64,000 bases of DNA, from positions 3,008,565-3,072,564 of the forward strand of contig JAHBUV010000001.1 of the NCBI GenBank assembly GCA_019637915.1, read 5' to 3'. The translations under genes and the position numbers were made by a program. Below are positions 1 through 64,000 of the stretch, piece after piece (position 1 is the first letter of the stretch; the number at the start of each line of letters is the position of its first letter). The notes beneath the pieces are model-generated. The model had not been told where the DNA came from. It was given only the letters and a program-made list of their open reading frames with translations, and searched no databases. Source of the stretch: Pseudobdellovibrionaceae bacterium (GTDB lineage: Bacteria; Bdellovibrionota; Bdellovibrionia; Bdellovibrionales; Bdellovibrionaceae).

Positions 1-179
1 AGGACTTCGAAGGCGTCTTCCAGATTCAGGGCGATGCTGTCCAGGGCGACGCGCTGGTACTCGTACAGGTAGGTGGATTTGTCCTCTTCGAAAGTTTGCG
101 TCAGCAAATACAGCAAAAGACCCAGGGCCAGGGTCGGAAGGGCCAGAAGAACGCAGAGGATCTTGAGTCTCAATGACAT
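1..179 (-). CDS. N-terminus of a membrane protein, cut by window edge
   Basis: Reading the minus strand from an ATG at 179 gives about 59 residues starting MSLRLKILCVLLALPTLALG, then an acidic stretch (QTFEEDKSTYLYEYQRVALD). The frame stays open to base 1. The short basic start, one long hydrophobic segment and the following probable extracytoplasmic helix are typical of the first membrane span and sensor region of HAMP-type sensors, cyclases or phosphatases. The signalling domain would lie outside the window, so the function is unknown. It is divergent from the FecR-domain gene at 235. Confidence 0.6.
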   Translation of the reverse strand, partial: MSLRLKILCVLLALPTLALGLLLYLLTQTFEEDKSTYLYEYQRVALDSIALNLEDAFEV

Positions 180-234
180 GGGGTTATTCTAAAGAAGGTC
201 GATGTCCGGTGCCAATCAATTCGGAGTGGGAACG

Positions 235-912
235 ATGAAGTCGGGACTTTTGAAAAGCCTCGTGATGGCGGGCCTGCTGAGTCTGGGCTTGCTGCCGCCC
301 TTCTTCGAGAAAGACGTTTTGTTGTCCCTGGAACCGTCGCTGCATTCCGAGCGCAAAAACATCGGCCGTTTCGAAAGCGCGCAAGGGGACGTGCGCCGGC
401 GTTCCGCCGGGACTTTGATCTGGTTGCCGGTCGAGTCGGGAAGCGCCGTCTATGACCGCGACATGATTTACACCGGCGGCGGTTCGGAAGCCCGCGTGCA
501 GCTCGTCAGTCAGAACCGTTTGCGCATCCGCCCCGATTCCCTGGTGCGGGTGCAGGATTTCCAGACCAAAGACGCCGTCTCCATCAAGCAAGGCGGCTTG
601 AAGGCGGAAAAAGGCCCGGGCGGCAAGCCCATGGAAATGAATAGCACCCAGGGCTCGAAGCGCATCGAGTTGGACCGGGAGACCGTCGATTCCGAAGAGG
701 CTTTCCCGCCGGCCCAGATGGAGCTGGTGCAGCGCTGGGAGGACGCCGACCGTTCCATCGGCAAACCCATTCGCGCCGCCCCAAAAGCCGAGGAGCAGGC
801 GACCCTGCAGAATCCCGTCAGCAACGAGCGGCTGTGGGTGATCATGGTTTTCTACGTCCTGGCCCTTGGTGTGGTGGCGATCGACGCCATCCGCAACCGT
901 TCGAGCATCTAG
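235..912 (+). CDS. FecR-domain protein, membrane-anchored
   Basis: About 225 residues. An N-terminal hydrophobic segment (MKSGLLKSLVMAGLLSLGLL) is followed by a FecR-like fold at roughly residues 35-110. Visible there are a GDV start, then WLPVESGSAVYDRDMIYTG and RLRIRPDSLVRV. After a polar linker a second hydrophobic segment lies near the C-terminus (LWVIMVFYVLALGVVAIDAI). FecR domains transduce surface signals in the periplasm or scaffold envelope complexes. ATG 235 is chosen because GGAG lies 8 nt upstream and the protein then begins with the hydrophobic segment; an in-frame ATG at 202 is the alternative. The gene runs into motB 52 nt downstream, so a role linked to motor or cell-wall anchoring is possible but not shown. 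Confidence 0.75.
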   Translation: MKSGLLKSLVMAGLLSLGLLPPFFEKDVLLSLEPSLHSERKNIGRFESAQGDVRRRSAGTLIWLPVESGSAVYDRDMIYTGGGSEARVQLVSQNRLRIRPDSLVRVQDFQTKDAVSIKQGGLKAEKGPGGKPMEMNSTQGSKRIELDRETVDSEEAFPPAQMELVQRWEDADRSIGKPIRAAPKAEEQATLQNPVSNERLWVIMVFYVLALGVVAIDAIRNRSSI

Positions 913-964
913 AACCAGACCTCCCGCGTCTACATTCCCCGCTGGACTTGTCCGATGAAGCCTC

Positions 965-1714
965 ATGGCCCTGGCGAAGAAAAAAACCGCGGAAGAACAA
1001 CAGCCCCATCTTCAGGCCGTGCCTGAGGCCGATCCGTCCCACGACGCCTCCGACGACATCCACCTGCCTTTCACCACTCATAAAAAGCACGAGGACAGCG
1101 AAGGCATCTGGCTGATGAGTTACGCCGACATGATGACGCTGCTGATGGGTTTTTTCGCCCTCATCGCCAGCTTCTCTAAAGTCGACTCGACGGAATTCGA
1201 AAAAGTGAAAGTGGAGGCGGTCAAATACTTCGGCGGCGAGTATGAAACCCCTTACGGGGATCTCGCCCAGAAGATCAACAGCGCCATCGAGGAAATGGGC
1301 ATGGCCGCCATGGTGGACGTGCAGGACAAACCCGAAGGCGTCGTCCTGGTGTTCAAGGGCTCGACGCTCTTCGATTCCGGCGCGTTCGAGGTCAAGGCGG
1401 CCGCCACGCCGATGATGCAGGAGCTGGCCAAGGTCGTGCACGGCATCGCGCCCACCCACAAGATCGTCATCGAAGGCCACACCGACGACGTGCCGATCTC
1501 CAGCGGCATCATCCTCAGCAACTGGGAGCTCTCCGGTTTGCGCGCGGCGCGCGTCGCCCTGGTTTTCGAGGAGAAGGGTTACCAAAAACCGCAGATCACC
1601 TTGCGCGGGTGGGGCGAGACGCAGCCGCTGTCCGCGAACAAGAATCCCGACGGCACCCCCAATCCCGACAACATGGCGAAAAACCGCCGCGTCACCGTCA
1701 CCATCCAGAACTGA
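965..1714 (+). CDS. motB: MotB-type flagellar motor stator protein
   Basis: 249 residues. Residues about 48-70 carry the single membrane span with the MotB signature WLMSYADMMTLLMGFF; Asp55 matches the proton-binding aspartate. The C-terminal half (about 120-249) is an OmpA-like peptidoglycan-binding domain, with VIEGHTDDVPIS and the NWELSGLRAARV helix. MotB pairs with MotA to form the ion-conducting stator that drives flagellar rotation, anchored to the wall by the OmpA domain. No motA lies within the window; a FecR-domain protein precedes it and a fibre protein follows. Because MotB, TolR and ExbD share architecture, another wall-anchored motor role cannot be excluded, but the YAD motif plus OmpA domain favour MotB. 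Confidence 0.88.
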   Translation: MALAKKKTAEEQQPHLQAVPEADPSHDASDDIHLPFTTHKKHEDSEGIWLMSYADMMTLLMGFFALIASFSKVDSTEFEKVKVEAVKYFGGEYETPYGDLAQKINSAIEEMGMAAMVDVQDKPEGVVLVFKGSTLFDSGAFEVKAAATPMMQELAKVVHGIAPTHKIVIEGHTDDVPISSGIILSNWELSGLRAARVALVFEEKGYQKPQITLRGWGETQPLSANKNPDGTPNPDNMAKNRRVTVTIQN

Positions 1715-1737
1715 TCCCGTCCGTCCCGAAATCGAAC

Positions 1738-1753
1738 GTTCAGGGATCTGAAC
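1738..1753. promoter_or_regulatory. Dyad GTTCAG-n4-CTGAAC, possible operator
   Basis: A perfect 6-bp inverted repeat (GTTCAG at 1738-1743, CTGAAC at 1748-1753, spacer GGAT) lies between motB and the fibre gene. Nearly the same dyad, with spacer GGA, recurs at 17132-17146 before another surface-protein gene. There is no T-run, so a terminator is unlikely. Confidence 0.35.
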
Positions 1754-1867
1754 AAAGAAAGTTGAGTCCGTCTCAAAGCGATCGCCATCCCCTGTTCCAA
1801 GCGTTGAATGGATCAGCGAAACAAGGGATTTCATCAACCTGAGAGTTCCTTCCGCCGATCCGTTCCC

Positions 1868-4800
1868 ATGATGCGTGCGATCCTGTCCATGATCATTTTT
1901 TGGGGAGCGATGGTGCCGGCCTGGGCCGATACCCCGCTGGTTTACGAGGGCTACCTCGTGGACACCAACAATGATCCCGTGAACAATCCCTCTTTGCCCG
2001 TGACCTTCGAGCTCGTCGGTTACACCGGCAGCACGCCTTGCGTCCTCAGCACCATCACGCCGAACGTCAACATCGTCGACGGCCACTTCAGCGCGACCTT
2101 GAATTTCGCCGACGCCTTTTTCGGTTCGGCCGCGGTCTCGGGCTCGCCGTCCTGCTCCTTCTCCCCGCAGGGCATGAGCTCCAGCCATAAATTGCGCATC
2201 ACCATCGGCGGCGATGTGTACGGCGAGCTCTTCGTCGGCAACGCCCCGAAGGCCACCAACGCCCAGATGCTGTCGGGCAAAGCCGCCAACGACTTCGTGC
2301 AGACCAGCGCCAGCATCACGCAGTCGAACCTCGAGAGCGTGATGTCGCGCTACACGAACCTCAACAGCATCCTGAACGGCACTTATCCCGGCCTTGGAAC
2401 CCTGTCGACGATGAGTCCGACGGGGGCGGCGACCGCTTCGACTTACCTGCGCGGCGACGGAACCTGGACGACCCCGCCCAGCGCCCCGGTGACCAGCGTG
2501 AACGGTCAGATCGGCGCGGTGGTGGTGAACGCCGCGGGCCTCGGGCTCGGCGACGCCGCCGGCAAAAACGTCGGCACGGCGGCGGGCACCGTGGCCGCGG
2601 GTGATGACCCGCGCTTCTCGGACCAGCGCGCGCCTTCCGCGCACACCCACAACGCCTCGGACATCAACGCCGGCACCTTGCCTGTCGCCCGCGGCGGGAC
2701 GGGTCTGTCCTCCTTGAGCGGCAATCAGGTGATTTTATCCAACTTCACGGGCACCGCCTTCACCGGCCTTTCTTTGTGCGCGAACGGCGAAGTCCTCGGC
2801 GTGAGCGGGGGCGTGTGGTCGTGCGTGACGCCCTCGGGCGGTGGCGGCACCGACAACACGAAGCTGCCTCTCGACGGCTCCGTCGCGATGACGGGCGCGT
2901 TGCAGATGGGATCCAATGACGTGACGAACACGGGTCACATCACCATGGGCGCGCAGAGAAGCCTGCGCGTCGGCAATTACAATCCGACCCAGCAAAACAC
3001 TCTGATCAGCGGTTTGAACTCCGGTCACAGCGGCACCCTTTGGTACAACTCCAGCCGCAAATCCCTGCGACTGTGGGACGGCTCGGACGCGCAGGAGATC
3101 CTGAGCTTCCCGCAACCCGGCGGCGCGCAGGACGGCCAGTCCCTGAAGTGGAACAACACCACCCAGCAGTGGGAGTACTTCACGGCGGGTTCCGCCGGCG
3201 CCGGCATCGCCAGCATCAACGGTCTCACCAGCACCTCGCAGAGCCTGACGGTGGACACGTCGGGTTCGAGCCTGAGGTGGACGCATGCCACGGGCACCCA
3301 CACGTTGAGCATCCCCATGGCCAATCAAGCGGGCGTCGTAGCGGGTCTGGTTTCGAAAACGGATTATGACGCCTTCAGTGGCAAGATGGACGCGCCCGTC
3401 GGGGCGAGCGGTCAGTTCCTGAAGTCCAGCGGCAGCACCTGGTACGGGGCCACGATCCAATTCGCGGACGTGAAGAACTCCCTGGGCTCTTCGGCCTTCA
3501 ACTTGGCGGGTTGCACGGCGGGGAAAACCGTCGCCTGGTCCTCGCTCACGGACACCATGACCTGCCAGAACATCTCCATCACCAAATCCCAGATCAGCGA
3601 TTTCCCGACCTTGGGGGATGCCGCCGGCAAAAACGTCGGCACCGCGGCCGGCACGGTCGCCGCCGGCGATCACACGCACACGGCGGATCAGATCAGCAGC
3701 GCCACCGGCAAGTACTTCACTTACAAGCCGGGGAATTCCGCCTGTGCCAGCGGTCAGACGCTGATCTGGAGCGTCGCTCAGGAACGCTGGGAGTGCGGCG
3801 CCGCCGGCGGTGTGACCGCGGTGACCGGCACGGCGCCGATCTCCGTTTCTGGCGGCGCTTCGCCCGTGGTTTCGGTCGCGAACGCCAGCACATCCTCGGC
3901 GGGTGTCGTGACCTTGGCCGCCTCGGGCGACACCTCCGCGGGCAAGGTGGTTCAGGGCAACGACAGCCGTTTGAGCGACGCCCGGGCCCCGACGGCGCAC
4001 GCGCACTACATGAAGTACGTCGCGGTGAGCACGAGCATGACGTTGCCGAGCGCCACCGATGACCACAACGCCGTCTACAACGTCACGGCCACGACCGATG
4101 TCACTCTGACTTTGCCGCTGACGCCGAGCACGGCGGGCTTCCGTCTTGAAATCAAGAAGACTTCGGCCACGGGAGTGCTGACCATCAATCCGAACGGTCG
4201 AAAGATCGACGGCAGCAACTCGTCGCTGACCCTGACCAACCAATACGCCAGCATCGCCCTCGTTTGGATCGGGACGACGGACGGCTGGATCGTGCAGTCG
4301 CGTTACGACGTCTCCCTGCTGCTTTTCGATGATCTGAACAATCTCCTGTCGCAGCCGGTGAGCGTGGACAACGTCGTCTGCAAGAAAATCAAGATCGCAA
4401 ATAAAGGTTATCTGCCGGCTGACTTCTATATTGATGGCCTCAGCAGCGGTGACATGGATCTCTGTTATACAGATTGTCCACGTACTTTTGCGTCGAGAGT
4501 GAATCTCACAAGAGGCAGTTCTTGTGTTTTTGGGGTCAAACTTCGAGCCGGGGTTCCAAGCGGCAACGGAGCAATTACCACCTACGTCGCGGGCACCACC
4601 CGCGATCTTTCTTTTGAGGGTACCGCATCTTCAGTGGATGGATGCACCGGCACGTCCACGTCGCCCACGATCGGACAAGTCTGTGTGGATGGAAGCAGCC
4701 TGTATGCCGGTCAGGCCCCTTCAGGAAAGAGATACATTGTCTTTGCTTCCACAGAGGTGCAAAATCAGCCGTTTTCAACCACCATGAATGTGAACTATGG

Positions 4801-5125
4801 CAGCGCTTTGAAGATGGATGATGGGCAGTACAATACGGAACGGCTTTCCACGGAGTTCCACGTCCCTATGTACGCCGATCCTCAAGCGGCGAAGCTTTGT
4901 TATAATTACACTTCAACGAATGGATGGACTGATTGGTTCTTGCCCGCGCCTGATGAATTGATGTTTCTTTCTACGAACAAGGTCGCTCTTGGTTTGAGCG
5001 GATCCTATTGGTCTTCTCACGCTGCTTCGAACAACAATGCCACGCTTTTTTCGATGGTCGATGGCACCACTTCATCGGTGATAAGGTCCGCGTCGCATCC
5101 AACCATCTGCGCCCGCACCTACTGA
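1868..5125 (+). CDS. Trimeric tail-fibre-like surface adhesin with DUF1566/Lcl-like tip
   Basis: About 1085 residues. A signal peptide (MMRAILSMIIFWGAMVPAWA) precedes low-complexity beta-rich repeats typical of phage tail fibres: YLRGDGTWTTPPS, ARGGTGLSS, TKLPLDGSVAMTGALQMG, and two copies of GDAAGKNVGTAAGTVAAGD. The last ~240 residues differ. They end in WTDWFLPAPDELMFL and GSYWSSHAA, the pattern of DUF1566/Lcl C-terminal domains, and are richer in Cys. Base composition also changes at about 4390: sample lines drop from ~72% to ~50% G+C. This architecture (shaft plus swappable adhesive tip) matches the mosaic fibre proteins known from Bdellovibrio that recognise prey envelopes. ATG 1868 is preferred because it starts the signal peptide; an upstream in-frame ATG lies at 1808. 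The Shine-Dalgarno signal is weak for both. Confidence 0.8.
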   Translation: MMRAILSMIIFWGAMVPAWADTPLVYEGYLVDTNNDPVNNPSLPVTFELVGYTGSTPCVLSTITPNVNIVDGHFSATLNFADAFFGSAAVSGSPSCSFSPQGMSSSHKLRITIGGDVYGELFVGNAPKATNAQMLSGKAANDFVQTSASITQSNLESVMSRYTNLNSILNGTYPGLGTLSTMSPTGAATASTYLRGDGTWTTPPSAPVTSVNGQIGAVVVNAAGLGLGDAAGKNVGTAAGTVAAGDDPRFSDQRAPSAHTHNASDINAGTLPVARGGTGLSSLSGNQVILSNFTGTAFTGLSLCANGEVLGVSGGVWSCVTPSGGGGTDNTKLPLDGSVAMTGALQMGSNDVTNTGHITMGAQRSLRVGNYNPTQQNTLISGLNSGHSGTLWYNSSRKSLRLWDGSDAQEILSFPQPGGAQDGQSLKWNNTTQQWEYFTAGSAGAGIASINGLTSTSQSLTVDTSGSSLRWTHATGTHTLSIPMANQAGVVAGLVSKTDYDAFSGKMDAPVGASGQFLKSSGSTWYGATIQFADVKNSLGSSAFNLAGCTAGKTVAWSSLTDTMTCQNISITKSQISDFPTLGDAAGKNVGTAAGTVAAGDHTHTADQISSATGKYFTYKPGNSACASGQTLIWSVAQERWECGAAGGVTAVTGTAPISVSGGASPVVSVANASTSSAGVVTLAASGDTSAGKVVQGNDSRLSDARAPTAHAHYMKYVAVSTSMTLPSATDDHNAVYNVTATTDVTLTLPLTPSTAGFRLEIKKTSATGVLTINPNGRKIDGSNSSLTLTNQYASIALVWIGTTDGWIVQSRYDVSLLLFDDLNNLLSQPVSVDNVVCKKIKIANKGYLPADFYIDGLSSGDMDLCYTDCPRTFASRVNLTRGSSCVFGVKLRAGVPSGNGAITTYVAGTTRDLSFEGTASSVDGCTGTSTSPTIGQVCVDGSSLYAGQAPSGKRYIVFASTEVQNQPFSTTMNVNYGSALKMDDGQYNTERLSTEFHVPMYADPQAAKLCYNYTSTNGWTDWFLPAPDELMFLSTNKVALGLSGSYWSSHAASNNNATLFSMVDGTTSSVIRSASHPTICARTY
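2549..2605 (+). repeat. 57-bp direct repeat in the fibre gene, copy 1
   Basis: Encodes GDAAGKNVGTAAGTVAAGD. The same 19 residues recur in frame at 3614-3670. The DNA copies differ mainly at third positions, so this is an old module duplication in the fibre shaft. Confidence 0.8.
3614..3670 (+). repeat. 57-bp direct repeat in the fibre gene, copy 2
   Basis: Second copy of the 19-residue module at 2549-2605. Both copies are followed by a His-containing segment (AHTHNASD or HTHTADQIS), so the duplicated unit may be somewhat longer at the protein level. Confidence 0.8.
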
Positions 5126-5305
5126 GTCTTCATCCCGTGAATTTCCCTCTGAAATCCCGCTCTCCTTGAGACAGCGTCTCCTCCCAGGAATTCGTCAAAC
5201 CTGTGAACTGCCGACCAAAGAGACGACGTTTCAGTCTTCCCTTCCCCCTGTGAGTTCCATTTCATCTGGCCCCTCGCTTGCATCACCCAGGAGCGGGGGT
5301 TCCAC

Positions 5306-7489
5306 ATGAAAGCAAATCAATTTGAGACTCGACAAATTCTCCGCGCTCTGTTGATTCTGACGGCGGCTTTCCTGGCGGCCTGCTCGAAGCCGATGAACGC
5401 GCTGATGGAAGGCGACCTGGCCTCCCTGGCCTCGTCGGAGTCGTTCTCTTCCCTGACGGCGGATTCGCCCTTCAAGTCGGGCAAGGTTCGGATCGAGCCC
5501 GTGTCCAGCGAAGCGGGAACCCTGTCGGTGCTTTCCGCCGGCTCCCTGGAGGCGTCCGTGCTGCTGGATTTGAACTGTTATGACCGCCGCGGCGGCGCCT
5601 TGCTGGTGACCCCGGCCCTCGTGCAGTCGCAGCGCCAGGCCGGCATGAAAATGCAGGCCTTCCGCGTGTCGGGCCTGAGCGAAGCCTGGTTGCAGGCGAA
5701 TCAAAATGAGATCGAGAAGGACGAGTGCATCCGCGGCGTGACCCGCGAGATCAGCGGTCAGCTGCTGGCCGCCTCCAACGACCCGATGCTCGGCCAGCAA
5801 TATTACCTGAGCTACCTGAACGTGCCGAAGGCCTGGGACGTCCTGGAGAAAGCCGGCGTGCCGGCGGATCTCAAGGTCCGCGTCGCCGTCATCGACAGCG
5901 GCGTGCTGCTGACCCATGAGGACCTGATGGCCAACCTCGCGGCCCCGGTGAACGGCAAAATCGGCCGCAACATGACCGGTGACGGCAGCGGCGACGGCAA
6001 CGCCGTCTACCCGCACGGCACGCGCGTCGCCGGCTTCATCTCCGGCGTCATGAACAACGGCGTCGGCATCGCCGGCGTGTCGGCCAACCACGCCGAGATC
6101 TACCCCCTGGTCGTGACCAACGACAAGGGCATGGCTTCGGTGACCGCCGTCGCCAACGCCGTCCGCCTCGCCGCCGATCAGGGCGTCGACGTCATCAACA
6201 TGAGCCTGGGTTTCAACGTCAACAACGCCATGCTCGAGGACTCCGTCCGCTACGCCGTCAGCAAAGGTGTTTTCATCGCCATCGCCGCCGGCAACAACGG
6301 CAAGGAAGTGAAAGTCGGCGGTGACTTCATGATCCCCGCCATCTGGTCCGCCAACCTGCCGGGCGTGATGTCCACGGCCAACATCGACATCAGCACCGAT
6401 GACCTGCACAGCTCGTCGAACTACGGCGCCCAGCACATCGAGATCGCCGCCCCGGGCGCCAACACGCCGAAGCGCGGTCTTCTGACCACGAACGTGGACG
6501 GCGCGGGCCAGAGCGCTTACGGCGTCGGCACGGGCACCTCCTTCTCGAGCCCGCTGCTCGCTTCGGCCGCGGCCCTCGTGAAAGTCATGGCGAAACACAA
6601 AGGCCGCGACATCTCCGCTGCCGACGTGGAAAGCCTGATCACGAAAAGCGCCAAAACGCTGGGCTCCCTGTCGGAAAAAGTGCAGGGCGGCCGCAGCCTC
6701 GACATCGGCGCCCTGCTGACGCAGACTAACACCTGGCTCGGCGGCGCGTCCGCGCCGACGGAAGACACGCCTTACGCCTTGATGTGCGACACCATCACCA
6801 ACGTCACGGCCGCCGTGGAATGTCTCTGCGCCCCCATCAACAACTCCTCCATCGGCGTGATGGGCACGTCGGCCTACGCCGCGAACTCGAACATCTGCAA
6901 AGCCGCCCGCCACGCGGGTGTCTTCTCGGGCCTGAAGGACACGAGGGTCAAGATCCAGCCCATCGGCATCTGCCCGACGTTCAAAGCCTCCACCCGCAAT
7001 GGCGTGGCGTCCATGGCCCGCGCCTCGGCCGGGGACGCTTTCATCTTCGCCGGCATGAGCGCCACCTGTGATTCGGATGATTCCCAGGGCGGCCAGGGCC
7101 CGCAGAATCCCGTCGAGCCCAAGCCGGACACCACGGCCATCGAGACGTACGTGGAAATCCTGTACCTCAACTTCATGGGCCGCGCTTCGGACAACGCCGG
7201 TCGCAACCACTGGGTCCAAGCGGTGCTGAACGGCCTGAGCTGCCGCGACCTCACCCGCAGCATCACGGGCTCCCCTGAGTTCGCCGGCCGCCAGGCCCAG
7301 ATGAGCCACCGCCAGTTCATGGACACCCTGTACGGGGGGATCATGGTCCGCAAAGCCGACACCGCGGGCCTGGCTTACTGGGAAGGGCTGCTGAACAACG
7401 GCACTCTCAGCCGGGACGCCGTGGCCGAGTCCTTCACCACGAGTGGCGAGCATCGCTCGGTTTGTGAGAAATACCAAATCGCCTGGTAA
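5306..7489 (+). CDS. Lipoprotein subtilisin-like protease (S8) with DUF4214 domain
   Basis: 727 residues. A lipoprotein signal ends in LAAC (lipidated Cys26). The subtilase domain spans about 165-480 with all three catalytic residues: Asp197 in VAVIDSGV, His237 in YPHGTRVAGF and Ser412 in GTGTSFSSP. The C-terminal ~115 residues look like DUF4214: YVEILYLNFMGRASDNAGRN and a second helix set around LYGGIMVRKADTAGLAYW. A Cys-rich linker lies between (about 490-590). It should be an envelope-anchored serine protease. DUF4214 often occurs at the ends of large secreted proteins. A GGAG/GGGGG purine run precedes the ATG, and tandem terminator-like hairpins follow. Confidence 0.9.
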   Translation: MKANQFETRQILRALLILTAAFLAACSKPMNALMEGDLASLASSESFSSLTADSPFKSGKVRIEPVSSEAGTLSVLSAGSLEASVLLDLNCYDRRGGALLVTPALVQSQRQAGMKMQAFRVSGLSEAWLQANQNEIEKDECIRGVTREISGQLLAASNDPMLGQQYYLSYLNVPKAWDVLEKAGVPADLKVRVAVIDSGVLLTHEDLMANLAAPVNGKIGRNMTGDGSGDGNAVYPHGTRVAGFISGVMNNGVGIAGVSANHAEIYPLVVTNDKGMASVTAVANAVRLAADQGVDVINMSLGFNVNNAMLEDSVRYAVSKGVFIAIAAGNNGKEVKVGGDFMIPAIWSANLPGVMSTANIDISTDDLHSSSNYGAQHIEIAAPGANTPKRGLLTTNVDGAGQSAYGVGTGTSFSSPLLASAAALVKVMAKHKGRDISAADVESLITKSAKTLGSLSEKVQGGRSLDIGALLTQTNTWLGGASAPTEDTPYALMCDTITNVTAAVECLCAPINNSSIGVMGTSAYAANSNICKAARHAGVFSGLKDTRVKIQPIGICPTFKASTRNGVASMARASAGDAFIFAGMSATCDSDDSQGGQGPQNPVEPKPDTTAIETYVEILYLNFMGRASDNAGRNHWVQAVLNGLSCRDLTRSITGSPEFAGRQAQMSHRQFMDTLYGGIMVRKADTAGLAYWEGLLNNGTLSRDAVAESFTTSGEHRSVCEKYQIAW

Positions 7490-7520
7490 GGTCCGGGAGT
7501 GGGCGGGGGCGTCAAAGAGG

Positions 7521-7538
7521 GCGGGTCGCCCGCTTTTT
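7521..7538 (+). terminator. Intrinsic terminator after the S8 protease
   Basis: Stem GCGGG/CCCGC (7521-7525, 7529-7533) with a 3-nt loop, followed directly by TTTTT. Confidence 0.7.
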
Positions 7539-7587
7539 GAACCCCCTCCTTCCGGTGGTCCCGGGAGTTCCTTCAAAATCAACCCCT

Positions 7588-7621
7588 CCGCCCCCTTGAA
7601 AAAGCGGGGCGGATTTGTTTT
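7588..7621 (+). terminator. Second terminator-like hairpin
   Basis: Stem CCGCCCC (7588-7594) pairs with GGGGCGG (7606-7612) and is followed by ATTTGTTTTA. It backs up the hairpin at 7521. Confidence 0.55.
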
Positions 7622-7690
7622 ATTGAGAAACGCTGTTTAAAAAAAGAGAGAGCGGGTCAGGGTCGTTTTTCCGATGGTCTCTGCGATCGC

Positions 7691-8116
7691 ATGGACAAGG
7701 GGGGCGGAGTGCGGAAAAAAGTGGTGATGTTTGTCGACGATGATGACTCGTTCCTTTATTTCGTGCGTCAGGCCTGCCGCAAAATCGAGCAGGTCCATGA
7801 TGTGCTGGAGGCTCGGGACGGCATGGAAGGCATCGATCGCCTGAAAGACCTCCTCCGTGAGAACAAAAGCCTTCCCAACCTGATCTTCGTCGACATCAAC
7901 ATGCCGCGCCTCGATGGTTTCGGCTTTCTGGAAAATTTCAATGAGCTCCGCGAACGGCACCACGAACTGCGCGACGTGAAGCCCATCACCATGCTGACTT
8001 CGTCCGAGCAGAGCCGGGATCGGGAAAAGGCGCAGCGCCTCAAGGCGGACCAGTACATCGTGAAGCCGGCGACCCTGGCGGAAGCGCGGCAGATCATCTC
8101 CGAGGCCACTCAGTGA
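7691..8116 (+). CDS. Single-domain response regulator
   Basis: 141 residues, one REC domain and no output domain. The acidic pocket is at Asp16-19 (MFVDDDD) and the phosphoacceptor Asp68 sits in FVDINMP. The conserved Thr103 lies in MLTSSE and Lys125 in YIVKP. The family passes phosphate to partner kinases or acts by protein contact (CheY/Rcp1 type). The stop overlaps the start of the downstream histidine kinase by 4 nt, so the two are translationally coupled and form a likely cognate pair or the receiver end of a phosphorelay. Confidence 0.92.
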   Translation: MDKGGGVRKKVVMFVDDDDSFLYFVRQACRKIEQVHDVLEARDGMEGIDRLKDLLRENKSLPNLIFVDINMPRLDGFGFLENFNELRERHHELRDVKPITMLTSSEQSRDREKAQRLKADQYIVKPATLAEARQIISEATQ

Positions 8117-9567
8117 AGCAATGGATCTTCGAGGAGATCTTCGAGCGCAGCCCCGTCGCCATGCTGTTGGTGAAAGACAATGGCGAGATCGCCCTTGTCA
8201 ACCGGCATGCGGAACACATGTTCCTGTACGAAAGGTCGGAGCTGATCGGCTCGAAGATCGAGACCCTGGTGCCCGAAAACGCCCGCGGCCGCCACCCGGC
8301 CCTGGTGAAGGAGTATTTGAACGCCCCCCTGTCCCGGCAGATGGGAAAAGGGCGGAACCTTTTCGGCGTCAAAAAAGACCGCAGCCTGTTTCCCATCGAG
8401 GTGGGCCTGAATCCGATCGAGATCGACGAGCAGGTGTTCGTTCTGAGCTCGGTCATCGACATCACGGAGCGCCAGCGCGCCGAGGAGAAATTCAAGGCCG
8501 CCGTCGAGGCCGCCCCCAACGGCATGCTGATGATCGACTCGACCCGCAAGATCGTCCTGATCAACAAGAAAATCGAGGAGATTTTCGGCTTCACCCGGGA
8601 CGAGCTGGTGGGCAACACCATCGAGATGCTGGTGCCCGAGGACTTCAAGGGCCACCATCCCAAGTTCGTCGAGTCCTTCCTGCGCAAACCCGAATCCCGC
8701 GCCATGGGCATCGGCCGCGAATTGTTCGGCCGGCACAAGACCGGGAAGCTGATCCCGGTGGAGATCGGCCTGCAGCCCATCACCGCCGGCGGGGAGACCT
8801 TCGTCATCAGCTCCGTCGTCGACATCACTTACCGCAAACACGCCGAAACGGAGATCCAGCGGAAAACCGAGGAGCTGGAGGAATTCTCCTACCGCACCTC
8901 CCATGACCTGCGCTCGCCCTTGAAGTCGATCGCCGGGATGGCCGAGTGCATCCTCGAGGACCTCGAGGAGAAGAACGAGGAGGCGGTACGGGAGAACGTG
9001 CGGCGCATTTCTTCCCTGTCCGTCAAGCTGATGTCCCTGATCGAGGACATCCTGACACTGACGAAGGTGGAGGCCTCCCAGGAAAAGGCCGATCCTTTCC
9101 GCTTCGAAGAGTACGCCACCCTGTTCCGCGAGAAATACAAGGCTCTGCTGCTGGAAAACCGGGTGCAGGTCGAATTCAACTTCCTCCATCAGAAGGATCT
9201 GACGGCGCAGCCGACGCGCCTGACCCAGGTTCTCGACAACCTCATCAGCAACGGCGCCAAGTACTTCGACGAGAAGAAGGACAATCGCTCCGTGAAGGTG
9301 CGGACCTTCAACAATGCCCACCGGTTTTTCATCCAGATCGAGGACAACGGCGTCGGCATCCCGGTCGAGCGGCAGGAGGAAGTGTTCGGGATGTTCAAGC
9401 GCTTCCACGGCCCGTCCGTGCAGGGCAGCGGCCTGGGGCTTTACCTGGTCAAGAAACAGATCCACAAGATGGACGCCCAGATCAGCTTTGAAAGCGGTGC
9501 TTCGGGCACGGTGTTTTACCTGGAGTTTCCCCTGATCGCGCCCGGCCTGGACGGACACGGGATCTGA
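8113..9567 (+). CDS. PAS-PAS sensor histidine kinase, soluble
   Basis: 484 residues from GTG 8113, overlapping the response regulator by 4 nt. Two similar PAS domains (about 1-125 and 130-245) share ARG/KGHHP and RELFG-type segments, so they probably arose by tandem duplication. A short coiled coil leads to the HisKA domain with His264 in SHDLRSPLKS. The ATPase domain shows the N box (LDNLISNGAKYFD), G1 (EDNGVGIP), F box (FGMFKRFHG) and G2 (GSGLGLYLVKK). No membrane span or signal peptide is visible, so it senses an intracellular cue. It resembles phytochrome-type kinases that pair with Rcp1-like regulators, but no GAF or PHY domain is present. Confidence 0.92.
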   Translation: MKQWIFEEIFERSPVAMLLVKDNGEIALVNRHAEHMFLYERSELIGSKIETLVPENARGRHPALVKEYLNAPLSRQMGKGRNLFGVKKDRSLFPIEVGLNPIEIDEQVFVLSSVIDITERQRAEEKFKAAVEAAPNGMLMIDSTRKIVLINKKIEEIFGFTRDELVGNTIEMLVPEDFKGHHPKFVESFLRKPESRAMGIGRELFGRHKTGKLIPVEIGLQPITAGGETFVISSVVDITYRKHAETEIQRKTEELEEFSYRTSHDLRSPLKSIAGMAECILEDLEEKNEEAVRENVRRISSLSVKLMSLIEDILTLTKVEASQEKADPFRFEEYATLFREKYKALLLENRVQVEFNFLHQKDLTAQPTRLTQVLDNLISNGAKYFDEKKDNRSVKVRTFNNAHRFFIQIEDNGVGIPVERQEEVFGMFKRFHGPSVQGSGLGLYLVKKQIHKMDAQISFESGASGTVFYLEFPLIAPGLDGHGI

Positions 9568-9570
9568 CCT

Positions 9571-10071
9571 TCAGGCGCTGCGGTTCAGGAAGAAAAGATA
9601 CTTCGACGGCACGACGTCCATTTCCATCTCGGCCTTGCAGTTCGGGCATTCGACCTTTTCGGGCAGGTTGATCTTCGAAGGCGCGGCGGCGCTGGCGAAT
9701 TCATAGTCGGTGCCGAGTTTCATCAAGAGGGATTTCTCGGCGTTGCAGTCCGTGCAGGCGTAGGGCAGGTAGAAGGACAGGATCTCGGTCCACTTCGGGA
9801 TGAAACCCACCACCATGTTGATCTGGTTGATGACCAAGTGCGGGCACTCCACCAGGGTGAAGCGCATGTCCGGCGTGAAACGGCCGGTCCATTTGACCCA
9901 ACCGCCGACGCCGACGGAATTGATGTAGTTCATGTGGGCGAGATTCAGCTCCAGGTGCTTCACGTCGCGCAGGTCGATCTGGAACAGATCCGTCTGTTCG
10001 CCGACAAAGCCGATGACCTGGACGTCCACACGGTCACCTTTGCGCTGAGTCACGATCTTCGAGCTGCTCAT
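9571..10071 (-). CDS. STAS-like protein with C-terminal zinc ribbon
   Basis: About 166 residues. The N-terminal half resembles a STAS/anti-sigma-antagonist fold: VQVIGFVGEQTDLFQIDL, then LELNLAHMNYINSVGVGGWV. The C-terminal half holds two CxxC pairs (CTDC and CPNC), likely a zinc ribbon. STAS proteins usually switch partners in stress-response or polarity pathways; the partner is not evident here. The start at 10071 begins the recognisable domain; an open frame continues upstream to 10344, but that part is Arg/Pro-rich with no domain and is probably non-coding. It converges with the kinase gene, 3 nt apart. Confidence 0.72.
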   Translation of the reverse strand: MSSSKIVTQRKGDRVDVQVIGFVGEQTDLFQIDLRDVKHLELNLAHMNYINSVGVGGWVKWTGRFTPDMRFTLVECPHLVINQINMVVGFIPKWTEILSFYLPYACTDCNAEKSLLMKLGTDYEFASAAAPSKINLPEKVECPNCKAEMEMDVVPSKYLFFLNRSA

Positions 10072-10513
10072 GGGACTATTTTCCAGAAAGGTCCTGGCGA
10101 AGGCAACGGCCGGCCGGGCTTGAGTCCGGTCAATTCCAGGAAGAAGACGGGATCTTGACCGAAAGATCCGGTTTGAACGCTGATTTCGGACAGCTCCCAA
10201 GACCAACGGCCCGCCGTTGCTGCCGGGGGAGCGCGGCCCGCCCGGGAAAAACGTTTTCGTCCGCGCCGGTCCGGTGCGCCGCCAACGGGCGCGTCGGCGG
10301 ATCCCTTCGCGCCGGCGCGAAGCCGTCAAGACAGCGTTTTCCATAGACGCAAAACTTCAATCGCGAACGAAACGCGAAATGTTTTTGTCGCAGATCAAAG
10401 AAAATTCGTGGAGTTGCGATCTGCGTTTGCAACGCGGCTTTCAGGTCGTATGACAAAGGGGATGTTTGAGGACATCGAGGAACAACGACAACCACCACAG
10501 AAAGGTGAACAAG
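10072..10513. other. 442-bp divergent intergenic region
   Basis: No convincing gene. It holds several short inverted repeats, for example CGCAGATC/GATCTGCG at 10389-10396 and 10418-10425, and TTCGCGCCGGCGCGAA near 10306. A possible promoter for the small secreted protein is TTGCAA (10427-10432), a 16-nt spacer and TATGAC (10449-10454); this is weak evidence. Confidence 0.4.
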
Positions 10514-10810
10514 ATGAAAGCAGCGATTTTCGCAACCCTGATGATGGTCGGAGCCTTCGCCCAAGCCCACAACTACACGCGTGGTGAGCTGGGAATCGCC
10601 TCCAACCTGAATTCCAAGAGCTGCGCGCAAGCGCAGGATTTCGTGGCGACCCACGGCTACTTTATCCGTTACACCTATGACGGACCGATCAAAGTCGTCG
10701 TGAAAACGGATGAGTTCCAGTGCCCCGGCCGTCAGCTCGCCCCGGTGTGGGAGCCGACGACCGACAACGACATGTGCGTTGTGGGTTACCTCTGCCGCAG
10801 CGGCAACTGA
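10514..10810 (+). CDS. Small secreted protein, unknown function
   Basis: 98 residues. A clear signal peptide (MKAAIFATLMMVGAFAQA) precedes a mature domain of about 80 residues with four cysteines (SKSCAQAQ, FQCPG, DMCVV, LCRSG), probably two disulfides in the periplasm or outside the cell. ATG 10514 is chosen for AGGTGA 6 nt upstream and the signal peptide. It is a single-gene unit closed by a strong terminator. The Cys spacing does not match a family I can name. Confidence 0.75.
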   Translation: MKAAIFATLMMVGAFAQAHNYTRGELGIASNLNSKSCAQAQDFVATHGYFIRYTYDGPIKVVVKTDEFQCPGRQLAPVWEPTTDNDMCVVGYLCRSGN

Positions 10811-10846
10811 TCGCCCGCCGCGCCTTCCTGATTCTTTCGCAAGAGA

Positions 10847-10869
10847 GCCGGCCTCGCGCCGGCTTTTTT
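10847..10869 (+). terminator. Intrinsic terminator
   Basis: Perfect stem GCCGGC/GCCGGC (10847-10852, 10858-10863) with loop CTCGC and a six-T run. Confidence 0.85.
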
Positions 10870-10870
10870 G

Positions 10871-11254
10871 TCAGGACTTCGCCGTCCCGTCGCGGAAGTA
10901 CCAGCGGCCTTGCTGGCGGCGGAAACGGCTTTTCTCATGATGCACCCGCGTTTCGCCCCCCGTGCGGTAGGTGGCTTTGAATTCGACGAAGCCTTTGTTG
11001 CCCTCGTCGCGGCTGGCGATCACTTCCAGCCCGAGGAACTCCGCTTCGCGGGCCCAGGCCTCGTTGGCCGCGCGGTCGATGCCGGAGCGGGTCTGCGGAT
11101 CCGTCGTCTCGAAAATGTAATCGATTTTCTTCAGCGCGTAGGCCGAATAGCGGGAACGCATCAGGGCTTCCGCCGTGGCCGGCAGGTCCGTGCCGTCGTG
11201 AAAAGGGGCGCAGCATTTTTCATAGGGCAGGGGATGTCCGCAAGGGCAATTCAT
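10871..11254 (-). CDS. YchJ-family (UPF0225) protein with SEC-C-like zinc motif
   Basis: 127 residues. The N-terminus CPCGHPLPYEKCCAPFH is a SEC-C-type zinc-binding motif. LMRSRYSAYA and the NTF2-like remainder (EFLGLEVIASRDE, VEFKATYR, SRFRRQQGRWYFRDG) match the YchJ/UPF0225 family along its usual length. The family is widespread and cytosolic; its biochemical role is not established. It converges on the small secreted gene, whose terminator hairpin lies directly 3' of this stop. Confidence 0.88.
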   Translation of the reverse strand: MNCPCGHPLPYEKCCAPFHDGTDLPATAEALMRSRYSAYALKKIDYIFETTDPQTRSGIDRAANEAWAREAEFLGLEVIASRDEGNKGFVEFKATYRTGGETRVHHEKSRFRRQQGRWYFRDGTAKS

Positions 11255-11296
11255 CTCTTGGGTCTACAGCGGGGGGCGGCCCGGGGGGAAGCTTTT

Positions 11297-11512
11297 TCAG
11301 CCCACCGATCGCACGCCCCGGCCGTCATGGCGCTGGCGCCAGGTTTCGATGACGGGGCAGACGCGGTGGCGATGGGCGAGGGCGCGCAGGATCTCCTCCT
11401 GCACGGGGTCCCGCCACAGCAGGCAGCGCATTTTTTGCAGCAGGGGCCCGCTCACGACCAAATTGGAGGATTCATCCTGAGTCACGAGTCTCACGACCGT
11501 CATAAAGACCAT
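11297..11512 (-). CDS. Small hypothetical protein
   Basis: About 71 residues, not recognised. The sequence is Arg- and Val-rich with VVRLVTQDESSNLVVSGPLL and PVQEEILRALAHRHRV, which could be a small helical protein. Possible starts are ATG 11512 and ATG 11503, the latter with GGGATGG upstream; an open frame continues to 11596. It is kept because it sits alone in a gene-sized gap with no better candidate on either strand. Confidence 0.4.
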   Translation of the reverse strand: MVFMTVVRLVTQDESSNLVVSGPLLQKMRCLLWRDPVQEEILRALAHRHRVCPVIETWRQRHDGRGVRSVG

Positions 11513-11647
11513 CCCAGTGAGAGGTTTCCTGTCTTCAGGGTAGCAAGGACCGGGGCTTTTCCAAATCTTTGCCGGCCAAGTCGACGGTGATGACAATCCC
11601 CTGAAAATGAAAACGCAATGAACACGAGGTCCAGCTCCAAAGCGGCT

Positions 11648-11971
11648 TTAATGCGTTTCCGCGGACAGGGGTTGAGTGGCGCCGATCCGGGCGAAGAGGC
11701 GTTTGGCGATCTCGTCCCGCAGGTGCTGGGCGTCCCGCAAAAGGCGCTTCTTCGTGTCGAGCACGTCCCAGTCCGGGTGGAACTGCACGTACTCGCGCAT
11801 GTGGTCGATGGTGCGGGCGCTGCTTTCATCGTCGCCGACCTGGGCCCGCAGGTTCAGCAGGTAGAGATTCGCGGCCCGCATGAAATCGCCATAGTCCACC
11901 TCATTCAGATCGCAGATCTGATCGATGAAGTGGTGGACCGCGCTCAGGAACTCGAATTCGGCCATGCGCAT
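11648..11971 (-). CDS. Small alpha-helical hypothetical protein
   Basis: 107 residues, probably all helical and cytosolic: FEFLSAVHHFIDQICDLNEV, ANLYLLNLRAQVGDD and KKRLLRDAQHLRDEIAKRLF. ATG 11971 is preferred because GGAGG lies 5 nt upstream; a GTG at 11977 overlaps that ribosome site. No family recognised. It lies downstream of, and in the same direction as, the POT transporter but in a separate position. Confidence 0.6.
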   Translation of the reverse strand: MRMAEFEFLSAVHHFIDQICDLNEVDYGDFMRAANLYLLNLRAQVGDDESSARTIDHMREYVQFHPDWDVLDTKKRLLRDAQHLRDEIAKRLFARIGATQPLSAETH

Positions 11972-12059
11972 AAGCACCTCCGCAGGGAGAGGATGCCACG
12001 CTTTTTGTGGGAAAAACCGGATGTGCGGAAGACTTCAAAACATCTTCCGCACAGGGTCA

Positions 12060-13424
12060 TCAGCCTTGGCTGTGGATGATGCGCTTCAAGGGCTTCGAGC
12101 TGACGAAGAACAGCGCCGCCCCGAACATGACGAGCCCCGCGAGCATCAGGAAGAATTTCTCCTCGCCCAGGGTTTCGAAGTACATGCCGAGGTAGCCCGC
12201 CAGGTAATTGCCGAAGAAGCTCGACATGAACCACATCCCCATCATCATCGACACGACTTTCACCGGCGCCACCTTGGTCACCAGGGACAGCCCGATGGGG
12301 GAGAGGTACAGTTCACCCAGGGTGAACAAACCCACGGTGGCGATCATCCACAGCGGGCTCACCAGGACGCCTTCCCCCATGTTGCGCGCCACCAGGAACA
12401 TCAGCACGTAGGCGAGGGCGCACAGCAAACAACCGAGCCCCATCTTCGTCACCGAGTTCGGTTCCCGGCCTTTTTTGTTCTGGCGGTCCCACAGGCGGTT
12501 CAGCAGGGGGGCGAAGGCGATGATCAGGGTGGGATTGATGGCCTGGAACCAGGTGGAGGGCACCGTCCAACCCAGCACGTTCCAGTCGACGTTCCGGTCG
12601 GACCAGATCTGCAGGATGTTGCCCTGCTGCTCGTAAACGCCCCAGAAAAGGATGTTCACCACGCACAACAGGATCAGGGCGGCGATGCGTTTGTAATCCT
12701 CGCCGTCCAAGGGCCCCGCCGGTTGATCGGTGACCTCCTCTTTGGTCAGGTGATCCAGGGGTAGCTGGCGGCGGCCCAGGTGGTAGACCGCCAGGCCGAT
12801 CATCATGCCGACCCCGGCCGCGGTGAAGCCGTAGTGCCAGCCGACTTTCTCCCCGAGGGTGCCGCACACCAGGGGCGACAACAGCGCGCCCAGGTTGATG
12901 CCCATGTAGAACAGGGTGAAGGCGCGGTCGCGGCGCGGATCGTCCTTGGTGTAGAGGTCGCCGACCTGGGTGGAGATGTTCGGTTTGAAGAAGCCGTTCC
13001 CCAGGATCAGGAACAACAGCGCGTAAAGAAAGAGGCTCTCGAAAGCCATCAGGAAGTGGCCGATGGCCATCAGCACGCCGCCGACGTAGACGGCGCGACG
13101 GGCCCCGATGTAACGGTCCGCGATCAGCCCTCCGAAAAAAGGCGTCAGATAAACAAGACCCGTGTATAGGCCGTAAATCTGCGAGGAGATGGCGATGGCG
13201 CTGAGCGGTCCCAGCACGCTTTCAAAAGCGGCCTTCAGGGTCACCAGGCCGTGGATCTTCGAGATGTCGAAACCGTCGAAGAAAATCACCTTGGTCATGT
13301 AAAGGACCAGGAGGGCCCTCATGCCGTAGTAGGAGAAGCGTTCCCACATCTCGGTGAGGAAGAGGATGAAAAGACCGCGGGGGTGACCGAAAAAAGTTTT
13401 GGGGCTGGCTGCCGGTGTTTGCAT
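12060..13424 (-). CDS. POT/PTR family proton-dependent peptide transporter
   Basis: About 454 residues and roughly 12-14 membrane helices. TM1 carries the family proton-coupling motif EMWERFSYYGMRALLVLYM, and the PTR2 signature appears as FYMGINLGALLSPLVCGTLG. GNGFFKPNIS and the long TM6-TM7 linker are also typical. The family imports di- and tripeptides with protons across the inner membrane. ATG 13424 is chosen: GAGGT lies upstream and the family start follows; the upstream frame to 13553 is Pro/Arg-rich. A terminator-shaped hairpin with a T-run lies just 37-78 nt upstream on the same strand, so expression may be attenuated. Confidence 0.93.
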   Translation of the reverse strand: MQTPAASPKTFFGHPRGLFILFLTEMWERFSYYGMRALLVLYMTKVIFFDGFDISKIHGLVTLKAAFESVLGPLSAIAISSQIYGLYTGLVYLTPFFGGLIADRYIGARRAVYVGGVLMAIGHFLMAFESLFLYALLFLILGNGFFKPNISTQVGDLYTKDDPRRDRAFTLFYMGINLGALLSPLVCGTLGEKVGWHYGFTAAGVGMMIGLAVYHLGRRQLPLDHLTKEEVTDQPAGPLDGEDYKRIAALILLCVVNILFWGVYEQQGNILQIWSDRNVDWNVLGWTVPSTWFQAINPTLIIAFAPLLNRLWDRQNKKGREPNSVTKMGLGCLLCALAYVLMFLVARNMGEGVLVSPLWMIATVGLFTLGELYLSPIGLSLVTKVAPVKVVSMMMGMWFMSSFFGNYLAGYLGMYFETLGEEKFFLMLAGLVMFGAALFFVSSKPLKRIIHSQG

Positions 13425-13460
13425 GGCCGGTAACCTCACCCGGCCCGTGGGCGCGGTCAA

Positions 13461-13502
13461 GAAAGAACAAAAACCCGGCAGGGGCTGCGAGCACCTGCCG
13501 GG
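13461..13502 (-). terminator. Terminator/attenuator in the POT gene leader
   Basis: On the minus strand, CCCGGCAGG and CCTGCCGGG (13494-13502 and 13474-13482) form a perfect 9-bp stem followed by TTTTTGTTCTTTC. The POT start codon lies 37 nt beyond the T-run. No clear promoter is seen between them, so this may be a conditional terminator of the leader transcript or the end of a separate small RNA. Confidence 0.7.
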
Positions 13503-13636
13503 CCATAGATCAGTCGGAGGGGGGGAATGGTGTGGTACGACCGATCGCGCCAACCGCTCCGCGCTCCGTTTCCACCAGGGGTCCCGGACGAGCGGTGCGA
13601 TTGAGCCTCAGCCTGGGCGCATTCCGTCGGAAAAGC
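13503..13636 (-). ncRNA. Candidate structured leader RNA or small RNA
   Basis: On the minus strand this stretch can fold as one long interrupted rod. GGAATG pairs with CATTCC; a large internal loop follows; then AUCGC/GCGAU, ACCGCUC/GAGCGGU and UCCG/CGGA close towards the tip. It lies between a bidirectional terminator (13637-13664) and the attenuator hairpin (13461-13502). A rod with a central bubble recalls 6S RNA, and a GCGGUUGG segment is similar to 6S by eye, but identity is not established. No good promoter was found. Confidence 0.3.
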
Positions 13637-13664
13637 AAAAGGGCCGGGAAATCCCGGCCCTTTT
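13637..13664. terminator. Bidirectional intrinsic terminator
   Basis: AAAAGGGCCGGG and CCCGGCCCTTTT form a 12-bp stem with loop AAAT, with A and T tracts on both sides, so it works in either direction. It ends the minus-strand envelope operon (16990-13729). A further stem, CGGGGATTCG/CGAATCCCCG at 13698-13721, precedes it. Confidence 0.8.
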
Positions 13665-13728
13665 GTTGTCATTCAAAAGATTCGTTTGAGGAAACGACGG
13701 GGATTCGATGACGAATCCCCGACGCCGT

Positions 13729-15834
13729 TCACGGCGCCGAGAGGGCACCCGGGAATTCCTGGGTCATGGTGTACTCCGGCAGGCGGCGCAGATAGCTGTC
13801 CGCCGGGAGTTTGCGCATCGACAGGAACACGTTGCTGTTCTTCACGAGGTCGTACAGGAGGTTTTTCGTGCCCTGACCGCGGATGAAGAAGCGCCAGGTC
13901 GCCTCGCCGTTCGAATCGAAATCCGAGAACAGCGAATCCTTCGCGCCGGAGCCTTCCACCAGCAGGAAGTAGCTCTCCTGGCGGCGGTCTTTTTTCGTTT
14001 CCTGAGCGCAGGAGTAGAGGGGCTGGAGCGTGATGTTCTTTTTGCCCAGCTCCGCCGTTTTCTCTTCCCGCGGGACCACCAGCAGGCAGGCGCGCGATTC
14101 CACGTCGAAGCTGAAGATGTGCCCTTCGGAGCTGACGCTGAGGTCGGAGCTCACGTCGGCGGAGGTTTTTTCGCCCCATCCGACCGTGTAGCCGCTTGAA
14201 TAGAAAACATCCGCGCCGACGGAGGCCTTCAGGTTGAGCGCTTTCCCGAAGGGAAGGTTGTCCAGGGGGGCCGCGATGCCGGCGCTGAGGCCCGCGGAAA
14301 ATTTTCCGCCGACCGACGTGCTGGTCGCCGCCGAGTAACCGTAGGAAATGCCCATGCGGAAGCTTTCCGTGAGGGCGCGGCCGTTCATCTTCTGGGGTTG
14401 GGACAGGATGTTCTCGACGAGATCAAGGCGCTTCAGCGTGAGCCATTGGGACGGGGATCTCTGGCACTCCATCACCGCCTGCTTGTCGGTGAGGGCCTTG
14501 GCGCACATCGCGGCGGCCAGTCTGTTCCAGCGGTCCTGGAGGACCGGTTGCTTCAAAGCCGTTTGCACGGCTTCATTCACGTTGTAACGGCCGCCCCATG
14601 CGCCGAAACCGCCATGAATCGTCACGGGACTCAGGCTCATGTTCTGGAACCCTTCTTCCTTCAGGAGATCCAGGGCCTTGGTGTTTTGCGTGACGCTTTG
14701 TCTTTGCGCGGACTTCTCGTGGAACTCCCGCGCGCTGGCGGCCGCCGGGTACAAGGACAGTCCCGACAGACGGCCCGGTTTCACGTAGGCCCAGAAACTC
14801 TTCTCGGCGATGCTGCCGTCGTTGAGGGGCTTCAGCGTGACGAGGGCCACGGTGCGCGACGTGAGATCGGCGATGTTTTCGATCTTGAAGGTCACCTGCG
14901 ACAGGTAGTTGCCCGGGCTTTGTTCGTCCGTGGCCACGAAGTCGCTGGTCGAGATCAGGTTCTTCACGTCGAATTGCGCGGCGGCGTCCTTCGTCGGGTC
15001 GGCCTTTTCGCGGAAGAGGGCGAAGTACAGTTTGAACTGACCTTTCGCCAGGGAATCGACGCGGTCGACGCCATTGTAGCTCTTGCGGATGATGGTGGGC
15101 TTGAAGCTCACGCGGTACTGATGGGCGACAGTCAGGCCCAGCAGTCGGGTGATCTCGAAATTCGGGTAGTCGATCTTTTCGAAGGCGAAGCTCACGGAAT
15201 CCAGGCCGAAACGCAGGTCCTCGGCCTTGGATTGGGCTTTCAGGCTGCCGCCTTTGATCGACATCGAGCCTTGCGCGTCCACCACCGGGATATTGGCCGG
15301 CAGGGTGTTGTCCCGCGACGTCGCCCAGGTGTTGTCCCAGGGGTTCAGCACGAGGTTGATGTTGACGCCGCCCTTATAAGGTTTGCCGGCGCGCACCGTG
15401 CGCTTGAACTGGTAATAAACCTCGTTCGCCGACATATGGGCGTACTCGTGGGTCTCGGACCACTTCACGCAGCCGTCGAAATCCGCGATGCAGGCGCCGA
15501 GCTTCAGGTCCGGGGTGCGGCACTGGGCTTCGTTGCCTTGCTCGTCGAGGACGCGAACGCGAACGCCCGTGGTGAAGGCGCCGCCGTTGGAGTCCTGCAG
15601 GCAGGCGGAGAAGTTGAACTGTTTTTTCTTCGGCACGTTGTAGGCGTTGAATTCCGCCACCGAGCTTGAGTCGATCCTGAAGCTCTTCACGCGGAAGGTG
15701 GTGCCGCTCTCTTTGTCGAAATCAGTGCTCTGGCCGGGAACGAAGTCGCGGCCTTTGCGGGATTCGGTGGAGCAACCGGCGACGGTCAGCAAAGAGACCG
15801 TCAGGGCGAAGACCAGGGATTTAGAAGAGATCAT
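13729..15834 (-). CDS. Large lipoprotein, unknown function
   Basis: 701 residues. Lipoprotein signal with lipobox TVAGC (Cys21). The remainder is mostly beta-rich without membrane spans; a Gly/Ser-rich stretch near 480-540 (GKFSAGLSAGIAAPLDNLPF and neighbours) could be a membrane-active or barrel-contacting segment. Several Cys residues are spread along the protein. No family recognised. The start overlaps the end of the upstream beta-barrel gene by 14 nt, so the two are translationally coupled and probably work together at the outer membrane. It is followed by hairpins and a bidirectional terminator. Confidence 0.75.
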   Translation of the reverse strand: MISSKSLVFALTVSLLTVAGCSTESRKGRDFVPGQSTDFDKESGTTFRVKSFRIDSSSVAEFNAYNVPKKKQFNFSACLQDSNGGAFTTGVRVRVLDEQGNEAQCRTPDLKLGACIADFDGCVKWSETHEYAHMSANEVYYQFKRTVRAGKPYKGGVNINLVLNPWDNTWATSRDNTLPANIPVVDAQGSMSIKGGSLKAQSKAEDLRFGLDSVSFAFEKIDYPNFEITRLLGLTVAHQYRVSFKPTIIRKSYNGVDRVDSLAKGQFKLYFALFREKADPTKDAAAQFDVKNLISTSDFVATDEQSPGNYLSQVTFKIENIADLTSRTVALVTLKPLNDGSIAEKSFWAYVKPGRLSGLSLYPAAASAREFHEKSAQRQSVTQNTKALDLLKEEGFQNMSLSPVTIHGGFGAWGGRYNVNEAVQTALKQPVLQDRWNRLAAAMCAKALTDKQAVMECQRSPSQWLTLKRLDLVENILSQPQKMNGRALTESFRMGISYGYSAATSTSVGGKFSAGLSAGIAAPLDNLPFGKALNLKASVGADVFYSSGYTVGWGEKTSADVSSDLSVSSEGHIFSFDVESRACLLVVPREEKTAELGKKNITLQPLYSCAQETKKDRRQESYFLLVEGSGAKDSLFSDFDSNGEATWRFFIRGQGTKNLLYDLVKNSNVFLSMRKLPADSYLRRLPEYTMTQEFPGALSAP

Positions 15835-16990
15835 GTTTCACCTCAACGCCGAGAGTGTAGATTTCGCGATCCGATTGGTAACGGGCGGCCTGGGCTTCGG
15901 TGTCGAGCACGTCGGCCTTGGTGTAACCCGCCAGAGCGGTGATCTTGTGTTTTTTGTTTTCGATTTTCAGGTTCGTCATCGTGCCTTGGCGGTTGGTGAA
16001 GCCGCCGGAGGGCGAAGCGTAAGTCGACGGGAAGGCGTCGGACTCGATGCGGAAGGGCGTGATATTGCCCGCGATGTTCCAGCGGTCGAGGGCTTTTTTG
16101 TACTCGATCTTCACCTGGCCGGCGCTGTTCTGGCCGGAGGGGGCGAGTTCGTTGCGCAGGCTGGAGGCGCGGAGAGAAATCACATCGCCGTTCAGGAATT
16201 TCTGCGAGATGGCGGCGGCGTACTCCATGCCGCGGTAGTCGTAGGCGAAGAGGGCGTTTTTGCCCGTGCCGATGACCGTGGCGCCGAGCTGCTCGGAATC
16301 GCCGGCGGCGGTGGAAGACAGGTCGGTGAACACGAAGTGCGTGCCGGCGACGCTGAGGCCGAAGCCGCTGTCCGTTTTCAGGGCCGCCATCAGGGTGCCG
16401 TTGGTGTACAGGGGCAGGGTGTCCTCGTCGAGCACCTGGTTCGACGTGCCTCTCGAGGTCGGGATGCCTTGCAGGGCGCTCGCCGTCAGGGTGACGGCGC
16501 CGACGTCCGTGCTGCCGGCGACGGTGGCGGCGGTCCAGCTGTTCGGCCCGATGATGGAGGCGATGGGGTTCTGGTCGATGGCGAGGATCCCGCCGCTGGC
16601 CTTGAAGCCTTTGAAGGGTTTCAAGGTCAGGGAGGCTTCGTCGAGGAGCAAGGCGTTCAGGCCCGTGCCGCCCTCGGTGACCGCATAGAGGTTGCTGCTG
16701 GCGCCGGAGGTGAAGATCTGCGCGACGGACAGGCGGCCGTCGAGCCACTCGAGGAAACGCGCGTCGAAGTCGGCGCTGATGGCGGCGCGGGAGAAGCGCG
16801 AGTTGATGACCTCGTCGTCGAAATGACGGCCGGTCAAACTGATGCTCATGCTGCCTTCGTACTTGCGTTTGAAATCATCCTTGTCGTCGGCGGTCTGCGC
16901 CGGCAGGGTGGTGGACAACGAGCTTTGTTGCGCGAAAGCGCCGCTCGCCATCAGCCATCCGGCCAAAGAGAAAAGCAGGATCCTCTTCAT
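15821..16990 (-). CDS. Outer-membrane beta-barrel protein
   Basis: 389 residues. Signal peptide MKRILLFSLAGWLMASGAFA, then alternating amphipathic beta-strands and a terminal Phe (EVKHDLF), the C-terminal signal of Bam-inserted barrels. Porin-like segments such as FKASGGILAIDQNP and FGLSVAGTHFVFTDL resemble alginate/phosphate-type porins, but no specific family can be named. It is the first gene of a two-gene unit with the lipoprotein at 15834. Confidence 0.75.
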   Translation of the reverse strand: MKRILLFSLAGWLMASGAFAQQSSLSTTLPAQTADDKDDFKRKYEGSMSISLTGRHFDDEVINSRFSRAAISADFDARFLEWLDGRLSVAQIFTSGASSNLYAVTEGGTGLNALLLDEASLTLKPFKGFKASGGILAIDQNPIASIIGPNSWTAATVAGSTDVGAVTLTASALQGIPTSRGTSNQVLDEDTLPLYTNGTLMAALKTDSGFGLSVAGTHFVFTDLSSTAAGDSEQLGATVIGTGKNALFAYDYRGMEYAAAISQKFLNGDVISLRASSLRNELAPSGQNSAGQVKIEYKKALDRWNIAGNITPFRIESDAFPSTYASPSGGFTNRQGTMTNLKIENKKHKITALAGYTKADVLDTEAQAARYQSDREIYTLGVEVKHDLF

Positions 16991-17131
16991 CGTCGTGTTC
17001 CCTCAAGATAACGGTTGCTCCGGCCTCCCACAGGCGCGGTCCCCAGGTTTTAAGGGCAGGGGCCCTTTTTCGCAACCCGGGCCGGTGATTTTTCCGGGAA
17101 AAAAGCCGCTCCGGGTAAGGGTTTCAAGGAC

Positions 17132-17146
17132 GTTCAGGGACTGAAC
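17132..17146. promoter_or_regulatory. Dyad GTTCAG-n3-CTGAAC, possible operator
   Basis: Inverted repeat GTTCAG/CTGAAC with spacer GGA, 79 nt before the start of the barrel gene at 17226. It nearly matches the dyad at 1738-1753 upstream of the fibre gene, which suggests a shared DNA-binding regulator of surface proteins. Confidence 0.35.
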
Positions 17147-17225
17147 GATCGGGTGATTTATTCAATTCCCGTTCATTGGCGTGGCCGCGGTTGCCCCGAC
17201 GGGGCCCCCGTGCCATGGCAAGGGG

Positions 17226-18140
17226 ATGAAAATCAAAGCTTTAGCCTGCTCCGTGTTGATGAGTCTGCTGTCGGGGGCCGTCGTGTCGGCCCAGGAGTCC
17301 GCCTCGCGTTCCTCCACCCGCATCCAGGACGCCCTGGAGCAGAAGAAGTTCCAGGAAACCGGGGAGATCACCGACCCGCAATTGAAAGCCCAAGCGGGCT
17401 CGTTGTCGCGTTACAGCCTCACCGCCAGCCTCAACTATGAAGGCCCGCCTTTGGGGGATCTCTCGGCCGAGGATCAGCCCAATCCCGATGGCGCCGTGGG
17501 CGGCACGGAGACTTCTCTCAGTGGCTCTTTGGGGGCCCGTTACCGTCTGAGTCCGGTGAGTTCCGTGACCCTGACGGCGGGGCTGAAGGCCCTGCATCCC
17601 CTGCACGGCGGGATGAAGCGCATGGATCTCAGCAACCCGACGCTGAGTTATGATCTGGCCCACCGGGTGGGGGATTTCCAGCTGCGCCAGGTGGCGGGAG
17701 TGAGTTCGACGACGACCCCGGCCCTCAAAAAAGTCGGCCAGGTGGCCGGTTTGTTCTACAGCTTTTCGACCATCAGGGAACTCGGCTCGAGCCGCACGTC
17801 CGCGGGCCTCACCGGCGTCGTCATCGTGCCCGTCTACGAGCGCGAGTATCAACCCACGGACCGTCGCGCCACGCGCTACTACCTCGCCTTCGGCCCGAAC
17901 CTGACCTACAATTTTTCGGATCGCTTCACGCTGACGACGAACCTGCGCTTGCCCTACTGGAACCTGCGTTCCCAGGAAAACCCCTGGGCCTGGCAAAACC
18001 GCACCATCTCCCAGCGCGTCGGCCTGGGTTTCGGTTTCGGCCGCAACGCCTATGTCTCGCCGTCATTGAGTTTCTACCCCGGCCGCCTGGCCATGGACAC
18101 CACGACCATCAACGTCTCCACCGTCTTCTCCGGCCTGTGA
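17226..18140 (+). CDS. Probable outer-membrane beta-barrel protein
   Basis: 304 residues. Signal peptide MKIKALACSVLMSLLSGAVVSA, a short helical segment (RIQDALEQKKFQETGEI), then beta-strands across the remainder: SRYSLTASLNYEG, SLGARYRLSPVSSVTLTAGL, RYYLAFGPNLTYNFSDRF. It lacks a terminal aromatic residue (ends VFSGL), slightly unusual for a barrel. ATG 17226 is chosen for the signal peptide and the AAGGGG run directly before it. Function unknown. Confidence 0.7.
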   Translation: MKIKALACSVLMSLLSGAVVSAQESASRSSTRIQDALEQKKFQETGEITDPQLKAQAGSLSRYSLTASLNYEGPPLGDLSAEDQPNPDGAVGGTETSLSGSLGARYRLSPVSSVTLTAGLKALHPLHGGMKRMDLSNPTLSYDLAHRVGDFQLRQVAGVSSTTTPALKKVGQVAGLFYSFSTIRELGSSRTSAGLTGVVIVPVYEREYQPTDRRATRYYLAFGPNLTYNFSDRFTLTTNLRLPYWNLRSQENPWAWQNRTISQRVGLGFGFGRNAYVSPSLSFYPGRLAMDTTTINVSTVFSGL

Positions 18141-18145
18141 GCGGC

Positions 18146-18167
18146 AAGGCTCTTCCCAAAGAGCCTT
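18146..18167 (+). terminator. Hairpin after the barrel gene
   Basis: Perfect 9-bp stem AAGGCTCTT/AAGAGCCTT (18146-18154, 18159-18167) with loop CCCA. There is no T-run, so it may protect the 3' end rather than terminate. Confidence 0.45.
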
Positions 18168-18175
18168 CCCAAGCA

Positions 18176-18298
18176 CCTCGATTTTCGGATCTCGATCATC
18201 GATTTTCGAATTTTGCGCCGGGGGGACCGGCCCGTGCTGTCGCGGCTCGCCCGGAAAATGGAGAATCGAAAATCGAGGAATTTTGCTGGCGCAAAATT
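18176..18298. repeat. Nested inverted repeats next to tRNA-Leu
   Basis: CCTCGATTTTCG (18176-18187) is inverted at 18267-18278. AATTTTGCGCC (18209-18219) is inverted at 18288-18298 and its first 8 bases repeat directly at 18279-18286. The last copy forms the hairpin AATTTTGC-TGGC-GCAAAATT abutting the tRNA CCA end. On the tRNA strand this hairpin could help terminate transcription, but the larger nested arrangement is unexplained. Confidence 0.7.
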
Positions 18299-18385
<87 letters not shown>

Positions 18386-18404
18386 CCGTGAAGAAGGTTC
18401 GCGC

Positions 18405-18433
18405 ATTAAACCCAACATGACCCCCGGACTCAA
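18405..18433 (-). promoter_or_regulatory. Promoter of tRNA-Leu
   Basis: On the minus strand: -35 TTGAGT (18433-18428), a 17-nt spacer, -10 TTTAAT (18410-18405). Transcription would start about 12 nt before the tRNA 5' end. Confidence 0.6.
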
Positions 18434-18626
18434 GGAAAAATTTCAAGCCTGTCAGGGAGCTTGTCACTTTTTTGGTCAGAATGACCCCACCCGACTGCTT
18501 CCAGGGTTAACGCGAAGCAGCTGATATGGCTCAACTTTTGCGGGGGCGTCCGGAAAGCGGCCGTTCTGGCATGGCGGTTGCTCCAGGGCCAATTGGTCCC
18601 AAAACACCAGACGAGGAGTTGCCTTT

Positions 18627-19823
18627 ATGAACCGTTCTTTGATTGTGGCGACGCTGTTGCTGGCCATGTCCCCGGGCATGAGTTACGCGCAGAACGGCGC
18701 CTTCGAACAGGATCTCGATCGTGAAATCGATCAGATCTCCGCGGCCCGCACGAATCCGCAAGCCGCCTATGCCCAGACCGCCCCCGCCGGAGCGACGATC
18801 GCCCCGCAGGGTTCGACCAATGGTCAGCCGATCTATATCTTGAATCAGGCGACCCCGACGTCGACGGCGCAAGTGCAGCAGGCGCAGGTTCAGAAGCAAC
18901 CCCAAGTCGAGATCATCGGCTCGCCCGTGGCGAAGTCCCGCGCCGAGCAGATCCGCGACGCCCGCCAACAGGCCGAGGTGGAAACGGAAAACCGCATCGT
19001 CGAAAAGCTCGAGCAATCGCGCATCGAGGATGAAAAGCGCCGCGCCTCCATGCTGTTCGGCGGCGCCTTCGAGCAGCAATCCGCCCCGCAACCCGTGCAG
19101 CAGGTCGTCCCGGTGCAGGCCGCCCCGGTCGCCGTCGCCGCCCCCGTGGTCGTCGACAACTCCTTGAAAGAGGAGACCGTCCGCAGCGTCGTTCGCGAAG
19201 AGCTGCAAACGGCCATGAAAAAGCCCGAGCCCACCATCCCGATCGAAACGCGCTACTTCGGCGCCATCGTCGGCATCGGTGATTATCCGGACGTGAAGAA
19301 CGTGCGCGGCAACTACGCGCTGGGCGCGAGCTTCGGGAACATCTACGACAACTCCATGGTCGTCGAGGGGACCTTCCTGTACTCCGACTACACCGTGGCC
19401 GATTTCCAGACGAACCCCTTCGATCCGTACTGCAATTGCTACGGCCCGAAGATGATCGACGTTCACCAGTACTCGGGTTCCATGGCCGTGAAGTACATGT
19501 TCCTGGACGGTCTGATCCGTCCGATCGCCGGCGGTCTGGTGCAGTACTCCTACCGCACCTACGGCTGGTCGAAGGACAACTTCGGCTATCCCGTGAAGAG
19601 CGACGAGGTCAACTCCCACGCCATCGACGTCGGTGTCGTGGCCGGCGCCGACATCGCCTTCAACAACCGTTTCTCGCTCGGCTTCGACTTCCGCTACATG
19701 TGGAACGTCGCCAGCCGCGTGAACTCGCAGCCCTACTGGTTCACCCAGTACCCGTACTTCGGCACGCCGATGGAAAAGCTGCAGTACTACACGATGTCCC
19801 TCGTGGGCCGCGTGAATTTCTAA
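18627..19823 (+). CDS. Outer-membrane protein with coiled N-terminal region and beta-barrel
   Basis: 398 residues. Signal peptide MNRSLIVATLLLAMSPGMSYA. Residues about 25-200 are Gln/Ala/Pro-rich and charged, with a likely coiled coil (RAEQIRDARQQAEVETENRI). The C-terminal ~200 residues are an eight-strand-type barrel (YFGAIVGIGDYPDV, MVVEGTFLYSDYTV, FSLGFDFRYMWNV) ending in Phe. The long periplasmic or extracellular linker before the barrel is typical of OmpA-like surface proteins in this lineage, though no peptidoglycan-binding domain is seen. GAGGAG lies 9 nt before the ATG and a strong terminator follows, so it is a single-gene unit, probably abundant. Confidence 0.8.
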   Translation: MNRSLIVATLLLAMSPGMSYAQNGAFEQDLDREIDQISAARTNPQAAYAQTAPAGATIAPQGSTNGQPIYILNQATPTSTAQVQQAQVQKQPQVEIIGSPVAKSRAEQIRDARQQAEVETENRIVEKLEQSRIEDEKRRASMLFGGAFEQQSAPQPVQQVVPVQAAPVAVAAPVVVDNSLKEETVRSVVREELQTAMKKPEPTIPIETRYFGAIVGIGDYPDVKNVRGNYALGASFGNIYDNSMVVEGTFLYSDYTVADFQTNPFDPYCNCYGPKMIDVHQYSGSMAVKYMFLDGLIRPIAGGLVQYSYRTYGWSKDNFGYPVKSDEVNSHAIDVGVVAGADIAFNNRFSLGFDFRYMWNVASRVNSQPYWFTQYPYFGTPMEKLQYYTMSLVGRVNF

Positions 19824-19857
19824 GCAAGTCTTAAGTTCTGTTCCTGTTCTGGTGCTG

Positions 19858-19885
19858 CCCCGGGGTTCGTCCCCCGGGGTTTTTT
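19858..19885 (+). terminator. Strong intrinsic terminator
   Basis: CCCCGGGG (19858-19865) pairs with CCCCGGGG (19872-19879), followed by six T. Confidence 0.85.
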
Positions 19886-19922
19886 CTTTGTGGCGGGCCG
19901 CCGCCGGCGCTAGACTGGATCC

Positions 19923-20594
19923 ATGAGAAGCCTGATTTTCACCAGCCTGTTCCTGTTGACGGCCGGCGCGGCGCCCGCGGCGGTGATCCTGAGCCAGACC
20001 GTCGGCGCCGTCGACGAGGAGATCTTCACCTCCCGGCAGGTGGCCCTGGCGGGATTGATGGATCGCTTCATGGCGAACGTGAAGGATCCCGGCGCGCCGA
20101 CGTTCCTGAAGTCCGAACGCGGCCGCCGCGAACTGTCGGGTCTGCTGCTGGAATCCGCCGTCGCCCTCGAGGCGGAGAGCTTTTCCGTGACCAGCACCGA
20201 CCCCGGCGAATTGAACGCCTTGATCGGCCGCACCGAGAAGTACCTCGGCGGCCGCGCCGACTGGCGCAAACTTGAATTCAGCGGCAACGAGATCCGCAAA
20301 ATGGCCGAGCGGAAACTCATGGCGAAGAACCTCATCCGCATGAAATCGGAATCGATGCGCGCCATGATCTCCGATCCCGAGGCCGCCAGTTACTTCGATC
20401 AGAACCGCGCCAAGTTCGGCAACCTGCCTTTCGACTCCTTCAAGGAGAACATCAAAAACTTCCTGGCCCAGCAGCAGCTCGAGGACCGTTTGCGTTCGTG
20501 GTTCGATATCCTGCGCCGCAAGCACAAGGTGCGCGAATTCACCGACGGTTCGGTGTCCTCCTCCACGGGAATGGGCGAGAAGCCCGGCCCATGA
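19923..20594 (+). CDS. SurA-like periplasmic chaperone lacking the PPIase domain
   Basis: 223 residues. Signal peptide (MRSLIFTSLFLLTAGAAPAA), then VDEEIFTSRQVALAGLMDRF, the usual first segment of SurA/PpiD-type chaperones. The C-terminal part (EAASYFDQNRAKFGNLPFDS and FKENIKNFLAQQQLEDRLRSW) is like the helix that closes the SurA core. No parvulin rotamase domain is present, so it should act as a holdase for outer-membrane proteins rather than an isomerase. It overlaps the next gene by 4 nt. Confidence 0.65.
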   Translation: MRSLIFTSLFLLTAGAAPAAVILSQTVGAVDEEIFTSRQVALAGLMDRFMANVKDPGAPTFLKSERGRRELSGLLLESAVALEAESFSVTSTDPGELNALIGRTEKYLGGRADWRKLEFSGNEIRKMAERKLMAKNLIRMKSESMRAMISDPEAASYFDQNRAKFGNLPFDSFKENIKNFLAQQQLEDRLRSWFDILRRKHKVREFTDGSVSSSTGMGEKPGP

Positions 20595-21043
20595 TCGCCC
20601 AACCCCTGACCCCGGTCGACGAAGAGGCGGTCGTGCGGGCGGTGCACGGGCCGGGGGGCATCGGCATTTCACCGGCCTTCAACTGGCCCGAAGCGGCCCT
20701 GCGGCCGGAGGCGCGTTTTCAACCGGGGTGGGGAGTGTGGGAAGGGCCGCGTTTAGCGGCCTTCCTCTTTTGGCGGGAAAACGGCGGGGAGTTTGAGATC
20801 TCCGTCCTGGCCACCCACCCTGAATTCCGCCGCCGTGGCGCCATGCGCTTGCTGCTTCAACGGGTTATTGATGCACATAGTCAAAAGATCTGGCGCCTGG
20901 AAGTTCATGAGGACAATGCGGCCGCCATCGCGCTTTATCGCCAGCTCGGCTTTCAAAAGATCGCCCGCCGTGCCCGCTACTACCGGGACGGGGGGGCGGC
21001 GCTGCTGATGGAGCGCGCACCCGGGGCGCGGGAACCGGGATAA
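20591..21043 (+). CDS. RimI-like GNAT acetyltransferase
   Basis: 150 residues from ATG 20591 (ATGA overlap with the preceding stop). The acetyl-CoA motif is visible as ISVLATHPEFRRRGAMRLLL (V-x-x-x-x-R-R-x-G-A form), followed by LEVHEDNAAAIALYRQLGF, the standard GNAT motif B seen in RimI/RimJ proteins. ARRARYYRDGGAALLMER is the RimI-type tail. It may acetylate a ribosomal or elongation-factor N-terminus; the substrate is not provable from sequence. It sits just before the rimP-nusA cluster but is separated from it by its own promoter. Confidence 0.85.
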   Translation: MIAQPLTPVDEEAVVRAVHGPGGIGISPAFNWPEAALRPEARFQPGWGVWEGPRLAAFLFWRENGGEFEISVLATHPEFRRRGAMRLLLQRVIDAHSQKIWRLEVHEDNAAAIALYRQLGFQKIARRARYYRDGGAALLMERAPGAREPG

Positions 21044-21047
21044 GCCC

Positions 21048-21076
21048 TTGCGCCGACTGGCTGTTTTTGCTATGGT
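21048..21076 (+). promoter_or_regulatory. Promoter of the rimP-nusA-infB operon
   Basis: -35 TTGCGC (21048-21053), a 17-nt spacer, -10 TATGGT (21071-21076). The expected start near 21083 falls just before the terminator-shaped hairpin at 21089. Confidence 0.5.
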
Positions 21077-21088
21077 CCGGGTTGTTTG

Positions 21089-21113
21089 AACGGGGCTTGA
21101 AGGCCCCGTTTTG
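21089..21113 (+). terminator. Hairpin with T-run in the rimP leader
   Basis: AACGGGGC/GCCCCGTT (21089-21096, 21103-21110), loop TTGAAG, then TTTTG. It may end the GNAT transcript or attenuate the nusA operon, since the predicted promoter lies upstream of it. Confidence 0.6.
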
Positions 21114-21155
21114 TATTTGTAGGGTCTTTTGGGGTTTCATTCGGACAGGAAATCG

Positions 21156-21707
21156 ATGTCGAATCAGGCTGGTCAAGGCACCGCTTCGTCGCCGGAGTGG
21201 ATGCGAAAAGTGGAGAATCTCGCCGCGGATGTCTGCCGGCGGGAGGGCTGTTTCCTCTATGACATTGAGTTCACCGGTCTCGGCAAGGGCCGCACCCTGC
21301 GGGTTTTCGTCGACCGCGACGCCGAAGGCGGCAGCAGCATCGATGATTGCTCCAACGTGTCCAAAGGTCTGAACGAGATCCTGGACGCCGACGACGTGAT
21401 CCCCGGCGGCCCCTACAACCTGGAAGTCTCCACGCCCGGCATCGACCGCGTGTTGAAGCAGCCCTGGCACTTTGAAAAGGCCGTGGGCAAAAAGATCTGG
21501 GTGAAAGTGCGCGCGCCCCTGGAAAGCCTGGGCGTCACGGACAAGAAATGGAAAAACGCCAAGCAGGTGGAGAGCACGCTCTCCGCCGCTGACGGCGAAG
21601 CGATCACCTTCGACGAGAAAGAAGGCCCGATCCGCATCCCGTTCTCCGCCATCGAGAAGGCCAAGATGGTTTTTGAAATGCAACAAAAAGGTCAGAAGAA
21701 GAAATAA
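21156..21707 (+). CDS. rimP: Ribosome maturation factor RimP
   Basis: 183 residues. N-terminal alpha/beta domain with CRREGCFLYDIEFTGLGKG and LRVFVDRDAEGGSSIDDCSN, then the conserved YNLEVSTPGIDRVLKQPWHF, and a C-terminal Sm-like domain rich in Lys. RimP assists late assembly of the 30S subunit. ATG 21156 follows GGACAGGAAATCG; an earlier in-frame ATG at 21129 has no ribosome site. Its place directly before nusA is conserved in most bacteria. Confidence 0.95.
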   Translation: MSNQAGQGTASSPEWMRKVENLAADVCRREGCFLYDIEFTGLGKGRTLRVFVDRDAEGGSSIDDCSNVSKGLNEILDADDVIPGGPYNLEVSTPGIDRVLKQPWHFEKAVGKKIWVKVRAPLESLGVTDKKWKNAKQVESTLSAADGEAITFDEKEGPIRIPFSAIEKAKMVFEMQQKGQKKK

Positions 21708-21722
21708 CCTCCGAGGTGCTTC

Positions 21723-23135
21723 ATGGCAGATAATATGTTTACCGACCTCAGCCGGGTCATCGATCAAGTCGGCAAAGACAAGGGCATCGACAAAAACGTC
21801 GTTGTCGAGGCCGTCGTGCAGGGCATGCTGATCGCCGCCCGCAAGAAATACGGCACGTACCGCGAGATCGAAGCCAGCTACAACGAAGAGACCGGCGAAG
21901 TCGAGCTGCACGAGTTCAAGGAAGTCGTGGAGCGCGAGAAGTTCATCGACGAGGAAGTCGAAATCCCCCTGGATGAGGCCCGCAAGCTCGATCCGGACGT
22001 GCAGATCGACGACACCATCGGCATCAAACTGTCCACCGGCGAACTCGGCCGCATCGCCGCGCAGACGGCGAAGCAGATCATCCTGCAGAAAGTCCGCGAC
22101 GCCGAACGCGAGATCATCTTCAACGAATTCGAATCCCGCAAGGGCGAGATCGCCTCCGGCATCGCCCGCCGCGTGGAAAAAGGCGCCATCGTCGTCGACC
22201 TCGGCCGCACGGAAGCCTACATCCCGCCCCGCGAGCAGATCCCCGGCGAACAGTACAAACCCGGCGACCGCATCCAGGGCTATCTGCTGGAAGTGCGTCA
22301 GACGACGCGCGGTCCGCAGATCATCATGTCGCGCGCCTCCGAGCTCTATCTGATGAAGCTCTTTGAAATGGAAGTTCCCGAGATCTACGACGGCATCGTC
22401 GAGATCATGGCCGCCGCCCGCGAACCGGGTCAGCGCGCCAAGATCGCCGTGCAGTCGAAAGATCCCTCGGTGGACCCGGTCGGCGCCTGCGTCGGCATGA
22501 AGGGTTCCCGCGTGCAGAACATCGTGCAGGAACTGCGCGGCGAGAAAATCGACATCGTTCCCTGGAACGAGGACGTCACCCGTTTCGCGGTGAACGCCCT
22601 CGCCCCGGCGGAGATCTCCCGCGTTTTCCTCGACGAGAACAACAAGGAGATGGAAGTGGTCGTGCCGGACAGCCAGCTGTCCCTGGCCATCGGCCGCAAA
22701 GGTCAGAACGTGCGCCTGGCGGCCAAGCTGACCGGCTGGAAACTCGACATCCTGTCCGAGAGCTCCGCCGCGTCCCGCACCGCCGAAGCCATTTACAACC
22801 TGACCCTGATCCCGGGCCTCACGGAGACCATGGCTCAGAACATTTTCCAGTCCGGTTACGGCAGTTTCCAGGCCGTTTCGCAAGCCCAGGTGGAAGAGAT
22901 CATGACCATCCCGGGTTACGAGGATCCGGACAAGGCCGAGAAACTGATCAACGAAGCCAAGGCGCTGGTGGACAAGTACCAACGCGAAGGCATTCCGGTG
23001 CCGAAAGCGCCGGTGGCGGCCGCCAAGGAAGCCCCGGCTTCCGGCAACGCCAAAGAACAAGCCGAAGCGCGCTTGAAAGAGGAAATGCAGAAGCTGCAAG
23101 CCTCCGAGAGCGGCGACGGCCAGAGCGAGCAATAA
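21723..23135 (+). CDS. nusA: Transcription termination/antitermination factor NusA
   Basis: 470 residues. N-terminal RNA-polymerase-binding domain (about 1-130), S1 domain (GIARRVEKGAIVVDLGRTEA), two KH domains (VGACVGMKGSRVQNIVQEL and LAIGRKGQNVRLAAKLTGW) and a C-terminal helix-hairpin-helix unit (TLIPGLTETMAQNIF). A short charged tail follows. NusA binds RNA polymerase and nascent RNA to control pausing, termination and antitermination. Spacing to rimP is 15 nt, consistent with one transcript. Confidence 0.97.
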   Translation: MADNMFTDLSRVIDQVGKDKGIDKNVVVEAVVQGMLIAARKKYGTYREIEASYNEETGEVELHEFKEVVEREKFIDEEVEIPLDEARKLDPDVQIDDTIGIKLSTGELGRIAAQTAKQIILQKVRDAEREIIFNEFESRKGEIASGIARRVEKGAIVVDLGRTEAYIPPREQIPGEQYKPGDRIQGYLLEVRQTTRGPQIIMSRASELYLMKLFEMEVPEIYDGIVEIMAAAREPGQRAKIAVQSKDPSVDPVGACVGMKGSRVQNIVQELRGEKIDIVPWNEDVTRFAVNALAPAEISRVFLDENNKEMEVVVPDSQLSLAIGRKGQNVRLAAKLTGWKLDILSESSAASRTAEAIYNLTLIPGLTETMAQNIFQSGYGSFQAVSQAQVEEIMTIPGYEDPDKAEKLINEAKALVDKYQREGIPVPKAPVAAAKEAPASGNAKEQAEARLKEEMQKLQASESGDGQSEQ

Positions 23136-23180
23136 GGAAAGACGCCCTGTTTTTGAGAAAAACGGGAAAGGACGAAACGC

Positions 23181-26021
23181 GTGAGTAATCCGAAGGTTTT
23201 TGAGTACGCCAAGGAAGTCGGGATGACCCCGCTTGCCCTCATGGACAAAATCCGTGAGTGGCAATTGCCGGTGAAAAGCCACATGGCTGAATTGCCGCCC
23301 GACGTGCTGGCGCAGATCAAGACGAGACTCTCCGGAGGCGGCGACCAGCCCGTCGAGGAAGCCCCGAAGAAAAAAGCCGCGACCCGTCGGGCTCCGGCGA
23401 AAAAAGCCGCGGCCAAAACCGCCCCGGACACGCCGGCCGCCGTCGCCGCCGCGTCCGCCGCGGAAAAATCGGCCGCCAAAGCCACGGTGGTCCGCCGCCG
23501 CGGCGCTGTCGCCGCCAACACGCTCGCTTCCGAATTGAAAGCGGAAAACGAAGCCGCCGAGGCCGCCGAAGAAATCACCGACAGCGCGGAAACCGCGCGC
23601 GAAGCGGAAGAAGCCGCGCCCAGCCCGGAGGCTGAAGCCGCCTCTCCGGCGAGCCCGGCCGTTCCGGAGCCCGCCGTCGTGACGCCGCCGCCCGCGGCGG
23701 CCGCGGCGCCGTCCGTCGCCAGTGAGCCGGAAAAACCCGAGGCCCGCCCGGTCGCGGCGGCTCCGGCCCCGGCTCGTAAAAAAGAAGTGGTGGTCGGTTC
23801 CAGCGGGGTCGCCAGCTCGCCCGCTCCGGCCCCCGTTCGTCGCAATATCGTCGGTCGCATGGACCTCTCCCGCGTGCAGCCCCCTCCGGGCGCCCGCGGT
23901 GGTTTCGGCCCCCGTCCTGCCGGTGGACCCGGCGGTGGCGGCGGCTTCGGCGCGGGCTCTCGTCCCGCCGCGGGCCGTGGCCTGCGCGCCGGCTTCGTGG
24001 CCGCCGCGACCCCGGAACCGCTGCCGCCCATCGGTGGTCATGGTTTCGACGAGTCCCGCAAGCGTCTGATTGACCGCAAAGCGAAGAGCAGCGAAGGCGG
24101 TGCCGCCAAGGAAAAAGAGGGCGAACAGGAACAATTCAACGCCGTCGAATTCCGCAAGCGCGAACTGGTGTTCCAACCGAAAAAGAAAAAAGTCCTGGTG
24201 GGCCGCGAGGCTCAACGGACTCAATTGACCCAGCCGAAAGCGTCGAAGCGCGTGCTGAAGGTCAACGGCACCATGAAAGTCAGCGACGCCGCCCAGGAAA
24301 TGGGCTTGAAGGGCGTGCAGCTGATCAAAGTCCTCATGCAGAACGGCGTGATGGCGACGGTCAACACGGATCTCGACTATGAAACCCTGGCCCTCATCGT
24401 GCCGGAGTTCGGTTGGGAAGCGCAAAACGTCCTGAAGACCGCGCAAGACGTCCTGGTGGAAACCGCTTTCGGCGACCTGCAGGCCGAGAAAATCGTCCGT
24501 CCCCCCGTCGTGACCATCATGGGTCACGTCGATCACGGGAAGACGTCTTTGCTCGACGCCATCCGTTCCGCCAAAGTGGCGGCCGGCGAGGCGGGCGGCA
24601 TCACCCAGCACATCGGTGCCTACTCCGTCACGCTGGATGACGGCGCCCAGATCACCTTCCTGGACACCCCCGGTCACGAGGCCTTCACGGCCATGCGGGC
24701 CCGCGGCGCCAACGCCACCGACATCGCGGTCATCGTGGTGGCGGCGGACGACGGCATGATGCCCCAGACCCAGGAGGCCGTCAGCCACGCCAAAGCGGCC
24801 GGCGTGCCGATCATCGTGGCGGTGAACAAGATGGACAAGCCTGGCGCCAACCCGGACAAAATCAAACAGCAGCTCACCGAGATGGAATTGGTCCCGGAAG
24901 AGTGGGGCGGCAGCACGATCTACGCGCCGGTCTCCGCCTTGAAAAAAACCGGCATCAACGAATTGCTCGAGCAGATCAAAGTCGTCGCCGAACTGGCGGA
25001 ACTCAAGGCGAACCCCTTGCGCTCCGGCACGGGCATCGTCATTGAAGCCAAAATGGAAAAGGGCAAAGGCCCGGTCGCCACCTTGCTGGTCAAGGACGGC
25101 ACCGTGAAGGTCGGCCAATCCATCGTCGCGGGCACGAGCCGCGGCCGCGTGCGTTCCTTGACCAATGACCGCGGCGAACGCGTCAACGAAGTCGGTCCCG
25201 GATTCCCCGCCGAGGTTCTCGGTCTGGACGCCGTGCCCGCCGCCGGGGATCAATTCGACGTCGTCAAAGACGAAGAGACCGCCGAGCGCGTCGCCGGGAT
25301 CCGCCAGGAAACCCAGGACAAGGCCAACGCGGCCAGCAACAAGAAGCTGTCCCTCGAGGACATCTTCAGCAAGGTCACGCAAGGCGATGTGAAGGAACTC
25401 AACATCATCCTGAAAGCGGATGTGCATGGTTCCGTCGAAGCCATCCAGGGCATGATCGCCAAGCTCTCGACGCCGGAAGTGAAGGCGAGAATCCTGCACA
25501 CCGCCGTGGGGGGCATCAACGAATCCGACGTTCTTCTGGCCCACACGGCCAAGGGCATCGTCATCGGTTTCAACGTGCGTCCGGACACCAACGCGCAGGC
25601 GAAAGCCAAGCAGTTGGGCGTCGACGTGCGCTCTTACACCATCGTGTACGAGCTGGTGGATGACCTGAAAAAAGCCATGTCCGGCCTGCTCACGCCCGAC
25701 ATCGTCGAGAAAGTCATCGGCCGCGCCGAAGTCCGCAACGTCTTCACCGTGCCGAAGATCGGTGCCATCGCCGGTTCCTTCGTGGTCGACGGCAAAGTGC
25801 AGCGTTCGAACCAGGTGCGCCTGATCCGCGACGGCAAGATCGTGCTGGAAGGCAAGATCGGCTCGCTCAAACGCTTCAAAGACGACGCGAAAGAAGTCGC
25901 GCAGGGCTTTGAGTGCGGGATCGGCATCGAGAATTTCAACGACGTCAAAGTGGGTGACGTCATCGAAGCCTTCGTCAAGGAAGAGATCGCTCGAGATTTG
26001 GACGCGGGCCCGCGGGCCTGA
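23181..26021 (+). CDS. infB: Translation initiation factor IF-2
   Basis: 946 residues from GTG 23181 with GGAAAGGA upstream. An IF2_N domain begins the protein ([20 protein letters not shown]). A long Ala/Pro/Glu-rich linker (about 60-290) with a Gly-rich patch follows, then a second IF2_N. The GTPase domain shows G1 GHVDHGKT, G3 DTPGHE, G4 NKMD and G5 SAL, and domains II-IV complete it. IF-2 places initiator tRNA on the 30S subunit and promotes subunit joining. The linker's low-complexity composition is normal for the family. Confidence 0.98.
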
Positions 26022-26044
26022 GCTCTTTGAAAGAGGGTTTTTTC

Positions 26045-26443
26045 ATGGCTAAGACTCCCGATGGGCGTCGCATCGCGATGGCGGAGCGCCAGGTGCAGGA
26101 AGTGATCGCCCGTTATCTGCTCAGTCTGAAAGACGAGCTGCCGGGGCTGGTGACGGTGTCGCGGGTGCAGATGCCCGCCGACCTGCGCACCGCCCGCGTT
26201 TACGTCAGCGTCTTCGCGCAAGACCAGGACGAGAGCCTGCTCAAGAAGCAAGTGGCGAAAACCCTGCAGCACCTGGCCGCCGACATTCAGGGCGAGCTCG
26301 CCGCCCATTTGAAAATGCGCTACTGCCCGAAACTCACTTTCTATCCCGATGAGACCACCGACGTGGTGCTGAAGGTGGAGCGCCTGATCGAGGACATCAG
26401 CCCCAGCCTGCGCCGGAAGCGCCGCGGGGACGACGATGAGTGA
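26045..26443 (+). CDS. rbfA: Ribosome-binding factor A
   Basis: 132 residues. KH-like fold with RRIAMAERQVQEVIARYLL, VTVSRVQMPADLRTARVYVS and the C-terminal YCPKLTFYPDETTDV. RbfA helps mature the 5' end of 16S rRNA in the 30S subunit. ATG 26045 follows AGAGGG; an in-frame TTG at 26027 lies upstream. It lies between infB and truB as in most genomes and overlaps truB by 8 nt. Confidence 0.95.
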   Translation: MAKTPDGRRIAMAERQVQEVIARYLLSLKDELPGLVTVSRVQMPADLRTARVYVSVFAQDQDESLLKKQVAKTLQHLAADIQGELAAHLKMRYCPKLTFYPDETTDVVLKVERLIEDISPSLRRKRRGDDDE

Positions 26444-27353
26444 GCCCCTGCACGGCCTGCTTTTGATCAACAAAGAGCCGGGCGGCACCAGCCACGATGT
26501 CGTGGCCCGCGTCCGCAGGATTCTGGGCACCCGTTCGGTCGGCCATTCGGGGACCCTGGATCCCCTGGCGGGCGGCCTGATGGTGCTTCTCGTCGGCGAG
26601 GGGACGAAACTCAGCAATTACATCCTGGACGGCCACAAGGCTTACCGCGCCCAGGCCCGCCTGGGCGTGAGCACCGACACCTTGGACATCACCGGCGAGG
26701 TGCTGGAACGACGGCCCGTGAACGTCCCTTTCGAGCGGATCGAGCAGGCGCTCCGCGAGCTCGAAGGGGAATTCGAGTGGGAAGTGCCGCTCTTTTCCGC
26801 GGTCAAAGTGCAGGGTCGTCCTTTGCACAAATACGCCCGCCAGGGCCAGGGCGAAGAGGTGGCGCGCCCGGTGAAAAAAATGTCCTTCTGGGACGTGCGG
26901 GCCCGCTCGCTGGAGCCGGATCTGATCGAAATCGACCTTCAATGCAGCAAGGGCAGCTACGTGCGCAGCCTGATCCACCAATTGGGCGAAAAGCTCGGCT
27001 GCGGGGCCGCCATGAGCGCCCTGACCCGCACGGGCTCGGTGCCCTACTCTCTGGAGGACGCTTCCACCCTGGATGAACTGGGCAAAGCCTGGTCCGAGGG
27101 GGGCGAGCTGCGGCCTTTCATCCCCATGGGGCGGGCCCTGCCGGGGCTGCGCCGGGTGAGGGTGCAGGGGCAGGATCAGGGTTTGCTGCTGAACGGGCAG
27201 ATCAGCCACGATCTGCGCTCGATGCTGATCACCCAGGTTCGTCCGGGCGTGGATGACCTGGTGCAGGTGCATTCCGCCCAGGATCAGCTGCTGGCCCTGA
27301 TCGCCTTGGAGCCCGGCAAAGGCTTCGCGATCCGCCGGGTCTTTCGCTATTGA
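26436..27353 (+). CDS. truB: tRNA pseudouridine-55 synthase TruB
   Basis: 305 residues. The catalytic motif is GHSGTLDPLAGGLM with Asp42; the N-terminal LLINKEPGGTSHDVV and the RNA-binding KGSYVRSLIHQLGEKLG are standard. It converts U55 of tRNA to pseudouridine in the T loop. A C-terminal PUA-like portion is present. The 8-nt overlap with rbfA indicates coupling. Confidence 0.96.
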   Translation: MSEPLHGLLLINKEPGGTSHDVVARVRRILGTRSVGHSGTLDPLAGGLMVLLVGEGTKLSNYILDGHKAYRAQARLGVSTDTLDITGEVLERRPVNVPFERIEQALRELEGEFEWEVPLFSAVKVQGRPLHKYARQGQGEEVARPVKKMSFWDVRARSLEPDLIEIDLQCSKGSYVRSLIHQLGEKLGCGAAMSALTRTGSVPYSLEDASTLDELGKAWSEGGELRPFIPMGRALPGLRRVRVQGQDQGLLLNGQISHDLRSMLITQVRPGVDDLVQVHSAQDQLLALIALEPGKGFAIRRVFRY

Positions 27354-27513
27354 CGCACCCCCCGTTCCCCGTTAAAACCTTGTCACGCGAATCCGACTCC
27401 GGGAACGACAGCCATGACGTTCAGACGGGGTGTCACGTCGGTGCTGGTAACGAAAATCAGTGAAAAATCAAAGCGTTGCGAAACAACGTGAAACAAATCG
27501 TTAGGAGACGCTA
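27354..27513 (+). other. Leader before rpsO
   Basis: 160 nt with short dyads such as GACGT/ACGTC and a small GTTGC/AAC stem close to the start codon. S15 often regulates its own mRNA through such structures, but I cannot identify a defined S15 site here. AGGAG lies 6 nt before the rpsO ATG. Confidence 0.35.
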
Positions 27514-27783
27514 ATGGCCGTCACGAAAGAACAAAAAGGGCAAATTCTCAGCAAATTCCGTCAAGGTGACCTCGACACGGGCTCCCCGGAAGTGCAAGTG
27601 GCTTTGTTGACCAATAAGATCAACTACCTCACCGAGCACTTCGTGACCCACAAGAAAGATCACCATGGCCGTCGCGGCCTGATCACGGCGGTCAACCGCC
27701 GTCGCAAGCTCCTCGATTACCTCCGTCGCAAAGACGTGAAACGGTACGAGGGTCTGATCAAAGCACTCGACATCCGGAAGTAA
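27514..27783 (+). CDS. rpsO: 30S ribosomal protein S15
   Basis: 89 residues, full family length: [32 protein letters not shown] and a basic C-terminus ending LDIRK. S15 binds 16S rRNA early in assembly. AGGAG precedes the ATG. The order truB-rpsO-pnp is the widespread arrangement. Confidence 0.98.
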
Positions 27784-27790
27784 AAAGTCC

Positions 27791-27825
27791 CGAAGGCTCT
27801 CGCGAGGGGGCCTTCGTCGCTTTTT
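27791..27825 (+). terminator. Terminator between rpsO and pnp
   Basis: CGAAGG (27791-27796) pairs with CCTTCG (27811-27816), then TCGCTTTTT. It may be partial, since rpsO-pnp read-through is common in other bacteria. Confidence 0.55.
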
Positions 27826-27874
27826 GAGACCGCTCGGATCGTTCATTCAGAAAAGATGCATGGAAGGAGTTCCA

Positions 27875-29971
27875 ATGAAGACAACCGTCACGACCTCCGT
27901 CGGCGGAAAACAAATCACCATCGAGAGCGGCCGCATGGCCAAGCAAGCCGATGGTTCCGTCCTCGTGACCTGCGGCAACAACATGGTGCTCGTCACCGCC
28001 GTCGCCCGCAGAGAGCCCTCGACCCTCGACTTTTTCCCCCTCACGGTGGAATACCAGGAGAAATTCTACGCCACCGGTAAAATCCCGGGCGGCTATTTCA
28101 AACGCGAAGGTCGTCCTTCGACCGATCAGATCCTGATCGCTCGTCTGATCGATCGTCCGATCCGCCCGTCCTTCCCGGAAGGCTATCGCCACGAAACGCA
28201 GGTGGTGGCCACGGTGTTGTCGGCGGACAGCTCCTTCCCGGTGGAAGTGCTGGCCTCCCTGGGCGCTTCGGCGGCCCTGCACATTTCCGACATTCCCTTC
28301 AACGGCCCGACGGCCGCCGTGCAAGTCGGCCGCGTCGACGGTCAGTTCATCGCCAACCCCACGCCCCAGCAGATGGAAAAGTCCGACATGGACATCCTGG
28401 TCGCCGGCACCCGCAACGGCATCCTGATGGTCGAAGGCGAAGCCAAGTTCATCACGGAAGCCGATGCCCTGGCCGCTTTGAAATTCGGCCACCAGTCGCT
28501 GCAACCCTTGTTGAACGCCCAGGATGAGCTGCGCGAAAAAACCGGTTCGAAGCCGAAGCGTTCTTTCACGCCGCCGGCCATCGACGGTGGTTTCAAGGAT
28601 CTGGCGGAAGCCATCCTCAAGCCGCGCATCGAACAAGCCATGAAGATCCGCGAGAAGTCCGAGCGCTACAACGCCTACGACGCCGCCAAGACCGAAGTGA
28701 TGACGAAACTCGTCGCCACCCTCGAGGACAAAGCGACCCAGGACCAGCGCAAGAAGGAACTCGGCGCCGTCATCGAGGACGTGAAGTACCGCATTTCGCG
28801 CTCGATGATCCTCGACACCGGCTCCCGCATCGACGGCCGCGACACGAAAACCGTGCGTCCGATCGCTTGCGAAGTCGCCGTGTTGCCGCGCGCCCACGGT
28901 TCCGGCCTCTTCACCCGCGGCGAGACCCAGTGCCTCGGCACGGTCACCCTCGGCACGGGCGATGACGAACTGATGGTCGACACCCTGCACGGGGACTCGA
29001 ACCGCAAGTTCATGCTGCACTACAACTTCCCGCCGTACTCCGTCGGTGAGGTCGGCCGTTTCGGCGGTCAAGGCCGTCGCGAGATCGGTCACGGCAACCT
29101 GGCCGAGCGCGCGCTGAAAGCCGTGCTGCCGTCCTACGAAAAATTCCCTTACGTCATCCGCATCGTCTCCGAAGTGCTGGAGTCGAACGGCTCCTCCTCC
29201 ATGGGCACGGTTTGCGCCGGCACCATGGCGCTGCTGGACGCGGGCGTTCCGATCAAAGGCAACGTCGCCGGGATCGCCATGGGTCTGATCAAAGAGGGCG
29301 ATCGCGTCGCCGTCCTGACGGACATCCTCGGTGACGAGGATCACCTGGGTGACATGGACTTCAAAGTCGCCGGCACCTACGACGGCATCACCTCCCTGCA
29401 GATGGACATCAAGATCGACTCCGTCAGCTTCGAGGTCATGGACACCGCCCTCCGTCAGGCGAAAGACGGCCGCAACCACATCCTCGCGGAAATGGAAAAG
29501 GTCATCAAAGTCGCCCGCGGTCAGATCTCCGAATTCGCCCCGCGCATCGAGACCTTGAAAATCAAGGTCGACAAGATCCGCGAAGTCATCGGCCCCGGAG
29601 GCAAAGTCATCCGCGGCATCACCGAAGCCACCGGTTGCAAAATCGAGATCAAGGACGACGGCACGATCAACATCGCGTCGACGGATCCGGCGAAGACCAA
29701 AGAGGCCATCCGCATGATCAACGACATCTGCGCGGAAGCCGAAGTCGGCAAGGCCTACAAGGGCCGCGTCGTGAAGATCGCCGAGTTCGGGGCTTTCGTT
29801 GAGATCTTCCCGAACACGCAGGGTCTGCTGCACATTTCCGAGATCGCCAATGAGCGCATTCGTGCAGTCACGGATGTTTTGAAAGAGGGCGATGTCATTG
29901 ACGTGAAAGTGATGGAGGTCGACCGGGCCGGACGCATCAAACTGTCGCGCCGGGCTCTGCTGACTCAGTAG
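27875..29971 (+). CDS. pnp: Polynucleotide phosphorylase
   Basis: 698 residues. Two RNase PH domains are joined by a helical linker; the second core carries GSGLFTRGETQ, FMLHYNFPPYSVGE and GDEDHLGDMDFKVAGT. A KH domain (REVIGPGGKVIRGITEATG) and an S1 domain (KAYKGRVVKIAEFGAFVEI) follow. It is a 3'-5' phosphorolytic RNase of the degradosome. ATG 27875 is chosen for GGAAGGAG; the frame is open upstream to 27824. A structured RNA element follows the stop codon. Confidence 0.98.
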   Translation: MKTTVTTSVGGKQITIESGRMAKQADGSVLVTCGNNMVLVTAVARREPSTLDFFPLTVEYQEKFYATGKIPGGYFKREGRPSTDQILIARLIDRPIRPSFPEGYRHETQVVATVLSADSSFPVEVLASLGASAALHISDIPFNGPTAAVQVGRVDGQFIANPTPQQMEKSDMDILVAGTRNGILMVEGEAKFITEADALAALKFGHQSLQPLLNAQDELREKTGSKPKRSFTPPAIDGGFKDLAEAILKPRIEQAMKIREKSERYNAYDAAKTEVMTKLVATLEDKATQDQRKKELGAVIEDVKYRISRSMILDTGSRIDGRDTKTVRPIACEVAVLPRAHGSGLFTRGETQCLGTVTLGTGDDELMVDTLHGDSNRKFMLHYNFPPYSVGEVGRFGGQGRREIGHGNLAERALKAVLPSYEKFPYVIRIVSEVLESNGSSSMGTVCAGTMALLDAGVPIKGNVAGIAMGLIKEGDRVAVLTDILGDEDHLGDMDFKVAGTYDGITSLQMDIKIDSVSFEVMDTALRQAKDGRNHILAEMEKVIKVARGQISEFAPRIETLKIKVDKIREVIGPGGKVIRGITEATGCKIEIKDDGTINIASTDPAKTKEAIRMINDICAEAEVGKAYKGRVVKIAEFGAFVEIFPNTQGLLHISEIANERIRAVTDVLKEGDVIDVKVMEVDRAGRIKLSRRALLTQ

Positions 29972-30000
29972 TTTTGCGCGTCGGCTGGGCTTGACGCGAG

Positions 30001-30198
30001 CGCCCCCGGGCAAGGCTGGGGGGACTTCAAGGCTCAGACATGCGTTTTGGAAAATCCCTCCTGGGTTTTCCCTTGCGGGCTGCGCGTGAGAATCGCCTCC
30101 TGCGATTCTCAGGTCGCGACTTTGCGTTCGCAAAGTCGCGCCGAAGCCGAACTCGTTTGAAGCCCCCCAAGGCCTTGCCCGGGGGGCTTTTTCTTTTT
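30001..30198 (+). ncRNA. Candidate multi-hairpin small RNA with anti-Shine-Dalgarno loops
   Basis: A closing stem of about 27 bp pairs 30003-30030 with 30157-30185, with small bulges. Inside are three hairpins: 49-71 (9 bp, loop CTCCT at 30058-30062), 88-110 (9 bp perfect, loop CTCCT at 30097-30101) and 115-140 (11 bp, GTTC loop), all counted from 30000. The 3' half ends in T5-C-T5 (30188-30198), so the plus strand is the transcript. Two equal CTCCT loops are complementary to the AGGAG ribosome site, as in regulatory RNAs that block translation. It begins about 30 nt after the pnp stop. It could instead be the pnp 3' UTR and terminator. No separate promoter was found. Confidence 0.6.
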
Positions 30199-30334
30199 CA
30201 AGCCTTTCCGTTTTCTTCAGTTCCGGGTGTGGGGCGCCTGGGGCGGACCTTTGTTCGCTTTTTTTGGGGCGCTGCGGGTCCCCGCGGGTGCTTCTGCTTC
30301 CCAGGGGAGTGGTTCTTAGGGAGAATGGAAGGCT

Positions 30335-31603
30335 ATGGTGCGGTTTAAGAAGACGGTGCTTTCGAATGGGATTCGGGTGGTGAGTGAGCTTCATCCTTCG
30401 TCTCGGGCGGTGAGTCTGGGGGTTTGGGTGGAGGTCGGCACTCGGGATGAGAAGCCGGGGCAGGAGGGGCTGTCGCACTTCATCGAGCATCTGGTGTTCA
30501 AGGGAACCCGCACGCGCACGGCTTATCAGATCGTGCGCTCGCTGGAGGCTCTGGGCGGGGAGCTCAATGCTTACACCACCAAAGAGTACACTTGCTATCA
30601 TGCCATGGTTTTGAAGAATCATTGGTCCACGGCCATGGACGTGCTCGCGGATCTGACTTCGAACATGAAGATCTCGGCGCGGGATTTCAAACTCGAGAAG
30701 GGCGTCATCCTGCAGGAGATCGCCATGGCCGAGGACAATCACGACGACATCATTTACGATCACCTCCACGAGCAGATTTATGGCCGTCACGCCCTGGCCA
30801 AGCCGATTCTGGGCTCGGTGAAGTCCATCGCCCTGATGAAGATGTCCCAGGTGATGGAGGCTTACCGCGAGAATTACAGCGGGCGCTCCATCATCGTTTC
30901 GGCCGCCGGCAACATTGATCACGCGGAATTGGTCACGGCGGTGGAGCATTTGTTCCGTTCGAAGAAAAAGACCCGCCGCAAGACGCTGCCCCGCCGGGCG
31001 CCGCGCTGGAGCGCGGGGCGCGTGGCCATCGAGAAAGACGGCGAACAGGTGCATTGCCTGTGGGCTTTTCCCACCGTCAGCTTCCGGGACCGCCGGCGTT
31101 TCGAGAGTTACATTCTGAACGCGGCTCTGGGCGGCGGCATGACGTCGCGGCTTTATCAGGCCGTGCGCGAGCGCAAAGGGCTCGTCTACAACATCCACTC
31201 GATGCTCAGCACCTATGAGGACTCCGGCATGATCTCCATCTACGCCGGGGCCGAACTCGCCAAAGTGCGCGAGGTCGGCGAGGTCGTGGCGCGGGAAATC
31301 CGGAAGATCAAGAAGAAGGGCATTCCGCGCTCGGATGTGGAGCTCTTCAAGACGCAGGTCATCGGGGCCATTCTTTTGGGCTCCGATGATGTGGAAAACC
31401 GCATGAGCTCGCTCGCTGCCAATGAGATGGTTTTCGGCCGTTCCAAGTCGCCGGAGGAAGTCGTCGAGGAAATCCGCGCCATCGACGAGGACCGCATGAA
31501 TGAGTTCTTGCAAGAACGCCTGCAGCCGGAAAAAATGGCCGGCGTCCTTCTCGGGCCCGGCGTGAACGAGCTCGCGACCTGGTGGAAAGAACTGGAATTT
31601 TAA
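30335..31603 (+). CDS. M16 family zinc metalloprotease
   Basis: 422 residues. The inverted zinc motif HxxEH is at 48-52 (HFIEH) with the distal Glu in LEKGVILQEIAMAEDN. ALGGELNAYTTKEYTCYH and GGGMTSRLYQAVRERKGLVY are standard for mitochondrial-processing-peptidase-like bacterial enzymes. The protein has no signal peptide. A gene of this family lies directly after pnp and before dut in many bacteria, which matches here. It probably degrades peptides or processes a small substrate. Confidence 0.94.
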   Translation: MVRFKKTVLSNGIRVVSELHPSSRAVSLGVWVEVGTRDEKPGQEGLSHFIEHLVFKGTRTRTAYQIVRSLEALGGELNAYTTKEYTCYHAMVLKNHWSTAMDVLADLTSNMKISARDFKLEKGVILQEIAMAEDNHDDIIYDHLHEQIYGRHALAKPILGSVKSIALMKMSQVMEAYRENYSGRSIIVSAAGNIDHAELVTAVEHLFRSKKKTRRKTLPRRAPRWSAGRVAIEKDGEQVHCLWAFPTVSFRDRRRFESYILNAALGGGMTSRLYQAVRERKGLVYNIHSMLSTYEDSGMISIYAGAELAKVREVGEVVAREIRKIKKKGIPRSDVELFKTQVIGAILLGSDDVENRMSSLAANEMVFGRSKSPEEVVEEIRAIDEDRMNEFLQERLQPEKMAGVLLGPGVNELATWWKELEF

Positions 31604-31614
31604 GGAGTGAACCG

Positions 31615-32064
31615 ATGTCCCTGATTTCCGTGAAAGTCAAAAAGCTGCCCCACTTCAAAGGCGACCTGCCGGCCTACCAATCCCACGGCGCCAGCGGCTT
31701 TGACGTGCGCGCCGTGCTCGACGAACCCATGACCCTCCAGCCCGGCGAACGCGCCCTCATCCCCACGGGCCTGTCCTTCGAAATCCCCGAGGGCTTCGAG
31801 ATCCAGGCCCGCCCGCGCAGCGGCTGGGCCATCAAGCAGGGCATGAGCCTGCTGAACACGCCCGGCACCATCGATGCCGATTACCGCGGCGAAGTGAAAG
31901 TCATCGTCGTGAACCTGGGGCAGGAGCCCGTGCAGGTGCGGGACCAGGAGCGCATCGCCCAGTTCGTGGTCTGCCCCGTCATGCAAGTGCGTTTGGACGT
32001 CGTCGAGGAACTCAGCGACACTTCGCGCGGCGCCGGCGGGTTCGGCTCCACCGGGCGCGCTTAA
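31615..32064 (+). CDS. dut: dUTP diphosphatase
   Basis: 149 residues. All five trimeric dUTPase motifs are visible: ASGFDVRA, RPRSGWAIK, NTPGTIDADYRGEVKVI, QERIAQFVV and the C-terminal RGAGGFGSTGR. It hydrolyses dUTP to dUMP and pyrophosphate, preventing uracil in DNA and supplying thymidylate synthesis. ATG 31615 follows AAGGAG 7 nt upstream; an in-frame ATG at 31582 lies inside the M16 gene. It converges on osmC with only 4 nt between the stops. Confidence 0.97.
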   Translation: MSLISVKVKKLPHFKGDLPAYQSHGASGFDVRAVLDEPMTLQPGERALIPTGLSFEIPEGFEIQARPRSGWAIKQGMSLLNTPGTIDADYRGEVKVIVVNLGQEPVQVRDQERIAQFVVCPVMQVRLDVVEELSDTSRGAGGFGSTGRA

Positions 32065-32068
32065 AACC

Positions 32069-32542
32069 TCACCAGGCCGCCGAGTCGATCTGCGCGGCCT
32101 GCGTGTCGATCAGGCGGGCATCCAGGGTGATGTCCGCTTTCAAGAGCTTCGACACCGGGCAGTTCTCTTTCGCCGTTTGGGCGATCTCCAGGAAATCCTC
32201 TTCCGAAGCCCCCGGCACTTTCGCCGTCAGCTGCAAATGCACGTGGGGGATTTCCCAGCCGCCGTCCTTTTGTTTGAGAGAAACCTCCGCCGTGACCTGC
32301 AGGGTGTCCGGGGTCATCTGCGCCTGCGACAGGGCGTGGGCCAGGGCCATGCTGAAGCATCCGGCATGGGCGGCCGCGATCAGCTCCTCCGGATTGGTGG
32401 GGCCGGGTTCGCCTTCGGGATGCTCGCTGAAGCGGGCGTGGGCGGAGTAAGAGGCTTTGTCCAGGGCGCCGCTTTCCGTGGACATCACGCCCAAGCCGTT
32501 TTGCAGGTTTCCTGTCCAGATCGCCGTGGCTGTTCTTTGCAT
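32069..32542 (-). CDS. osmC: OsmC-family peroxiredoxin
   Basis: 157 residues. Both redox cysteines are present: AHAGCFSMAL (about Cys62) and ENCPVSKLL (about Cys127); NPEELIAAAHAGC is the family signature. OsmC reduces organic hydroperoxides using its Cys pair, fed by lipoylated proteins or thiols. ATG 32542 is chosen for AGGAGG 6 nt upstream; an ATG at 32560 overlaps that site. Confidence 0.93.
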   Translation of the reverse strand: MQRTATAIWTGNLQNGLGVMSTESGALDKASYSAHARFSEHPEGEPGPTNPEELIAAAHAGCFSMALAHALSQAQMTPDTLQVTAEVSLKQKDGGWEIPHVHLQLTAKVPGASEEDFLEIAQTAKENCPVSKLLKADITLDARLIDTQAAQIDSAAW

Positions 32543-32621
32543 GTCGTTCCTCCTGGCCATTGTCTCCGCGCCAGTTTAGTGGATCCGGCGCGCGTCAGGA
32601 GTGAAGTTTTGAGGACATGTT

Positions 32622-33176
32622 CTAAAGGGTCGTCGTCACACCGGAAGACACGAGATTCCGCACCGAGACCCGCTCCATCAGCCACAGGGCGAAGAGCAGT
32701 CCGAAGACGACGATGATCAGGCGCAGGGAGCGTTTTTTCTCGAGCCCGAAGTTTTCCGTGAGGCCCACCACCAGAAGGATCGCCATCATCGCCAGGCCGA
32801 ACAGGTCCGAAGGCGGGAAAAAGCTCGAGGCGATGTGGAAAAGGAAAAACGGGAAAAGCGAAAACGCCACCAGGGTGAAGAGCCGCGCGAAAGAGACGGT
32901 GCGACGCTCGAAGATCTGAAAGTAGTAATAGAGGAAACTCGCCAGCAGCGAGCTCATCACCGTGACCAGGATCGGGAAAAGGATCAGGCCCTGCAGGAGC
33001 TTCCACACGCCGGGGGGAAACAAGCCCGCCAGGAATCCCGACAGGGCGGCGATGGTGGCGAGGGTGAAAAACGTGCGTTTCCAGGACCAGTCGGGCAGGC
33101 GGGCCACCTCTTCAAGAGGATGGCGGAAGAACACTTTCAGCGTTTCGATGCTTTCACGGATCAGCGCCTGCGACAT
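32622..33176 (-). CDS. Yip1-like multi-span membrane protein
   Basis: 184 residues with about five membrane helices after an amphipathic N-terminus: FFTLATIAALSGFLAGLF, ILFPILVTVMSSLLASFLYY, LFTLVAFSLFPFFLFHIASS, GLAMMAILLVVGL and RLIIVVFGLLFALWLM. The N-terminal ETLKVFFRHPLEEV and the overall pattern resemble the Yip1 domain family. Function in bacteria unknown. It is the last of three minus-strand genes, 31 nt after the preceding one. Confidence 0.65.
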   Translation of the reverse strand: MSQALIRESIETLKVFFRHPLEEVARLPDWSWKRTFFTLATIAALSGFLAGLFPPGVWKLLQGLILFPILVTVMSSLLASFLYYYFQIFERRTVSFARLFTLVAFSLFPFFLFHIASSFFPPSDLFGLAMMAILLVVGLTENFGLEKKRSLRLIIVVFGLLFALWLMERVSVRNLVSSGVTTTL

Positions 33177-33207
33177 GGGGAAATTGCATCATGGAGACGA
33201 GGAAACC

Positions 33208-33708
33208 TCAAGAGGAAAGATGCACCCGTTCGGCGAAGGCCTTTTCCCACTCGCGCTCCGCCTCCCGGCGGACCGACTGCAGAAGATCGCGCTTGCGCTC
33301 CTCATGGGAGGGGCCGCAGGGGACGATGATCGAAGCCGGGCGCAGGCGTTGGAGAATGTCGCGCATCTCTTCCAGGGTCTCTTGATCGACCACCAGGTGG
33401 CCCGGTTGCTGGTTCAGCAGGTCGCACAGCATCTCCTGGCGGCGCTGTTCGCCCCGGCGGGGCAGGCGCAGGATGCGCACGTCGTAGCCGTGGGCCAGCA
33501 GGTGCACGGGCAGATCGTCCCAGCCCGGCGCCAGGCCGAAAAGGGCGCGCGGGCCGCTCACGAAAATCACCGGGGACTTGGTGAGCAGGCAGTTCGGTTC
33601 CAGTTCGCGCGGGCCGCGCAGGCGCGCGCGTCCTCGCCACAAGGGCGGCAGGGCGGCCGAGATCAAAAGCAAACCGGCGATCATCCAGGGGAGAGTCGTG
33701 TCGTTCAT
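33208..33708 (-). CDS. Membrane-anchored hypothetical protein
   Basis: 166 residues. One N-terminal span (MIAGLLLISAALPPLW) with a basic flank, then a soluble part with VIFVSGPRALFGLAPGWDDLP and LLAHGYDVRILRLPRRG. This looks like the first strands of an alpha/beta-hydrolase fold, but it is too short and no GxSxG nucleophile is present, so enzyme activity is doubtful. It overlaps the upstream barrel gene by 4 nt and precedes the Yip1-like gene, suggesting a three-gene envelope operon. Confidence 0.6.
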   Translation of the reverse strand: MNDTTLPWMIAGLLLISAALPPLWRGRARLRGPRELEPNCLLTKSPVIFVSGPRALFGLAPGWDDLPVHLLAHGYDVRILRLPRRGEQRRQEMLCDLLNQQPGHLVVDQETLEEMRDILQRLRPASIIVPCGPSHEERKRDLLQSVRREAEREWEKAFAERVHLSS

Positions 33709-34355
33709 AGCGAGATCTTCAATTCCACGGAAAAGTCCACGGAGCCTTTGTCGGCCGTGCGGCCGACCACCGGCGAACGGGCGCCGAGATCGAAATTCAG
33801 GCTCGACAAGGAGTTCAGACGGGCGGCGGCGCCGATGGAGCCCAGGACGGCGGGCGTGTCGTCGCTGATGCGGATGTTTTTCGCCTCGTCCGTCAAACGC
33901 AACTGGCGCTGGGCGAGTCCGCCCTGCAGGCGGTAGTCCCAGTTCGCGTCGATGGGCGAGCGGTGCAGGAACTTCAGATCGAGTTCACGCAAGTAATGCT
34001 CTTCCGCGCCGGCGCGGGTCTCGCCGAAATTGCGCCAGGCCACCTCGGCCATCCAATTCGGCGAGAACAGATCCACGCCAAGGCTGAGCTGCATGCCGTT
34101 CTGGTTGCGCGACAGGTTCTTGCCGTCGACCTGGAAACTGCTGAAGGAATTGACGAAGCCCAGGCCGGGGTGGATGCGCACCTCATCGAAGGGGCTGCCG
34201 GCCGGCGGGGCCTGCGCTTTCTGGCGCGACGAAAGCTGCTCCACCAGGTCTTCGTAGGAAAGCTCTTCGACCTCCTCCGAGGCGCGGGCGCTCTGGACCA
34301 TGGTCAGACAGGAAAAAGCCACGAGGCAGGACAAAACGATCGACGATGTCTTCAT
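33705..34355 (-). CDS. Small outer-membrane or periplasmic beta-rich protein
   Basis: 216 residues. Signal peptide MKTSSIVLSCLVAFSCLTMVQSARA. Residues 26-50 are acidic and helical (EEVEELSYEDLVEQLSSRQK). The remainder has alternating strands (MQLSLGVDLFSPNWMAEVAW, HYLRELDLKFLHR, SLNFDLGARSPVVG) typical of an outer-membrane barrel; it ends SVELKISL. No family recognised. It is the first gene of the operon running to 32622. Confidence 0.65.
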   Translation of the reverse strand: MKTSSIVLSCLVAFSCLTMVQSARASEEVEELSYEDLVEQLSSRQKAQAPPAGSPFDEVRIHPGLGFVNSFSSFQVDGKNLSRNQNGMQLSLGVDLFSPNWMAEVAWRNFGETRAGAEEHYLRELDLKFLHRSPIDANWDYRLQGGLAQRQLRLTDEAKNIRISDDTPAVLGSIGAAARLNSLSSLNFDLGARSPVVGRTADKGSVDFSVELKISL

Positions 34356-34455
34356 GCCTTCAGTGTAGCACCGGCCATCGGCTGGAAAAGATCCGCGCGC
34401 GCAAACTGGACCTGGCTTGCGGACGGGAGCGGTTTAAACTGGTGAAGGGGGACAG

Positions 34456-34917
34456 GTGAACAATCTTTTCAAACGCAAAGCCCGGCACAACACCTATTGC
34501 GCGTTCTGCAAGTCGCCCCGGCGCGTGCCGCGCAAGCGCAACATCGGCGTGATCAACATCATCGCCAGCGCCCTCACCGCCGCCGTGATCAGCATTGTTT
34601 TGTGGGAGGGGTTCGACCCGCGGGGCTTCGTGGTGTTCGTCATCGCCCTCGCTTTCGCGGAGACCTTCCTGCAGCTGCGCTGGCGCCTGTCCATCGTCTG
34701 CCGCGCCTGTGGCTTTGATCCCGCTTTGTATGTCAAGCAGCCTCATCTCGCGGCGGCGAAAGTCAAAGAGCATCTGGAGCGGCGCCGCCGGGATCCCGCG
34801 GCCCTCATGGGGAAAAGATTGAATCTGCCCACCATCACGCCCGAGCGCGCGGAGCAATTGAAGGCTCTTCCCGCCGACGGCAAAGGCCGGGGACAGCTGG
34901 TGTCGCGTTCCATCTGA
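34456..34917 (+). CDS. Zinc-ribbon membrane protein, unknown function
   Basis: 153 residues from GTG 34456 with GGGGGACA upstream. Two CxxC pairs (YCAFCKS near the start and VCRACGF at about residue 85) flank two hydrophobic helices (IGVINIIASALTAAVISIVL and FVVFVIALAFAETFL). The pairs may form one zinc site on the cytoplasmic side. The C-terminus is charged and helical. No family recognised. Confidence 0.65.
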   Translation: MNNLFKRKARHNTYCAFCKSPRRVPRKRNIGVINIIASALTAAVISIVLWEGFDPRGFVVFVIALAFAETFLQLRWRLSIVCRACGFDPALYVKQPHLAAAKVKEHLERRRRDPAALMGKRLNLPTITPERAEQLKALPADGKGRGQLVSRSI

Positions 34918-34965
34918 AAAGAGAGCTTGAGCCTTGACGCGCCTTGCGTTTAGTCTGTCTCAGTC

Positions 34966-35664
34966 ATGAAACCACTGGTGATCATCCCGACCTACAATGA
35001 AAAGGACAACATCGGCCGCCTCATTCCCGAGGTGCTGGCGCAAGGGCGTCGCTTGAACATCCTGGTGGTGGACGACAACTCGCCGGACGGCACCGCCGAC
35101 GTGGTCCGCGCCATCATGGCGGAGGATCCCCGCGTGCACCTGCTCTCCCGGCCCGGCAAACAGGGCCTGGGCAAGGCCTACCTCGCGGGTTTCCGTTGGG
35201 GCCTGGACAACGATTACGATGTCCTCGTCGAAATGGACGCGGACTTCTCGCACCGGCCCGCGGACCTGGGGCCTTTGGTGGACGCCGTTCTCACCGCCGA
35301 TTTCGCCGTGGGGTCGCGCTATGTGCGCGGCGGGGGCACCGTCAACTGGGGCCTGATGCGGAAAATCATCTCGCGCGGGGGCGGTCTTTACTCGCGCCTG
35401 ATCCTGGGTTTTCCCTTGAACGATTGGACGGGCGGATTCAACGCCTGGAGACGGGAAACCCTGCAGGCCATCGGTTTGGACGGCGTTCGTTCGAACGGTT
35501 ACAGCTTTCAGATCGAATTGAAATACAAGGCGTTGAAAAACGGCCGCCAAGGCGTCGAGGTCCCGATCCTGTTCGAGGACCGTCGCGTCGGCCAGAGCAA
35601 AATGTCCCTCCGGATCGTGCTGGAGGCCTTCTACCGTGTTTGGTTGCTGCGCTTTGATTCGTAA
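34966..35664 (+). CDS. Dolichol-phosphate-mannose synthase-like GT2 glycosyltransferase
   Basis: 232 residues, one GT2 catalytic domain without membrane spans: IPTYNEKDNIGRLIPEVL, VVDDNSPDGTADV and the metal-binding MDADFSHRPADL, plus RYVRGGGTVNWGLMRK and DWTGGFNAWRRETL. This is the DPM1 type that transfers mannose or a similar sugar to polyprenyl phosphate, which then donates for lipoprotein or glycan modification. The end overlaps the next gene by 29 nt. Confidence 0.9.
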   Translation: MKPLVIIPTYNEKDNIGRLIPEVLAQGRRLNILVVDDNSPDGTADVVRAIMAEDPRVHLLSRPGKQGLGKAYLAGFRWGLDNDYDVLVEMDADFSHRPADLGPLVDAVLTADFAVGSRYVRGGGTVNWGLMRKIISRGGGLYSRLILGFPLNDWTGGFNAWRRETLQAIGLDGVRSNGYSFQIELKYKALKNGRQGVEVPILFEDRRVGQSKMSLRIVLEAFYRVWLLRFDS

Positions 35665-36625
35665 ATCAGCGATCTTTTTTTTACTGATCGGCCTGCTGCC
35701 CGTCGCGGATTTCGCCCAGGCCCGGCCCTCTTCGGTCAAAGCCCCGGGCAAGTCCCGGTCTCCCGCGGCGGCGAAGGAGGGAACGGGTCCGAAGGGGATC
35801 GTCGTCGCCGAGGAGGAAGCGACGGTTTTCAACGCGCCGGATTTCGACGCGCAGGTGATCGCGACCTTGCCGCCCGGGGCGGTGTACGACATCTCTTCCG
35901 GGAAAAAAGGGCCTTTCTATAAAATCCGCGTGAAGCCGGGTCTGGTGGGGTGGGTGTCCGATGCGGATGTCCGTCCTTTGGCGACCAGCGCGGTGAACCG
36001 GATTGAAGAGATGAAAAAGGCCGCGACGGGGAAGGCGACGGCTCCGGGCGCGGGCGCGAAAGACTCCGCCCTGGGCGAGTCCCCCTCGGACAAGACGAAG
36101 GGGGGCGCGAGGAAACCCCTGCACCGGAACCGCTACGGCGGCCTGGGGCTCGAGTCGGTGAACTACGTCGAGGACACCATGGGAAAATCGCGCCGCGAGA
36201 ATCTGCTGTTTTACGGCGCGCGCTTCACCGGGCCGAACGTGATCGTGTCCGGGGACATGCTGACCGACGCGGAGATTCTTTTCCACTCGGGCGCGCCCAA
36301 ATACTACGAATCCGCCACGGGCAATCCGGCGGGCGGTTTCATCCTGCTCGGCAATTTTCTTTTCATCAACGAAGTGCCCCAGACACCGACCGTGATGGCT
36401 TACTACGGGTTCGGTCCGACGTTTCGCTGGTCGCACTTCGAGGTCACCCTGGATCAGACGACGATGAAACGCTCTTACGCCCTGGACGACATGACTCTGG
36501 GCGCGGTGTTCAACGCGGGCGTGGCCTTCGGTGTCGGACGCTATGCGGTGCGTTTGGACGGACGTTATTACTGGGAAACGCAAAAATACACCAGTTTCGC
36601 TCTTGCCTTCCAGAGGGAATTCTAA
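35636..36625 (+). CDS. SH3-domain periplasmic/outer-membrane protein
   Basis: 329 residues. A signal peptide (IRKSAIFFLLIGLLPVADFAQA) leads to a bacterial SH3 domain at about 50-115 (ATVFNAPDFDAQVIATLPPG, FYKIRVKPGLVGWVSDADV). A Lys/Ala/Gly-rich linker and a C-terminal beta-rich barrel-like domain (LLFYGARFTGPNVIVSGDML and YAVRLDGRYYWETQK) follow, ending in Phe. It may bind the cell wall through SH3 while inserting its C-terminus in the outer membrane. The start is GTG 35636 inside the glycosyltransferase gene, or TTG 35654, which begins directly at the signal peptide. Confidence 0.75.
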   Translation: MFGCCALIRKSAIFFLLIGLLPVADFAQARPSSVKAPGKSRSPAAAKEGTGPKGIVVAEEEATVFNAPDFDAQVIATLPPGAVYDISSGKKGPFYKIRVKPGLVGWVSDADVRPLATSAVNRIEEMKKAATGKATAPGAGAKDSALGESPSDKTKGGARKPLHRNRYGGLGLESVNYVEDTMGKSRRENLLFYGARFTGPNVIVSGDMLTDAEILFHSGAPKYYESATGNPAGGFILLGNFLFINEVPQTPTVMAYYGFGPTFRWSHFEVTLDQTTMKRSYALDDMTLGAVFNAGVAFGVGRYAVRLDGRYYWETQKYTSFALAFQREF

Positions 36626-36637
36626 GACATCCCTGAC

Positions 36638-38479
36638 ATGTCGATTCGCGTTCTTCCCACCCAAGTCATTGATCAAATCGCCGCCGGTGAGGTGGTGGAA
36701 CGACCCGCTCACCTGGTCAAAGAGCTGGTGGAAAACAGCCTCGATGCCGGCGCCCGCTCCCTGCAGATCGATTACTCCGAGGGCGGCCGGCGCGTGAAGG
36801 TGACGGACGACGGGGGCGGGATCGCGGCCGGTGAACTCGCCCTGGCTTTGGAACGTTTCGCCACCAGCAAAATCCAAGAGGCCGATGATCTCTGGAACCT
36901 GTCCTCCTTCGGGTTTCGCGGCGAAGCCCTGGCCAGCCTGGCCGCCGTGAGCCGCCTGACCCTGATGTCGCGCCGGCCGGGTGAAGACCATGCCCACCGC
37001 CTGATTTCGGATTTCGGCCGCAAAAGCGAGGTTGAAAAAGTCGGCGGTCCGCCGGGCACAACAGTTTTGATTGAGGACCTTTTCGCCAATCTGCCGGCCC
37101 GCCTGAAATTCCTGAAAAGCGAAACCGCCGAGCACGGCCAGATCCGCACGACGCTGAAAGCCCTCGCCCTGTCCCGGCCCGACGTGGAGTTCCGCGTTCA
37201 CGAGAACGGGCGCCTGCAGGCCTATTATCCCGCCACCGTCAGCCGCCGCGAGCGCGCTGAGCAGGTTCTGGGCGTGCAGCCCTTGTACGAGGGCGAGGCC
37301 GTGCGGGAGAGCGTGAGGGCGCAGGCCGTCTTCGCCGCCCCTTCCGACGTCGCCAAAACCTCGCGTCAGATCTGGCTCTTCGTGCAGGGCCGATGGGTGC
37401 AGGACCGCGGTCTGCAGGCCGCCGTCAACGAAGCTTACCGCCATCTGCTCATGCACGGCGAGTTTCCCATCGCCGCCGTCTGGGTGGACGCGGACCCGGG
37501 CGAGGTCGACGTGAACATCCACCCGACGAAATCCCAGGTGAAATTCCGCGAACCCTCGCTGGCTTTCCGCGCCGTGCAGGGGAGTCTGCGTTCGCGCCTC
37601 GAGGAAGCCCCGTGGCTCGCCCCTTCCGCCTTCGCCCAGGCTCCGGCGGGAACCGCCCCCCCGGCGGCGCCCCCCGCCGCCGGGACGCGCCCCGCTGAAA
37701 CCTCCGCGAGGACGGACGCTTTTCCCCGCGCCACGGAGGTGATGGAAAACCTGCGTTTCGAAGACCCCGCTCTTTCCGTCGCGACGTACGCCAAAAAAGA
37801 TTTCGGTTTTGGCACCGGGGCCGTCCGCGATCTTCCCCGTCCGCCGGCGGAAAGCGGAGCTCCCGAGCCGTTGACGAACCATGCCCCGCGAGGCCATTGG
37901 TCGTCCTTGGAAGTCCTGGGTCAGGCGAATCTCACCTACATTCTCTGCCAAAGCGCGAACAGCCTGGTTCTCGTGGATCAGCACGCCGCCCACGAGCGCG
38001 TGGTTTTTGAAAAGCTCATGCGGGCCTGGCGCGGCGGTCGCATCGACATTCAGGAGTTTCTTTTCCCTCTGGCGGTGGATTTGCCGCCGGAACTGGTGGA
38101 GGCCTTGGGCCTGGCGACCGCGGATCTGGAAAAGCTGGGGCTGACCGTGGAAGTCCTCGGTCCCGGCACGGTGGGCGTGAAGGCGGGGCCGGCGCTGTTG
38201 AAGGACGGCGTTTACACGGCGGTTCTCGAGAAGACGGCGCAGGAGATCTTCGATCGCGGCGGCAGTTTCCGTTTCGAGAAGATCGTCGGTGATCTGTGCG
38301 CCACCATGGCCTGCCACTCGGTGGTGCGGGCCGGGCAGGCCCTGTCCACCGAGCAGATGAAGCGCCTGTTGCAGGACATGGATGAATTCCCGCTCTCCAG
38401 TTTCTGCCCCCATGGCCGTCCGGTGTCCGTGGAGATGCCTTTCACGCAGCTCGAAAAGCAGTTCGGCCGCATCGTATGA
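36638..38479 (+). CDS. mutL: DNA mismatch repair protein MutL
   Basis: 613 residues. GHKL ATPase N-terminus: VIDQIAAGEVVERPAHLVKE, DDGGGI, ATSKI and FGFRGEALAS. The C-terminal dimerisation domain carries the endonuclease motif DQHAAHERVVFE (Asp447 on), plus ACHSVVRAGQ and CPHGRP, so this is a nicking MutL as in bacteria without MutH. A Pro/Ala-rich linker separates the halves (about 325-420). No mutS is in the window. It overlaps miaA by 4 nt. Confidence 0.97.
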   Translation: MSIRVLPTQVIDQIAAGEVVERPAHLVKELVENSLDAGARSLQIDYSEGGRRVKVTDDGGGIAAGELALALERFATSKIQEADDLWNLSSFGFRGEALASLAAVSRLTLMSRRPGEDHAHRLISDFGRKSEVEKVGGPPGTTVLIEDLFANLPARLKFLKSETAEHGQIRTTLKALALSRPDVEFRVHENGRLQAYYPATVSRRERAEQVLGVQPLYEGEAVRESVRAQAVFAAPSDVAKTSRQIWLFVQGRWVQDRGLQAAVNEAYRHLLMHGEFPIAAVWVDADPGEVDVNIHPTKSQVKFREPSLAFRAVQGSLRSRLEEAPWLAPSAFAQAPAGTAPPAAPPAAGTRPAETSARTDAFPRATEVMENLRFEDPALSVATYAKKDFGFGTGAVRDLPRPPAESGAPEPLTNHAPRGHWSSLEVLGQANLTYILCQSANSLVLVDQHAAHERVVFEKLMRAWRGGRIDIQEFLFPLAVDLPPELVEALGLATADLEKLGLTVEVLGPGTVGVKAGPALLKDGVYTAVLEKTAQEIFDRGGSFRFEKIVGDLCATMACHSVVRAGQALSTEQMKRLLQDMDEFPLSSFCPHGRPVSVEMPFTQLEKQFGRIV

Positions 38480-39399
38480 AAGTGGTGTTCGTCACGGGAG
38501 CCACGGCGACGGGGAAATCGGATTGGGCCCTGCGTTTGGCGGAAGACAGCGGCGCCGTCATCGTCAATTGCGACAGCGTGCAGGTTTACGAGGGCCTTGA
38601 GATCGGCTCGGGGCTTCCCACCCGGGAAGAGCGTTCGCGGGTGCCGCATCATCTCTACGCCTACGTGAAGCCGCCGCGGGAAATGACGGCGGGTGATTTC
38701 CGCGCGGATTTTTTCCAGCAACTCCGAGCCCTGCCCGCGGACAGCCGCGTTCTCGTGGTGGGCGGAACGGGTTTTTATTTCCAGGCCGTTGAAAAAGGCA
38801 TGTTCCCGGCGCCGGCCGTGGCGGCGGAGATTCACGAGCGGGTGCGGGTGGAGTTGCTGGCCGATCCCGAGTCGGCGATGGAGGAGTTGCGCGAGGGGGA
38901 CCCGCGCACGGCCGCCCGGCTGAACCCTTCCGATCATTACCGCGTGGCCCGCGCCCTGGAGCTGCTGCGCGCCGGGCACCGGCCCAGCGAACTGCAGGAC
39001 AACTTTCAGCCCGAGCCCTTCCCCTTTCCCTTGTTGAAAACCGGTGTCAGCTGGCCGCGGGAGGCCTTGCGCGAGCGCATCCGCCGCCGCGTCGCCGGCA
39101 TGATCGCGCGCGGCCTGCGGGAGGAGACCCGCGGTCTGCTCGAGCGCGGCCTCGAGAACTGGGCGCCCTTGGCCAGCGTCGGTTACAAGGAAACAGTGCG
39201 CGCCTTGCGGGACGGCTTTGACGACGAGTGGCTGCTGGAGGAGATCTGCCTGCGAACCGGGCAGTTGGCCAAGCGCCAGGAGACCTGGTTCAAACGCGAT
39301 CGTGACATCCAGGTGTTTTCAGGGGATGTTGGGTTCGCCTCTTTCCGGGAGAGCGCCTTGCGCTTTTTCGACCGTGACGGCACACTGGAGTCACCATGA
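38476..39399 (+). CDS. miaA: tRNA dimethylallyltransferase MiaA
   Basis: 307 residues. P-loop GATATGKS (7-14), NCDSVQVYEGLEIGSGLPTR and HHLYAYVKPPREMTAGDFRA, then VVGGTGFYFQAVEKGMF. It adds the dimethylallyl group to A37 of tRNAs reading UNN codons. The sequence diverges from the consensus in the switch region (QVYEGL for the usual QVYRGM) but remains typical. Overlaps both mutL and yicC by 4 nt. The order mutL-miaA is common in bacteria. Confidence 0.96.
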   Translation: MKVVFVTGATATGKSDWALRLAEDSGAVIVNCDSVQVYEGLEIGSGLPTREERSRVPHHLYAYVKPPREMTAGDFRADFFQQLRALPADSRVLVVGGTGFYFQAVEKGMFPAPAVAAEIHERVRVELLADPESAMEELREGDPRTAARLNPSDHYRVARALELLRAGHRPSELQDNFQPEPFPFPLLKTGVSWPREALRERIRRRVAGMIARGLREETRGLLERGLENWAPLASVGYKETVRALRDGFDDEWLLEEICLRTGQLAKRQETWFKRDRDIQVFSGDVGFASFRESALRFFDRDGTLESP

Positions 39400-40271
39400 A
39401 AAGCATGACGGGTTTCGGCAGCGAGCGAACGCAGGACAGCCTGGTGGCGGTCGAGGTGAACGTGCGCTCCGTGAACGGCCGTTTCCTCGAGCCGCGCTTC
39501 CATCTGCCGCGGGAGTTCATCCCTTTCGAGATCGAGCTGCGCAAAATCCTCGCTGAAAAAATCAGTCGCGGCACCGTGGATGTGTTTGTGTCGCGCCGGG
39601 TGCGCACCGCGAAGAACGTCTCCCTGCAGGTGAACCGCGACCTCGCCCGCCGCTATCTGCAGGCTTACCAGGGCCTGGCCAAAGACCTCAAGCTGCGCGG
39701 AGAGGTGCACCTCGAGTCCATCGCCCGCCTGCCGGATGTGGTGAAATTGGAAGAGAGCCACGAGCTTGATCCCAAGGAAAAAAGCATCCTCCTCAAAACC
39801 TTCCGCGGCGCCTTGGAGGCCTGCGTGAAAGAGCGCGTGCGCGAAGGCAAGGCCTTGCGCCGCGACCTCGGCCAGATGCTGAGCTCCCTCGAAAAGCAGG
39901 TGGCCGTGATCGGCAAGCTGCGCGAGGAAGCCAACCGTCAATTGCAGGACCGCTTTGAGGCCCGCGTGATGGCGAAGCTCAAGGGTTCCGAGGTGGATCC
40001 GGCCCGTTTGGCCCAGGAGATCGCCCTGCAGATCGATCGCGCCGACATCAACGAAGAGCTGCAGCGCCTGAACGAGCATCTGAAGAACTACCGTCAGATG
40101 CTGGGCGCGGCGCAGACCGAGGGCAAGAAGCTCGATTTCTACACCCAGGAGCTGCTGCGGGAAGTGAACACCATCGGGTCGAAGTCCCAGGTGGCGAAAA
40201 TCACCCAGGCCGTGGTGGAGGCCAAAACCCTGATCGAGAGGCTGCGCGAACAAGTGCAGAACGTCGAATGA
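39396..40271 (+). CDS. yicC: YicC/YloC-family endoribonuclease
   Basis: 291 residues. Starts MKSMTGFGSERTQDSL with NVRSVNGRFLEPRFHLP. The C-terminal DUF1732 region includes DINEELQRLNEHLKNYRQ and GKKLDFYTQELLREVNTIGS. The family comprises hexameric metal-dependent RNases involved in RNA decay. Gene neighbours gmk and rpoZ are the usual ones. Confidence 0.95.
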   Translation: MKSMTGFGSERTQDSLVAVEVNVRSVNGRFLEPRFHLPREFIPFEIELRKILAEKISRGTVDVFVSRRVRTAKNVSLQVNRDLARRYLQAYQGLAKDLKLRGEVHLESIARLPDVVKLEESHELDPKEKSILLKTFRGALEACVKERVREGKALRRDLGQMLSSLEKQVAVIGKLREEANRQLQDRFEARVMAKLKGSEVDPARLAQEIALQIDRADINEELQRLNEHLKNYRQMLGAAQTEGKKLDFYTQELLREVNTIGSKSQVAKITQAVVEAKTLIERLREQVQNVE

Positions 40272-40834
40272 CAAAGCTCATCCTGGTGGCGGCCCCGAGC
40301 GGCGCCGGTAAATCGAGCTTCGTGGAACGGATCTGCCGGGATCTGCCGAATCGCTTGATGGACGTGATCACCCACACCACCCGCGGCATGCGCAAGGGCG
40401 AGGTGGAGGGCCATCCTTATCACTTCGTCACTCAGGACCGCTTCGAAGAGATGATCCGGGCGGATGACCTGGTGGAATGGGCCAAGGTCCACAATAACTA
40501 TTATGGGGTTTCCCGCCAGGTTCTGGAGCATGCTTGGAAGTCGGGCCGGGCGGCCATCATCGACATCGATGTGCAGGGCGTGGAAACCATCAAAAAGAAG
40601 TTCCCGGAGATCGCCAAGACGCTCTTTATCCTTCCCCCCTCAATTGACGAGCTGCGTCGTAGAATTGAAAAGCGCGATGGGGGCAAGCCGGCCGATCTGG
40701 AAGTGCGCATGCAGAACGCGGAACGGGAGATGGCCCATGCCCCTCGTTTCGACGCTCAGATCGTCAATGACGACTTTGAGACCTCTTACGCGCAGTTTAA
40801 GAAAATCATTGAAGAATGGCTGGGTCCGGGCTAA
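40268..40834 (+). CDS. gmk: Guanylate kinase
   Basis: 188 residues. P-loop APSGAGKSS (about 9-17), HTTRGMRKGEVEGHPYHFV as the GMP-binding segment, NYYGVSRQVL, DIDVQGVETIKKKFPE and FILPPSIDELRRRIEKR. It converts GMP to GDP with ATP. The start overlaps yicC by 4 nt. Confidence 0.97.
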   Translation: MTKLILVAAPSGAGKSSFVERICRDLPNRLMDVITHTTRGMRKGEVEGHPYHFVTQDRFEEMIRADDLVEWAKVHNNYYGVSRQVLEHAWKSGRAAIIDIDVQGVETIKKKFPEIAKTLFILPPSIDELRRRIEKRDGGKPADLEVRMQNAEREMAHAPRFDAQIVNDDFETSYAQFKKIIEEWLGPG

Positions 40835-40876
40835 TTTCAGTCTCCGTTTTCCGCCACCCTTTTTTGGAGGTCGTTC

Positions 40877-41116
40877 ATGGCTCGTGTCACCGTTGAAGAT
40901 TGCCTTGAGAAAGTGCCGAATCGCTTTGCGCTGGTTCTCATGGTTTCGAAACGTTGCAAGCAGCTGATGAAAGGCGCCGAGGGCACCGTGGCGGTTCGGA
41001 ACAACAAAATGGTCGTCACCGCCCTGCGTGAAGTGGCCGCCGGCAACGTGGGTTACGAAGATCATCTGAACAATCAGATCGCCATCGTCGAAATCGAAAA
41101 AGACCTCAATAAGTAG
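40877..41116 (+). CDS. rpoZ: RNA polymerase omega subunit
   Basis: 79 residues. [21 protein letters not shown] is the standard omega N-terminus, followed by [12 protein letters not shown] and [12 protein letters not shown]. Omega stabilises the beta' subunit and forms part of a ppGpp site. TTTGGAGG precedes the ATG. It sits between gmk and the (p)ppGpp synthetase, as in many genomes. Confidence 0.96.
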
Positions 41117-41166
41117 TCTGGTCCGACTACCCAGACGGACGTTTTCGGTCATAAAATGATGAGATT

Positions 41167-43383
41167 ATGGCCGAAACCCAGGGCCCGGAAGAATCCGGCG
41201 TCGTCGCCAAACCATTGCGCACCGTAGAGGATCTTTGCGAGAGGATCCGCTCCTACTATCCCCAGGCCGACATCTCCGTCGTTGAAAAGGCCTATCGTTT
41301 TTCGGAAAAAGCCCATGAGGGGCAGTTTCGTCGCAGCGGCGAGGCCTACATCAGCCATCCTTTGAACGTCGCCGGCATCCTGGCGGACCTGCACCTCGAC
41401 CTCGACTCCATCGTCACGGCCATTCTGCACGACACGGTGGAGGACACCCACGCCACCCTGGACGACATCCGCCGCGAGTTCGGGGACACCGTCGCCCTGC
41501 TGGTCGACGGCGTGACGAAGATCTCGCAGATGAAATTCAAGAACTCCCTCGACAAGCAGGGGGAGAACATCCGCAAGATGATCGTCGCCATGGGCAAGGA
41601 CGTGCGGGTCGTCCTGGTGAAGCTCGCCGATCGCCTGCACAACATGCGCACGCTGGGCTACATGCCTTACGAGAAGCAGGCGCGCATCGCCCAGGAGACT
41701 TTGGAAATCTACGCGCCGCTCGCCGGCCGCATCGGGATCAACCAGGTGAAGATCGAGCTCGAGGACCTGTGCTTCCGCTATTACCGCCCGGATCAGTATT
41801 ACGAGCTCGTGCAGAAGGTGAAAAAAACCGAGGCCGAGCGCCAGCGCTACATCGAGAACGTCAAGCGCGAGATCATCGAGGCCATCGGCAAGAACAGCAA
41901 GTGCGAGATCTACGGCCGCGCCAAGCACTTGTGGTCCATTTACAAAAAAATGACCAGCCGGAACATCGATTACGAGCAGGTCTACGACATCCTCGCCTTC
42001 CGCGTGATCGTGCCGGACATCCCGGAGTGTTACGCGGCCCTGGGGCACATCCACTCGCTGTGGAAGCCGGTGCCGGGCCGTTTCAAGGACTTCATCGCCA
42101 TGCCGAAGGCGAACAATTACCAGTCCTTGCACACCACCGTGATGGGGCCGGATGGCGAGCGCATCGAGATCCAGATCCGCACCCAGGACATGCACGAGAT
42201 CGCCGAGAAGGGGATCGCGGCGCACTGGCGCTACAAAGAGCGCGGCAGCAAGATCACCGACGACACCACCCAGCAGGCGAACTGGCTGCGTGAGCTCGTG
42301 CAGTGGCACCAGCAGATGGGCAATCCGGGCGAGTTTCTGGAGACGGTCAAGAACGAATTCGTCGATTCCGAGATCTACGTGTTCACGCCGAACGGCGACG
42401 TCAAGGAATTCCCCGACGGCTCGACGCCGGTGGATTTCGCTTACGCGGTCCACACGCAGCTCGGCAACACGATCGTCGGCGCGCGCGTCAACGGCCGCAT
42501 GGTGCCGCTGAAATACCAGTTGAAAAACGGCGACACCGTGGAAGTGGTGACGGCGAAAACGCAGACGCCCTCGAAGGACTGGTTGAAATTCGTCGTCACC
42601 AGCCGGGCGAAGAACAAGATCCGCCAGTTCGTGGCGGAGGAGCAGCGCCGCCGCTCGCTGATCCTCGGCAAGGACCTGCTGGAAAAGGAATTCCGCAAAT
42701 TCGGCGCGGCGGCCGTGCGTTTCCTGAAGGGCGAGACTTTCGAGCGCTTTCTGAAGGACAACGGCACCCACAGCCTCGATGACCTCTACATCAAGGTCGG
42801 TTACGGCAAGCTCGAGCCGCGCACCGTGGTCGACAACCTCATGCCCCAGGACGGGGCCGGGACCGTGGAGACGGACAAGCCGAGCTTCATGGAAAAGATC
42901 GTGCGCTCGGCGGCGCAGAAGCCGCGCACGGCGCGCGGCCTGGTCTCCGTCGACGGCATGGACGACGTGCTCGTGCACTACGCCAAGTGCTGCCATCCGA
43001 TCCCGGGTGATCCCATCGTCGGTTTCATCAGCCGCGGCCGCGGCGTCATGATCCACCGGGCGGATTGCCCGCGGGCCTTCGAGATGGATCAGATGCGCAA
43101 AGTCGACGTGCAGTGGAACGTCAAGCAGGCGGGCGACGGCCTCGAACGCATGGTGAAGCTGAAGATCCTCTCGCAGGACACGCCGGGCCTGCTCAAGGCG
43201 ATGTCCGAGGCCTTCGCCACGCAAGGGATCAACATCCAGTCGGCGCAGATCCGCACGACGAAGGACAAAAAGGCCGTCTGTCATTTCGAGATTTCCGTGC
43301 GTGATTCCACGCAATTGAACAACGCCATTTTGGAATTGCAGAAGATCAAAGGCGTCATCGGCGTCAGCCGCGTGATGAATTAG
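41167..43383 (+). CDS. relA/spoT: Bifunctional (p)ppGpp synthetase/hydrolase
   Basis: 738 residues. The HD hydrolase is intact (HDTVED, His88-Asp93, with His64 in YISHPLNVAG). The synthetase has GRFKDFIAMPKANNYQSLHT and EIQIRT. TGS (EIYVFTPNGDVKEFPDG), the conserved Cys-containing region (KCCHPIPGDPIVGF) and a C-terminal ACT domain follow. Since both catalytic parts look intact, it should make and degrade (p)ppGpp. The omega subunit gene directly upstream supplies part of one ppGpp site on RNA polymerase. Confidence 0.96.
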   Translation: MAETQGPEESGVVAKPLRTVEDLCERIRSYYPQADISVVEKAYRFSEKAHEGQFRRSGEAYISHPLNVAGILADLHLDLDSIVTAILHDTVEDTHATLDDIRREFGDTVALLVDGVTKISQMKFKNSLDKQGENIRKMIVAMGKDVRVVLVKLADRLHNMRTLGYMPYEKQARIAQETLEIYAPLAGRIGINQVKIELEDLCFRYYRPDQYYELVQKVKKTEAERQRYIENVKREIIEAIGKNSKCEIYGRAKHLWSIYKKMTSRNIDYEQVYDILAFRVIVPDIPECYAALGHIHSLWKPVPGRFKDFIAMPKANNYQSLHTTVMGPDGERIEIQIRTQDMHEIAEKGIAAHWRYKERGSKITDDTTQQANWLRELVQWHQQMGNPGEFLETVKNEFVDSEIYVFTPNGDVKEFPDGSTPVDFAYAVHTQLGNTIVGARVNGRMVPLKYQLKNGDTVEVVTAKTQTPSKDWLKFVVTSRAKNKIRQFVAEEQRRRSLILGKDLLEKEFRKFGAAAVRFLKGETFERFLKDNGTHSLDDLYIKVGYGKLEPRTVVDNLMPQDGAGTVETDKPSFMEKIVRSAAQKPRTARGLVSVDGMDDVLVHYAKCCHPIPGDPIVGFISRGRGVMIHRADCPRAFEMDQMRKVDVQWNVKQAGDGLERMVKLKILSQDTPGLLKAMSEAFATQGINIQSAQIRTTKDKKAVCHFEISVRDSTQLNNAILELQKIKGVIGVSRVMN

Positions 43384-43404
43384 CGGACAGCAGCAGGAGG
43401 TTTC

Positions 43405-45351
43405 ATGAAATTTCGTCTGACGATGGTGGGTCTTTCTTTGGCGACGATCGCCGCGTGCGCCGGCAAAACGCCCTCCGCGGAGTCCTACAAAGGCCTGGGC
43501 GCGGAAAGCCTGTCGCCGGAACTCGTGAAGAAATACACCCCTCCGGCGGTCGAGGGAGCCTGGCTGTCACGCGTGCAGAAGCTGCTCGATCTGCGCGGGG
43601 CCGCCGGTCGCGCCGTGCTGTCGCCGGACGGCCGGATTTTGTACTACACCTCGAGCGTCACCGGCGTGTCGCAGGTGTGGCGCATTGAGGGCCCTTTCAG
43701 TTACCCGCGGCAGATGACGGGCGGGGCGGACTCCACCTCGGTGGTGACGGTGCTGCCGAACGGCCGGGACCTGATCATCTCCCGCGACCGGAACGGGGAG
43801 GAGAACCCGGGTTTGTACCTGCAATCCGCGAAGGGTGGGGCTTTGCGGGAGATCTACCATCAGAAAAAGGTGCAGGCCTCGGCGGCCTACGTCACCAATG
43901 ACTCGCGTTACCTGTACTTCACCGCCAACTCGGAAAAACCCGAGTCCTACGCCATTCACCGCTATGATCTGAAATCCGGCGAGCGCAAGGTCGTCTTCAG
44001 CGAGCCCGGCACCTGGATGGTGGCCGATGTCCGCGACGACCGGGAGTTCCTGCTGGTGAAGGCCACGGGCAGCATCTGGCGCGAGTACTCGCTGTGGAAC
44101 GCCCAGACGGGCGAGCTGAAGCCGTTGCTCGGTCAGGGGGAAAAAGAGGAGTACGACATGTCCTTCGCGCCCGACAAAGGCGCTTACCTGGTGGTGACGC
44201 CGAAGTTCGGCGAGTTCCGCCGTTTGTACCTCTACAAGGACGGCAAGTTCACGCCCGCGGGTCCGAACCGGCAGATGGATCTGGAAAGCCTGGCCATCGA
44301 CCGCGCCCGCCAGCGCGTGTACCTGGGTTGGAACGACCAGGGTTACAGCCGCCTGCAGGTGTTGAACGCCCGGACGCTGAAGCCCGAGAACGTGTCGCGC
44401 ATTCCGGGGGCGGACCACGTGTACGTCATGAACCTCAGCCGTGACGGGCGTTACGCGGTCATCGGCGCCAGCGACGCCACCAAGCCGCAGACGTTGTACG
44501 TGAAGGACTGGCGCACGGGTTCTTTCACGCGCTGGATGGATCCGAACCTGCCGGAAGTGGACACGACGAAGTTCGCGGCCGCGAAGCTCGAGTATTATCC
44601 CACCCGAGACGGCGCCAAAGTCCCGATGTTCGTGCGCCGTCCGGCCGTTTGCCAGCCGGCCCCCTGCCCCGTTGTGGTCAACTTCCACGGCGGTCCGGAG
44701 GGGCAGTCGCGTCCCGGCTTCAGCCCCACGGCGCAGATGTTCGTGGACGCGGGCTTCGTGTACGTGGAGCCGAACGTGCGCGGCAGCGACGGTTACGGCA
44801 AAAGCTGGCTCGGCGCCGATGACGGTCCGAAGCGGCTGAAGGTCATCACGGACCTCGAGGACGCCGCCACCGCGCTGAAAAAGGAATTCACCGTCGGCGG
44901 CAAGGTCCCGAAGATCGGCGTGATGGGCGGGAGTTACGGAGGTTACGCCACCCAGTACGCCATGACCCGCTTCGCGGGCGCTTACGACGCCGGCGTGGCC
45001 ATCGTCGGCATGAGCAACCTGATCACCTTCCTGAACAACACGGCCCCTTATCGCCGCCATTTGCGCACCTCGGAGTACGGTGATCCCGACAAGGACCGCG
45101 AGGCCCTGGTGGAGCTCTCCCCGGTGACCCACATCCGCAAAATCAAAGGGCCGATGCTGTTGATCCAGGGCTTGAACGATCCCCGCGTTCCGGCGGGCGA
45201 GGCCGTGCAGATGCACGACATCCTCACCTCGAAGGGTCTGCCCAGCGAGCTGATCATCTACGCCGACGAAGGCCACGGTTCCGCCAAGCGCGACAACCGC
45301 GCCAACCAATTGGCCCACACCCTGCGCTTTTTCGAAAAGCACCTGCGATAG
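43405..45351 (+). CDS. Lipoprotein S9 prolyl-oligopeptidase-like peptidase
   Basis: 648 residues. Lipoprotein signal (TIAACAG, Cys18). A seven-bladed beta-propeller region (about 50-390) precedes an alpha/beta-hydrolase peptidase. The triad is Ser510 in MGGSYGGYA, Asp592 in NDPRVPAGE and His624 in DEGHGSAK; the upstream VVNFHGGPEGQSRPGF is the oxyanion segment. It should cleave short peptides in the periplasm or on the outer membrane. AGGAGG precedes the ATG. A 16-bp perfect palindrome lies 70 nt after the stop. Confidence 0.93.
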   Translation: MKFRLTMVGLSLATIAACAGKTPSAESYKGLGAESLSPELVKKYTPPAVEGAWLSRVQKLLDLRGAAGRAVLSPDGRILYYTSSVTGVSQVWRIEGPFSYPRQMTGGADSTSVVTVLPNGRDLIISRDRNGEENPGLYLQSAKGGALREIYHQKKVQASAAYVTNDSRYLYFTANSEKPESYAIHRYDLKSGERKVVFSEPGTWMVADVRDDREFLLVKATGSIWREYSLWNAQTGELKPLLGQGEKEEYDMSFAPDKGAYLVVTPKFGEFRRLYLYKDGKFTPAGPNRQMDLESLAIDRARQRVYLGWNDQGYSRLQVLNARTLKPENVSRIPGADHVYVMNLSRDGRYAVIGASDATKPQTLYVKDWRTGSFTRWMDPNLPEVDTTKFAAAKLEYYPTRDGAKVPMFVRRPAVCQPAPCPVVVNFHGGPEGQSRPGFSPTAQMFVDAGFVYVEPNVRGSDGYGKSWLGADDGPKRLKVITDLEDAATALKKEFTVGGKVPKIGVMGGSYGGYATQYAMTRFAGAYDAGVAIVGMSNLITFLNNTAPYRRHLRTSEYGDPDKDREALVELSPVTHIRKIKGPMLLIQGLNDPRVPAGEAVQMHDILTSKGLPSELIIYADEGHGSAKRDNRANQLAHTLRFFEKHLR

Positions 45352-45646
45352 AAGGTACCGCCTACTTTCTGGTATCCCTCCGCGTCGTGGAAAGTGGAGC
45401 CCTCCCCCTCATCTTTGCGATCCCAAGAGATCAAGCCGTTCCCGGGGACGGCTTGATCTCTTGAGGGGCTGCTTCCGCAGGGGGGGCGCCCGTGGAGGGT
45501 TCCCCACTCTTTGAGGCTGTCGAACTTTTGAACAGGCCGGAAGAAACTTCCGGGGCTGCGGAAGCTTGCTGAGGAAATCGGGCGATTCGATTATTTTGCG
45601 GAATCGAATTGAGCCGAGCCCCTCGGGGCGTTGATGAAAGGGAAGT
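45352..45646 (+). other. 295-bp intergenic region with hairpins
   Basis: Besides the 16-bp palindrome at 45424-45463 it contains CTTCCGCAG/CTGCGGAAG inverted about 75 nt apart (near 45472 and 45555) and ATTCGATT/AATCGAAT at 45584-45591 and 45601-45608. No gene is supported. The promoter of the small secreted protein at 45647 must lie here but is not clear. Confidence 0.5.
45424..45463. repeat. 16-bp perfect inverted repeat
   Basis: CAAGAGATCAAGCCGT (45424-45439) pairs perfectly with 45448-45463; loop TCCCGGGG. No T-run follows on either strand, so it is not a classic terminator. Confidence 0.85.
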
Positions 45647-46066
45647 ATGAAGAACTCAATCTTGATGTTGTTGGCTTCGTTGTTGGCCGCCCCCATGGTT
45701 TTGGCGGAGACGCCGAAAAAAGATCTCGTCTGCGTTCTGGTCAATGCGGAAAAGACCACGGCTCTGCAACGCCTGACTTTCGGGAAGGACGGCCATGTGC
45801 TGGTTCAGGATGTCGGGACCCGCGGATACGCCCTCCCTTATTCCGCCAAAACCAGCCCGAGCGCCATCGGCTTCGCTTATGATGTCCGTTCCAATGACTT
45901 CTATGCGGGCTTCTCGACGGAAGGCACTTCCGTCTACGTGAACCTGAAATCCAACGTCATCGTGCCGGACGCGGCCGGCGTCTTGCTCCCGTCGCGGCCG
46001 AAAACCGCCCTGCATGCCTTGTGGCAGCGAGGCAACGACAAGCTCTTCGGTTTCTGCACGTTCTAA
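45647..46066 (+). CDS. Small secreted protein, unknown function
   Basis: 139 residues. Signal peptide MKNSILMLLASLLAAPMVLA, then a beta-rich domain (KDLVCVLVNAEKTTALQRLT, YALPYSAKTSPSAIGFAYDV) with two cysteines, one near each end (Cys at about 29 and 137), which could form a disulfide closing the domain. No family recognised. GGGAAG lies before the ATG and an intrinsic terminator follows; it is the last GC-rich gene before the AT-rich island. Confidence 0.7.
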   Translation: MKNSILMLLASLLAAPMVLAETPKKDLVCVLVNAEKTTALQRLTFGKDGHVLVQDVGTRGYALPYSAKTSPSAIGFAYDVRSNDFYAGFSTEGTSVYVNLKSNVIVPDAAGVLLPSRPKTALHALWQRGNDKLFGFCTF

Positions 46067-46092
46067 GGAACGCGAAAGCCGATGAAACGAAA

Positions 46093-46122
46093 AGCCGTTC
46101 TTGAAGAAGAACGGCTTTTTTT
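46093..46122 (+). terminator. Intrinsic terminator
   Basis: AGCCGTTCTT (46093-46102) pairs with AAGAACGGCT (46107-46116), loop GAAG, with a seven-T run overlapping the stem end. It marks the left edge of the AT-rich island. Confidence 0.85.
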
Positions 46123-46454
46123 ATTGGGGAAGGCGGGCCATGGGTCGGGTGGTTTTTCGCAATTCTAAAATATCCTATTCGGCAGCCCCATCTTTTTAAA
46201 GAAGGCCTGAATTTTAATCTGTTTATTCATTTTTAATGAGTTTATGGATAAAACACTGATTTTCTCTGTGAAACTATATTTAGCTTATTTTTTTATTCGA
46301 ATTTGAAGGGGGGGGTCTTCATAAAAAGAACGAGATTCTTTTTAAGGTGTAAGCGTTTTGCTCGAAATTCTTACAATGATGAATGGCGATATCAATTTTC
46401 TTAGTATCGTTTAATCAAACAATATATATTAATTTATATTAAAATGGGAGCGCC
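46123..46454 (+). other. AT-rich left flank of the island
   Basis: About 330 nt with abrupt loss of G+C from about 46160 (the line at 46381-46440 has 12 G/C in 60). A small hairpin AAAAAGAA/TTCTTTTT lies at 46323-46343, and runs such as AATATATATTAATTTATATT near 46421 could hold the promoter of the next gene. Two tiny open frames (21 codons at 46244, 13 at 46377) have no ribosome site and are not called. Confidence 0.5.
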
Positions 46455-46769
46455 ATGAAACTTTCCAAGTCAATGTGCATTCACAAGGAAATATTGGCGC
46501 TCATCGTGATTGGTCCTTCTGCCCAAGCTTCTGAGGGCTGCATTTCTCAGTTTATGAAGTCTTCCAGTCCTGACCTTTTTGACATGGTGATCAGTCAATT
46601 TCAAGCTCAGTTCACCAATTTAAAATTTGATTGGGTGGAAGCTATTGAGGTAAGCGATGAGGCGGAAGGTTCAAATTGTCGTTTCAGTCTTGATAGTGGC
46701 CATTCCATTGTGCTTCCTATGGAAGCCAGTTCTTACACTCAGCCAAATAAATACAGCAAAGATTTTTAA
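46455..46769 (+). CDS. Small secreted protein at the head of the YcaO island
   Basis: 104 residues. Signal-peptide-like start (MKLSKSMCIHKEILALIVIG, then PSAQA), mature part with two cysteines (EGCISQF and SNCRFSL). GGGAG precedes the ATG. Its last 113 nt overlap the start of the solute-binding-protein gene in another frame, so either the tail of this frame or the head of the next may be read differently from what is shown. It could be a small periplasmic partner, a regulator or, less likely, a precursor peptide for the YcaO enzyme. Not recognised. Confidence 0.5.
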   Translation: MKLSKSMCIHKEILALIVIGPSAQASEGCISQFMKSSSPDLFDMVISQFQAQFTNLKFDWVEAIEVSDEAEGSNCRFSLDSGHSIVLPMEASSYTQPNKYSKDF

Positions 46770-48189
46770 TAGTATGTTCAATCCAATGTTGAAAACGACA
46801 GGCTCCTCTCTCCTGCTTAAAAGCGAGATCATTTCTGATCTCAGTTTGCACTTGGATGATGTTGAGCTATTGCAAAATGCTTTTATTGTTCAATCTCTGG
46901 TAGGACCTCTCGTGCGCTTCTCGAACCGTGGAAGATATGAACCATACGTAGCGAAAAGCTGGACTCAATCTGGTAATTCTTGGGTTTTTAGCCTTCACTC
47001 TGATCTGTCATGTGAAGATGGCCAAGCTATTACGGCTCAAAATTTCAAGAAGAGTCTTGAGCGCAGTTTGCGAAAATTTTCACACGATGAGATCCAGGAA
47101 ACCCCGTTTGCTTCACTCAAGAGTATGACGGCAAATGGTGAAGAATTGATTATGGAGTTCTCAAAACCAGTGGGAAAGGCTTTGCTGGAATATTTAGCAA
47201 TGACTCCATTCGCCTTTTTGTGCGAATCGAACTTTGACGGAGATAAATGGATTTCCCACGATAAGTTCGTATCTTCGGGACCGTATCGAATTACCCATTT
47301 TGATAATCGAGCTCAAGAAGCCAAACTTGAAATCCGTCCTGAATGGCTACTTTCTCCTTCGGGTTCTTTTAAGGAAGTTTATCTGGCAAAGGAGGAGATT
47401 TCAGGTCTTCTCCCCACAGCCAAAGTTGAAATGACATATGGGAAAATGAAATCTCGCGATTCTCGCGATAGCTTGGTGCTTGAAGTGCCAAGGGCCTTGT
47501 TGTCTTTGCGTCTTGGTATTGAGCAAGATCAGTTTTTCTCAAATCGACAGAATCGCCTTGCTTTGCAGTCAGAGGTAAACAGAATTGTCTCTAAAACAGA
47601 GATTGCTTTTGAGAATTATCATCGGGCGGAAAGCTTCTTTTTTGGGCAGGTCTCAGGACATGAGATAACTGGGGTGAAACCGTCCAATATTTTATCTCCA
47701 AAGAAGGTTTTACAAATCAGAGGCCAGCGTGAAGGCCTGCGTCCAGAGGTTGATTTTTATCAAAACATTCTATTCAAGGCTCTCAGTAATCTAGGATGGG
47801 AATATGAAATCATAACTAGACCTGTTGGAAGTGCGAAAGACTTTTTCACAATGAAATATGATATCGCATTTGATCGTTCGCATGTTGATGCTACATTAGA
47901 TCCTGATTTCATCAGACTGCTTTTCAAAAGCAAATTAGGACCTCGTTATCAGGATCCCGGTAAAAGGGTGGCAAATCTCGTTGATGATTTTGATCAAGGA
48001 CGTCTGAGTTATCGTGATTTTCTCATCTCATTTAACTCAATTATTTCAGAGGAGGCCGCTATTTTGCCTCTTTATCATCGAGGATTTACTTGGGATTTTT
48101 CATCCAACGTAGATACATCTTCGATGAGTCCGTTAATGAGCATTGTCAGATATGAAGATATTCACCTCAAAGACGATGAGAAGTATTAA
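46657..48189 (+). CDS. Family-5 (Opp/Dpp-type) extracellular solute-binding protein
   Basis: 510 residues. A hydrophobic N-terminal segment after MRRK (VQIVVSVLIVAIPLCFLW) has no clear cleavage site, so the protein may stay membrane-anchored. The SBP_bac_5 fold is recognisable from LVGPLVRFSNRGRYEPYVAK, SWVFSLHSDLSCEDGQAITA and NFKKSLERSL, with RVANLVDDFDQGRLSYRDF near the end. Such proteins bind oligopeptides for ABC importers or act as peptide receptors. No permease or ATPase gene is nearby. GAGGT sits 6 nt before ATG 46657; an in-frame ATG at 46774 is the alternative. Codon use is AT-rich. It overlaps the YcaO gene. Confidence 0.78.
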   Translation: MRRKVQIVVSVLIVAIPLCFLWKPVLTLSQINTAKIFNSMFNPMLKTTGSSLLLKSEIISDLSLHLDDVELLQNAFIVQSLVGPLVRFSNRGRYEPYVAKSWTQSGNSWVFSLHSDLSCEDGQAITAQNFKKSLERSLRKFSHDEIQETPFASLKSMTANGEELIMEFSKPVGKALLEYLAMTPFAFLCESNFDGDKWISHDKFVSSGPYRITHFDNRAQEAKLEIRPEWLLSPSGSFKEVYLAKEEISGLLPTAKVEMTYGKMKSRDSRDSLVLEVPRALLSLRLGIEQDQFFSNRQNRLALQSEVNRIVSKTEIAFENYHRAESFFFGQVSGHEITGVKPSNILSPKKVLQIRGQREGLRPEVDFYQNILFKALSNLGWEYEIITRPVGSAKDFFTMKYDIAFDRSHVDATLDPDFIRLLFKSKLGPRYQDPGKRVANLVDDFDQGRLSYRDFLISFNSIISEEAAILPLYHRGFTWDFSSNVDTSSMSPLMSIVRYEDIHLKDDEKY

Positions 48190-49003
48190 GGCTATCTCAT
48201 TAAAATCTGAAAGTCTTTTTTGGGAAATGTCTGAAGTTTCCGGATATTGGCATGTCAACTGCATTGATAAGAAGTTTGATGTCGGTGGTTCTGGATTTTC
48301 TGTCCTGAAAGAAACGGCAAAGAAAAAGTCTTTTTCGGAACTCAATGAACGTTTTTTGGTCACTCAGATCAAATCCATAGATTGTAAAAAAAAAGAATGG
48401 GGACTGCATTTTGATAATAGCTGCTCTGGATTCGCCGTTGGTTATTCAAAATCGAAAACCATTCTAAGAGCCATTCTTGAGGGATGTGAGCGTTGGACTC
48501 TTTCACAATGGATTGATTATAAGATTTCTTTAAGAGAGTTAAAAATCAAGCTCGATTCTCCAATGCATCAAGAGCTAACAAAATTTTTTTCAGGCTATTC
48601 AATTTTTTTTAAAACAATACCAATTTATTTTGCAGAGCGCATTCTAAAGGCGCAAGTCGTTGTTTTTTTGGGATGGACAGAAAAAGGCGTGTTCGCTGGA
48701 TATGGTACAAAATTGATTTTTGAAGAGGCTCTCGACCATGCATTGGTCGAGGCAGTTCGAAATTTTCTTATTTATGAGAATCAGCAAGGAAATGATCAAT
48801 TTCCGTATGATCGTATTCGATTTTTTGCCGAAAATAAGCCCGCCGCTAAAGCCGCTATTCATGAACATAATAGACAGCATTGGAAGATGCCTGCTCTGAA
48901 TTTGTTGAAGATTGATCGTTTTGACGATCTCTGGATTGCAAGAGCTATATTTGATGGTTGGGAACCTTGGCAGAAGGGTTCGGTCAGTAGGTTTTTATAC
49001 TGA
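48152..49003 (+). CDS. Compact YcaO-family ATP-dependent enzyme
   Basis: 283 residues from ATG 48152 (alternatives TTG 48143, ATG 48176). YcaO features are seen in the right order. An E-x-x-E-R segment (SELNERF, Glu63/Glu66) is followed by SCSGFAVGYSKSKTILRAIL running into LEGCERW (Glu110/Glu113). Next come a Gly-rich turn (VFAGYGTKLIFEEALDHALV, then EAVRN with Glu200) and the late WIARAIFDGWEPW. These Glu positions match the Mg-ATP ligands of YcaO proteins, so the enzyme may be active. YcaO enzymes phosphorylate amide backbones to make azolines, thioamides or amidines in RiPPs and ribosomal proteins. This one is short for the family, and no E1-like/RRE or TfuA partner is present. It overlaps the binding-protein gene and touches the kinase gene by 1 nt. 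Confidence 0.78.
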   Translation: MKIFTSKTMRSIKAISLKSESLFWEMSEVSGYWHVNCIDKKFDVGGSGFSVLKETAKKKSFSELNERFLVTQIKSIDCKKKEWGLHFDNSCSGFAVGYSKSKTILRAILEGCERWTLSQWIDYKISLRELKIKLDSPMHQELTKFFSGYSIFFKTIPIYFAERILKAQVVVFLGWTEKGVFAGYGTKLIFEEALDHALVEAVRNFLIYENQQGNDQFPYDRIRFFAENKPAAKAAIHEHNRQHWKMPALNLLKIDRFDDLWIARAIFDGWEPWQKGSVSRFLY

Positions 49004-50109
49004 TGCGAGCTTGGAAGCCGCCCCTTTTCATTGGCCTTCTTATTCTCGAGGCTCTCGCGTTGGGGGCGGTCCAGGGGCTTTTTGTCCGCCTTGAGGTGGG
49101 GCAGGCGAGAATGGCGTCGACGCTTGTCGGGGCGCTCTTGCGGAATGAGTCCGTGATGTCCCAATCGTATTTGATCGCGCAGTCCATCGAGGACATGCAG
49201 GCCTTCAGCGTTATTCAATGCGCCCGTTTGTTAAAAACGACCTCTGAAGCGAAGGTCATTTTTTATGATTCCACGTTCAAGCGGGGCTGCTCGCTGAGGG
49301 GGCTTGAGACGGTCACGCTCGCCGGTCTCGACGGCAATTCATGGGAGATGCAGGTCGCGCCGAAGATCGATATATCTTTTTATATCCTCAAATGGATGAC
49401 GCTCTTGAGTGTTTCTGTGGCCCTTTTTGTCGGTTACCGGCTTTTGATCCAGATTCTCATGAGCGAAAAGAAAAAGATCGAATCCATCGAGACGAAGCGC
49501 ATTTTCCTGGCGAATCTGGCCAATCAGGTTCGGCATGATGTGGCTTCACCCATTTCAGCTTTGAAGGTCATCGCGGAGCGAGCTCCATTGGACCCTGATA
49601 CCAAGGTGTTTCTCCAAGAAGCGGTGCAGAGAACGGAAGGGATCTTCAATACACTCGGCCAGTTCAAAGCCTTGGATGAAGCGGTGCCTGTCGATTCTGA
49701 AATCTTGAAAATCATCGAAGAAAAGAAAGCCACGCGGCCCGATTTTCCAAAGGTGATGTTGGATATTCCGAAGATGTCCTTAAAAATGCCGCGAGTTGAA
49801 TTCGGACGCATGATTTCAAATCTCTTGGATAATGCACATGAGTCCGAGGCTCGCTTTATTCGTTTCAAGGGGGCGATGGGTGATCGATTCATTCATCTTC
49901 ATGTTTTTGATGACGGAAAAGATATTCCTGCCGAAGTCCCCGGGAAAATAGGGCAGCGCTTCAATACCTCTGGCAAGCTCCGAGGCTCAGGGCTTGGTTT
50001 GTTTCAAAGCCTTCAGTTCATGCGATCGCTGGGTGGGGAAATCAAAATCGCTTCGGTCCGTGGTGAAAAAATTATTCTCACTTTTCCCAGAAGTTTATTG
50101 GAACCCTGA
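49003..50109 (+). CDS. Membrane sensor histidine kinase
   Basis: 368 residues. One N-terminal span (PPLFIGLLILEALALGAVQG), a periplasmic region of about 100 residues with two cysteines (QCARLL, RGCSLRG), and a second span (WMTLLSVSVALFVGYRLL). The dimerisation helix carries His178 in VRHDVASPISALK; the ATPase has NLLDNAHESE (N), FDDGKDIP (G1) and GSGLGLFQSL (G2). G1 reads DDGKDIP, not the usual DNGxGIP, so nucleotide binding may be altered. No response regulator is adjacent. The ATG overlaps the YcaO stop (ATGA), so it belongs to the same transcript; its base composition is intermediate. Confidence 0.85.
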   Translation: MRAWKPPLFIGLLILEALALGAVQGLFVRLEVGQARMASTLVGALLRNESVMSQSYLIAQSIEDMQAFSVIQCARLLKTTSEAKVIFYDSTFKRGCSLRGLETVTLAGLDGNSWEMQVAPKIDISFYILKWMTLLSVSVALFVGYRLLIQILMSEKKKIESIETKRIFLANLANQVRHDVASPISALKVIAERAPLDPDTKVFLQEAVQRTEGIFNTLGQFKALDEAVPVDSEILKIIEEKKATRPDFPKVMLDIPKMSLKMPRVEFGRMISNLLDNAHESEARFIRFKGAMGDRFIHLHVFDDGKDIPAEVPGKIGQRFNTSGKLRGSGLGLFQSLQFMRSLGGEIKIASVRGEKIILTFPRSLLEP

Positions 50110-50134
50110 GAGCTTATTTGTCGGGCTGAAAAAA

Positions 50135-50160
50135 CCGCCCTTTTCAGGACGGCTTTTTTT
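50135..50160 (+). terminator. Terminator of the island operon
   Basis: CCGCCCT (50135-50141) pairs with AGGACGG (50146-50152) with one mismatch, followed by CTTTTTTT. Confidence 0.7.
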
Positions 50161-50187
50161 GACGGGTTGAAAGAAGCGATGTCCTTT

Positions 50188-50646
50188 TTAAACGCTGGCC
50201 GGCTCTTTCGCTCCCGCCAAAGCGCCGGGTTCACGCATCATCTTGATCACTTCGGTGATGTGCAGCTCCTCGGCGTAGATCATCTTGCGGGCGAATTCCT
50301 CCAGCAAAATGGATTTGTGCTCGCTGAGTTCGAAGAGCTGGCGATACAGGAGGACGCTCGCCTCTTCGTGGGCCAGGGACTCTTTCAGGATGTCGTTGAT
50401 CTTGTGCTTGTCGGTTTCGAGCAGCTTGCCGATTTTCAAGGACGGGTGGCCGCCGAAACTGGTGATCAGCTCGCCGACCTCATCGGCATGGGTCAGCGAT
50501 TCCTTGGCCTGATCGCGCAACCATGAACAGATCGGGATGCGATTGTGGCCGAAGACCATCAGGGCGTAGTGCGTGTAGCGGACGACGCCGGCCAGTTCAT
50601 GCTCCAGGATTTTGTTGAGGATCTCAACAGCCTGATCGTTTTTCAT
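50188..50646 (-). CDS. bfr: Bacterioferritin-like protein
   Basis: 152 residues, four-helix ferritin-like fold. Ligand candidates are Glu17 (HELAGVVRY), Glu49 and His53 (AKESLTHADEV), Glu94 (AHEEASVL), and Glu126/Glu127 with His129 (AEELHITEV). The methionine that binds haem in E. coli bacterioferritin aligns by eye with Leu51, so haem binding is doubtful. The family stores iron or handles peroxide. ATG 50646 follows GAGGAGG; the frame is open upstream to 50712. It converges with the histidine kinase gene. Confidence 0.88.
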   Translation of the reverse strand: MKNDQAVEILNKILEHELAGVVRYTHYALMVFGHNRIPICSWLRDQAKESLTHADEVGELITSFGGHPSLKIGKLLETDKHKINDILKESLAHEEASVLLYRQLFELSEHKSILLEEFARKMIYAEELHITEVIKMMREPGALAGAKEPASV

Positions 50647-50738
50647 GGAAACCTCCTCGGGTGGTTTATTCTTGAAGGAAAGCCGGTGTTCTCTCAAGCC
50701 TTTTTTCTTCAAGGCCTGTCGAGAGTCCTTGAGAAATA

Positions 50739-51059
50739 TTAGGAGGCCTTGATTTGGATCTTCAGTCCCAAAGCGCCCAACAGCGAGAAAAGCGTGGTCA
50801 ATTCAGGATTGCCTTTTTTCGAGAGAATTCGATACAGGGCTTCGCGTGAAACGATGGAGTTTTCCGCGAGGCGGCCGAACCCATGGGCCTTTGCCACGTC
50901 ACGCAAGGCCATCAGGAATCGCTCTTGATGGCGAGGGCCTGGATCCTCGAGAACGGCGTTCAGATAAGTGACCGCATAACGCGGGTCGCGGAGCCGTTTG
51001 GAAAGACCGTCTTCGTATTTCGTCATCGTTCGTTGTTCCGTTTTCTTCTTTGATGCCAT
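50739..51059 (-). CDS. higA: HigA-family antitoxin
   Basis: About 106 residues. The C-terminal helix-turn-helix (FGRLAENSIVSREALYRILS and PELTTLFSLLGALGLKI) matches the COG3636 addiction-module antitoxin family, with RLRDPRYAVTYLNAVLED as its usual N-terminal section. It binds and neutralises the toxin and probably represses the shared promoter. ATG 51059 lies inside the toxin gene (37-nt overlap), giving toxin-first order; a later ATG at 51026 is possible. Confidence 0.88.
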   Translation of the reverse strand: MASKKKTEQRTMTKYEDGLSKRLRDPRYAVTYLNAVLEDPGPRHQERFLMALRDVAKAHGFGRLAENSIVSREALYRILSKKGNPELTTLFSLLGALGLKIQIKAS

Positions 51060-51364
51060 AACCAAGCCTCTTTGGCGGAGCGGATATCCTGCAATTGGGA
51101 TTTCTTGTCTCCACCGCCCAGAAGGAGCACGAGTGACTTGCCTTCTTGAGCGAAATAAATTCGATAACCAGGTCCCCAATCAATTCGGAATTCAAACACC
51201 CCTTTCCCAACGCTTCGGTGATCCCCGAGAAGACCTTGGCGGATCCGGGTGATTCGAGCATCAATGATGGCCTGTGTTCTCAGGTCTTTCAGACCATCAA
51301 ACCACTTCTGGTAAGGGCACAAGCCATTTGCATACTGGAAAAGAACCAATGTGATTTCCGTCAT
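51023..51364 (-). CDS. higB: HigB/RelE-superfamily toxin (Gp49-like)
   Basis: 113 residues. WFDGLKDLRTQAIIDARITR, VGKGVFEFRIDWGPGYRIYF and LVLLLGGGDKKSQLQDI are the features of the phage-Gp49-like/HigB (COG3657) killer proteins, likely ribosome-dependent mRNA endonucleases. The annotated ATG at 51364 lies only 2 nt after a strong -10 element, so the transcript is nearly leaderless or translation starts lower down, for example at TTG of residue 6. Confidence 0.9.
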   Translation of the reverse strand: MTEITLVLFQYANGLCPYQKWFDGLKDLRTQAIIDARITRIRQGLLGDHRSVGKGVFEFRIDWGPGYRIYFAQEGKSLVLLLGGGDKKSQLQDIRSAKEAWLWHQRRKRNNER

Positions 51365-51366
51365 AA

Positions 51367-51395
51367 ATTGTAATCTATAAGTTACAAGTTGTCAA
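51367..51395 (-). promoter_or_regulatory. Toxin-antitoxin promoter and operator
   Basis: On the minus strand: -35 TTGACA (51395-51390, consensus), a 17-nt spacer and -10 TACAAT (51372-51367). The dyad TTGTAA/TTACAA (51368-51373, 51382-51387) covers the -10 and spacer, the expected place for HigA autorepression. Confidence 0.75.
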
Positions 51396-51552
51396 TATCC
51401 CGCACGGATTGCGCGAGATATGCGGAATCAAAAGGCAAATTGAAATCCACTCTGACGGGTGGGAGGAAGAAGGGCTGTGGTTTTCTCGGAGGCGAAAGAC
51501 GGACACCGGGCAGAAAACGCCCTCCTGGAAGGAAGGGCGCGAGGGGCGAGGC

Positions 51553-52500
51553 TTAGCGCTCCGCCGGGCGGGTGGGAGCGGGGGATTTCATCTGGTCCAT
51601 CACGGTCATGGCGGAGGCGATGACGCCGGAGACGTCGGTCATGCTGGCCGGGACGATGATGGCGCGGGCGTCGTAGGCGACGTTGCCCAGTTGTTTCAGG
51701 TACTCTTCGGCGACTTTCAGGCGGGCGGCGTCGTGGCCGCCCTGGGTGGACATGGCGTTGGCGACCTGGCGCAGGCCCTCCGCCGTGGCGGTGGCGATGG
51801 CCAGGATGGCCGCGGCCTTCCCCTCGGCCTCGTTGATCTGCTTGGTCTTTTCACCCTCGGAGTTCTTGATGGTCTCCTGCTTCAAACCCTCGGCGCGGTT
51901 GATCTTGGAGTCGCGGTCCCCTTCGGACTCGAGGATCTTGGCGCGTTTTTCGCGCTCGGCGCGCATCTGCTTTTCCATGGCGTCGAGGATGTCCTTCGGG
52001 GGCTGGATGTTTTTGATTTCGTAGCGCAGGACCTTCACGCCCCAGGGCTCGGTGGCCTGGTCGATGGCGATGATGACGGAGTTGTTCACCTTCTCGCGCT
52101 CCTCAAAGGTGCGGTCGAGATCGATCTTTCCGAATTCCGAACGCAAGGTCGTTTGCGCGAGCTGCACCACGGCCATCTCGTAGTTGGAAATCCCGTACGA
52201 GGCCTTCACCGGGTCGACGACGCGGAAAAAGAGGATCCCGTCCACCGCCACCGACACGTTGTCCTTGGTGATGCAGATCTGCGAGGGGATATCGAGGGGG
52301 ATCTCTTTCAGGGTGTGGCGGTAGCGCACGACGTCCACGAAGGGCATGGTGAAGTGCAAACCGGCATCCAGGCTCAGGTGGAATTTACCCAGGCGCTCGA
52401 CGATCCAAGCCTGTTGCTGGGGAACGATGCGGATGGATTTCGAGATCACCACGCCCGCGAAGGCGATGAAAACCAAGCCGAAGAAAAATCCAAGCTCCAT
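51553..52500 (-). CDS. qmcA: SPFH/band-7 membrane protein (QmcA/stomatin type)
   Basis: 315 residues. N-terminal anchor (MELGFFFGLVFIAFAGVVI), SPFH domain (IVPQQQAWIVERLGKFHLSL, DVVRYRHTLKEIPLDIPSQ), then a Glu/Lys-rich coiled coil (EKQMRAEREKRAKILESEGD and following). Stomatin-type proteins form large oligomeric rings that organise membrane patches or regulate proteases. The NfeD gene lies 3 nt upstream, the usual pairing. Confidence 0.94.
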   Translation of the reverse strand: MELGFFFGLVFIAFAGVVISKSIRIVPQQQAWIVERLGKFHLSLDAGLHFTMPFVDVVRYRHTLKEIPLDIPSQICITKDNVSVAVDGILFFRVVDPVKASYGISNYEMAVVQLAQTTLRSEFGKIDLDRTFEEREKVNNSVIIAIDQATEPWGVKVLRYEIKNIQPPKDILDAMEKQMRAEREKRAKILESEGDRDSKINRAEGLKQETIKNSEGEKTKQINEAEGKAAAILAIATATAEGLRQVANAMSTQGGHDAARLKVAEEYLKQLGNVAYDARAIIVPASMTDVSGVIASAMTVMDQMKSPAPTRPAER

Positions 52501-52503
52501 GTT

Positions 52504-52935
52504 TTACTCCTGAGGTGCGGGTTCGATGATGAGTTTGATGCCCTCGGTGCGCACGACACGCACGCGGTCTCCCTTGATCAGCGGTTGAGCTGAACTGTTG
52601 AGCGCCGTCCACGGCGCGCCCTGATAACGGATCACCGCTTCACCGCCGGCGGGCAGATCGGCCTCGAGCTGGAAGTGCGAGCCGGAATCGATGACGAAAC
52701 CCTGTGAGCGCCGATTGACCAATCGTTTGCGCAAAAGTCCGGCGCTGACCAGGCTGAAAATCGCGAAGATCACCAGCTGCAGCGGCGTGGAACTCACGCC
52801 CAGAGCCGCGAGCACGGCCGTCAGCAGGGCGGCCAAGCCGAAAAACAGCAGGTGAAAGGTTCCTGTGAAGGCCTCGGAGCTCAGGAGCGCGATGCCGATG
52901 ATCATCCAAACAAGAACGTCGCCATTCAATTGCAT
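52504..52935 (-). CDS. NfeD-family membrane protein
   Basis: 143 residues. Three to four hydrophobic helices (VLVWMIIGIALLSSEAF, LLFFGLAALLTAVLAALGV, LVIFAIFSLVSAGLLRK) and a C-terminal OB-fold-like domain (GGEAVIRYQGAPWTALNSS, IKGDRVRVVRTEGIKLII). It partners the SPFH protein encoded 3 nt downstream; NfeD proteins lacking the N-terminal ClpP-like part, as here, are the short form. Confidence 0.93.
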   Translation of the reverse strand: MQLNGDVLVWMIIGIALLSSEAFTGTFHLLFFGLAALLTAVLAALGVSSTPLQLVIFAIFSLVSAGLLRKRLVNRRSQGFVIDSGSHFQLEADLPAGGEAVIRYQGAPWTALNSSAQPLIKGDRVRVVRTEGIKLIIEPAPQE

Positions 52936-52980
52936 GCAGGGATCATGGCTTGACTCGGGGCGAAGCGCAAGACGCGGGGC

Positions 52981-53898
52981 TTAGAAATTCCAGGCGTAGC
53001 CGGCGCGCAGAACCATGGCGCTGGCGTTTTTCACCGTGTCAGAGGCGGGGTACATCCCGTATTCGAGGGTCACCGGGATGAAAGCTTTGCCGCGCAGGGG
53101 AAACTCGAGCCCCGTGGCCAGCTGATAGATCTGATTGGACGAGAGCTGGGCCGTGTCGATGACGTTGCTGGATTTGCCCATGAAGTACAGGAAGCCGAAG
53201 CCGGCGCCGAGCCAGCCGCGCATCGAGTTGGACTCCATGTAGTTGTATTTGGCCTGCCCGTAAAAGGACAGGGCGGAGGCCGTGAAGGAGCAGGTGGTGT
53301 CATTGCCGTTCACGCAGGAGGCGGAGGCGCTCAGCTGTTCGTAGCCGACGATGCCGCGGAAGAAGAAGCGGGAGGCGAGGGGGTGATCATAGAAACCCGT
53401 CACGCCGAACGAGGAGCCTTTCAGGTTCGCGGTGCTCGTGGTGGTGGCGCCGGTTGTTTTGAAGGTCACGGCCATGGCGGTCTGCTGGAAGCCGCCCAGG
53501 ATGCCGTAGGCCCGGCCCGAGCTTTTGCGCAGGGATTTGTAATAAGAATCGCCGCGGGCGCTCTCGTCGCCGTCCTGGGCGTCGTCGGCGCGGACGGCGC
53601 GGGACATGCTCTTCTTGCCGCCGCGGGGGGCGAGCCCGTAACCCGCTTCCGCCGTGCCCTTGGTGACGACGGCGATGGCCTTGGTGCCTTTGACTTTCTG
53701 GACGGTGAGGATGGCTTTGCGTTTGCCGTCGGCGTCAGTGGCGAAGACGGTGTCGCCCTCTTGCGTGGACTCCATGTCGCCGGAAAGATCGAGCATCGCC
53801 CGGCCGTTTTTCACTTGCGTGACCTCCGCCGCCTGGGCGGGAAGGGTGGAGAGGGCGAACAACAGCGAAGTGAGGAGAAACGTCAGATGTTGCGACAT
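52981..53898 (-). CDS. Outer-membrane protein with variable N-terminal region
   Basis: 305 residues. Signal peptide (MSQHLTFLLTSLLFALSTLP, then AQA). Residues about 25-85 form a small beta domain (GRAMLDLSGDMESTQEGDTV, ILTVQKVKGTKAIAVVT). A barrel-like C-terminal part follows (GRAYGILGGFQQTAMAVTF, RFFFRGIVGYEQLSASAS, GWLGAGFGFLYFMGKSS), ending in Phe (AGYAWNF). ATG 53898 is chosen for the signal peptide; a TTG at 53934 is in frame upstream. Function unknown. Confidence 0.75.
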   Translation of the reverse strand: MSQHLTFLLTSLLFALSTLPAQAAEVTQVKNGRAMLDLSGDMESTQEGDTVFATDADGKRKAILTVQKVKGTKAIAVVTKGTAEAGYGLAPRGGKKSMSRAVRADDAQDGDESARGDSYYKSLRKSSGRAYGILGGFQQTAMAVTFKTTGATTTSTANLKGSSFGVTGFYDHPLASRFFFRGIVGYEQLSASASCVNGNDTTCSFTASALSFYGQAKYNYMESNSMRGWLGAGFGFLYFMGKSSNVIDTAQLSSNQIYQLATGLEFPLRGKAFIPVTLEYGMYPASDTVKNASAMVLRAGYAWNF

Positions 53899-53965
53899 CT
53901 CTTTGAGTGTGTCGCCAAACAGGAGGTTCGGCAACCCGATTTAGGACTTCGGTCGGGCCGGTTTT

Positions 53966-54346
53966 TTAAAGGCGCAGCGATCGGTCGAGCAGATTGAGGT
54001 AGGCGCTCTGTTCGCGGGACCAGGTTTCCTCGTCGGCGAATTCGCGGCGGCAGGACTCGGTGCCGGTCTCGGCGGGACGGAAGCTTTGCAGGACCACGCG
54101 GCCGTCGTGGCGGGTCTTTTTCCAGACTTCCAGGTCGGCGTCGGCGATCAGGAGCTCGGCGCCGCCTCCGGAGAATTCCCTTTCGAGCCAGGCGGGCAAG
54201 GCGCCCAGCACCTGGCACTCCCCGAGGGCGGTCGTCTTGATGTACTCCGGCGCCTGGCTTTCGAAATCGCGGCGCACGTTCGACTTGTAAAGCGAACAAC
54301 CGCTCAGATGGGCCAGGATCAGGAGAGGGAAAAGAATCTTCCGCAT
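53966..54346 (-). CDS. Small lipoprotein, unknown function
   Basis: 126 residues. Lipobox LSGC within MRKILFPLLILAHLSGCSLY. The mature part has two further cysteines (GECQVL and ESCRREF) and is mixed alpha/beta (EYIKTTALGECQVLGALPAW, AELLIADADLEVWKKTR). No family recognised. ATG 54346 is preferred for the lipobox and a GGAAGG run upstream; the frame is open to 54439. Confidence 0.65.
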   Translation of the reverse strand: MRKILFPLLILAHLSGCSLYKSNVRRDFESQAPEYIKTTALGECQVLGALPAWLEREFSGGGAELLIADADLEVWKKTRHDGRVVLQSFRPAETGTESCRREFADEETWSREQSAYLNLLDRSLRL

Positions 54347-54370
54347 CCTTCCATCCTGGTCCTCTGCGGC

Positions 54371-54407
54371 GAAAAAGAAAAGGCCCTGTTTTGAAAACAG
54401 GGCCTTT
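54371..54407 (-). terminator. Terminator of ssb
   Basis: On the minus strand a 13-bp stem AAAGGCCCTGTTT/AAACAGGGCCTTT (54407-54395, 54391-54379) with a 3-nt loop is followed by TTCTTTTTC. Confidence 0.8.
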
Positions 54408-54455
54408 GAACAGATCGATGTGGAGATTTCTCCACTCAATCAAAAAAGTTTTGAA

Positions 54456-54893
54456 TTAAAACGGAATTTCGTCCGAGGAGTCGAAGCTCGGTTCCGGCCC
54501 GAAATCCTGGTAATCGTTGCCGCCGCCTTGGGAGCCGCCGTTGTTGGAGGCGGAACGTTCGCCGGCCGCGCCCAGGAATTGCACCGTGTTGGCGACGATT
54601 TCGGTGGTGTAGCGTTTCTGACCCTGTTTGTCTTCCCAGTTGCGGGTTTGCAGACGGCCTTCGATGTAGACTTGGCGGCCTTTGCTCAAGTGCTTGCCGC
54701 AGATTTCGGCGAGCTTGCCCCACACGACGATGCGGTGCCATTCGGTGCGCTCTTGCTTCTGACCTTGTTTGTCCATCCAGTTTTCGCTGGTGGCGACGTT
54801 GAATTGAGAGACCGTCGAGCCTTGGCCGATGGTTTTGGTTTCCGGGTCCGAGCCCAGACGACCCACGATAATCACTTTATTCACACCCGACAT
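54456..54893 (-). CDS. ssb: Single-stranded DNA-binding protein
   Basis: 145 residues. OB fold with [37 protein letters not shown] and [21 protein letters not shown] Gly/Asn-rich linker leads to the acidic tip DSSDEIPF that binds repair and replication partners. GAGGAGG precedes ATG 54893. A leader hairpin (CCCGT/ACGGG near 54930) could influence translation. It is in the same direction as, but separate from, the T2SS operon upstream. Confidence 0.96.
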
Positions 54894-55079
54894 GATGTCC
54901 TCCTCGAGGGAACAGTTCTTTGTGACAACCCGTATGAAGTCAATGAAGAACGGGTCTTGTTGTTCACAGCCAGCCAGCAAGCCTGCCGCCGCTCTCGGCC
55001 GTGGTCAATGTGGGATCTCTCTGGAGCTCAGATCCGAGATCCGGAGAAGGGCAAAAATAAACATTGCGTCAGTGAGGGA

Positions 55080-55112
55080 GAAACAAAGGGGCAACGATCG
55101 CAATGCGTCGTG
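55080..55112 (-). terminator. Possible terminator after gspN
   Basis: GGGCA-CGA pairs with TCG-TTGCCC with a single bulge, followed on the minus strand by CTTTGTTTC. A T-run is also present on the plus-strand side, so direction is uncertain. Confidence 0.45.
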
Positions 55113-55121
55113 CCCGTTTTT

Positions 55122-56090
55122 TCAGCGCAAGGGGGCCATGGACGGAGCGGGTCCGAAGTGCGTGCCGCTCAACTTCATGCGGATGCGGCCGTTTTGTTGA
55201 TAGGCCGTCAGGAACTCGAGGAAAAATTTGGCGCGCTCGCGAAAGTTCGCCGAGGGCTGCAAATCGACATCAAAGCTGTAAGCGCCGAACTCAGGGACGG
55301 GGGTGCCCCCGGCATTGCGCAGGTTCAGGCCCAAGGTTCCCTTGATCGTGCCCTGCAAGTCATCGGCGGGCTGACCGCCCACGCGGATGTTCTCAATCAG
55401 CAGGCGGCCGGCGGACAAACGGCCTTTCAATTCCAGCGAAGAGAGCTTGATCTCGGGCAGGGTGAGCTCTCCCATGTGGCCGAGGGCGAGATTGGTGGAG
55501 GGCATCTCGAACTGCTGGATCTTGATGTTCAAGGCCAGATCCGGTTGCTCCGCCAAGGTCATGTCGATGAGTCCCGCGGTTTCGAGATCAAGACGGCCTT
55601 TGATCAAAGCCGGCAGGTTGGCGAGCTGGCGCAGGTCCTGCAGGCTCAGGCGTTGCGCGGTGATCTCGAGCTTCTGCAGCTCGGTGCCGCGTTCGGATTG
55701 GCCGCCGGAGCCCATGCGGGCATCGACGTCGCCGCGAAAGAGGCCCTTGGCGGTGACGTGCCCGTAAGGCTTTTGCGACAAGGCCGCTCCCAAGGACGGC
55801 GTCACCGTCACTTCCTCCACTTTGATGCCCGGGAAAAACAGGGACTCGATGTGCACTTGCTCCGCTTGAGCGCCCAATTGCGGGAAAAAGCTCAGACTCA
55901 AACGCTCGAACTGCACGTAGACGCTGTTGCGCGTGGCGGCCGAGATCTGCGAAGACAACAGGTCCGACAAATCATTGAAGGGGAAAATCAACACGGCGAA
56001 AATCACGGCGCTGATCATCGAGAGGAGCAGGCGCAGGCGATTGTTCCACAGCCACGAGAAGAAGCTCTTCACCCAGGCGATCAGGGTCAT
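55122..56090 (-). CDS. gspN: Type II secretion protein GspN (delta type)
   Basis: 322 residues. One N-terminal span (RLLLSMISAVIFAVLIFPF), then a long periplasmic AsmA-like beta region (SVYVQFERLSLSFFPQLGAQ, VTAKGLFRGDVDARM, LDLETAGLIDMTLAEQPD). This is the GspN form found in deltaproteobacteria and relatives, longer than the classical one. It is an inner-membrane accessory of the T2SS and the last gene of the operon, overlapping gspM by 4 nt. Confidence 0.85.
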   Translation of the reverse strand: MTLIAWVKSFFSWLWNNRLRLLLSMISAVIFAVLIFPFNDLSDLLSSQISAATRNSVYVQFERLSLSFFPQLGAQAEQVHIESLFFPGIKVEEVTVTPSLGAALSQKPYGHVTAKGLFRGDVDARMGSGGQSERGTELQKLEITAQRLSLQDLRQLANLPALIKGRLDLETAGLIDMTLAEQPDLALNIKIQQFEMPSTNLALGHMGELTLPEIKLSSLELKGRLSAGRLLIENIRVGGQPADDLQGTIKGTLGLNLRNAGGTPVPEFGAYSFDVDLQPSANFRERAKFFLEFLTAYQQNGRIRMKLSGTHFGPAPSMAPLR

Positions 56091-56782
56091 TCGTTCGTCT
56101 CCTCTGCCGAGCGGGCACGGTTGGCGCGGCCGCCGCGGGCGGGTTCTTCGGGCGCCGCCACGGGGGCGCTCAGATCAGGCACCGCCAGGGCGGTGAGCTT
56201 GAAGACCACGTCGAAGTAATGATTGTCTTCACGGTTGGCGGCGATGTCGGTGCCGGTGAGCTTCACCGACGGGTTCAGCCGCGACAGCTGCGTGCCCACG
56301 TCCACCACCTGGCGGATGTTGAGTTTCCACAGCGAGATGGACAAAGAACCGAGGGAACGCTCGTTGGGGATCAGCTGCGAGCCGCCGCCGCCGAGGTCGA
56401 TGGCCTTGATCTGCTCCGGCGTGAGGTTGGCTCCGCGCAGACGGGATTCCACGTCGGAGCGCAGGCTTTCAATCGGCGGCGAGGGCATGAGCGGCGGCAC
56501 GTCCGCCGCTTCCCGCGAGACTTTCAGCAGCTCGCGGATCACCGAACGGCGCTCTTCGAAGCCCTCCACGAGGGTGCTGGAATCGCTGTACCAGCTCCAC
56601 GGCACGCTGATGATCAAAAACCAGGCGAGGACCCCGCCGATCACCACCACGATTTTCTGCATGGAAGGGGAGAGACCGTCGAAACGCTCTTTCAGCTGAT
56701 TGTAGACGGGCGTTTCCTGCACGCGCTCGGCGATGCGGTTCCAGGTGACGAGCAGCTGCTCTTTCAGATCGTCCGTCGTCAT
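56087..56782 (-). CDS. gspM: Type II secretion protein GspM
   Basis: 231 residues. A cytoplasmic N-terminus, one span (IVVVIGGVLAWFLIISVPW), a coiled coil (FEERRSVIRELLKVSREAAD) and a ferredoxin-like periplasmic domain (SISLWKLNIRQVVDVGTQLS). It stabilises GspL in the inner-membrane platform. Identity rests on this layout and the position after gspL; the sequence is divergent. The Arg/Glu-rich C-terminus is unusual for the family. Confidence 0.75.
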   Translation of the reverse strand: MTTDDLKEQLLVTWNRIAERVQETPVYNQLKERFDGLSPSMQKIVVVIGGVLAWFLIISVPWSWYSDSSTLVEGFEERRSVIRELLKVSREAADVPPLMPSPPIESLRSDVESRLRGANLTPEQIKAIDLGGGGSQLIPNERSLGSLSISLWKLNIRQVVDVGTQLSRLNPSVKLTGTDIAANREDNHYFDVVFKLTALAVPDLSAPVAAPEEPARGGRANRARSAEETNE

Positions 56783-58446
56783 TCTTTGCCCACCTTCTGG
56801 ATGTTGCGGTCAACGCGGAAGTTCAGGCGGAAACCGGTGCGGCCGACGGCGGGTTGGGTGTTCTCCACGTTCACTTTGCCGTCGGTGGCCAGCCCCGACA
56901 AAGCCCGGCTCAGCTGATTCACCATCTCTTGGCCGCCGCCGACGAAGCCCGCCAGGCGCGCCTGCCCGTCGTTCACCGACAGCTCGCTCACGTCCAGAGG
57001 CAGGCTCTTGCCATCCGGCACGGCGGCGCTGATCTTTGACAGCACCTCCATGGCGGAGTTCATGTTGGCGAGGCTCTCGATGGTGCGGATGTCGGCGATC
57101 TTTTTGCGGTTCTCGCGGATGTAGCGTTTCACGCCGGCCTCGTTGGCGTTGCGCGAGGTGAGTTTCGCGATGGAACGCGCCTGATTGCGCAGCAGATCTC
57201 CGGAGACTTCGTCCAGGTGGGTGGCGATCAGAGTGCGGCCGTAAGCCCAGATGGCCAGCAGGACGGATGCGACCAGCAGGGTTTTCGTGAGGCTGCCGTA
57301 CTCCACCCACAGGTCTTTGGCGAAGGAACTCTGGCGGGCGAATTCGCCCTTCATGAAGTTCATGGGCGGATTGCGCGGCTTGCGCAGGCCATCGAGGGCG
57401 AGACCGATGGCGATGCCGAAGGTCAGATTGGCTTCCGGCGAACGCTCGAAAAACACGTTGGGGAAAAGATCGAGGACCTGCAGGCGGTTCACCGGCGCTT
57501 CCAGGTGCTGGGTGAGGAAAGGCCCCAGGCCCTGGATGGCGGACACGCCGCCGGTCATCTGCACCTCGGTGATCTGGCCGTTGAACTCGCTGCGGAATTC
57601 CAACAAGGACAATTGCAGGCTGTGCACGAGATCGCGCACCTGCTTGGCGATCAGGTCCGAGAACACTTTCGCCTCGTAGCTCGCGTCCTGGCGAGTGGTG
57701 AGGATGAAAGCCTTCACCTCCATCTCTTTTTGCGCTTCCGCCGGCGGGAGATTGTACTTCTGCGAGATGGCGTCGATGATGTTTTTCCCGCCCCACAGCA
57801 GGGAGCGCACGCCGACCAGGCTGTCGCCCTCGAAAGCGCTGACCAGGGTGCGAGTGTGGCCGATGTTCAGCACGACGCGGATCAGGCGCGGCGGCCGGGC
57901 TTCCGGATCGAGTTCCAGGGGCGTCGCCGGCGTCGAGGGGACCCCGTCCCACCAGCGCTCGAAAAGGTTGGCGAAGGCCGTGCCTTCCGTGCTGACCACG
58001 TGGGGCTCGATGGAGGAGTCCTTCATCAGCTGCAGCAGGTTCGCGACGTGGGTTTTGGGGGAGGCGCCCGCCAGCACCTCGGCGGTGTTGCCGACGGTGC
58101 GGATGATCTTGCCCTCGAAGACGGCGTTGTCGAGGGAGAAGGGCAGTTCCTCCTCGAGCTCGAAGGGCAGGGCTTTTTGAATGCGCAGGCGGTCCGTGAA
58201 GGGGAAGGTCTTGTTGCGGATGGCGACCTGGTCCTGGCGCAGGCTCACGCAAAAACGGGTGCTTTTCGGATCGTAGGCGCCGGCGATTTCGCGCAGGAAC
58301 TCGATGACTTCGAGATTGTGGTCGGTGCCGGTGGCCCGAGACATCTTTTTGGTGTGGGAGCGCACCAGCTGGAAACCCTTCGAGGTGCTCTGGACCTCGA
58401 CGACTTTCACCTGGTGGGTGCCGATATCAATGCCGACCGAACGCAT
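56779..58446 (-). CDS. gspL: Type II secretion protein GspL (PilM-like)
   Basis: 555 residues. The actin-like cytoplasmic domain begins MRSVGIDIGTHQVKVVEV, with LNIGHTRTLVSAFEGDSLVG and VQMTGGVSAIQGLGPFL as phosphate and adenosine motifs. A span follows (TLLVASVLLAIWAYGRTLI, about 390-410), then a periplasmic coiled and ferredoxin-like part (INVS-type strand LPLDVSELSVNDGQARLAGF). GspL recruits the GspE ATPase. The actin-like half resembles PilM of type IV pili, and the rest serves as PilN, so this is the fused form. Confidence 0.88.
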   Translation of the reverse strand: MRSVGIDIGTHQVKVVEVQSTSKGFQLVRSHTKKMSRATGTDHNLEVIEFLREIAGAYDPKSTRFCVSLRQDQVAIRNKTFPFTDRLRIQKALPFELEEELPFSLDNAVFEGKIIRTVGNTAEVLAGASPKTHVANLLQLMKDSSIEPHVVSTEGTAFANLFERWWDGVPSTPATPLELDPEARPPRLIRVVLNIGHTRTLVSAFEGDSLVGVRSLLWGGKNIIDAISQKYNLPPAEAQKEMEVKAFILTTRQDASYEAKVFSDLIAKQVRDLVHSLQLSLLEFRSEFNGQITEVQMTGGVSAIQGLGPFLTQHLEAPVNRLQVLDLFPNVFFERSPEANLTFGIAIGLALDGLRKPRNPPMNFMKGEFARQSSFAKDLWVEYGSLTKTLLVASVLLAIWAYGRTLIATHLDEVSGDLLRNQARSIAKLTSRNANEAGVKRYIRENRKKIADIRTIESLANMNSAMEVLSKISAAVPDGKSLPLDVSELSVNDGQARLAGFVGGGQEMVNQLSRALSGLATDGKVNVENTQPAVGRTGFRLNFRVDRNIQKVGKE

Positions 58447-58488
58447 GTTGCTTCGCCGCCTTTCGTCCGTGAAAGTGCTTTTGCGGAT

Positions 58489-59757
58489 TTATCGCTCGGT
58501 CCAGTATACGATGCGGGGCGGACCTTTGGGAAGCTGAACGTTCTGTCTATTGGTCTGGTTTTCGGTCTTGGGCGCGGCCGTGGCGCTTTCGGCCTGCTGC
58601 TGTTCCTTCTTGTCCTGATCGACGTATTTTTTGATCTGATTGGCGGTGCGATCCAGATCCGTGGTGACCACCTCGATCTCGCGCACGGCCCCGCCGAACT
58701 CGCCGGTGGATTTGATGCGGAAGCTGATCAGGCTCTCAAACGACAGGGGGATCTTTTTGGTGTCCTCGGCCTGCAGGCGGGCGCCCTTGTCCGTGACGAA
58801 GTCCCAGAAATCCTTGTCGGACTTGAATTTGCCGCCTTTGTTCTCATCCTCGCGGCGGGCGATGATCTCGGCGGCGATCTCCGCGGTGATGCCGGGGTCC
58901 AGCGACATGAGGACCTCTTTGGTCGCCACGTTGGGATTGATTCCGCGCATGCCGTAGATGGTGACCTGGGGCGCGAGCAGATCGTAAAAGTCATCGTTCA
59001 TGCCGGCCACCAGGCGCAGCTCCTGCAAGGTGCGGAAGGCGCGGTTCGGGGGGAATCCCGTGCCGGCGACGTTCTGGTTGAGCTCGCCGTAGCGGCTGCG
59101 TTTGTCGCCGCCGTTCAGGCTGGCGGTTTTGTCGCTCATCCAATCGGCGATGTTGTTGATCAGCTCCTCGAAAGGATAAGAGCCGTAGGTGCGGCGCCAC
59201 TCCTCGTCGTCCTCGACCTTGCGTTTGAAGACGTCGAGCAGGCGTTTGCGGGTCAGCTCCTGCAGGCTTTTCGAGGGCGACACCAGGTCCGCGAGGTCGG
59301 TGCGCGAGCCTTCGTCCTGGATGCTGGTGCTGAAGGAGGCGTCCATGGTGGATTCCTTCATCATCTGATCGGTGCTTTCTTTGTCCATGCTGCTCATGGT
59401 GTCGGGCAGCTGCAGGGGCCACACGAAGGGGAAGCGCCAGATCTCGTCGATGTAGTTTTGAAAGGCGCCGAGTTTGTCCGGCGACACCTTGGCGTTGATC
59501 GATTGATAGATCTTGACGCGCAAGAGGCTGATCTCCAGTCCCGAACGGGCGGCGTAATAGGCTTTCAGGCGGTTCAGGCCCTGGGCGTTGACGGTGTATT
59601 CCACCGTCGAGTCGTACATCACCTCCATGGCCAGGTAGGTGATCAGCGCCACCGCCGTGATCGCCATGACCAGGGCGACGCCCCGGTCGTTGCGCAGAGG
59701 GCGGAACTCAGTTCCGCGGCGTCGTCGCCGCAGGAACGCCTGGATTGGCTGGAGCAT
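58489..59757 (-). CDS. gspK: Type II secretion minor pseudopilin GspK
   Basis: 422 residues, the largest pseudopilin. The prepilin segment is NDRGVALVMAITAVALITYL after a long basic leader (about 25 residues), without the usual Glu5, as is normal for GspK. The SAM-like alpha domain (IADWMSDKTASLNGGDKRSR) and GINPNVATKEVLMSLDPGIT are recognisable. GspK caps the pseudopilus tip with GspI and GspJ. The start overlaps gspJ by 50 nt. A Gln/Glu-rich tail ends the protein. Confidence 0.88.
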   Translation of the reverse strand: MLQPIQAFLRRRRRGTEFRPLRNDRGVALVMAITAVALITYLAMEVMYDSTVEYTVNAQGLNRLKAYYAARSGLEISLLRVKIYQSINAKVSPDKLGAFQNYIDEIWRFPFVWPLQLPDTMSSMDKESTDQMMKESTMDASFSTSIQDEGSRTDLADLVSPSKSLQELTRKRLLDVFKRKVEDDEEWRRTYGSYPFEELINNIADWMSDKTASLNGGDKRSRYGELNQNVAGTGFPPNRAFRTLQELRLVAGMNDDFYDLLAPQVTIYGMRGINPNVATKEVLMSLDPGITAEIAAEIIARREDENKGGKFKSDKDFWDFVTDKGARLQAEDTKKIPLSFESLISFRIKSTGEFGGAVREIEVVTTDLDRTANQIKKYVDQDKKEQQQAESATAAPKTENQTNRQNVQLPKGPPRIVYWTER

Positions 59758-60562
59758 TCGACTCCTCCTCTTTGTTATTGGGGAAGTGGATCGGGACGAC
59801 GGCGTTGAGCTTGTATTTCTTCCGGGTTTTCTCGTCGCCCTTCTGCACGCCGAGGGTGATCTCGACGGCCTGCGGGAAATTGTTCTTGGTGACGGCGTCG
59901 CCGCCCTTGTCGGTGCGCCACTCCTTCACCCAGTCCTGTTTGCCCTTGCCGATGTACTGCAGGGAAAACTCGCTGACATCCTCGAGCAGCACCACCTCGT
60001 CGCCGCCGACGGTGACGTCCTCGTCGACGACGGGGGAGGAACGCCGCCACAGGCATTTGGAGCGGCGCTTGCCGTCGGCGCTGCTGCAGTCCTTGAGGCT
60101 GTAGCCGACCTCGATGAAGTCGGCCTGCCGCGAATTGCGCACCATGCGGGCGTTGTTCATCGTCACGAAGGAAAACCCCTCGGCGTTGCCGACGAAATGC
60201 GTGGCGGGATCGACCCGCGGGGCTTCGCGGCGCGTGGCCTGCTGCTGCTCCAGCAGCGCCTGGCGCTGGGCGGCCGCGGGATCGGCGGGGTTGGGCAGGG
60301 CGCCACCCGGGTTTTCCTTCTTTTTCAGGAGATCCTGGAGTTCCTTCTCAGTGTCGCGGTGGTGAAAGGCGAGGTTCACGTCCCTCTCCATCAGGCGCAT
60401 GGCATCGCGCATTTTCGAGATGTCGTCGATCTGGGTTTGAATGGTCACCTTGGCGCGCACCGCCTGCTGGATGGTCCGCGACGCCAGCATGGCGAGGGTC
60501 GCCAGGATCGCCACCGAGATCAGCACTTCGATCAGGGTGAAGCCCCCGCGCCGCCTCATCAC
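59708..60562 (-). CDS. gspJ: Type II secretion minor pseudopilin GspJ
   Basis: 284 residues. Prepilin signal RRGGFTLIEVLISVAILATL (cleavage before Phe). Beta domain with FVTMNNARMVRNSRQADFIE, VGYSLKDCSS and ISEF-type FSLQYIGKGKQDWVKEWRTD. A disordered Pro/Ala/Gln insert at about 85-115 is extra compared with typical GspJ. Part of the pseudopilus tip complex. Overlaps gspI by 4 nt and gspK by 50 nt. Confidence 0.9.
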   Translation of the reverse strand: MMRRRGGFTLIEVLISVAILATLAMLASRTIQQAVRAKVTIQTQIDDISKMRDAMRLMERDVNLAFHHRDTEKELQDLLKKKENPGGALPNPADPAAAQRQALLEQQQATRREAPRVDPATHFVGNAEGFSFVTMNNARMVRNSRQADFIEVGYSLKDCSSADGKRRSKCLWRRSSPVVDEDVTVGGDEVVLLEDVSEFSLQYIGKGKQDWVKEWRTDKGGDAVTKNNFPQAVEITLGVQKGDEKTRKKYKLNAVVPIHFPNNKEEESNAPANPGVPAATTPRN

Positions 60563-61062
60563 ATGCCCCCGGGCAGGGGGAGTTCTTTGTTGTAGTCGAC
60601 GAAGAAGGTGGTGACGGAGTACTCGAGTTCCTTGCCGCCCTTGGTTTTATGGAAGACCGAGACTTTGACTTCCTTGATGGTTTTTTTCAGGTGCTCGGAC
60701 ATCGTCTTCATGACGGTGATGAGCATCTCGCTGGCGCCGCCCTCCTGGGAGGTCAGGCCGGTGGACAGATCGGGCAGCTCGAATTCCTTCGATTTCATCT
60801 CCCAGCGGTAATCCGGGTAATCGCTGCCGAAATCGTCCGACACCTCCTCCTCGATGCTCTCGAGGGGCTTGCCGCGGTATTTGAGGTCGATCTCGGTCAT
60901 CTTGCGTTCGAGCAGGGCCGCCACCTCGGTGTTGGTCTGCGTTTTGCGGATGCGCATGAAGCTGCCGCTCCAGGAGTTCGCCAGCAGCACCACGCCCGAG
61001 GCGAGGATCACCATGGCGAGCAGGATCTCGAGCAAAGTGAAGCCGCGGCGGCGGGATCTCAT
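60559..61062 (-). CDS. gspI: Type II secretion minor pseudopilin GspI
   Basis: 167 residues. Prepilin signal MRSRRRGFTLLEILLAMVIL with Glu5. The remainder holds ALLERKMTEIDLKYRGKPLE and VSVFHKTKGGKELEYSVTTF. ATG 61062 is chosen because the basic leader is then of normal length; the open frame continues upstream through gspH in a shifted reading frame. It initiates the pseudopilus tip with GspJ and GspK. Overlaps gspH by 4 nt. Confidence 0.88.
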   Translation of the reverse strand: MRSRRRGFTLLEILLAMVILASGVVLLANSWSGSFMRIRKTQTNTEVAALLERKMTEIDLKYRGKPLESIEEEVSDDFGSDYPDYRWEMKSKEFELPDLSTGLTSQEGGASEMLITVMKTMSEHLKKTIKEVKVSVFHKTKGGKELEYSVTTFFVDYNKELPLPGGM

Positions 61063-61691
61063 CGGTTCACGTCCTTCAGGGCGCGCGCGCTCTCGACGAT
61101 GTCCGCCTGACCGGTGAGGGGATTGTAGATGAGTGACCAGGTGAGGTTCTTGCGGTCGGTGATCTGGATCGAGGCCGCTTCCATCAGGCCCTCGGGGAAG
61201 AAGTGCACGTAGGCGACGCCTTCGGTCTGCGGGGCCTTCATGTGCAAGGTCTCGACGGAGCCGAAGTACAGGCCCGAGGGCAATTTCCTTTTTTCCTTGA
61301 TGAGAACCGTGTCCATGTCCCACATCGGCGGCTTTTTCCCGTCCTCTTCCTCGTCGCGTTTTTCTTCGGCCTCGGGGTCGATCAGTTGCGGGCCCTTGGC
61401 GCGTTCCACCCAGTACTTGGGCTCGGCGGGATCGAGGTCCAGCACCAGGCGCATGGTGGCGTTGCTCAGGCGGGCGCGGTTGCGCACTTCCTTGCCCAGC
61501 ACCAGGAACTGGCGGGCGACGGATTTGATGTTGGTGTCTTTTTTGAACAAGCGCGGGGTGGCGATGGCGATCGCCGCCCCGATGATGGCGATCACGATCA
61601 TGATTTCAATGAGGGTGAAACCAGATCGCGATCGCGGCGAGGGCTTAGAGGTCGTCTTGCGAGATGTCGGCGCCAAAACCGCTTCCGCCAT
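61059..61691 (-). CDS. gspH: Type II secretion minor pseudopilin GspH
   Basis: 210 residues. A basic leader of about 23 residues and the prepilin signal SRSGFTLIEIMIVIAIIGAA (Glu5). A beta domain follows with RQFLVLGKEVRNRARLSN, LVLDLDPAEPKYWVE and an acidic insert (DPEAEEKRDEEEDGKKPP). GspH links the tip complex to the GspG shaft. The start lies 47 nt inside gspG; no later in-frame start precedes the signal. Confidence 0.88.
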   Translation of the reverse strand: MAEAVLAPTSRKTTSKPSPRSRSGFTLIEIMIVIAIIGAAIAIATPRLFKKDTNIKSVARQFLVLGKEVRNRARLSNATMRLVLDLDPAEPKYWVERAKGPQLIDPEAEEKRDEEEDGKKPPMWDMDTVLIKEKRKLPSGLYFGSVETLHMKAPQTEGVAYVHFFPEGLMEAASIQITDRKNLTWSLIYNPLTGQADIVESARALKDVNR

Positions 61692-62088
61692 CGGCCCCGT
61701 CCTTGCCGAGGGATTTCAAGGTGAACTCGCCGCCGCTGAGTTCATAGATGTAATCATGACCCCACGGATCCTTGATGCCCTCGTTGCCTTTGGTTTTGTA
61801 GTAGGGTTCCGGGCCCCAGTTGGAACAGCTGGAATCGGCTTGCAGCAGACCGCTCAAAGCTTGCGGGTAGCGGCCGCAGTCCAGGTTGTACATGGACAGG
61901 GAGTTGATGATCTGACCCATCTGGATCTTCGCCTCTTTCACTTTGGCTTTGTCCTGGGCGCCGCCGAGACGGGGCAGGAGCAAGGCCGAGATGGCGCCGA
62001 TGATGGCGAGCACGATCATGATCTCGATGAGGGTCATGCCGCGCTGGTTGCGGAGAGCCGGGAACGGGGAACGACGAAGCAAATTCAT
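61645..62088 (-). CDS. gspG: Type II secretion major pseudopilin GspG
   Basis: 147 residues. Prepilin signal NQRGMTLIEIMIVLAIIGAI with Met at +1 (the usual residue is Phe), Glu5, then the N-terminal helix and YNLDCGRYPQALSGL, DPWGHDYIYELSGGEF, typical of GspG calcium-binding loops. A disulfide is possible between the cysteines of NLDCGRYP and SSCSNW. ATG 62088 follows AGGAGG. GspG forms the pseudopilus shaft that pushes substrates through the secretin. Confidence 0.93.
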   Translation of the reverse strand: MNLLRRSPFPALRNQRGMTLIEIMIVLAIIGAISALLLPRLGGAQDKAKVKEAKIQMGQIINSLSMYNLDCGRYPQALSGLLQADSSCSNWGPEPYYKTKGNEGIKDPWGHDYIYELSGGEFTLKSLGKDGADGGSGFGADISQDDL

Positions 62089-62129
62089 GAATGATCCTCC
62101 TGATGCTGACAAACCTTCGAAAGGGTAAA

Positions 62130-63347
62130 TCACCCGCCGAGGTTTGTCATCTCGAACATCGGCACCATCACCGCCATGACGATCACCCCGATGATGATCC
62201 CCATGAGAACGGTGACGACGGGACCCATCAGGCCCGTCATCGCCTCCAATTTCGATTTGACCTGGAAATCGAAGGCGTCGGCGACCTGAGTCAACATGTT
62301 CTCGAGCTCGCCGGTCTTCTCCCCGATATTGACCATGTGAATCACGATCGGCGGGAATTGCCCTGATTTTTTCAAAGGGCCGGAAATCGATTCCCCCTCG
62401 GAGATATTGCTGCGGGCTTCAATGATCGCCTGGGCGATGACGTGGTTGTTCACGACGTTTTTAACGATGTCCAATGCGTAAAGCATAGGCACCCCGCCGT
62501 TCAACAAAGTCGCGAGAGTCCGCGTGAAGCGGCCCACCGCCACCATGCGGATCACGGGGCCGAAGACGGGCAGCTTGAGGGCGATGGCGTCCCATTGTTT
62601 GGCGCCGTTCTCGGACTTCTTCCAGTTGTTGAAGATGACGTAACCCAGCACCATGGCGCCGACGATCAGGTACCACGAGTTCACCAGGAAGCCGGAGAAG
62701 TTGATGATCATGACGGAGTACCAGGGCAGGGTGAGCTGGGGATTCGATTCGAACACCACCACGAGCTTCGGGATCAGGAAGACGAAGAGGCCGATTAGGA
62801 TGGCCATGGTCACGACCAGCATGATGATCGGGTAGGTCATGGCGCTCGAGACCTTCTGGCGCAGTTCCGCCGAGGACTCGGTGAATTCGGCCAGGCGCAT
62901 GAGGATCATGTCGAGGGAGCCGGAGGCCTCGCCCGCCTCGACCATGGAGATGTAGATGTTGTCGAAGATGTTGGGGTACTTGGCGAGGGCTTTGTTGAGG
63001 GGGGCCCCCTCGTTCACCATGTTTTTGCAATCGGAAATGGCTTCGGAGAGCACGGCGTTCTCCACCTGCTCGGCGACGGCGTTCAGGGCGTCCACGAGGG
63101 GGATGTTGGCTTTCACGAGGGTCGCGAGCTGGCGGGTCATCAGCGACAGGTCCTTCACGCCGACGCTTTTGCCCCGCGTGGCGATCTTCTTCTTGGCGCC
63201 GCCTTCTTTCTTCTTGTCCTTGATGTCGGTGACGAAGACGCCGTCTTTTTTCAGGCGGGTGCGGGCCGCCCGCATGTTCTCGGCGTCGACGACGCCCTTG
63301 GTGTTGCGCCCCGCTTTGGTCAGGCCTCGGTATTCGAAAATCGGCAT
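62130..63347 (-). CDS. gspF: Type II secretion platform protein GspF
   Basis: 405 residues. Two T2SSF domains: MPIFEYRGLTKAGRNTKGVV with LSLMTRQLATLVKANIPLVD, and MLYALDIVKNVVNNHVIAQAI with ENMLTQVADAFDFQVKSKL. Three membrane helices are seen (around 170-195, 225-245, 370-395). It is the inner-membrane platform protein at the centre of the ATPase GspE. The gap to gspE is 165 nt and holds two strong hairpins, unlike the tight spacing elsewhere in the operon. Confidence 0.95.
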   Translation of the reverse strand: MPIFEYRGLTKAGRNTKGVVDAENMRAARTRLKKDGVFVTDIKDKKKEGGAKKKIATRGKSVGVKDLSLMTRQLATLVKANIPLVDALNAVAEQVENAVLSEAISDCKNMVNEGAPLNKALAKYPNIFDNIYISMVEAGEASGSLDMILMRLAEFTESSAELRQKVSSAMTYPIIMLVVTMAILIGLFVFLIPKLVVVFESNPQLTLPWYSVMIINFSGFLVNSWYLIVGAMVLGYVIFNNWKKSENGAKQWDAIALKLPVFGPVIRMVAVGRFTRTLATLLNGGVPMLYALDIVKNVVNNHVIAQAIIEARSNISEGESISGPLKKSGQFPPIVIHMVNIGEKTGELENMLTQVADAFDFQVKSKLEAMTGLMGPVVTVLMGIIIGVIVMAVMVPMFEMTNLGG

Positions 63348-63370
63348 AGGGAAAGATTAGCGGAAATCAG

Positions 63371-63502
63371 GAGGGGGGGACAGGACTTTCGCGGAGGAAC
63401 AACCCACGGACCAAAGTCCAGACAAACAACAACCCCCCTCAATCACAGAATCCCGAACCGGGATACCGGTCTACAGGTTAACGGGTAGACCGGTATCCCG
63501 GT
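63371..63502 (-). repeat. Two large hairpins between gspE and gspF
   Basis: ACCGGGATACCGGTCTAC (63457-63474) pairs perfectly over 18 bp with 63485-63502; the loop is AGGTTAACGG. A second nested hairpin lies between 63371 and 63440: GAGGGGGG pairs with CCCCCCTC, and GGACTTT pairs with AAAGTCC inside it. No T-run follows the 18-bp stem, so it may be an RNA-processing or partial termination point that sets the ratio of GspE to the downstream genes. Confidence 0.75.
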
Positions 63503-63512
63503 GCGTGCGGCC

Positions 63513-64000
63513 TTAGATATCCAGTTGGGTGTTCGACAGAACTTCCTCGATCGTCGTGATGCCCGACATCACCTTCTGGATGCCGTGATCGCGGAAGGTC
63601 TTCATGCCGTTTTGGATCGCCAGCTTCTTGATCGTGCCGCCGTCCTTGCGCTGCATGATCAGCGAGCGGATGTCGTCCGTGATGACGAGCATCTCGCCGA
63701 TCAGGGTCCGGCCGACGTAGCCCTTGCCGCCGCAGTGATCGCAGCCGACGGCCTTGCAGATGTTGGCGTGGGCGATGGACTCGCGGGTGATGCCGAGCAT
63801 GTTCAATTCGAAATCGCTCGGCGTGTAGGGCTGTTTGCAGTGCGGGCATAGCACCCGCACCAGGCGCTGCGACACGACGCCCAGGATGGACGAGGCGATC
63901 AGGAAGGGTTCCGCCCCCATGTCCGTCAGGCGCGGGAAGGCGCCGGCGGCGTCGTTGGCGTGGATCGTGGACATCACCAAGTGACCGGTCAGCGAGGCGT
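63513..64000 (-). CDS. gspE: Type II secretion ATPase GspE (C-terminal part)
   Basis: The frame is open to the window edge, so about 162 C-terminal residues are seen. Visible are the His-box end ([20 protein letters not shown]), the arginine-finger helix region ([17 protein letters not shown]) and the zinc motif CPHC...CDHC of GspE/PilB ATPases, then [16 protein letters not shown]. The Walker motifs must lie upstream, beyond the window. GspE powers pseudopilus assembly and is bound by GspL and GspF. Confidence 0.95.

Follow-up and report, generated by a model that had tools for sequence, protein, structure and literature searches.

A candidate modified-peptide sensing module in an AT-rich island of a Pseudobdellovibrionaceae bacterium, with related cassettes across Bdellovibrionota

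Layout of the island

An AT-rich island in the window (the whole 64,000-nucleotide stretch analysed) carries four open reading frames arranged head to tail on the + strand, encoding a small secreted protein, a family-5 solute-binding protein (SBP), a YcaO enzyme and a histidine kinase. The features of the locus, with the basis for each, are:

46086..46119, +: terminator-like hairpin (AAGCCGTTCTTGAAGAAGAACGGCTTTTTTT) that ends the upstream gene, with the AT-rich island beginning directly 3' of it (sequence reading)
46120..46454, +: AT-rich leader, presumed promoter region (G+C profile; sigma-54 scan negative)
46455..46769, +: small secreted protein, 104 aa, putative precursor peptide (GGAG ribosome-binding site; family model; alignment)
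46657..48189, +: family-5 solute (peptide) binding protein, 510 aa (PF00496; GAGG ribosome-binding site; alignment A2 of relatives' homologues)
48143..49003, +: stand-alone YcaO, 286 aa, or 275 aa from the ATG at 48176 (PF02624; predicted fold; motif alignment with 4q84)
49003..50109, +: membrane sensor histidine kinase, 368 aa (PF02518; invariant columns of alignment A8; model)
50127..50158, +: terminator-like hairpin, end of the operon (sequence reading)

The earlier note on this DNA described the same head-to-tail set, and our check of the open reading frames agrees with it on the 113-nt overlap of the small gene with the SBP gene and on the 1-nt overlap (TGATG) of the YcaO and kinase genes. 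The overlap between the SBP and YcaO genes, put there at about 38 nt, is 47 nt from the TTG start or 14 nt from the alternative ATG, the latter aligning better with the start of the nearest YcaO relative. Shine-Dalgarno-like sequences, GGAG and GAGG respectively, lie in front of the small and SBP genes. The island was also said to lie far below its surroundings in G+C, as it does: positions 46120-50125 have 42.5%, against 61.8% and 60.4% in the flanks and 62% in the genome, with 37.5% in the YcaO gene and 50.4% in the kinase gene.

The site is variable, as the relA-bacterioferritin junction of a same-genus genome (G038) lacks the island. The T-tail half of the 46086-46119 hairpin is repeated (D2) at 50146-50160, and a search for simple flanking repeats as integration marks found nothing beyond the 15-nt similarity of the two terminators. 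No sigma-54 -24/-12 site was found in the leader and no T4SS within the 64-kb window. As previously noted, no permease, ABC ATPase, E1/ThiF protein, RRE partner, TfuA or response regulator adjoins the four genes. A standard Opp importer was rejected; permease and ATPase genes are absent from this operon and form no part of the conserved cassette described below.

The four proteins

That the third gene encodes a stand-alone YcaO had been proposed from its sequence, and both profile search and structure prediction bear this out. PF02624 matches at E 2.9e-10 (40.4 bits versus a curated cut-off of 25.7), and the best 23 PDB matches to the AF2 model (pLDDT 78, pTM 0.78) are all YcaO enzymes, the best with E 7.4e-6 and with TM no higher than 0.54 over the query; a PDB search with the single sequence gave no match. 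The window protein has both ExxER motifs of the ATP site and the conserved C-terminus RFLY, and the two motifs occur together in 41 of 44 cassette YcaOs. Aligned with E. coli YcaO (4q84), the best sequence match among solved structures, E66/E69 and E113/E116/R117 of the window protein correspond to E75/E78 and E199/E202/R203, members of the ATP/Mg-binding set that also includes E191. K105 occupies the position of E. coli E191, which we take to be functionally important, and an equivalent of N187 is also absent. The ordered Glu motifs claimed earlier are thus kept only in part, because E191 has no conserved equivalent. Lacking these two residues and any RRE, E1 or TfuA partner, the enzyme is not assured of activity.

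Neither E1/RRE nor TfuA was found in the window operon or among the genes recurring around cassettes, and we rejected both a standard azole cluster with E1/RRE and a TfuA thioamidation cluster. In plasmid records neither the window YcaO nor a clade II YcaO had a relative, and the SBP had only weak and partial matches.

The SBP matches PF00496 above the cut-off (E 1.7e-12) and begins with a hydrophobic signal or anchor segment. The kinase likewise exceeds the cut-off for HATPase_c (PF02518, E 2.2e-11), this domain following a HisKA-like H178 (RHDVASPISAL), and it has no receiver domain. In the model, two transmembrane segments lie either side of a small periplasmic alpha/beta domain, in which alignment A8 places two invariant cysteines, C73 and C96; a Foldseek search with the model gave matches to kinase cores only and none to the sensor domain.

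The 104-aa protein has an N-terminal signal-peptide-like stretch (..ILALIVIGPSAQA) and ends in ..VLPMEASSYTQPNKYSKDF, which carries the motif [PYF]N[KR] of its family. A family model built without this sequence matches it at E 1e-6 and has one further good match, likewise inside a cassette. Judged by sequence, the small protein is a member of a conserved, predicted secreted family with a conserved C-terminus, and it may well be the substrate of the enzyme.

Related cassettes in Bdellovibrionota

The SBP-YcaO-kinase set recurs across Bdellovibrionota in several families, with order and strand kept in the 29 full triplets compared. Sequence distances of YcaO correlate with those of the SBP at r = 0.95 and with those of the kinase at 0.76 (29 cassettes), and a profile search of genome contigs with a narrow alignment yielded five relatives. 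We rejected a chance neighbourhood: the arrangement is more than coincidence because homologous cassettes recur in many genomes. The stand-alone form seen in the window recurs elsewhere in the phylum, in further families (L012, L016, L017, L019, L066, L067), so it is being maintained. SBP-kinase pairs that have no enzyme also occur (L063 and L018 237-3173).

Short conserved reading frames near homologous loci are part of the pattern, completing the co-occurrence of all four gene kinds: in 28 of the 41 cassettes examined a signal-peptide ORF lies immediately 5', compared with 13 of 254 controls. No small gene was recognised in some cassettes, such as L068, L072 (near a contig end), L146 and L148. 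Both points on which the earlier note had staked its reading, a YcaO profile match and the joint occurrence of the genes, came out in its favour.

Fuller operons in relatives are headed by a sigma-54 NtrC-type response regulator, so that the lack of a regulator remarked on earlier holds for the window but not for these operons. A -24/-12 promoter stands in front of the NtrC gene in 16 of 20 cases versus 8 of 260 controls by a strict pattern that was set after the loose scan had been seen, which makes the contrast partly post hoc; such a promoter implies self-activation. Run on the region 5' of the SBP gene, the loose scan gave no distinction between cassettes and controls, and a strict site directly before T4SS genes is absent in most elements.

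Like operons carry an aKG-HExxH peptide hydroxylase (TIGR04267, peptide beta-hydroxylase) in place of YcaO, and in L140 and L147 this enzyme takes the very slot of YcaO between SBP and kinase; two operons of this type are present in the window's own genome. The putative precursors are long (55-160 aa) and their C-termini are enzyme-specific in alignment: [PYF]N[KR] in the window YcaO clade, [GS][TS]QD in YcaO clade II and DxSIF..F.....DIV in HExxH cassettes. Conjugation (T4SS) genes adjoin 12 cassettes from three enzyme lineages, a link to conjugative elements that the earlier note did not foresee. Recurrent-neighbour clustering found no dedicated protease, exporter or immunity protein conserved in the cassettes.

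A proposed sensing module and its alternatives

Based on these observations, we suggest that the island probably encodes a modified-peptide sensing module of precursor, enzyme, receptor and kinase. The 104-aa protein would be a precursor bearing a signal peptide of the Sec type. Ahead of its export or while this is under way, the cytoplasmic YcaO would use ATP to activate at least one backbone amide in its conserved C-terminal part, with an azoline, thioamide or amidine as the product. In the periplasm the SBP would bind the modified peptide, possibly after trimming, and the complex would set the activity of the adjacent membrane kinase. Among the fuller relatives, the kinase would be paired with the NtrC-type activator heading the operon, whose own promoter would close a positive loop, and on integrative conjugative elements the output would probably be conjugation. 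The window copy would have kept precursor, enzyme, receptor and kinase, and its kinase, with no local regulator, would have to signal to one elsewhere. The earlier proposal of a peptide made or modified, captured at the envelope and signalled through the kinase agrees with all our results and is partly supported by them, as read from sequence; the chemistry, the ligand and the direction of signalling, like the identity of enzyme product and SBP ligand and the contact between SBP and kinase, are what we infer. Points against this explanation are the unusual pairing of a Sec signal peptide with modification in the cytosol, the length of the precursors, the lack of a conserved dedicated protease or exporter, the cassettes in which no small gene was recognised, the absence of a response regulator and a T4SS near the window copy, and the uncertain activity of its YcaO.

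The enzyme, YcaO or HExxH, might instead modify the SBP or the kinase and thereby tune the sensor to peptides from outside, such as those of prey, with the small protein as an accessory periplasmic factor. Folded proteins, namely uL16 and methyl-coenzyme M reductase, can be YcaO substrates (PMC13063428), enzyme-less SBP-kinase pairs exist, and YcaO distances track SBP distances very closely, although co-inheritance in one operon alone accounts for part of that correlation. Yet two unrelated RiPP-type enzymes fill one slot, each paired with a different small secreted protein whose C-terminus is conserved, so a shared small substrate fits better, and we consider modification of the sensor unlikely. 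We give rather less credence to a bacteriocin-like RiPP, a competition peptide for which SBP and kinase form a self-sensing or immunity circuit. YcaO clusters often yield antibacterial RiPPs, bacteriocins are commonly associated with mobile elements, and export by a signal peptide would suit such a product; but the clustering found none of the exporter, protease or immunity genes conserved, the recurrent neighbours are conjugation genes, and a self-activating regulator fits signalling equally well.

Least probable, in our judgement, is that the window copy is a decaying mobile-element remnant with no present function. Its AT-rich, variable site and its lack of regulator, T4SS and sigma-54 site would be expected of a remnant, whereas its four intact reading frames with ribosome-binding sites and translational overlaps, its retained YcaO and kinase motifs and the recurrence of the stand-alone form argue otherwise.

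Comparison with known systems

Peptide pheromones are textbook Gram-positive biology, and in Agr (AgrBDCA) a self-activating operon joins a precursor, a processing enzyme (the AgrB protease), a histidine kinase and a LytTR response regulator. The fuller relatives resemble it in uniting precursor, modifying enzyme, kinase and response regulator in one operon, with a sigma-54 site before the regulator that the window copy lacks. Unlike Agr, these cassettes have no AgrB, AgrD or LytTR homologues, YcaO or HExxH standing in place of the AgrB protease, and they combine a Sec signal peptide, a separate SBP receptor and NtrC/sigma-54 control in a Gram-negative phylum. In pheromone-responsive enterococcal plasmids such as pCF10, the element itself encodes an OppA-like receptor for the pheromone, PrgZ, and the response is conjugation (PMC7117660). 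Twelve related cassettes, but not the window copy, similarly carry a putative peptide receptor beside conjugation genes; PrgZ, however, passes its peptide to the Opp importer, through which it reaches PrgX, a regulator in the cytosol, whereas here there are a kinase and NtrC and no permease, and a peptide-modifying enzyme is a feature of the cassettes.

RiPP precursors are the substrates of most YcaO enzymes that have been characterised (PMC13063428), and in YcaO-dependent clusters (azol(in)e, thioamide, amidine) the enzyme likewise adjoins a small ORF. Here the YcaO is short (~286 aa) and has no E1/RRE or TfuA partner and no exporter, the precursor bears a Sec signal and the conserved partners are SBP, kinase and NtrC. 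E. coli YcaO, with 586 aa, thioamidates folded uL16 and has no small gene nearby (PMC13063428). Some RiPP precursors do bear Sec signal peptides, as in bufferins and other MNIO-modified RiPPs, which are modified in the cytosol (PMC12452194) in the manner proposed here, but by another enzyme family, with a copper-related function and no sensor kinase or SBP.

Our literature search found no description of such a cassette, and a peptide making-and-sensing system of this kind looks undescribed. We put at about even the chance that the cassettes form a phylum-wide RiPP-pheromone two-component family in Bdellovibrionota, with an exchangeable enzyme (YcaO or HExxH hydroxylase), a periplasmic SBP receptor coupled to a kinase and the timing of transfer on integrative conjugative elements, the window form being a stand-alone branch on the chromosome whose conjugation output was lost or was never there. 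If true, this would be a large, previously unnamed modified-peptide signalling family in Gram-negative relatives of predatory bacteria, offering a clear genetic handle with precursor, enzyme, receptor, kinase and regulator in a single operon and, in many cases, conjugation as a measurable output. A set of stand-alone YcaO enzymes and HExxH peptide hydroxylases would thereby gain a function, and RiPP tailoring enzymes would prove exchangeable within a single signalling module.

Organization of the island and its YcaO protein

As the earlier note had it, four ORFs lie head to tail at 46455-50109 (+), in an island of 42.5% G+C versus ~61% in its flanks, with the histidine kinase (HK) gene intermediate at 50%.

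Genes of the window operon, in order
(+) small protein, 104 aa, signal-peptide-like start
(+) SBP_bac_5 peptide-binding protein (SBP), profile match E 1.7e-12
(+) YcaO protein, profile match E 2.9e-10
(+) HK, HATPase_c match E 2.2e-11

The overlap at the YcaO start, previously put at about 38 nt, is 47 nt from the listed TTG or 14 nt from an ATG at 48176.

Judged by its profile match and predicted fold, the third gene's product is a YcaO protein, as had been proposed; the best 23 PDB matches of the fold are YcaO enzymes, and E. coli YcaO (4q84) is the top solved structure for a profile of relatives. The ordered Glu motifs read earlier stand in part: both ExxER motifs align with 4q84 (E. coli E75/E78 with window E66/E69, and E199/E202/R203 with E113/E116/R117) and occur in 41 of 44 cassette YcaOs, but the E191 position is K105, so that one acidic position is lost in the window YcaO; the N187 position is Y101. 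YcaO C-termini are kept clade by clade (RF[LV]Y, ERLCL, HP[IV]L), a conservation suggestive of an active-site role.

Recurrence of the cassette and exchange of its enzyme

YcaO homologues were found in 61 of 369 genomes of the phylum, using a profile made from cassette members themselves. In nearly all readable neighbourhoods (~45 inspected) YcaO and the SBP gene are immediate neighbours on one strand, with SBP usually upstream, and in most the HK gene lies directly downstream, bearing out in related genomes the grouping first noticed here. Five named relatives (two Bdellovibrionales, and Bacteriovoracaceae, Oligoflexia and Pseudobdellovibrionaceae) place the cassette in the Bdellovibrionota. 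Pairwise distances among 29 cassettes correlate at 0.95 between YcaO and SBP and at 0.76 between YcaO and HK, at least partly because of joint inheritance in one operon. SBP-HK pairs lacking a peptide-modifying enzyme, sometimes divergent from a YcaO cassette, were also seen (L016 4732-7376, its SBP called from length and position alone; L063 3963-6720; L018 237-3173), and may be the ancestral sensor unit.

Two more operons of the window's genome read regulator-small protein-HExxH enzyme-SBP-HK, both enzymes exceeding the curated cut-off of TIGR04267, the aKG-HExxH-type peptide beta-hydroxylase (57.8 and 54.5 versus 40 bits). At loci L140 and L147 the HExxH enzyme takes the position that YcaO has elsewhere, flanked directly by SBP and HK. 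In a tree of 60 SBPs, whose long branches leave details unsure, YcaO- and HExxH-linked SBPs are set apart with few label changes (8 and 3, versus 18.4 and 9.4 for shuffled labels). The window's genome also holds a second, divergent operon, L062:

3985-7656 (-) SBP-YcaO-HK; YcaO distant from the window's, 84-aa signal-peptide ORF upstream

Many genomes of family f12 encode one HExxH (TIGR04267) protein of 400-500 aa in another neighbourhood without SBP or HK (L151-L154). In a third context (L139, L142, L145), which may be a separate peptide-modifying cluster, a ~300-aa HExxH protein precedes conserved ~367-aa and ~465-aa proteins.

Small secreted proteins

In 28 of 41 enzyme+HK cassettes, the first gene is preceded by a signal-peptide ORF of 55-170 aa that reaches up to it or overlaps it; for control genes of the same loci the figure is 13 of 254 (Fisher 1.3e-19, related loci not being independent). 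Among RiPP precursors, a Sec signal peptide is a rare but documented feature (PMC12452194). The families are told apart by their C-termini. A family model made without the window sequence matches the window protein at E 1e-6; with all members included, its only further good match (L014, E 6e-12) and a weak one (L031/L070, E 0.09) also lie within cassettes. The family is loosely bound, since L012 and two distant members (L071, L019) were missed when left out; the window end, TQPNKYSKDF, has its nearest counterpart in ASPNKTDSGA of L012. Trp-containing ends (SSWNIS, ANLWNGG, GNW) on other small secreted proteins (L069, L018, L099, L095, L015) suggest additional precursor types.

Regulation and mobility

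Many cassettes of YcaO clade II begin with an NtrC-type regulator (receiver plus sigma-54 activator). In 16 of 20 cases, a few near-copies included, the stretch from -250 to +90 relative to the NtrC start contains a strict -24/-12 site, versus 8 of 260 controls. Activation of the operon by its own regulator, extending to the precursor gene, is therefore probable. Conjugation genes adjoin 12 cassettes of three enzyme lineages.

Cassettes beside conjugation genes
HExxH: L061, L137, L138 (just the first conserved neighbour visible within the stretch inspected)
YcaO clade II: L074, L075, L077, L081, L084, L096
Divergent YcaO: L091-L093

In the window's genome, L061/L167 carries a TrbC/VirB2 pilin, TraC/TraG-type ATPase, CagX/VirB9, TrbI/VirB10, a coupling protein and a serine recombinase. 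A tyrosine integrase is present in L169. L167 (G000:C1:2635001-2655000) is a probable integrative conjugative element with an HExxH-type cassette, T4SS genes and a serine recombinase. Apparent ArsC/Acr3-type arsenic genes are inserted amid its T4SS genes. Several elements have, between cassette and T4SS operon, small proteins that on visual inspection resemble region 4 of sigma factors and perhaps link NtrC to the conjugation genes:

L167 2585-2878 (+)
L171 16575-16862 (-)
L173 8946-9263 (+)

No window-clade locus, the 64-kb window included, has conjugation genes, and the window island has neither a regulator nor a sigma-54 site. The same-genus genome G038 keeps the relA-bacterioferritin junction without the peptidase gene, 139-aa gene or cassette, so the island is a variable unit, probably horizontally moved; the cassette that G038 does carry (L019) lies at another site. 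Just past the bacterioferritin-like gene adjoining the island, visual inspection suggests a HigB/HigA-type toxin-antitoxin pair in two small overlapping ORFs (50739-51364, -).

Proposed function

We found no description of YcaO, solute-binding protein and histidine kinase as one system in the literature searched, whose coverage was incomplete. Given the genes observed and their conservation, the fold and motifs, the promoter sites, the enzyme exchange and the neighbourhood, precursor, YcaO, SBP and HK (with NtrC where present) are best read as a modified-peptide signalling module. The small protein would be the substrate of the modifying enzyme, and the modified peptide the ligand of the SBP, which would contact the HK to give a signalling output. 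The main rival is that the enzyme modifies the receptor or kinase itself.

As a signalling module, the cassette would work like Agr, which consists of precursor, modifying enzyme, kinase and regulator, although the two have no defining homologue in common. While the cassette has no Opp uptake, those on mobile elements would work like pheromone-responsive conjugation with its OppA-like receptor PrgZ (PMC7117660).
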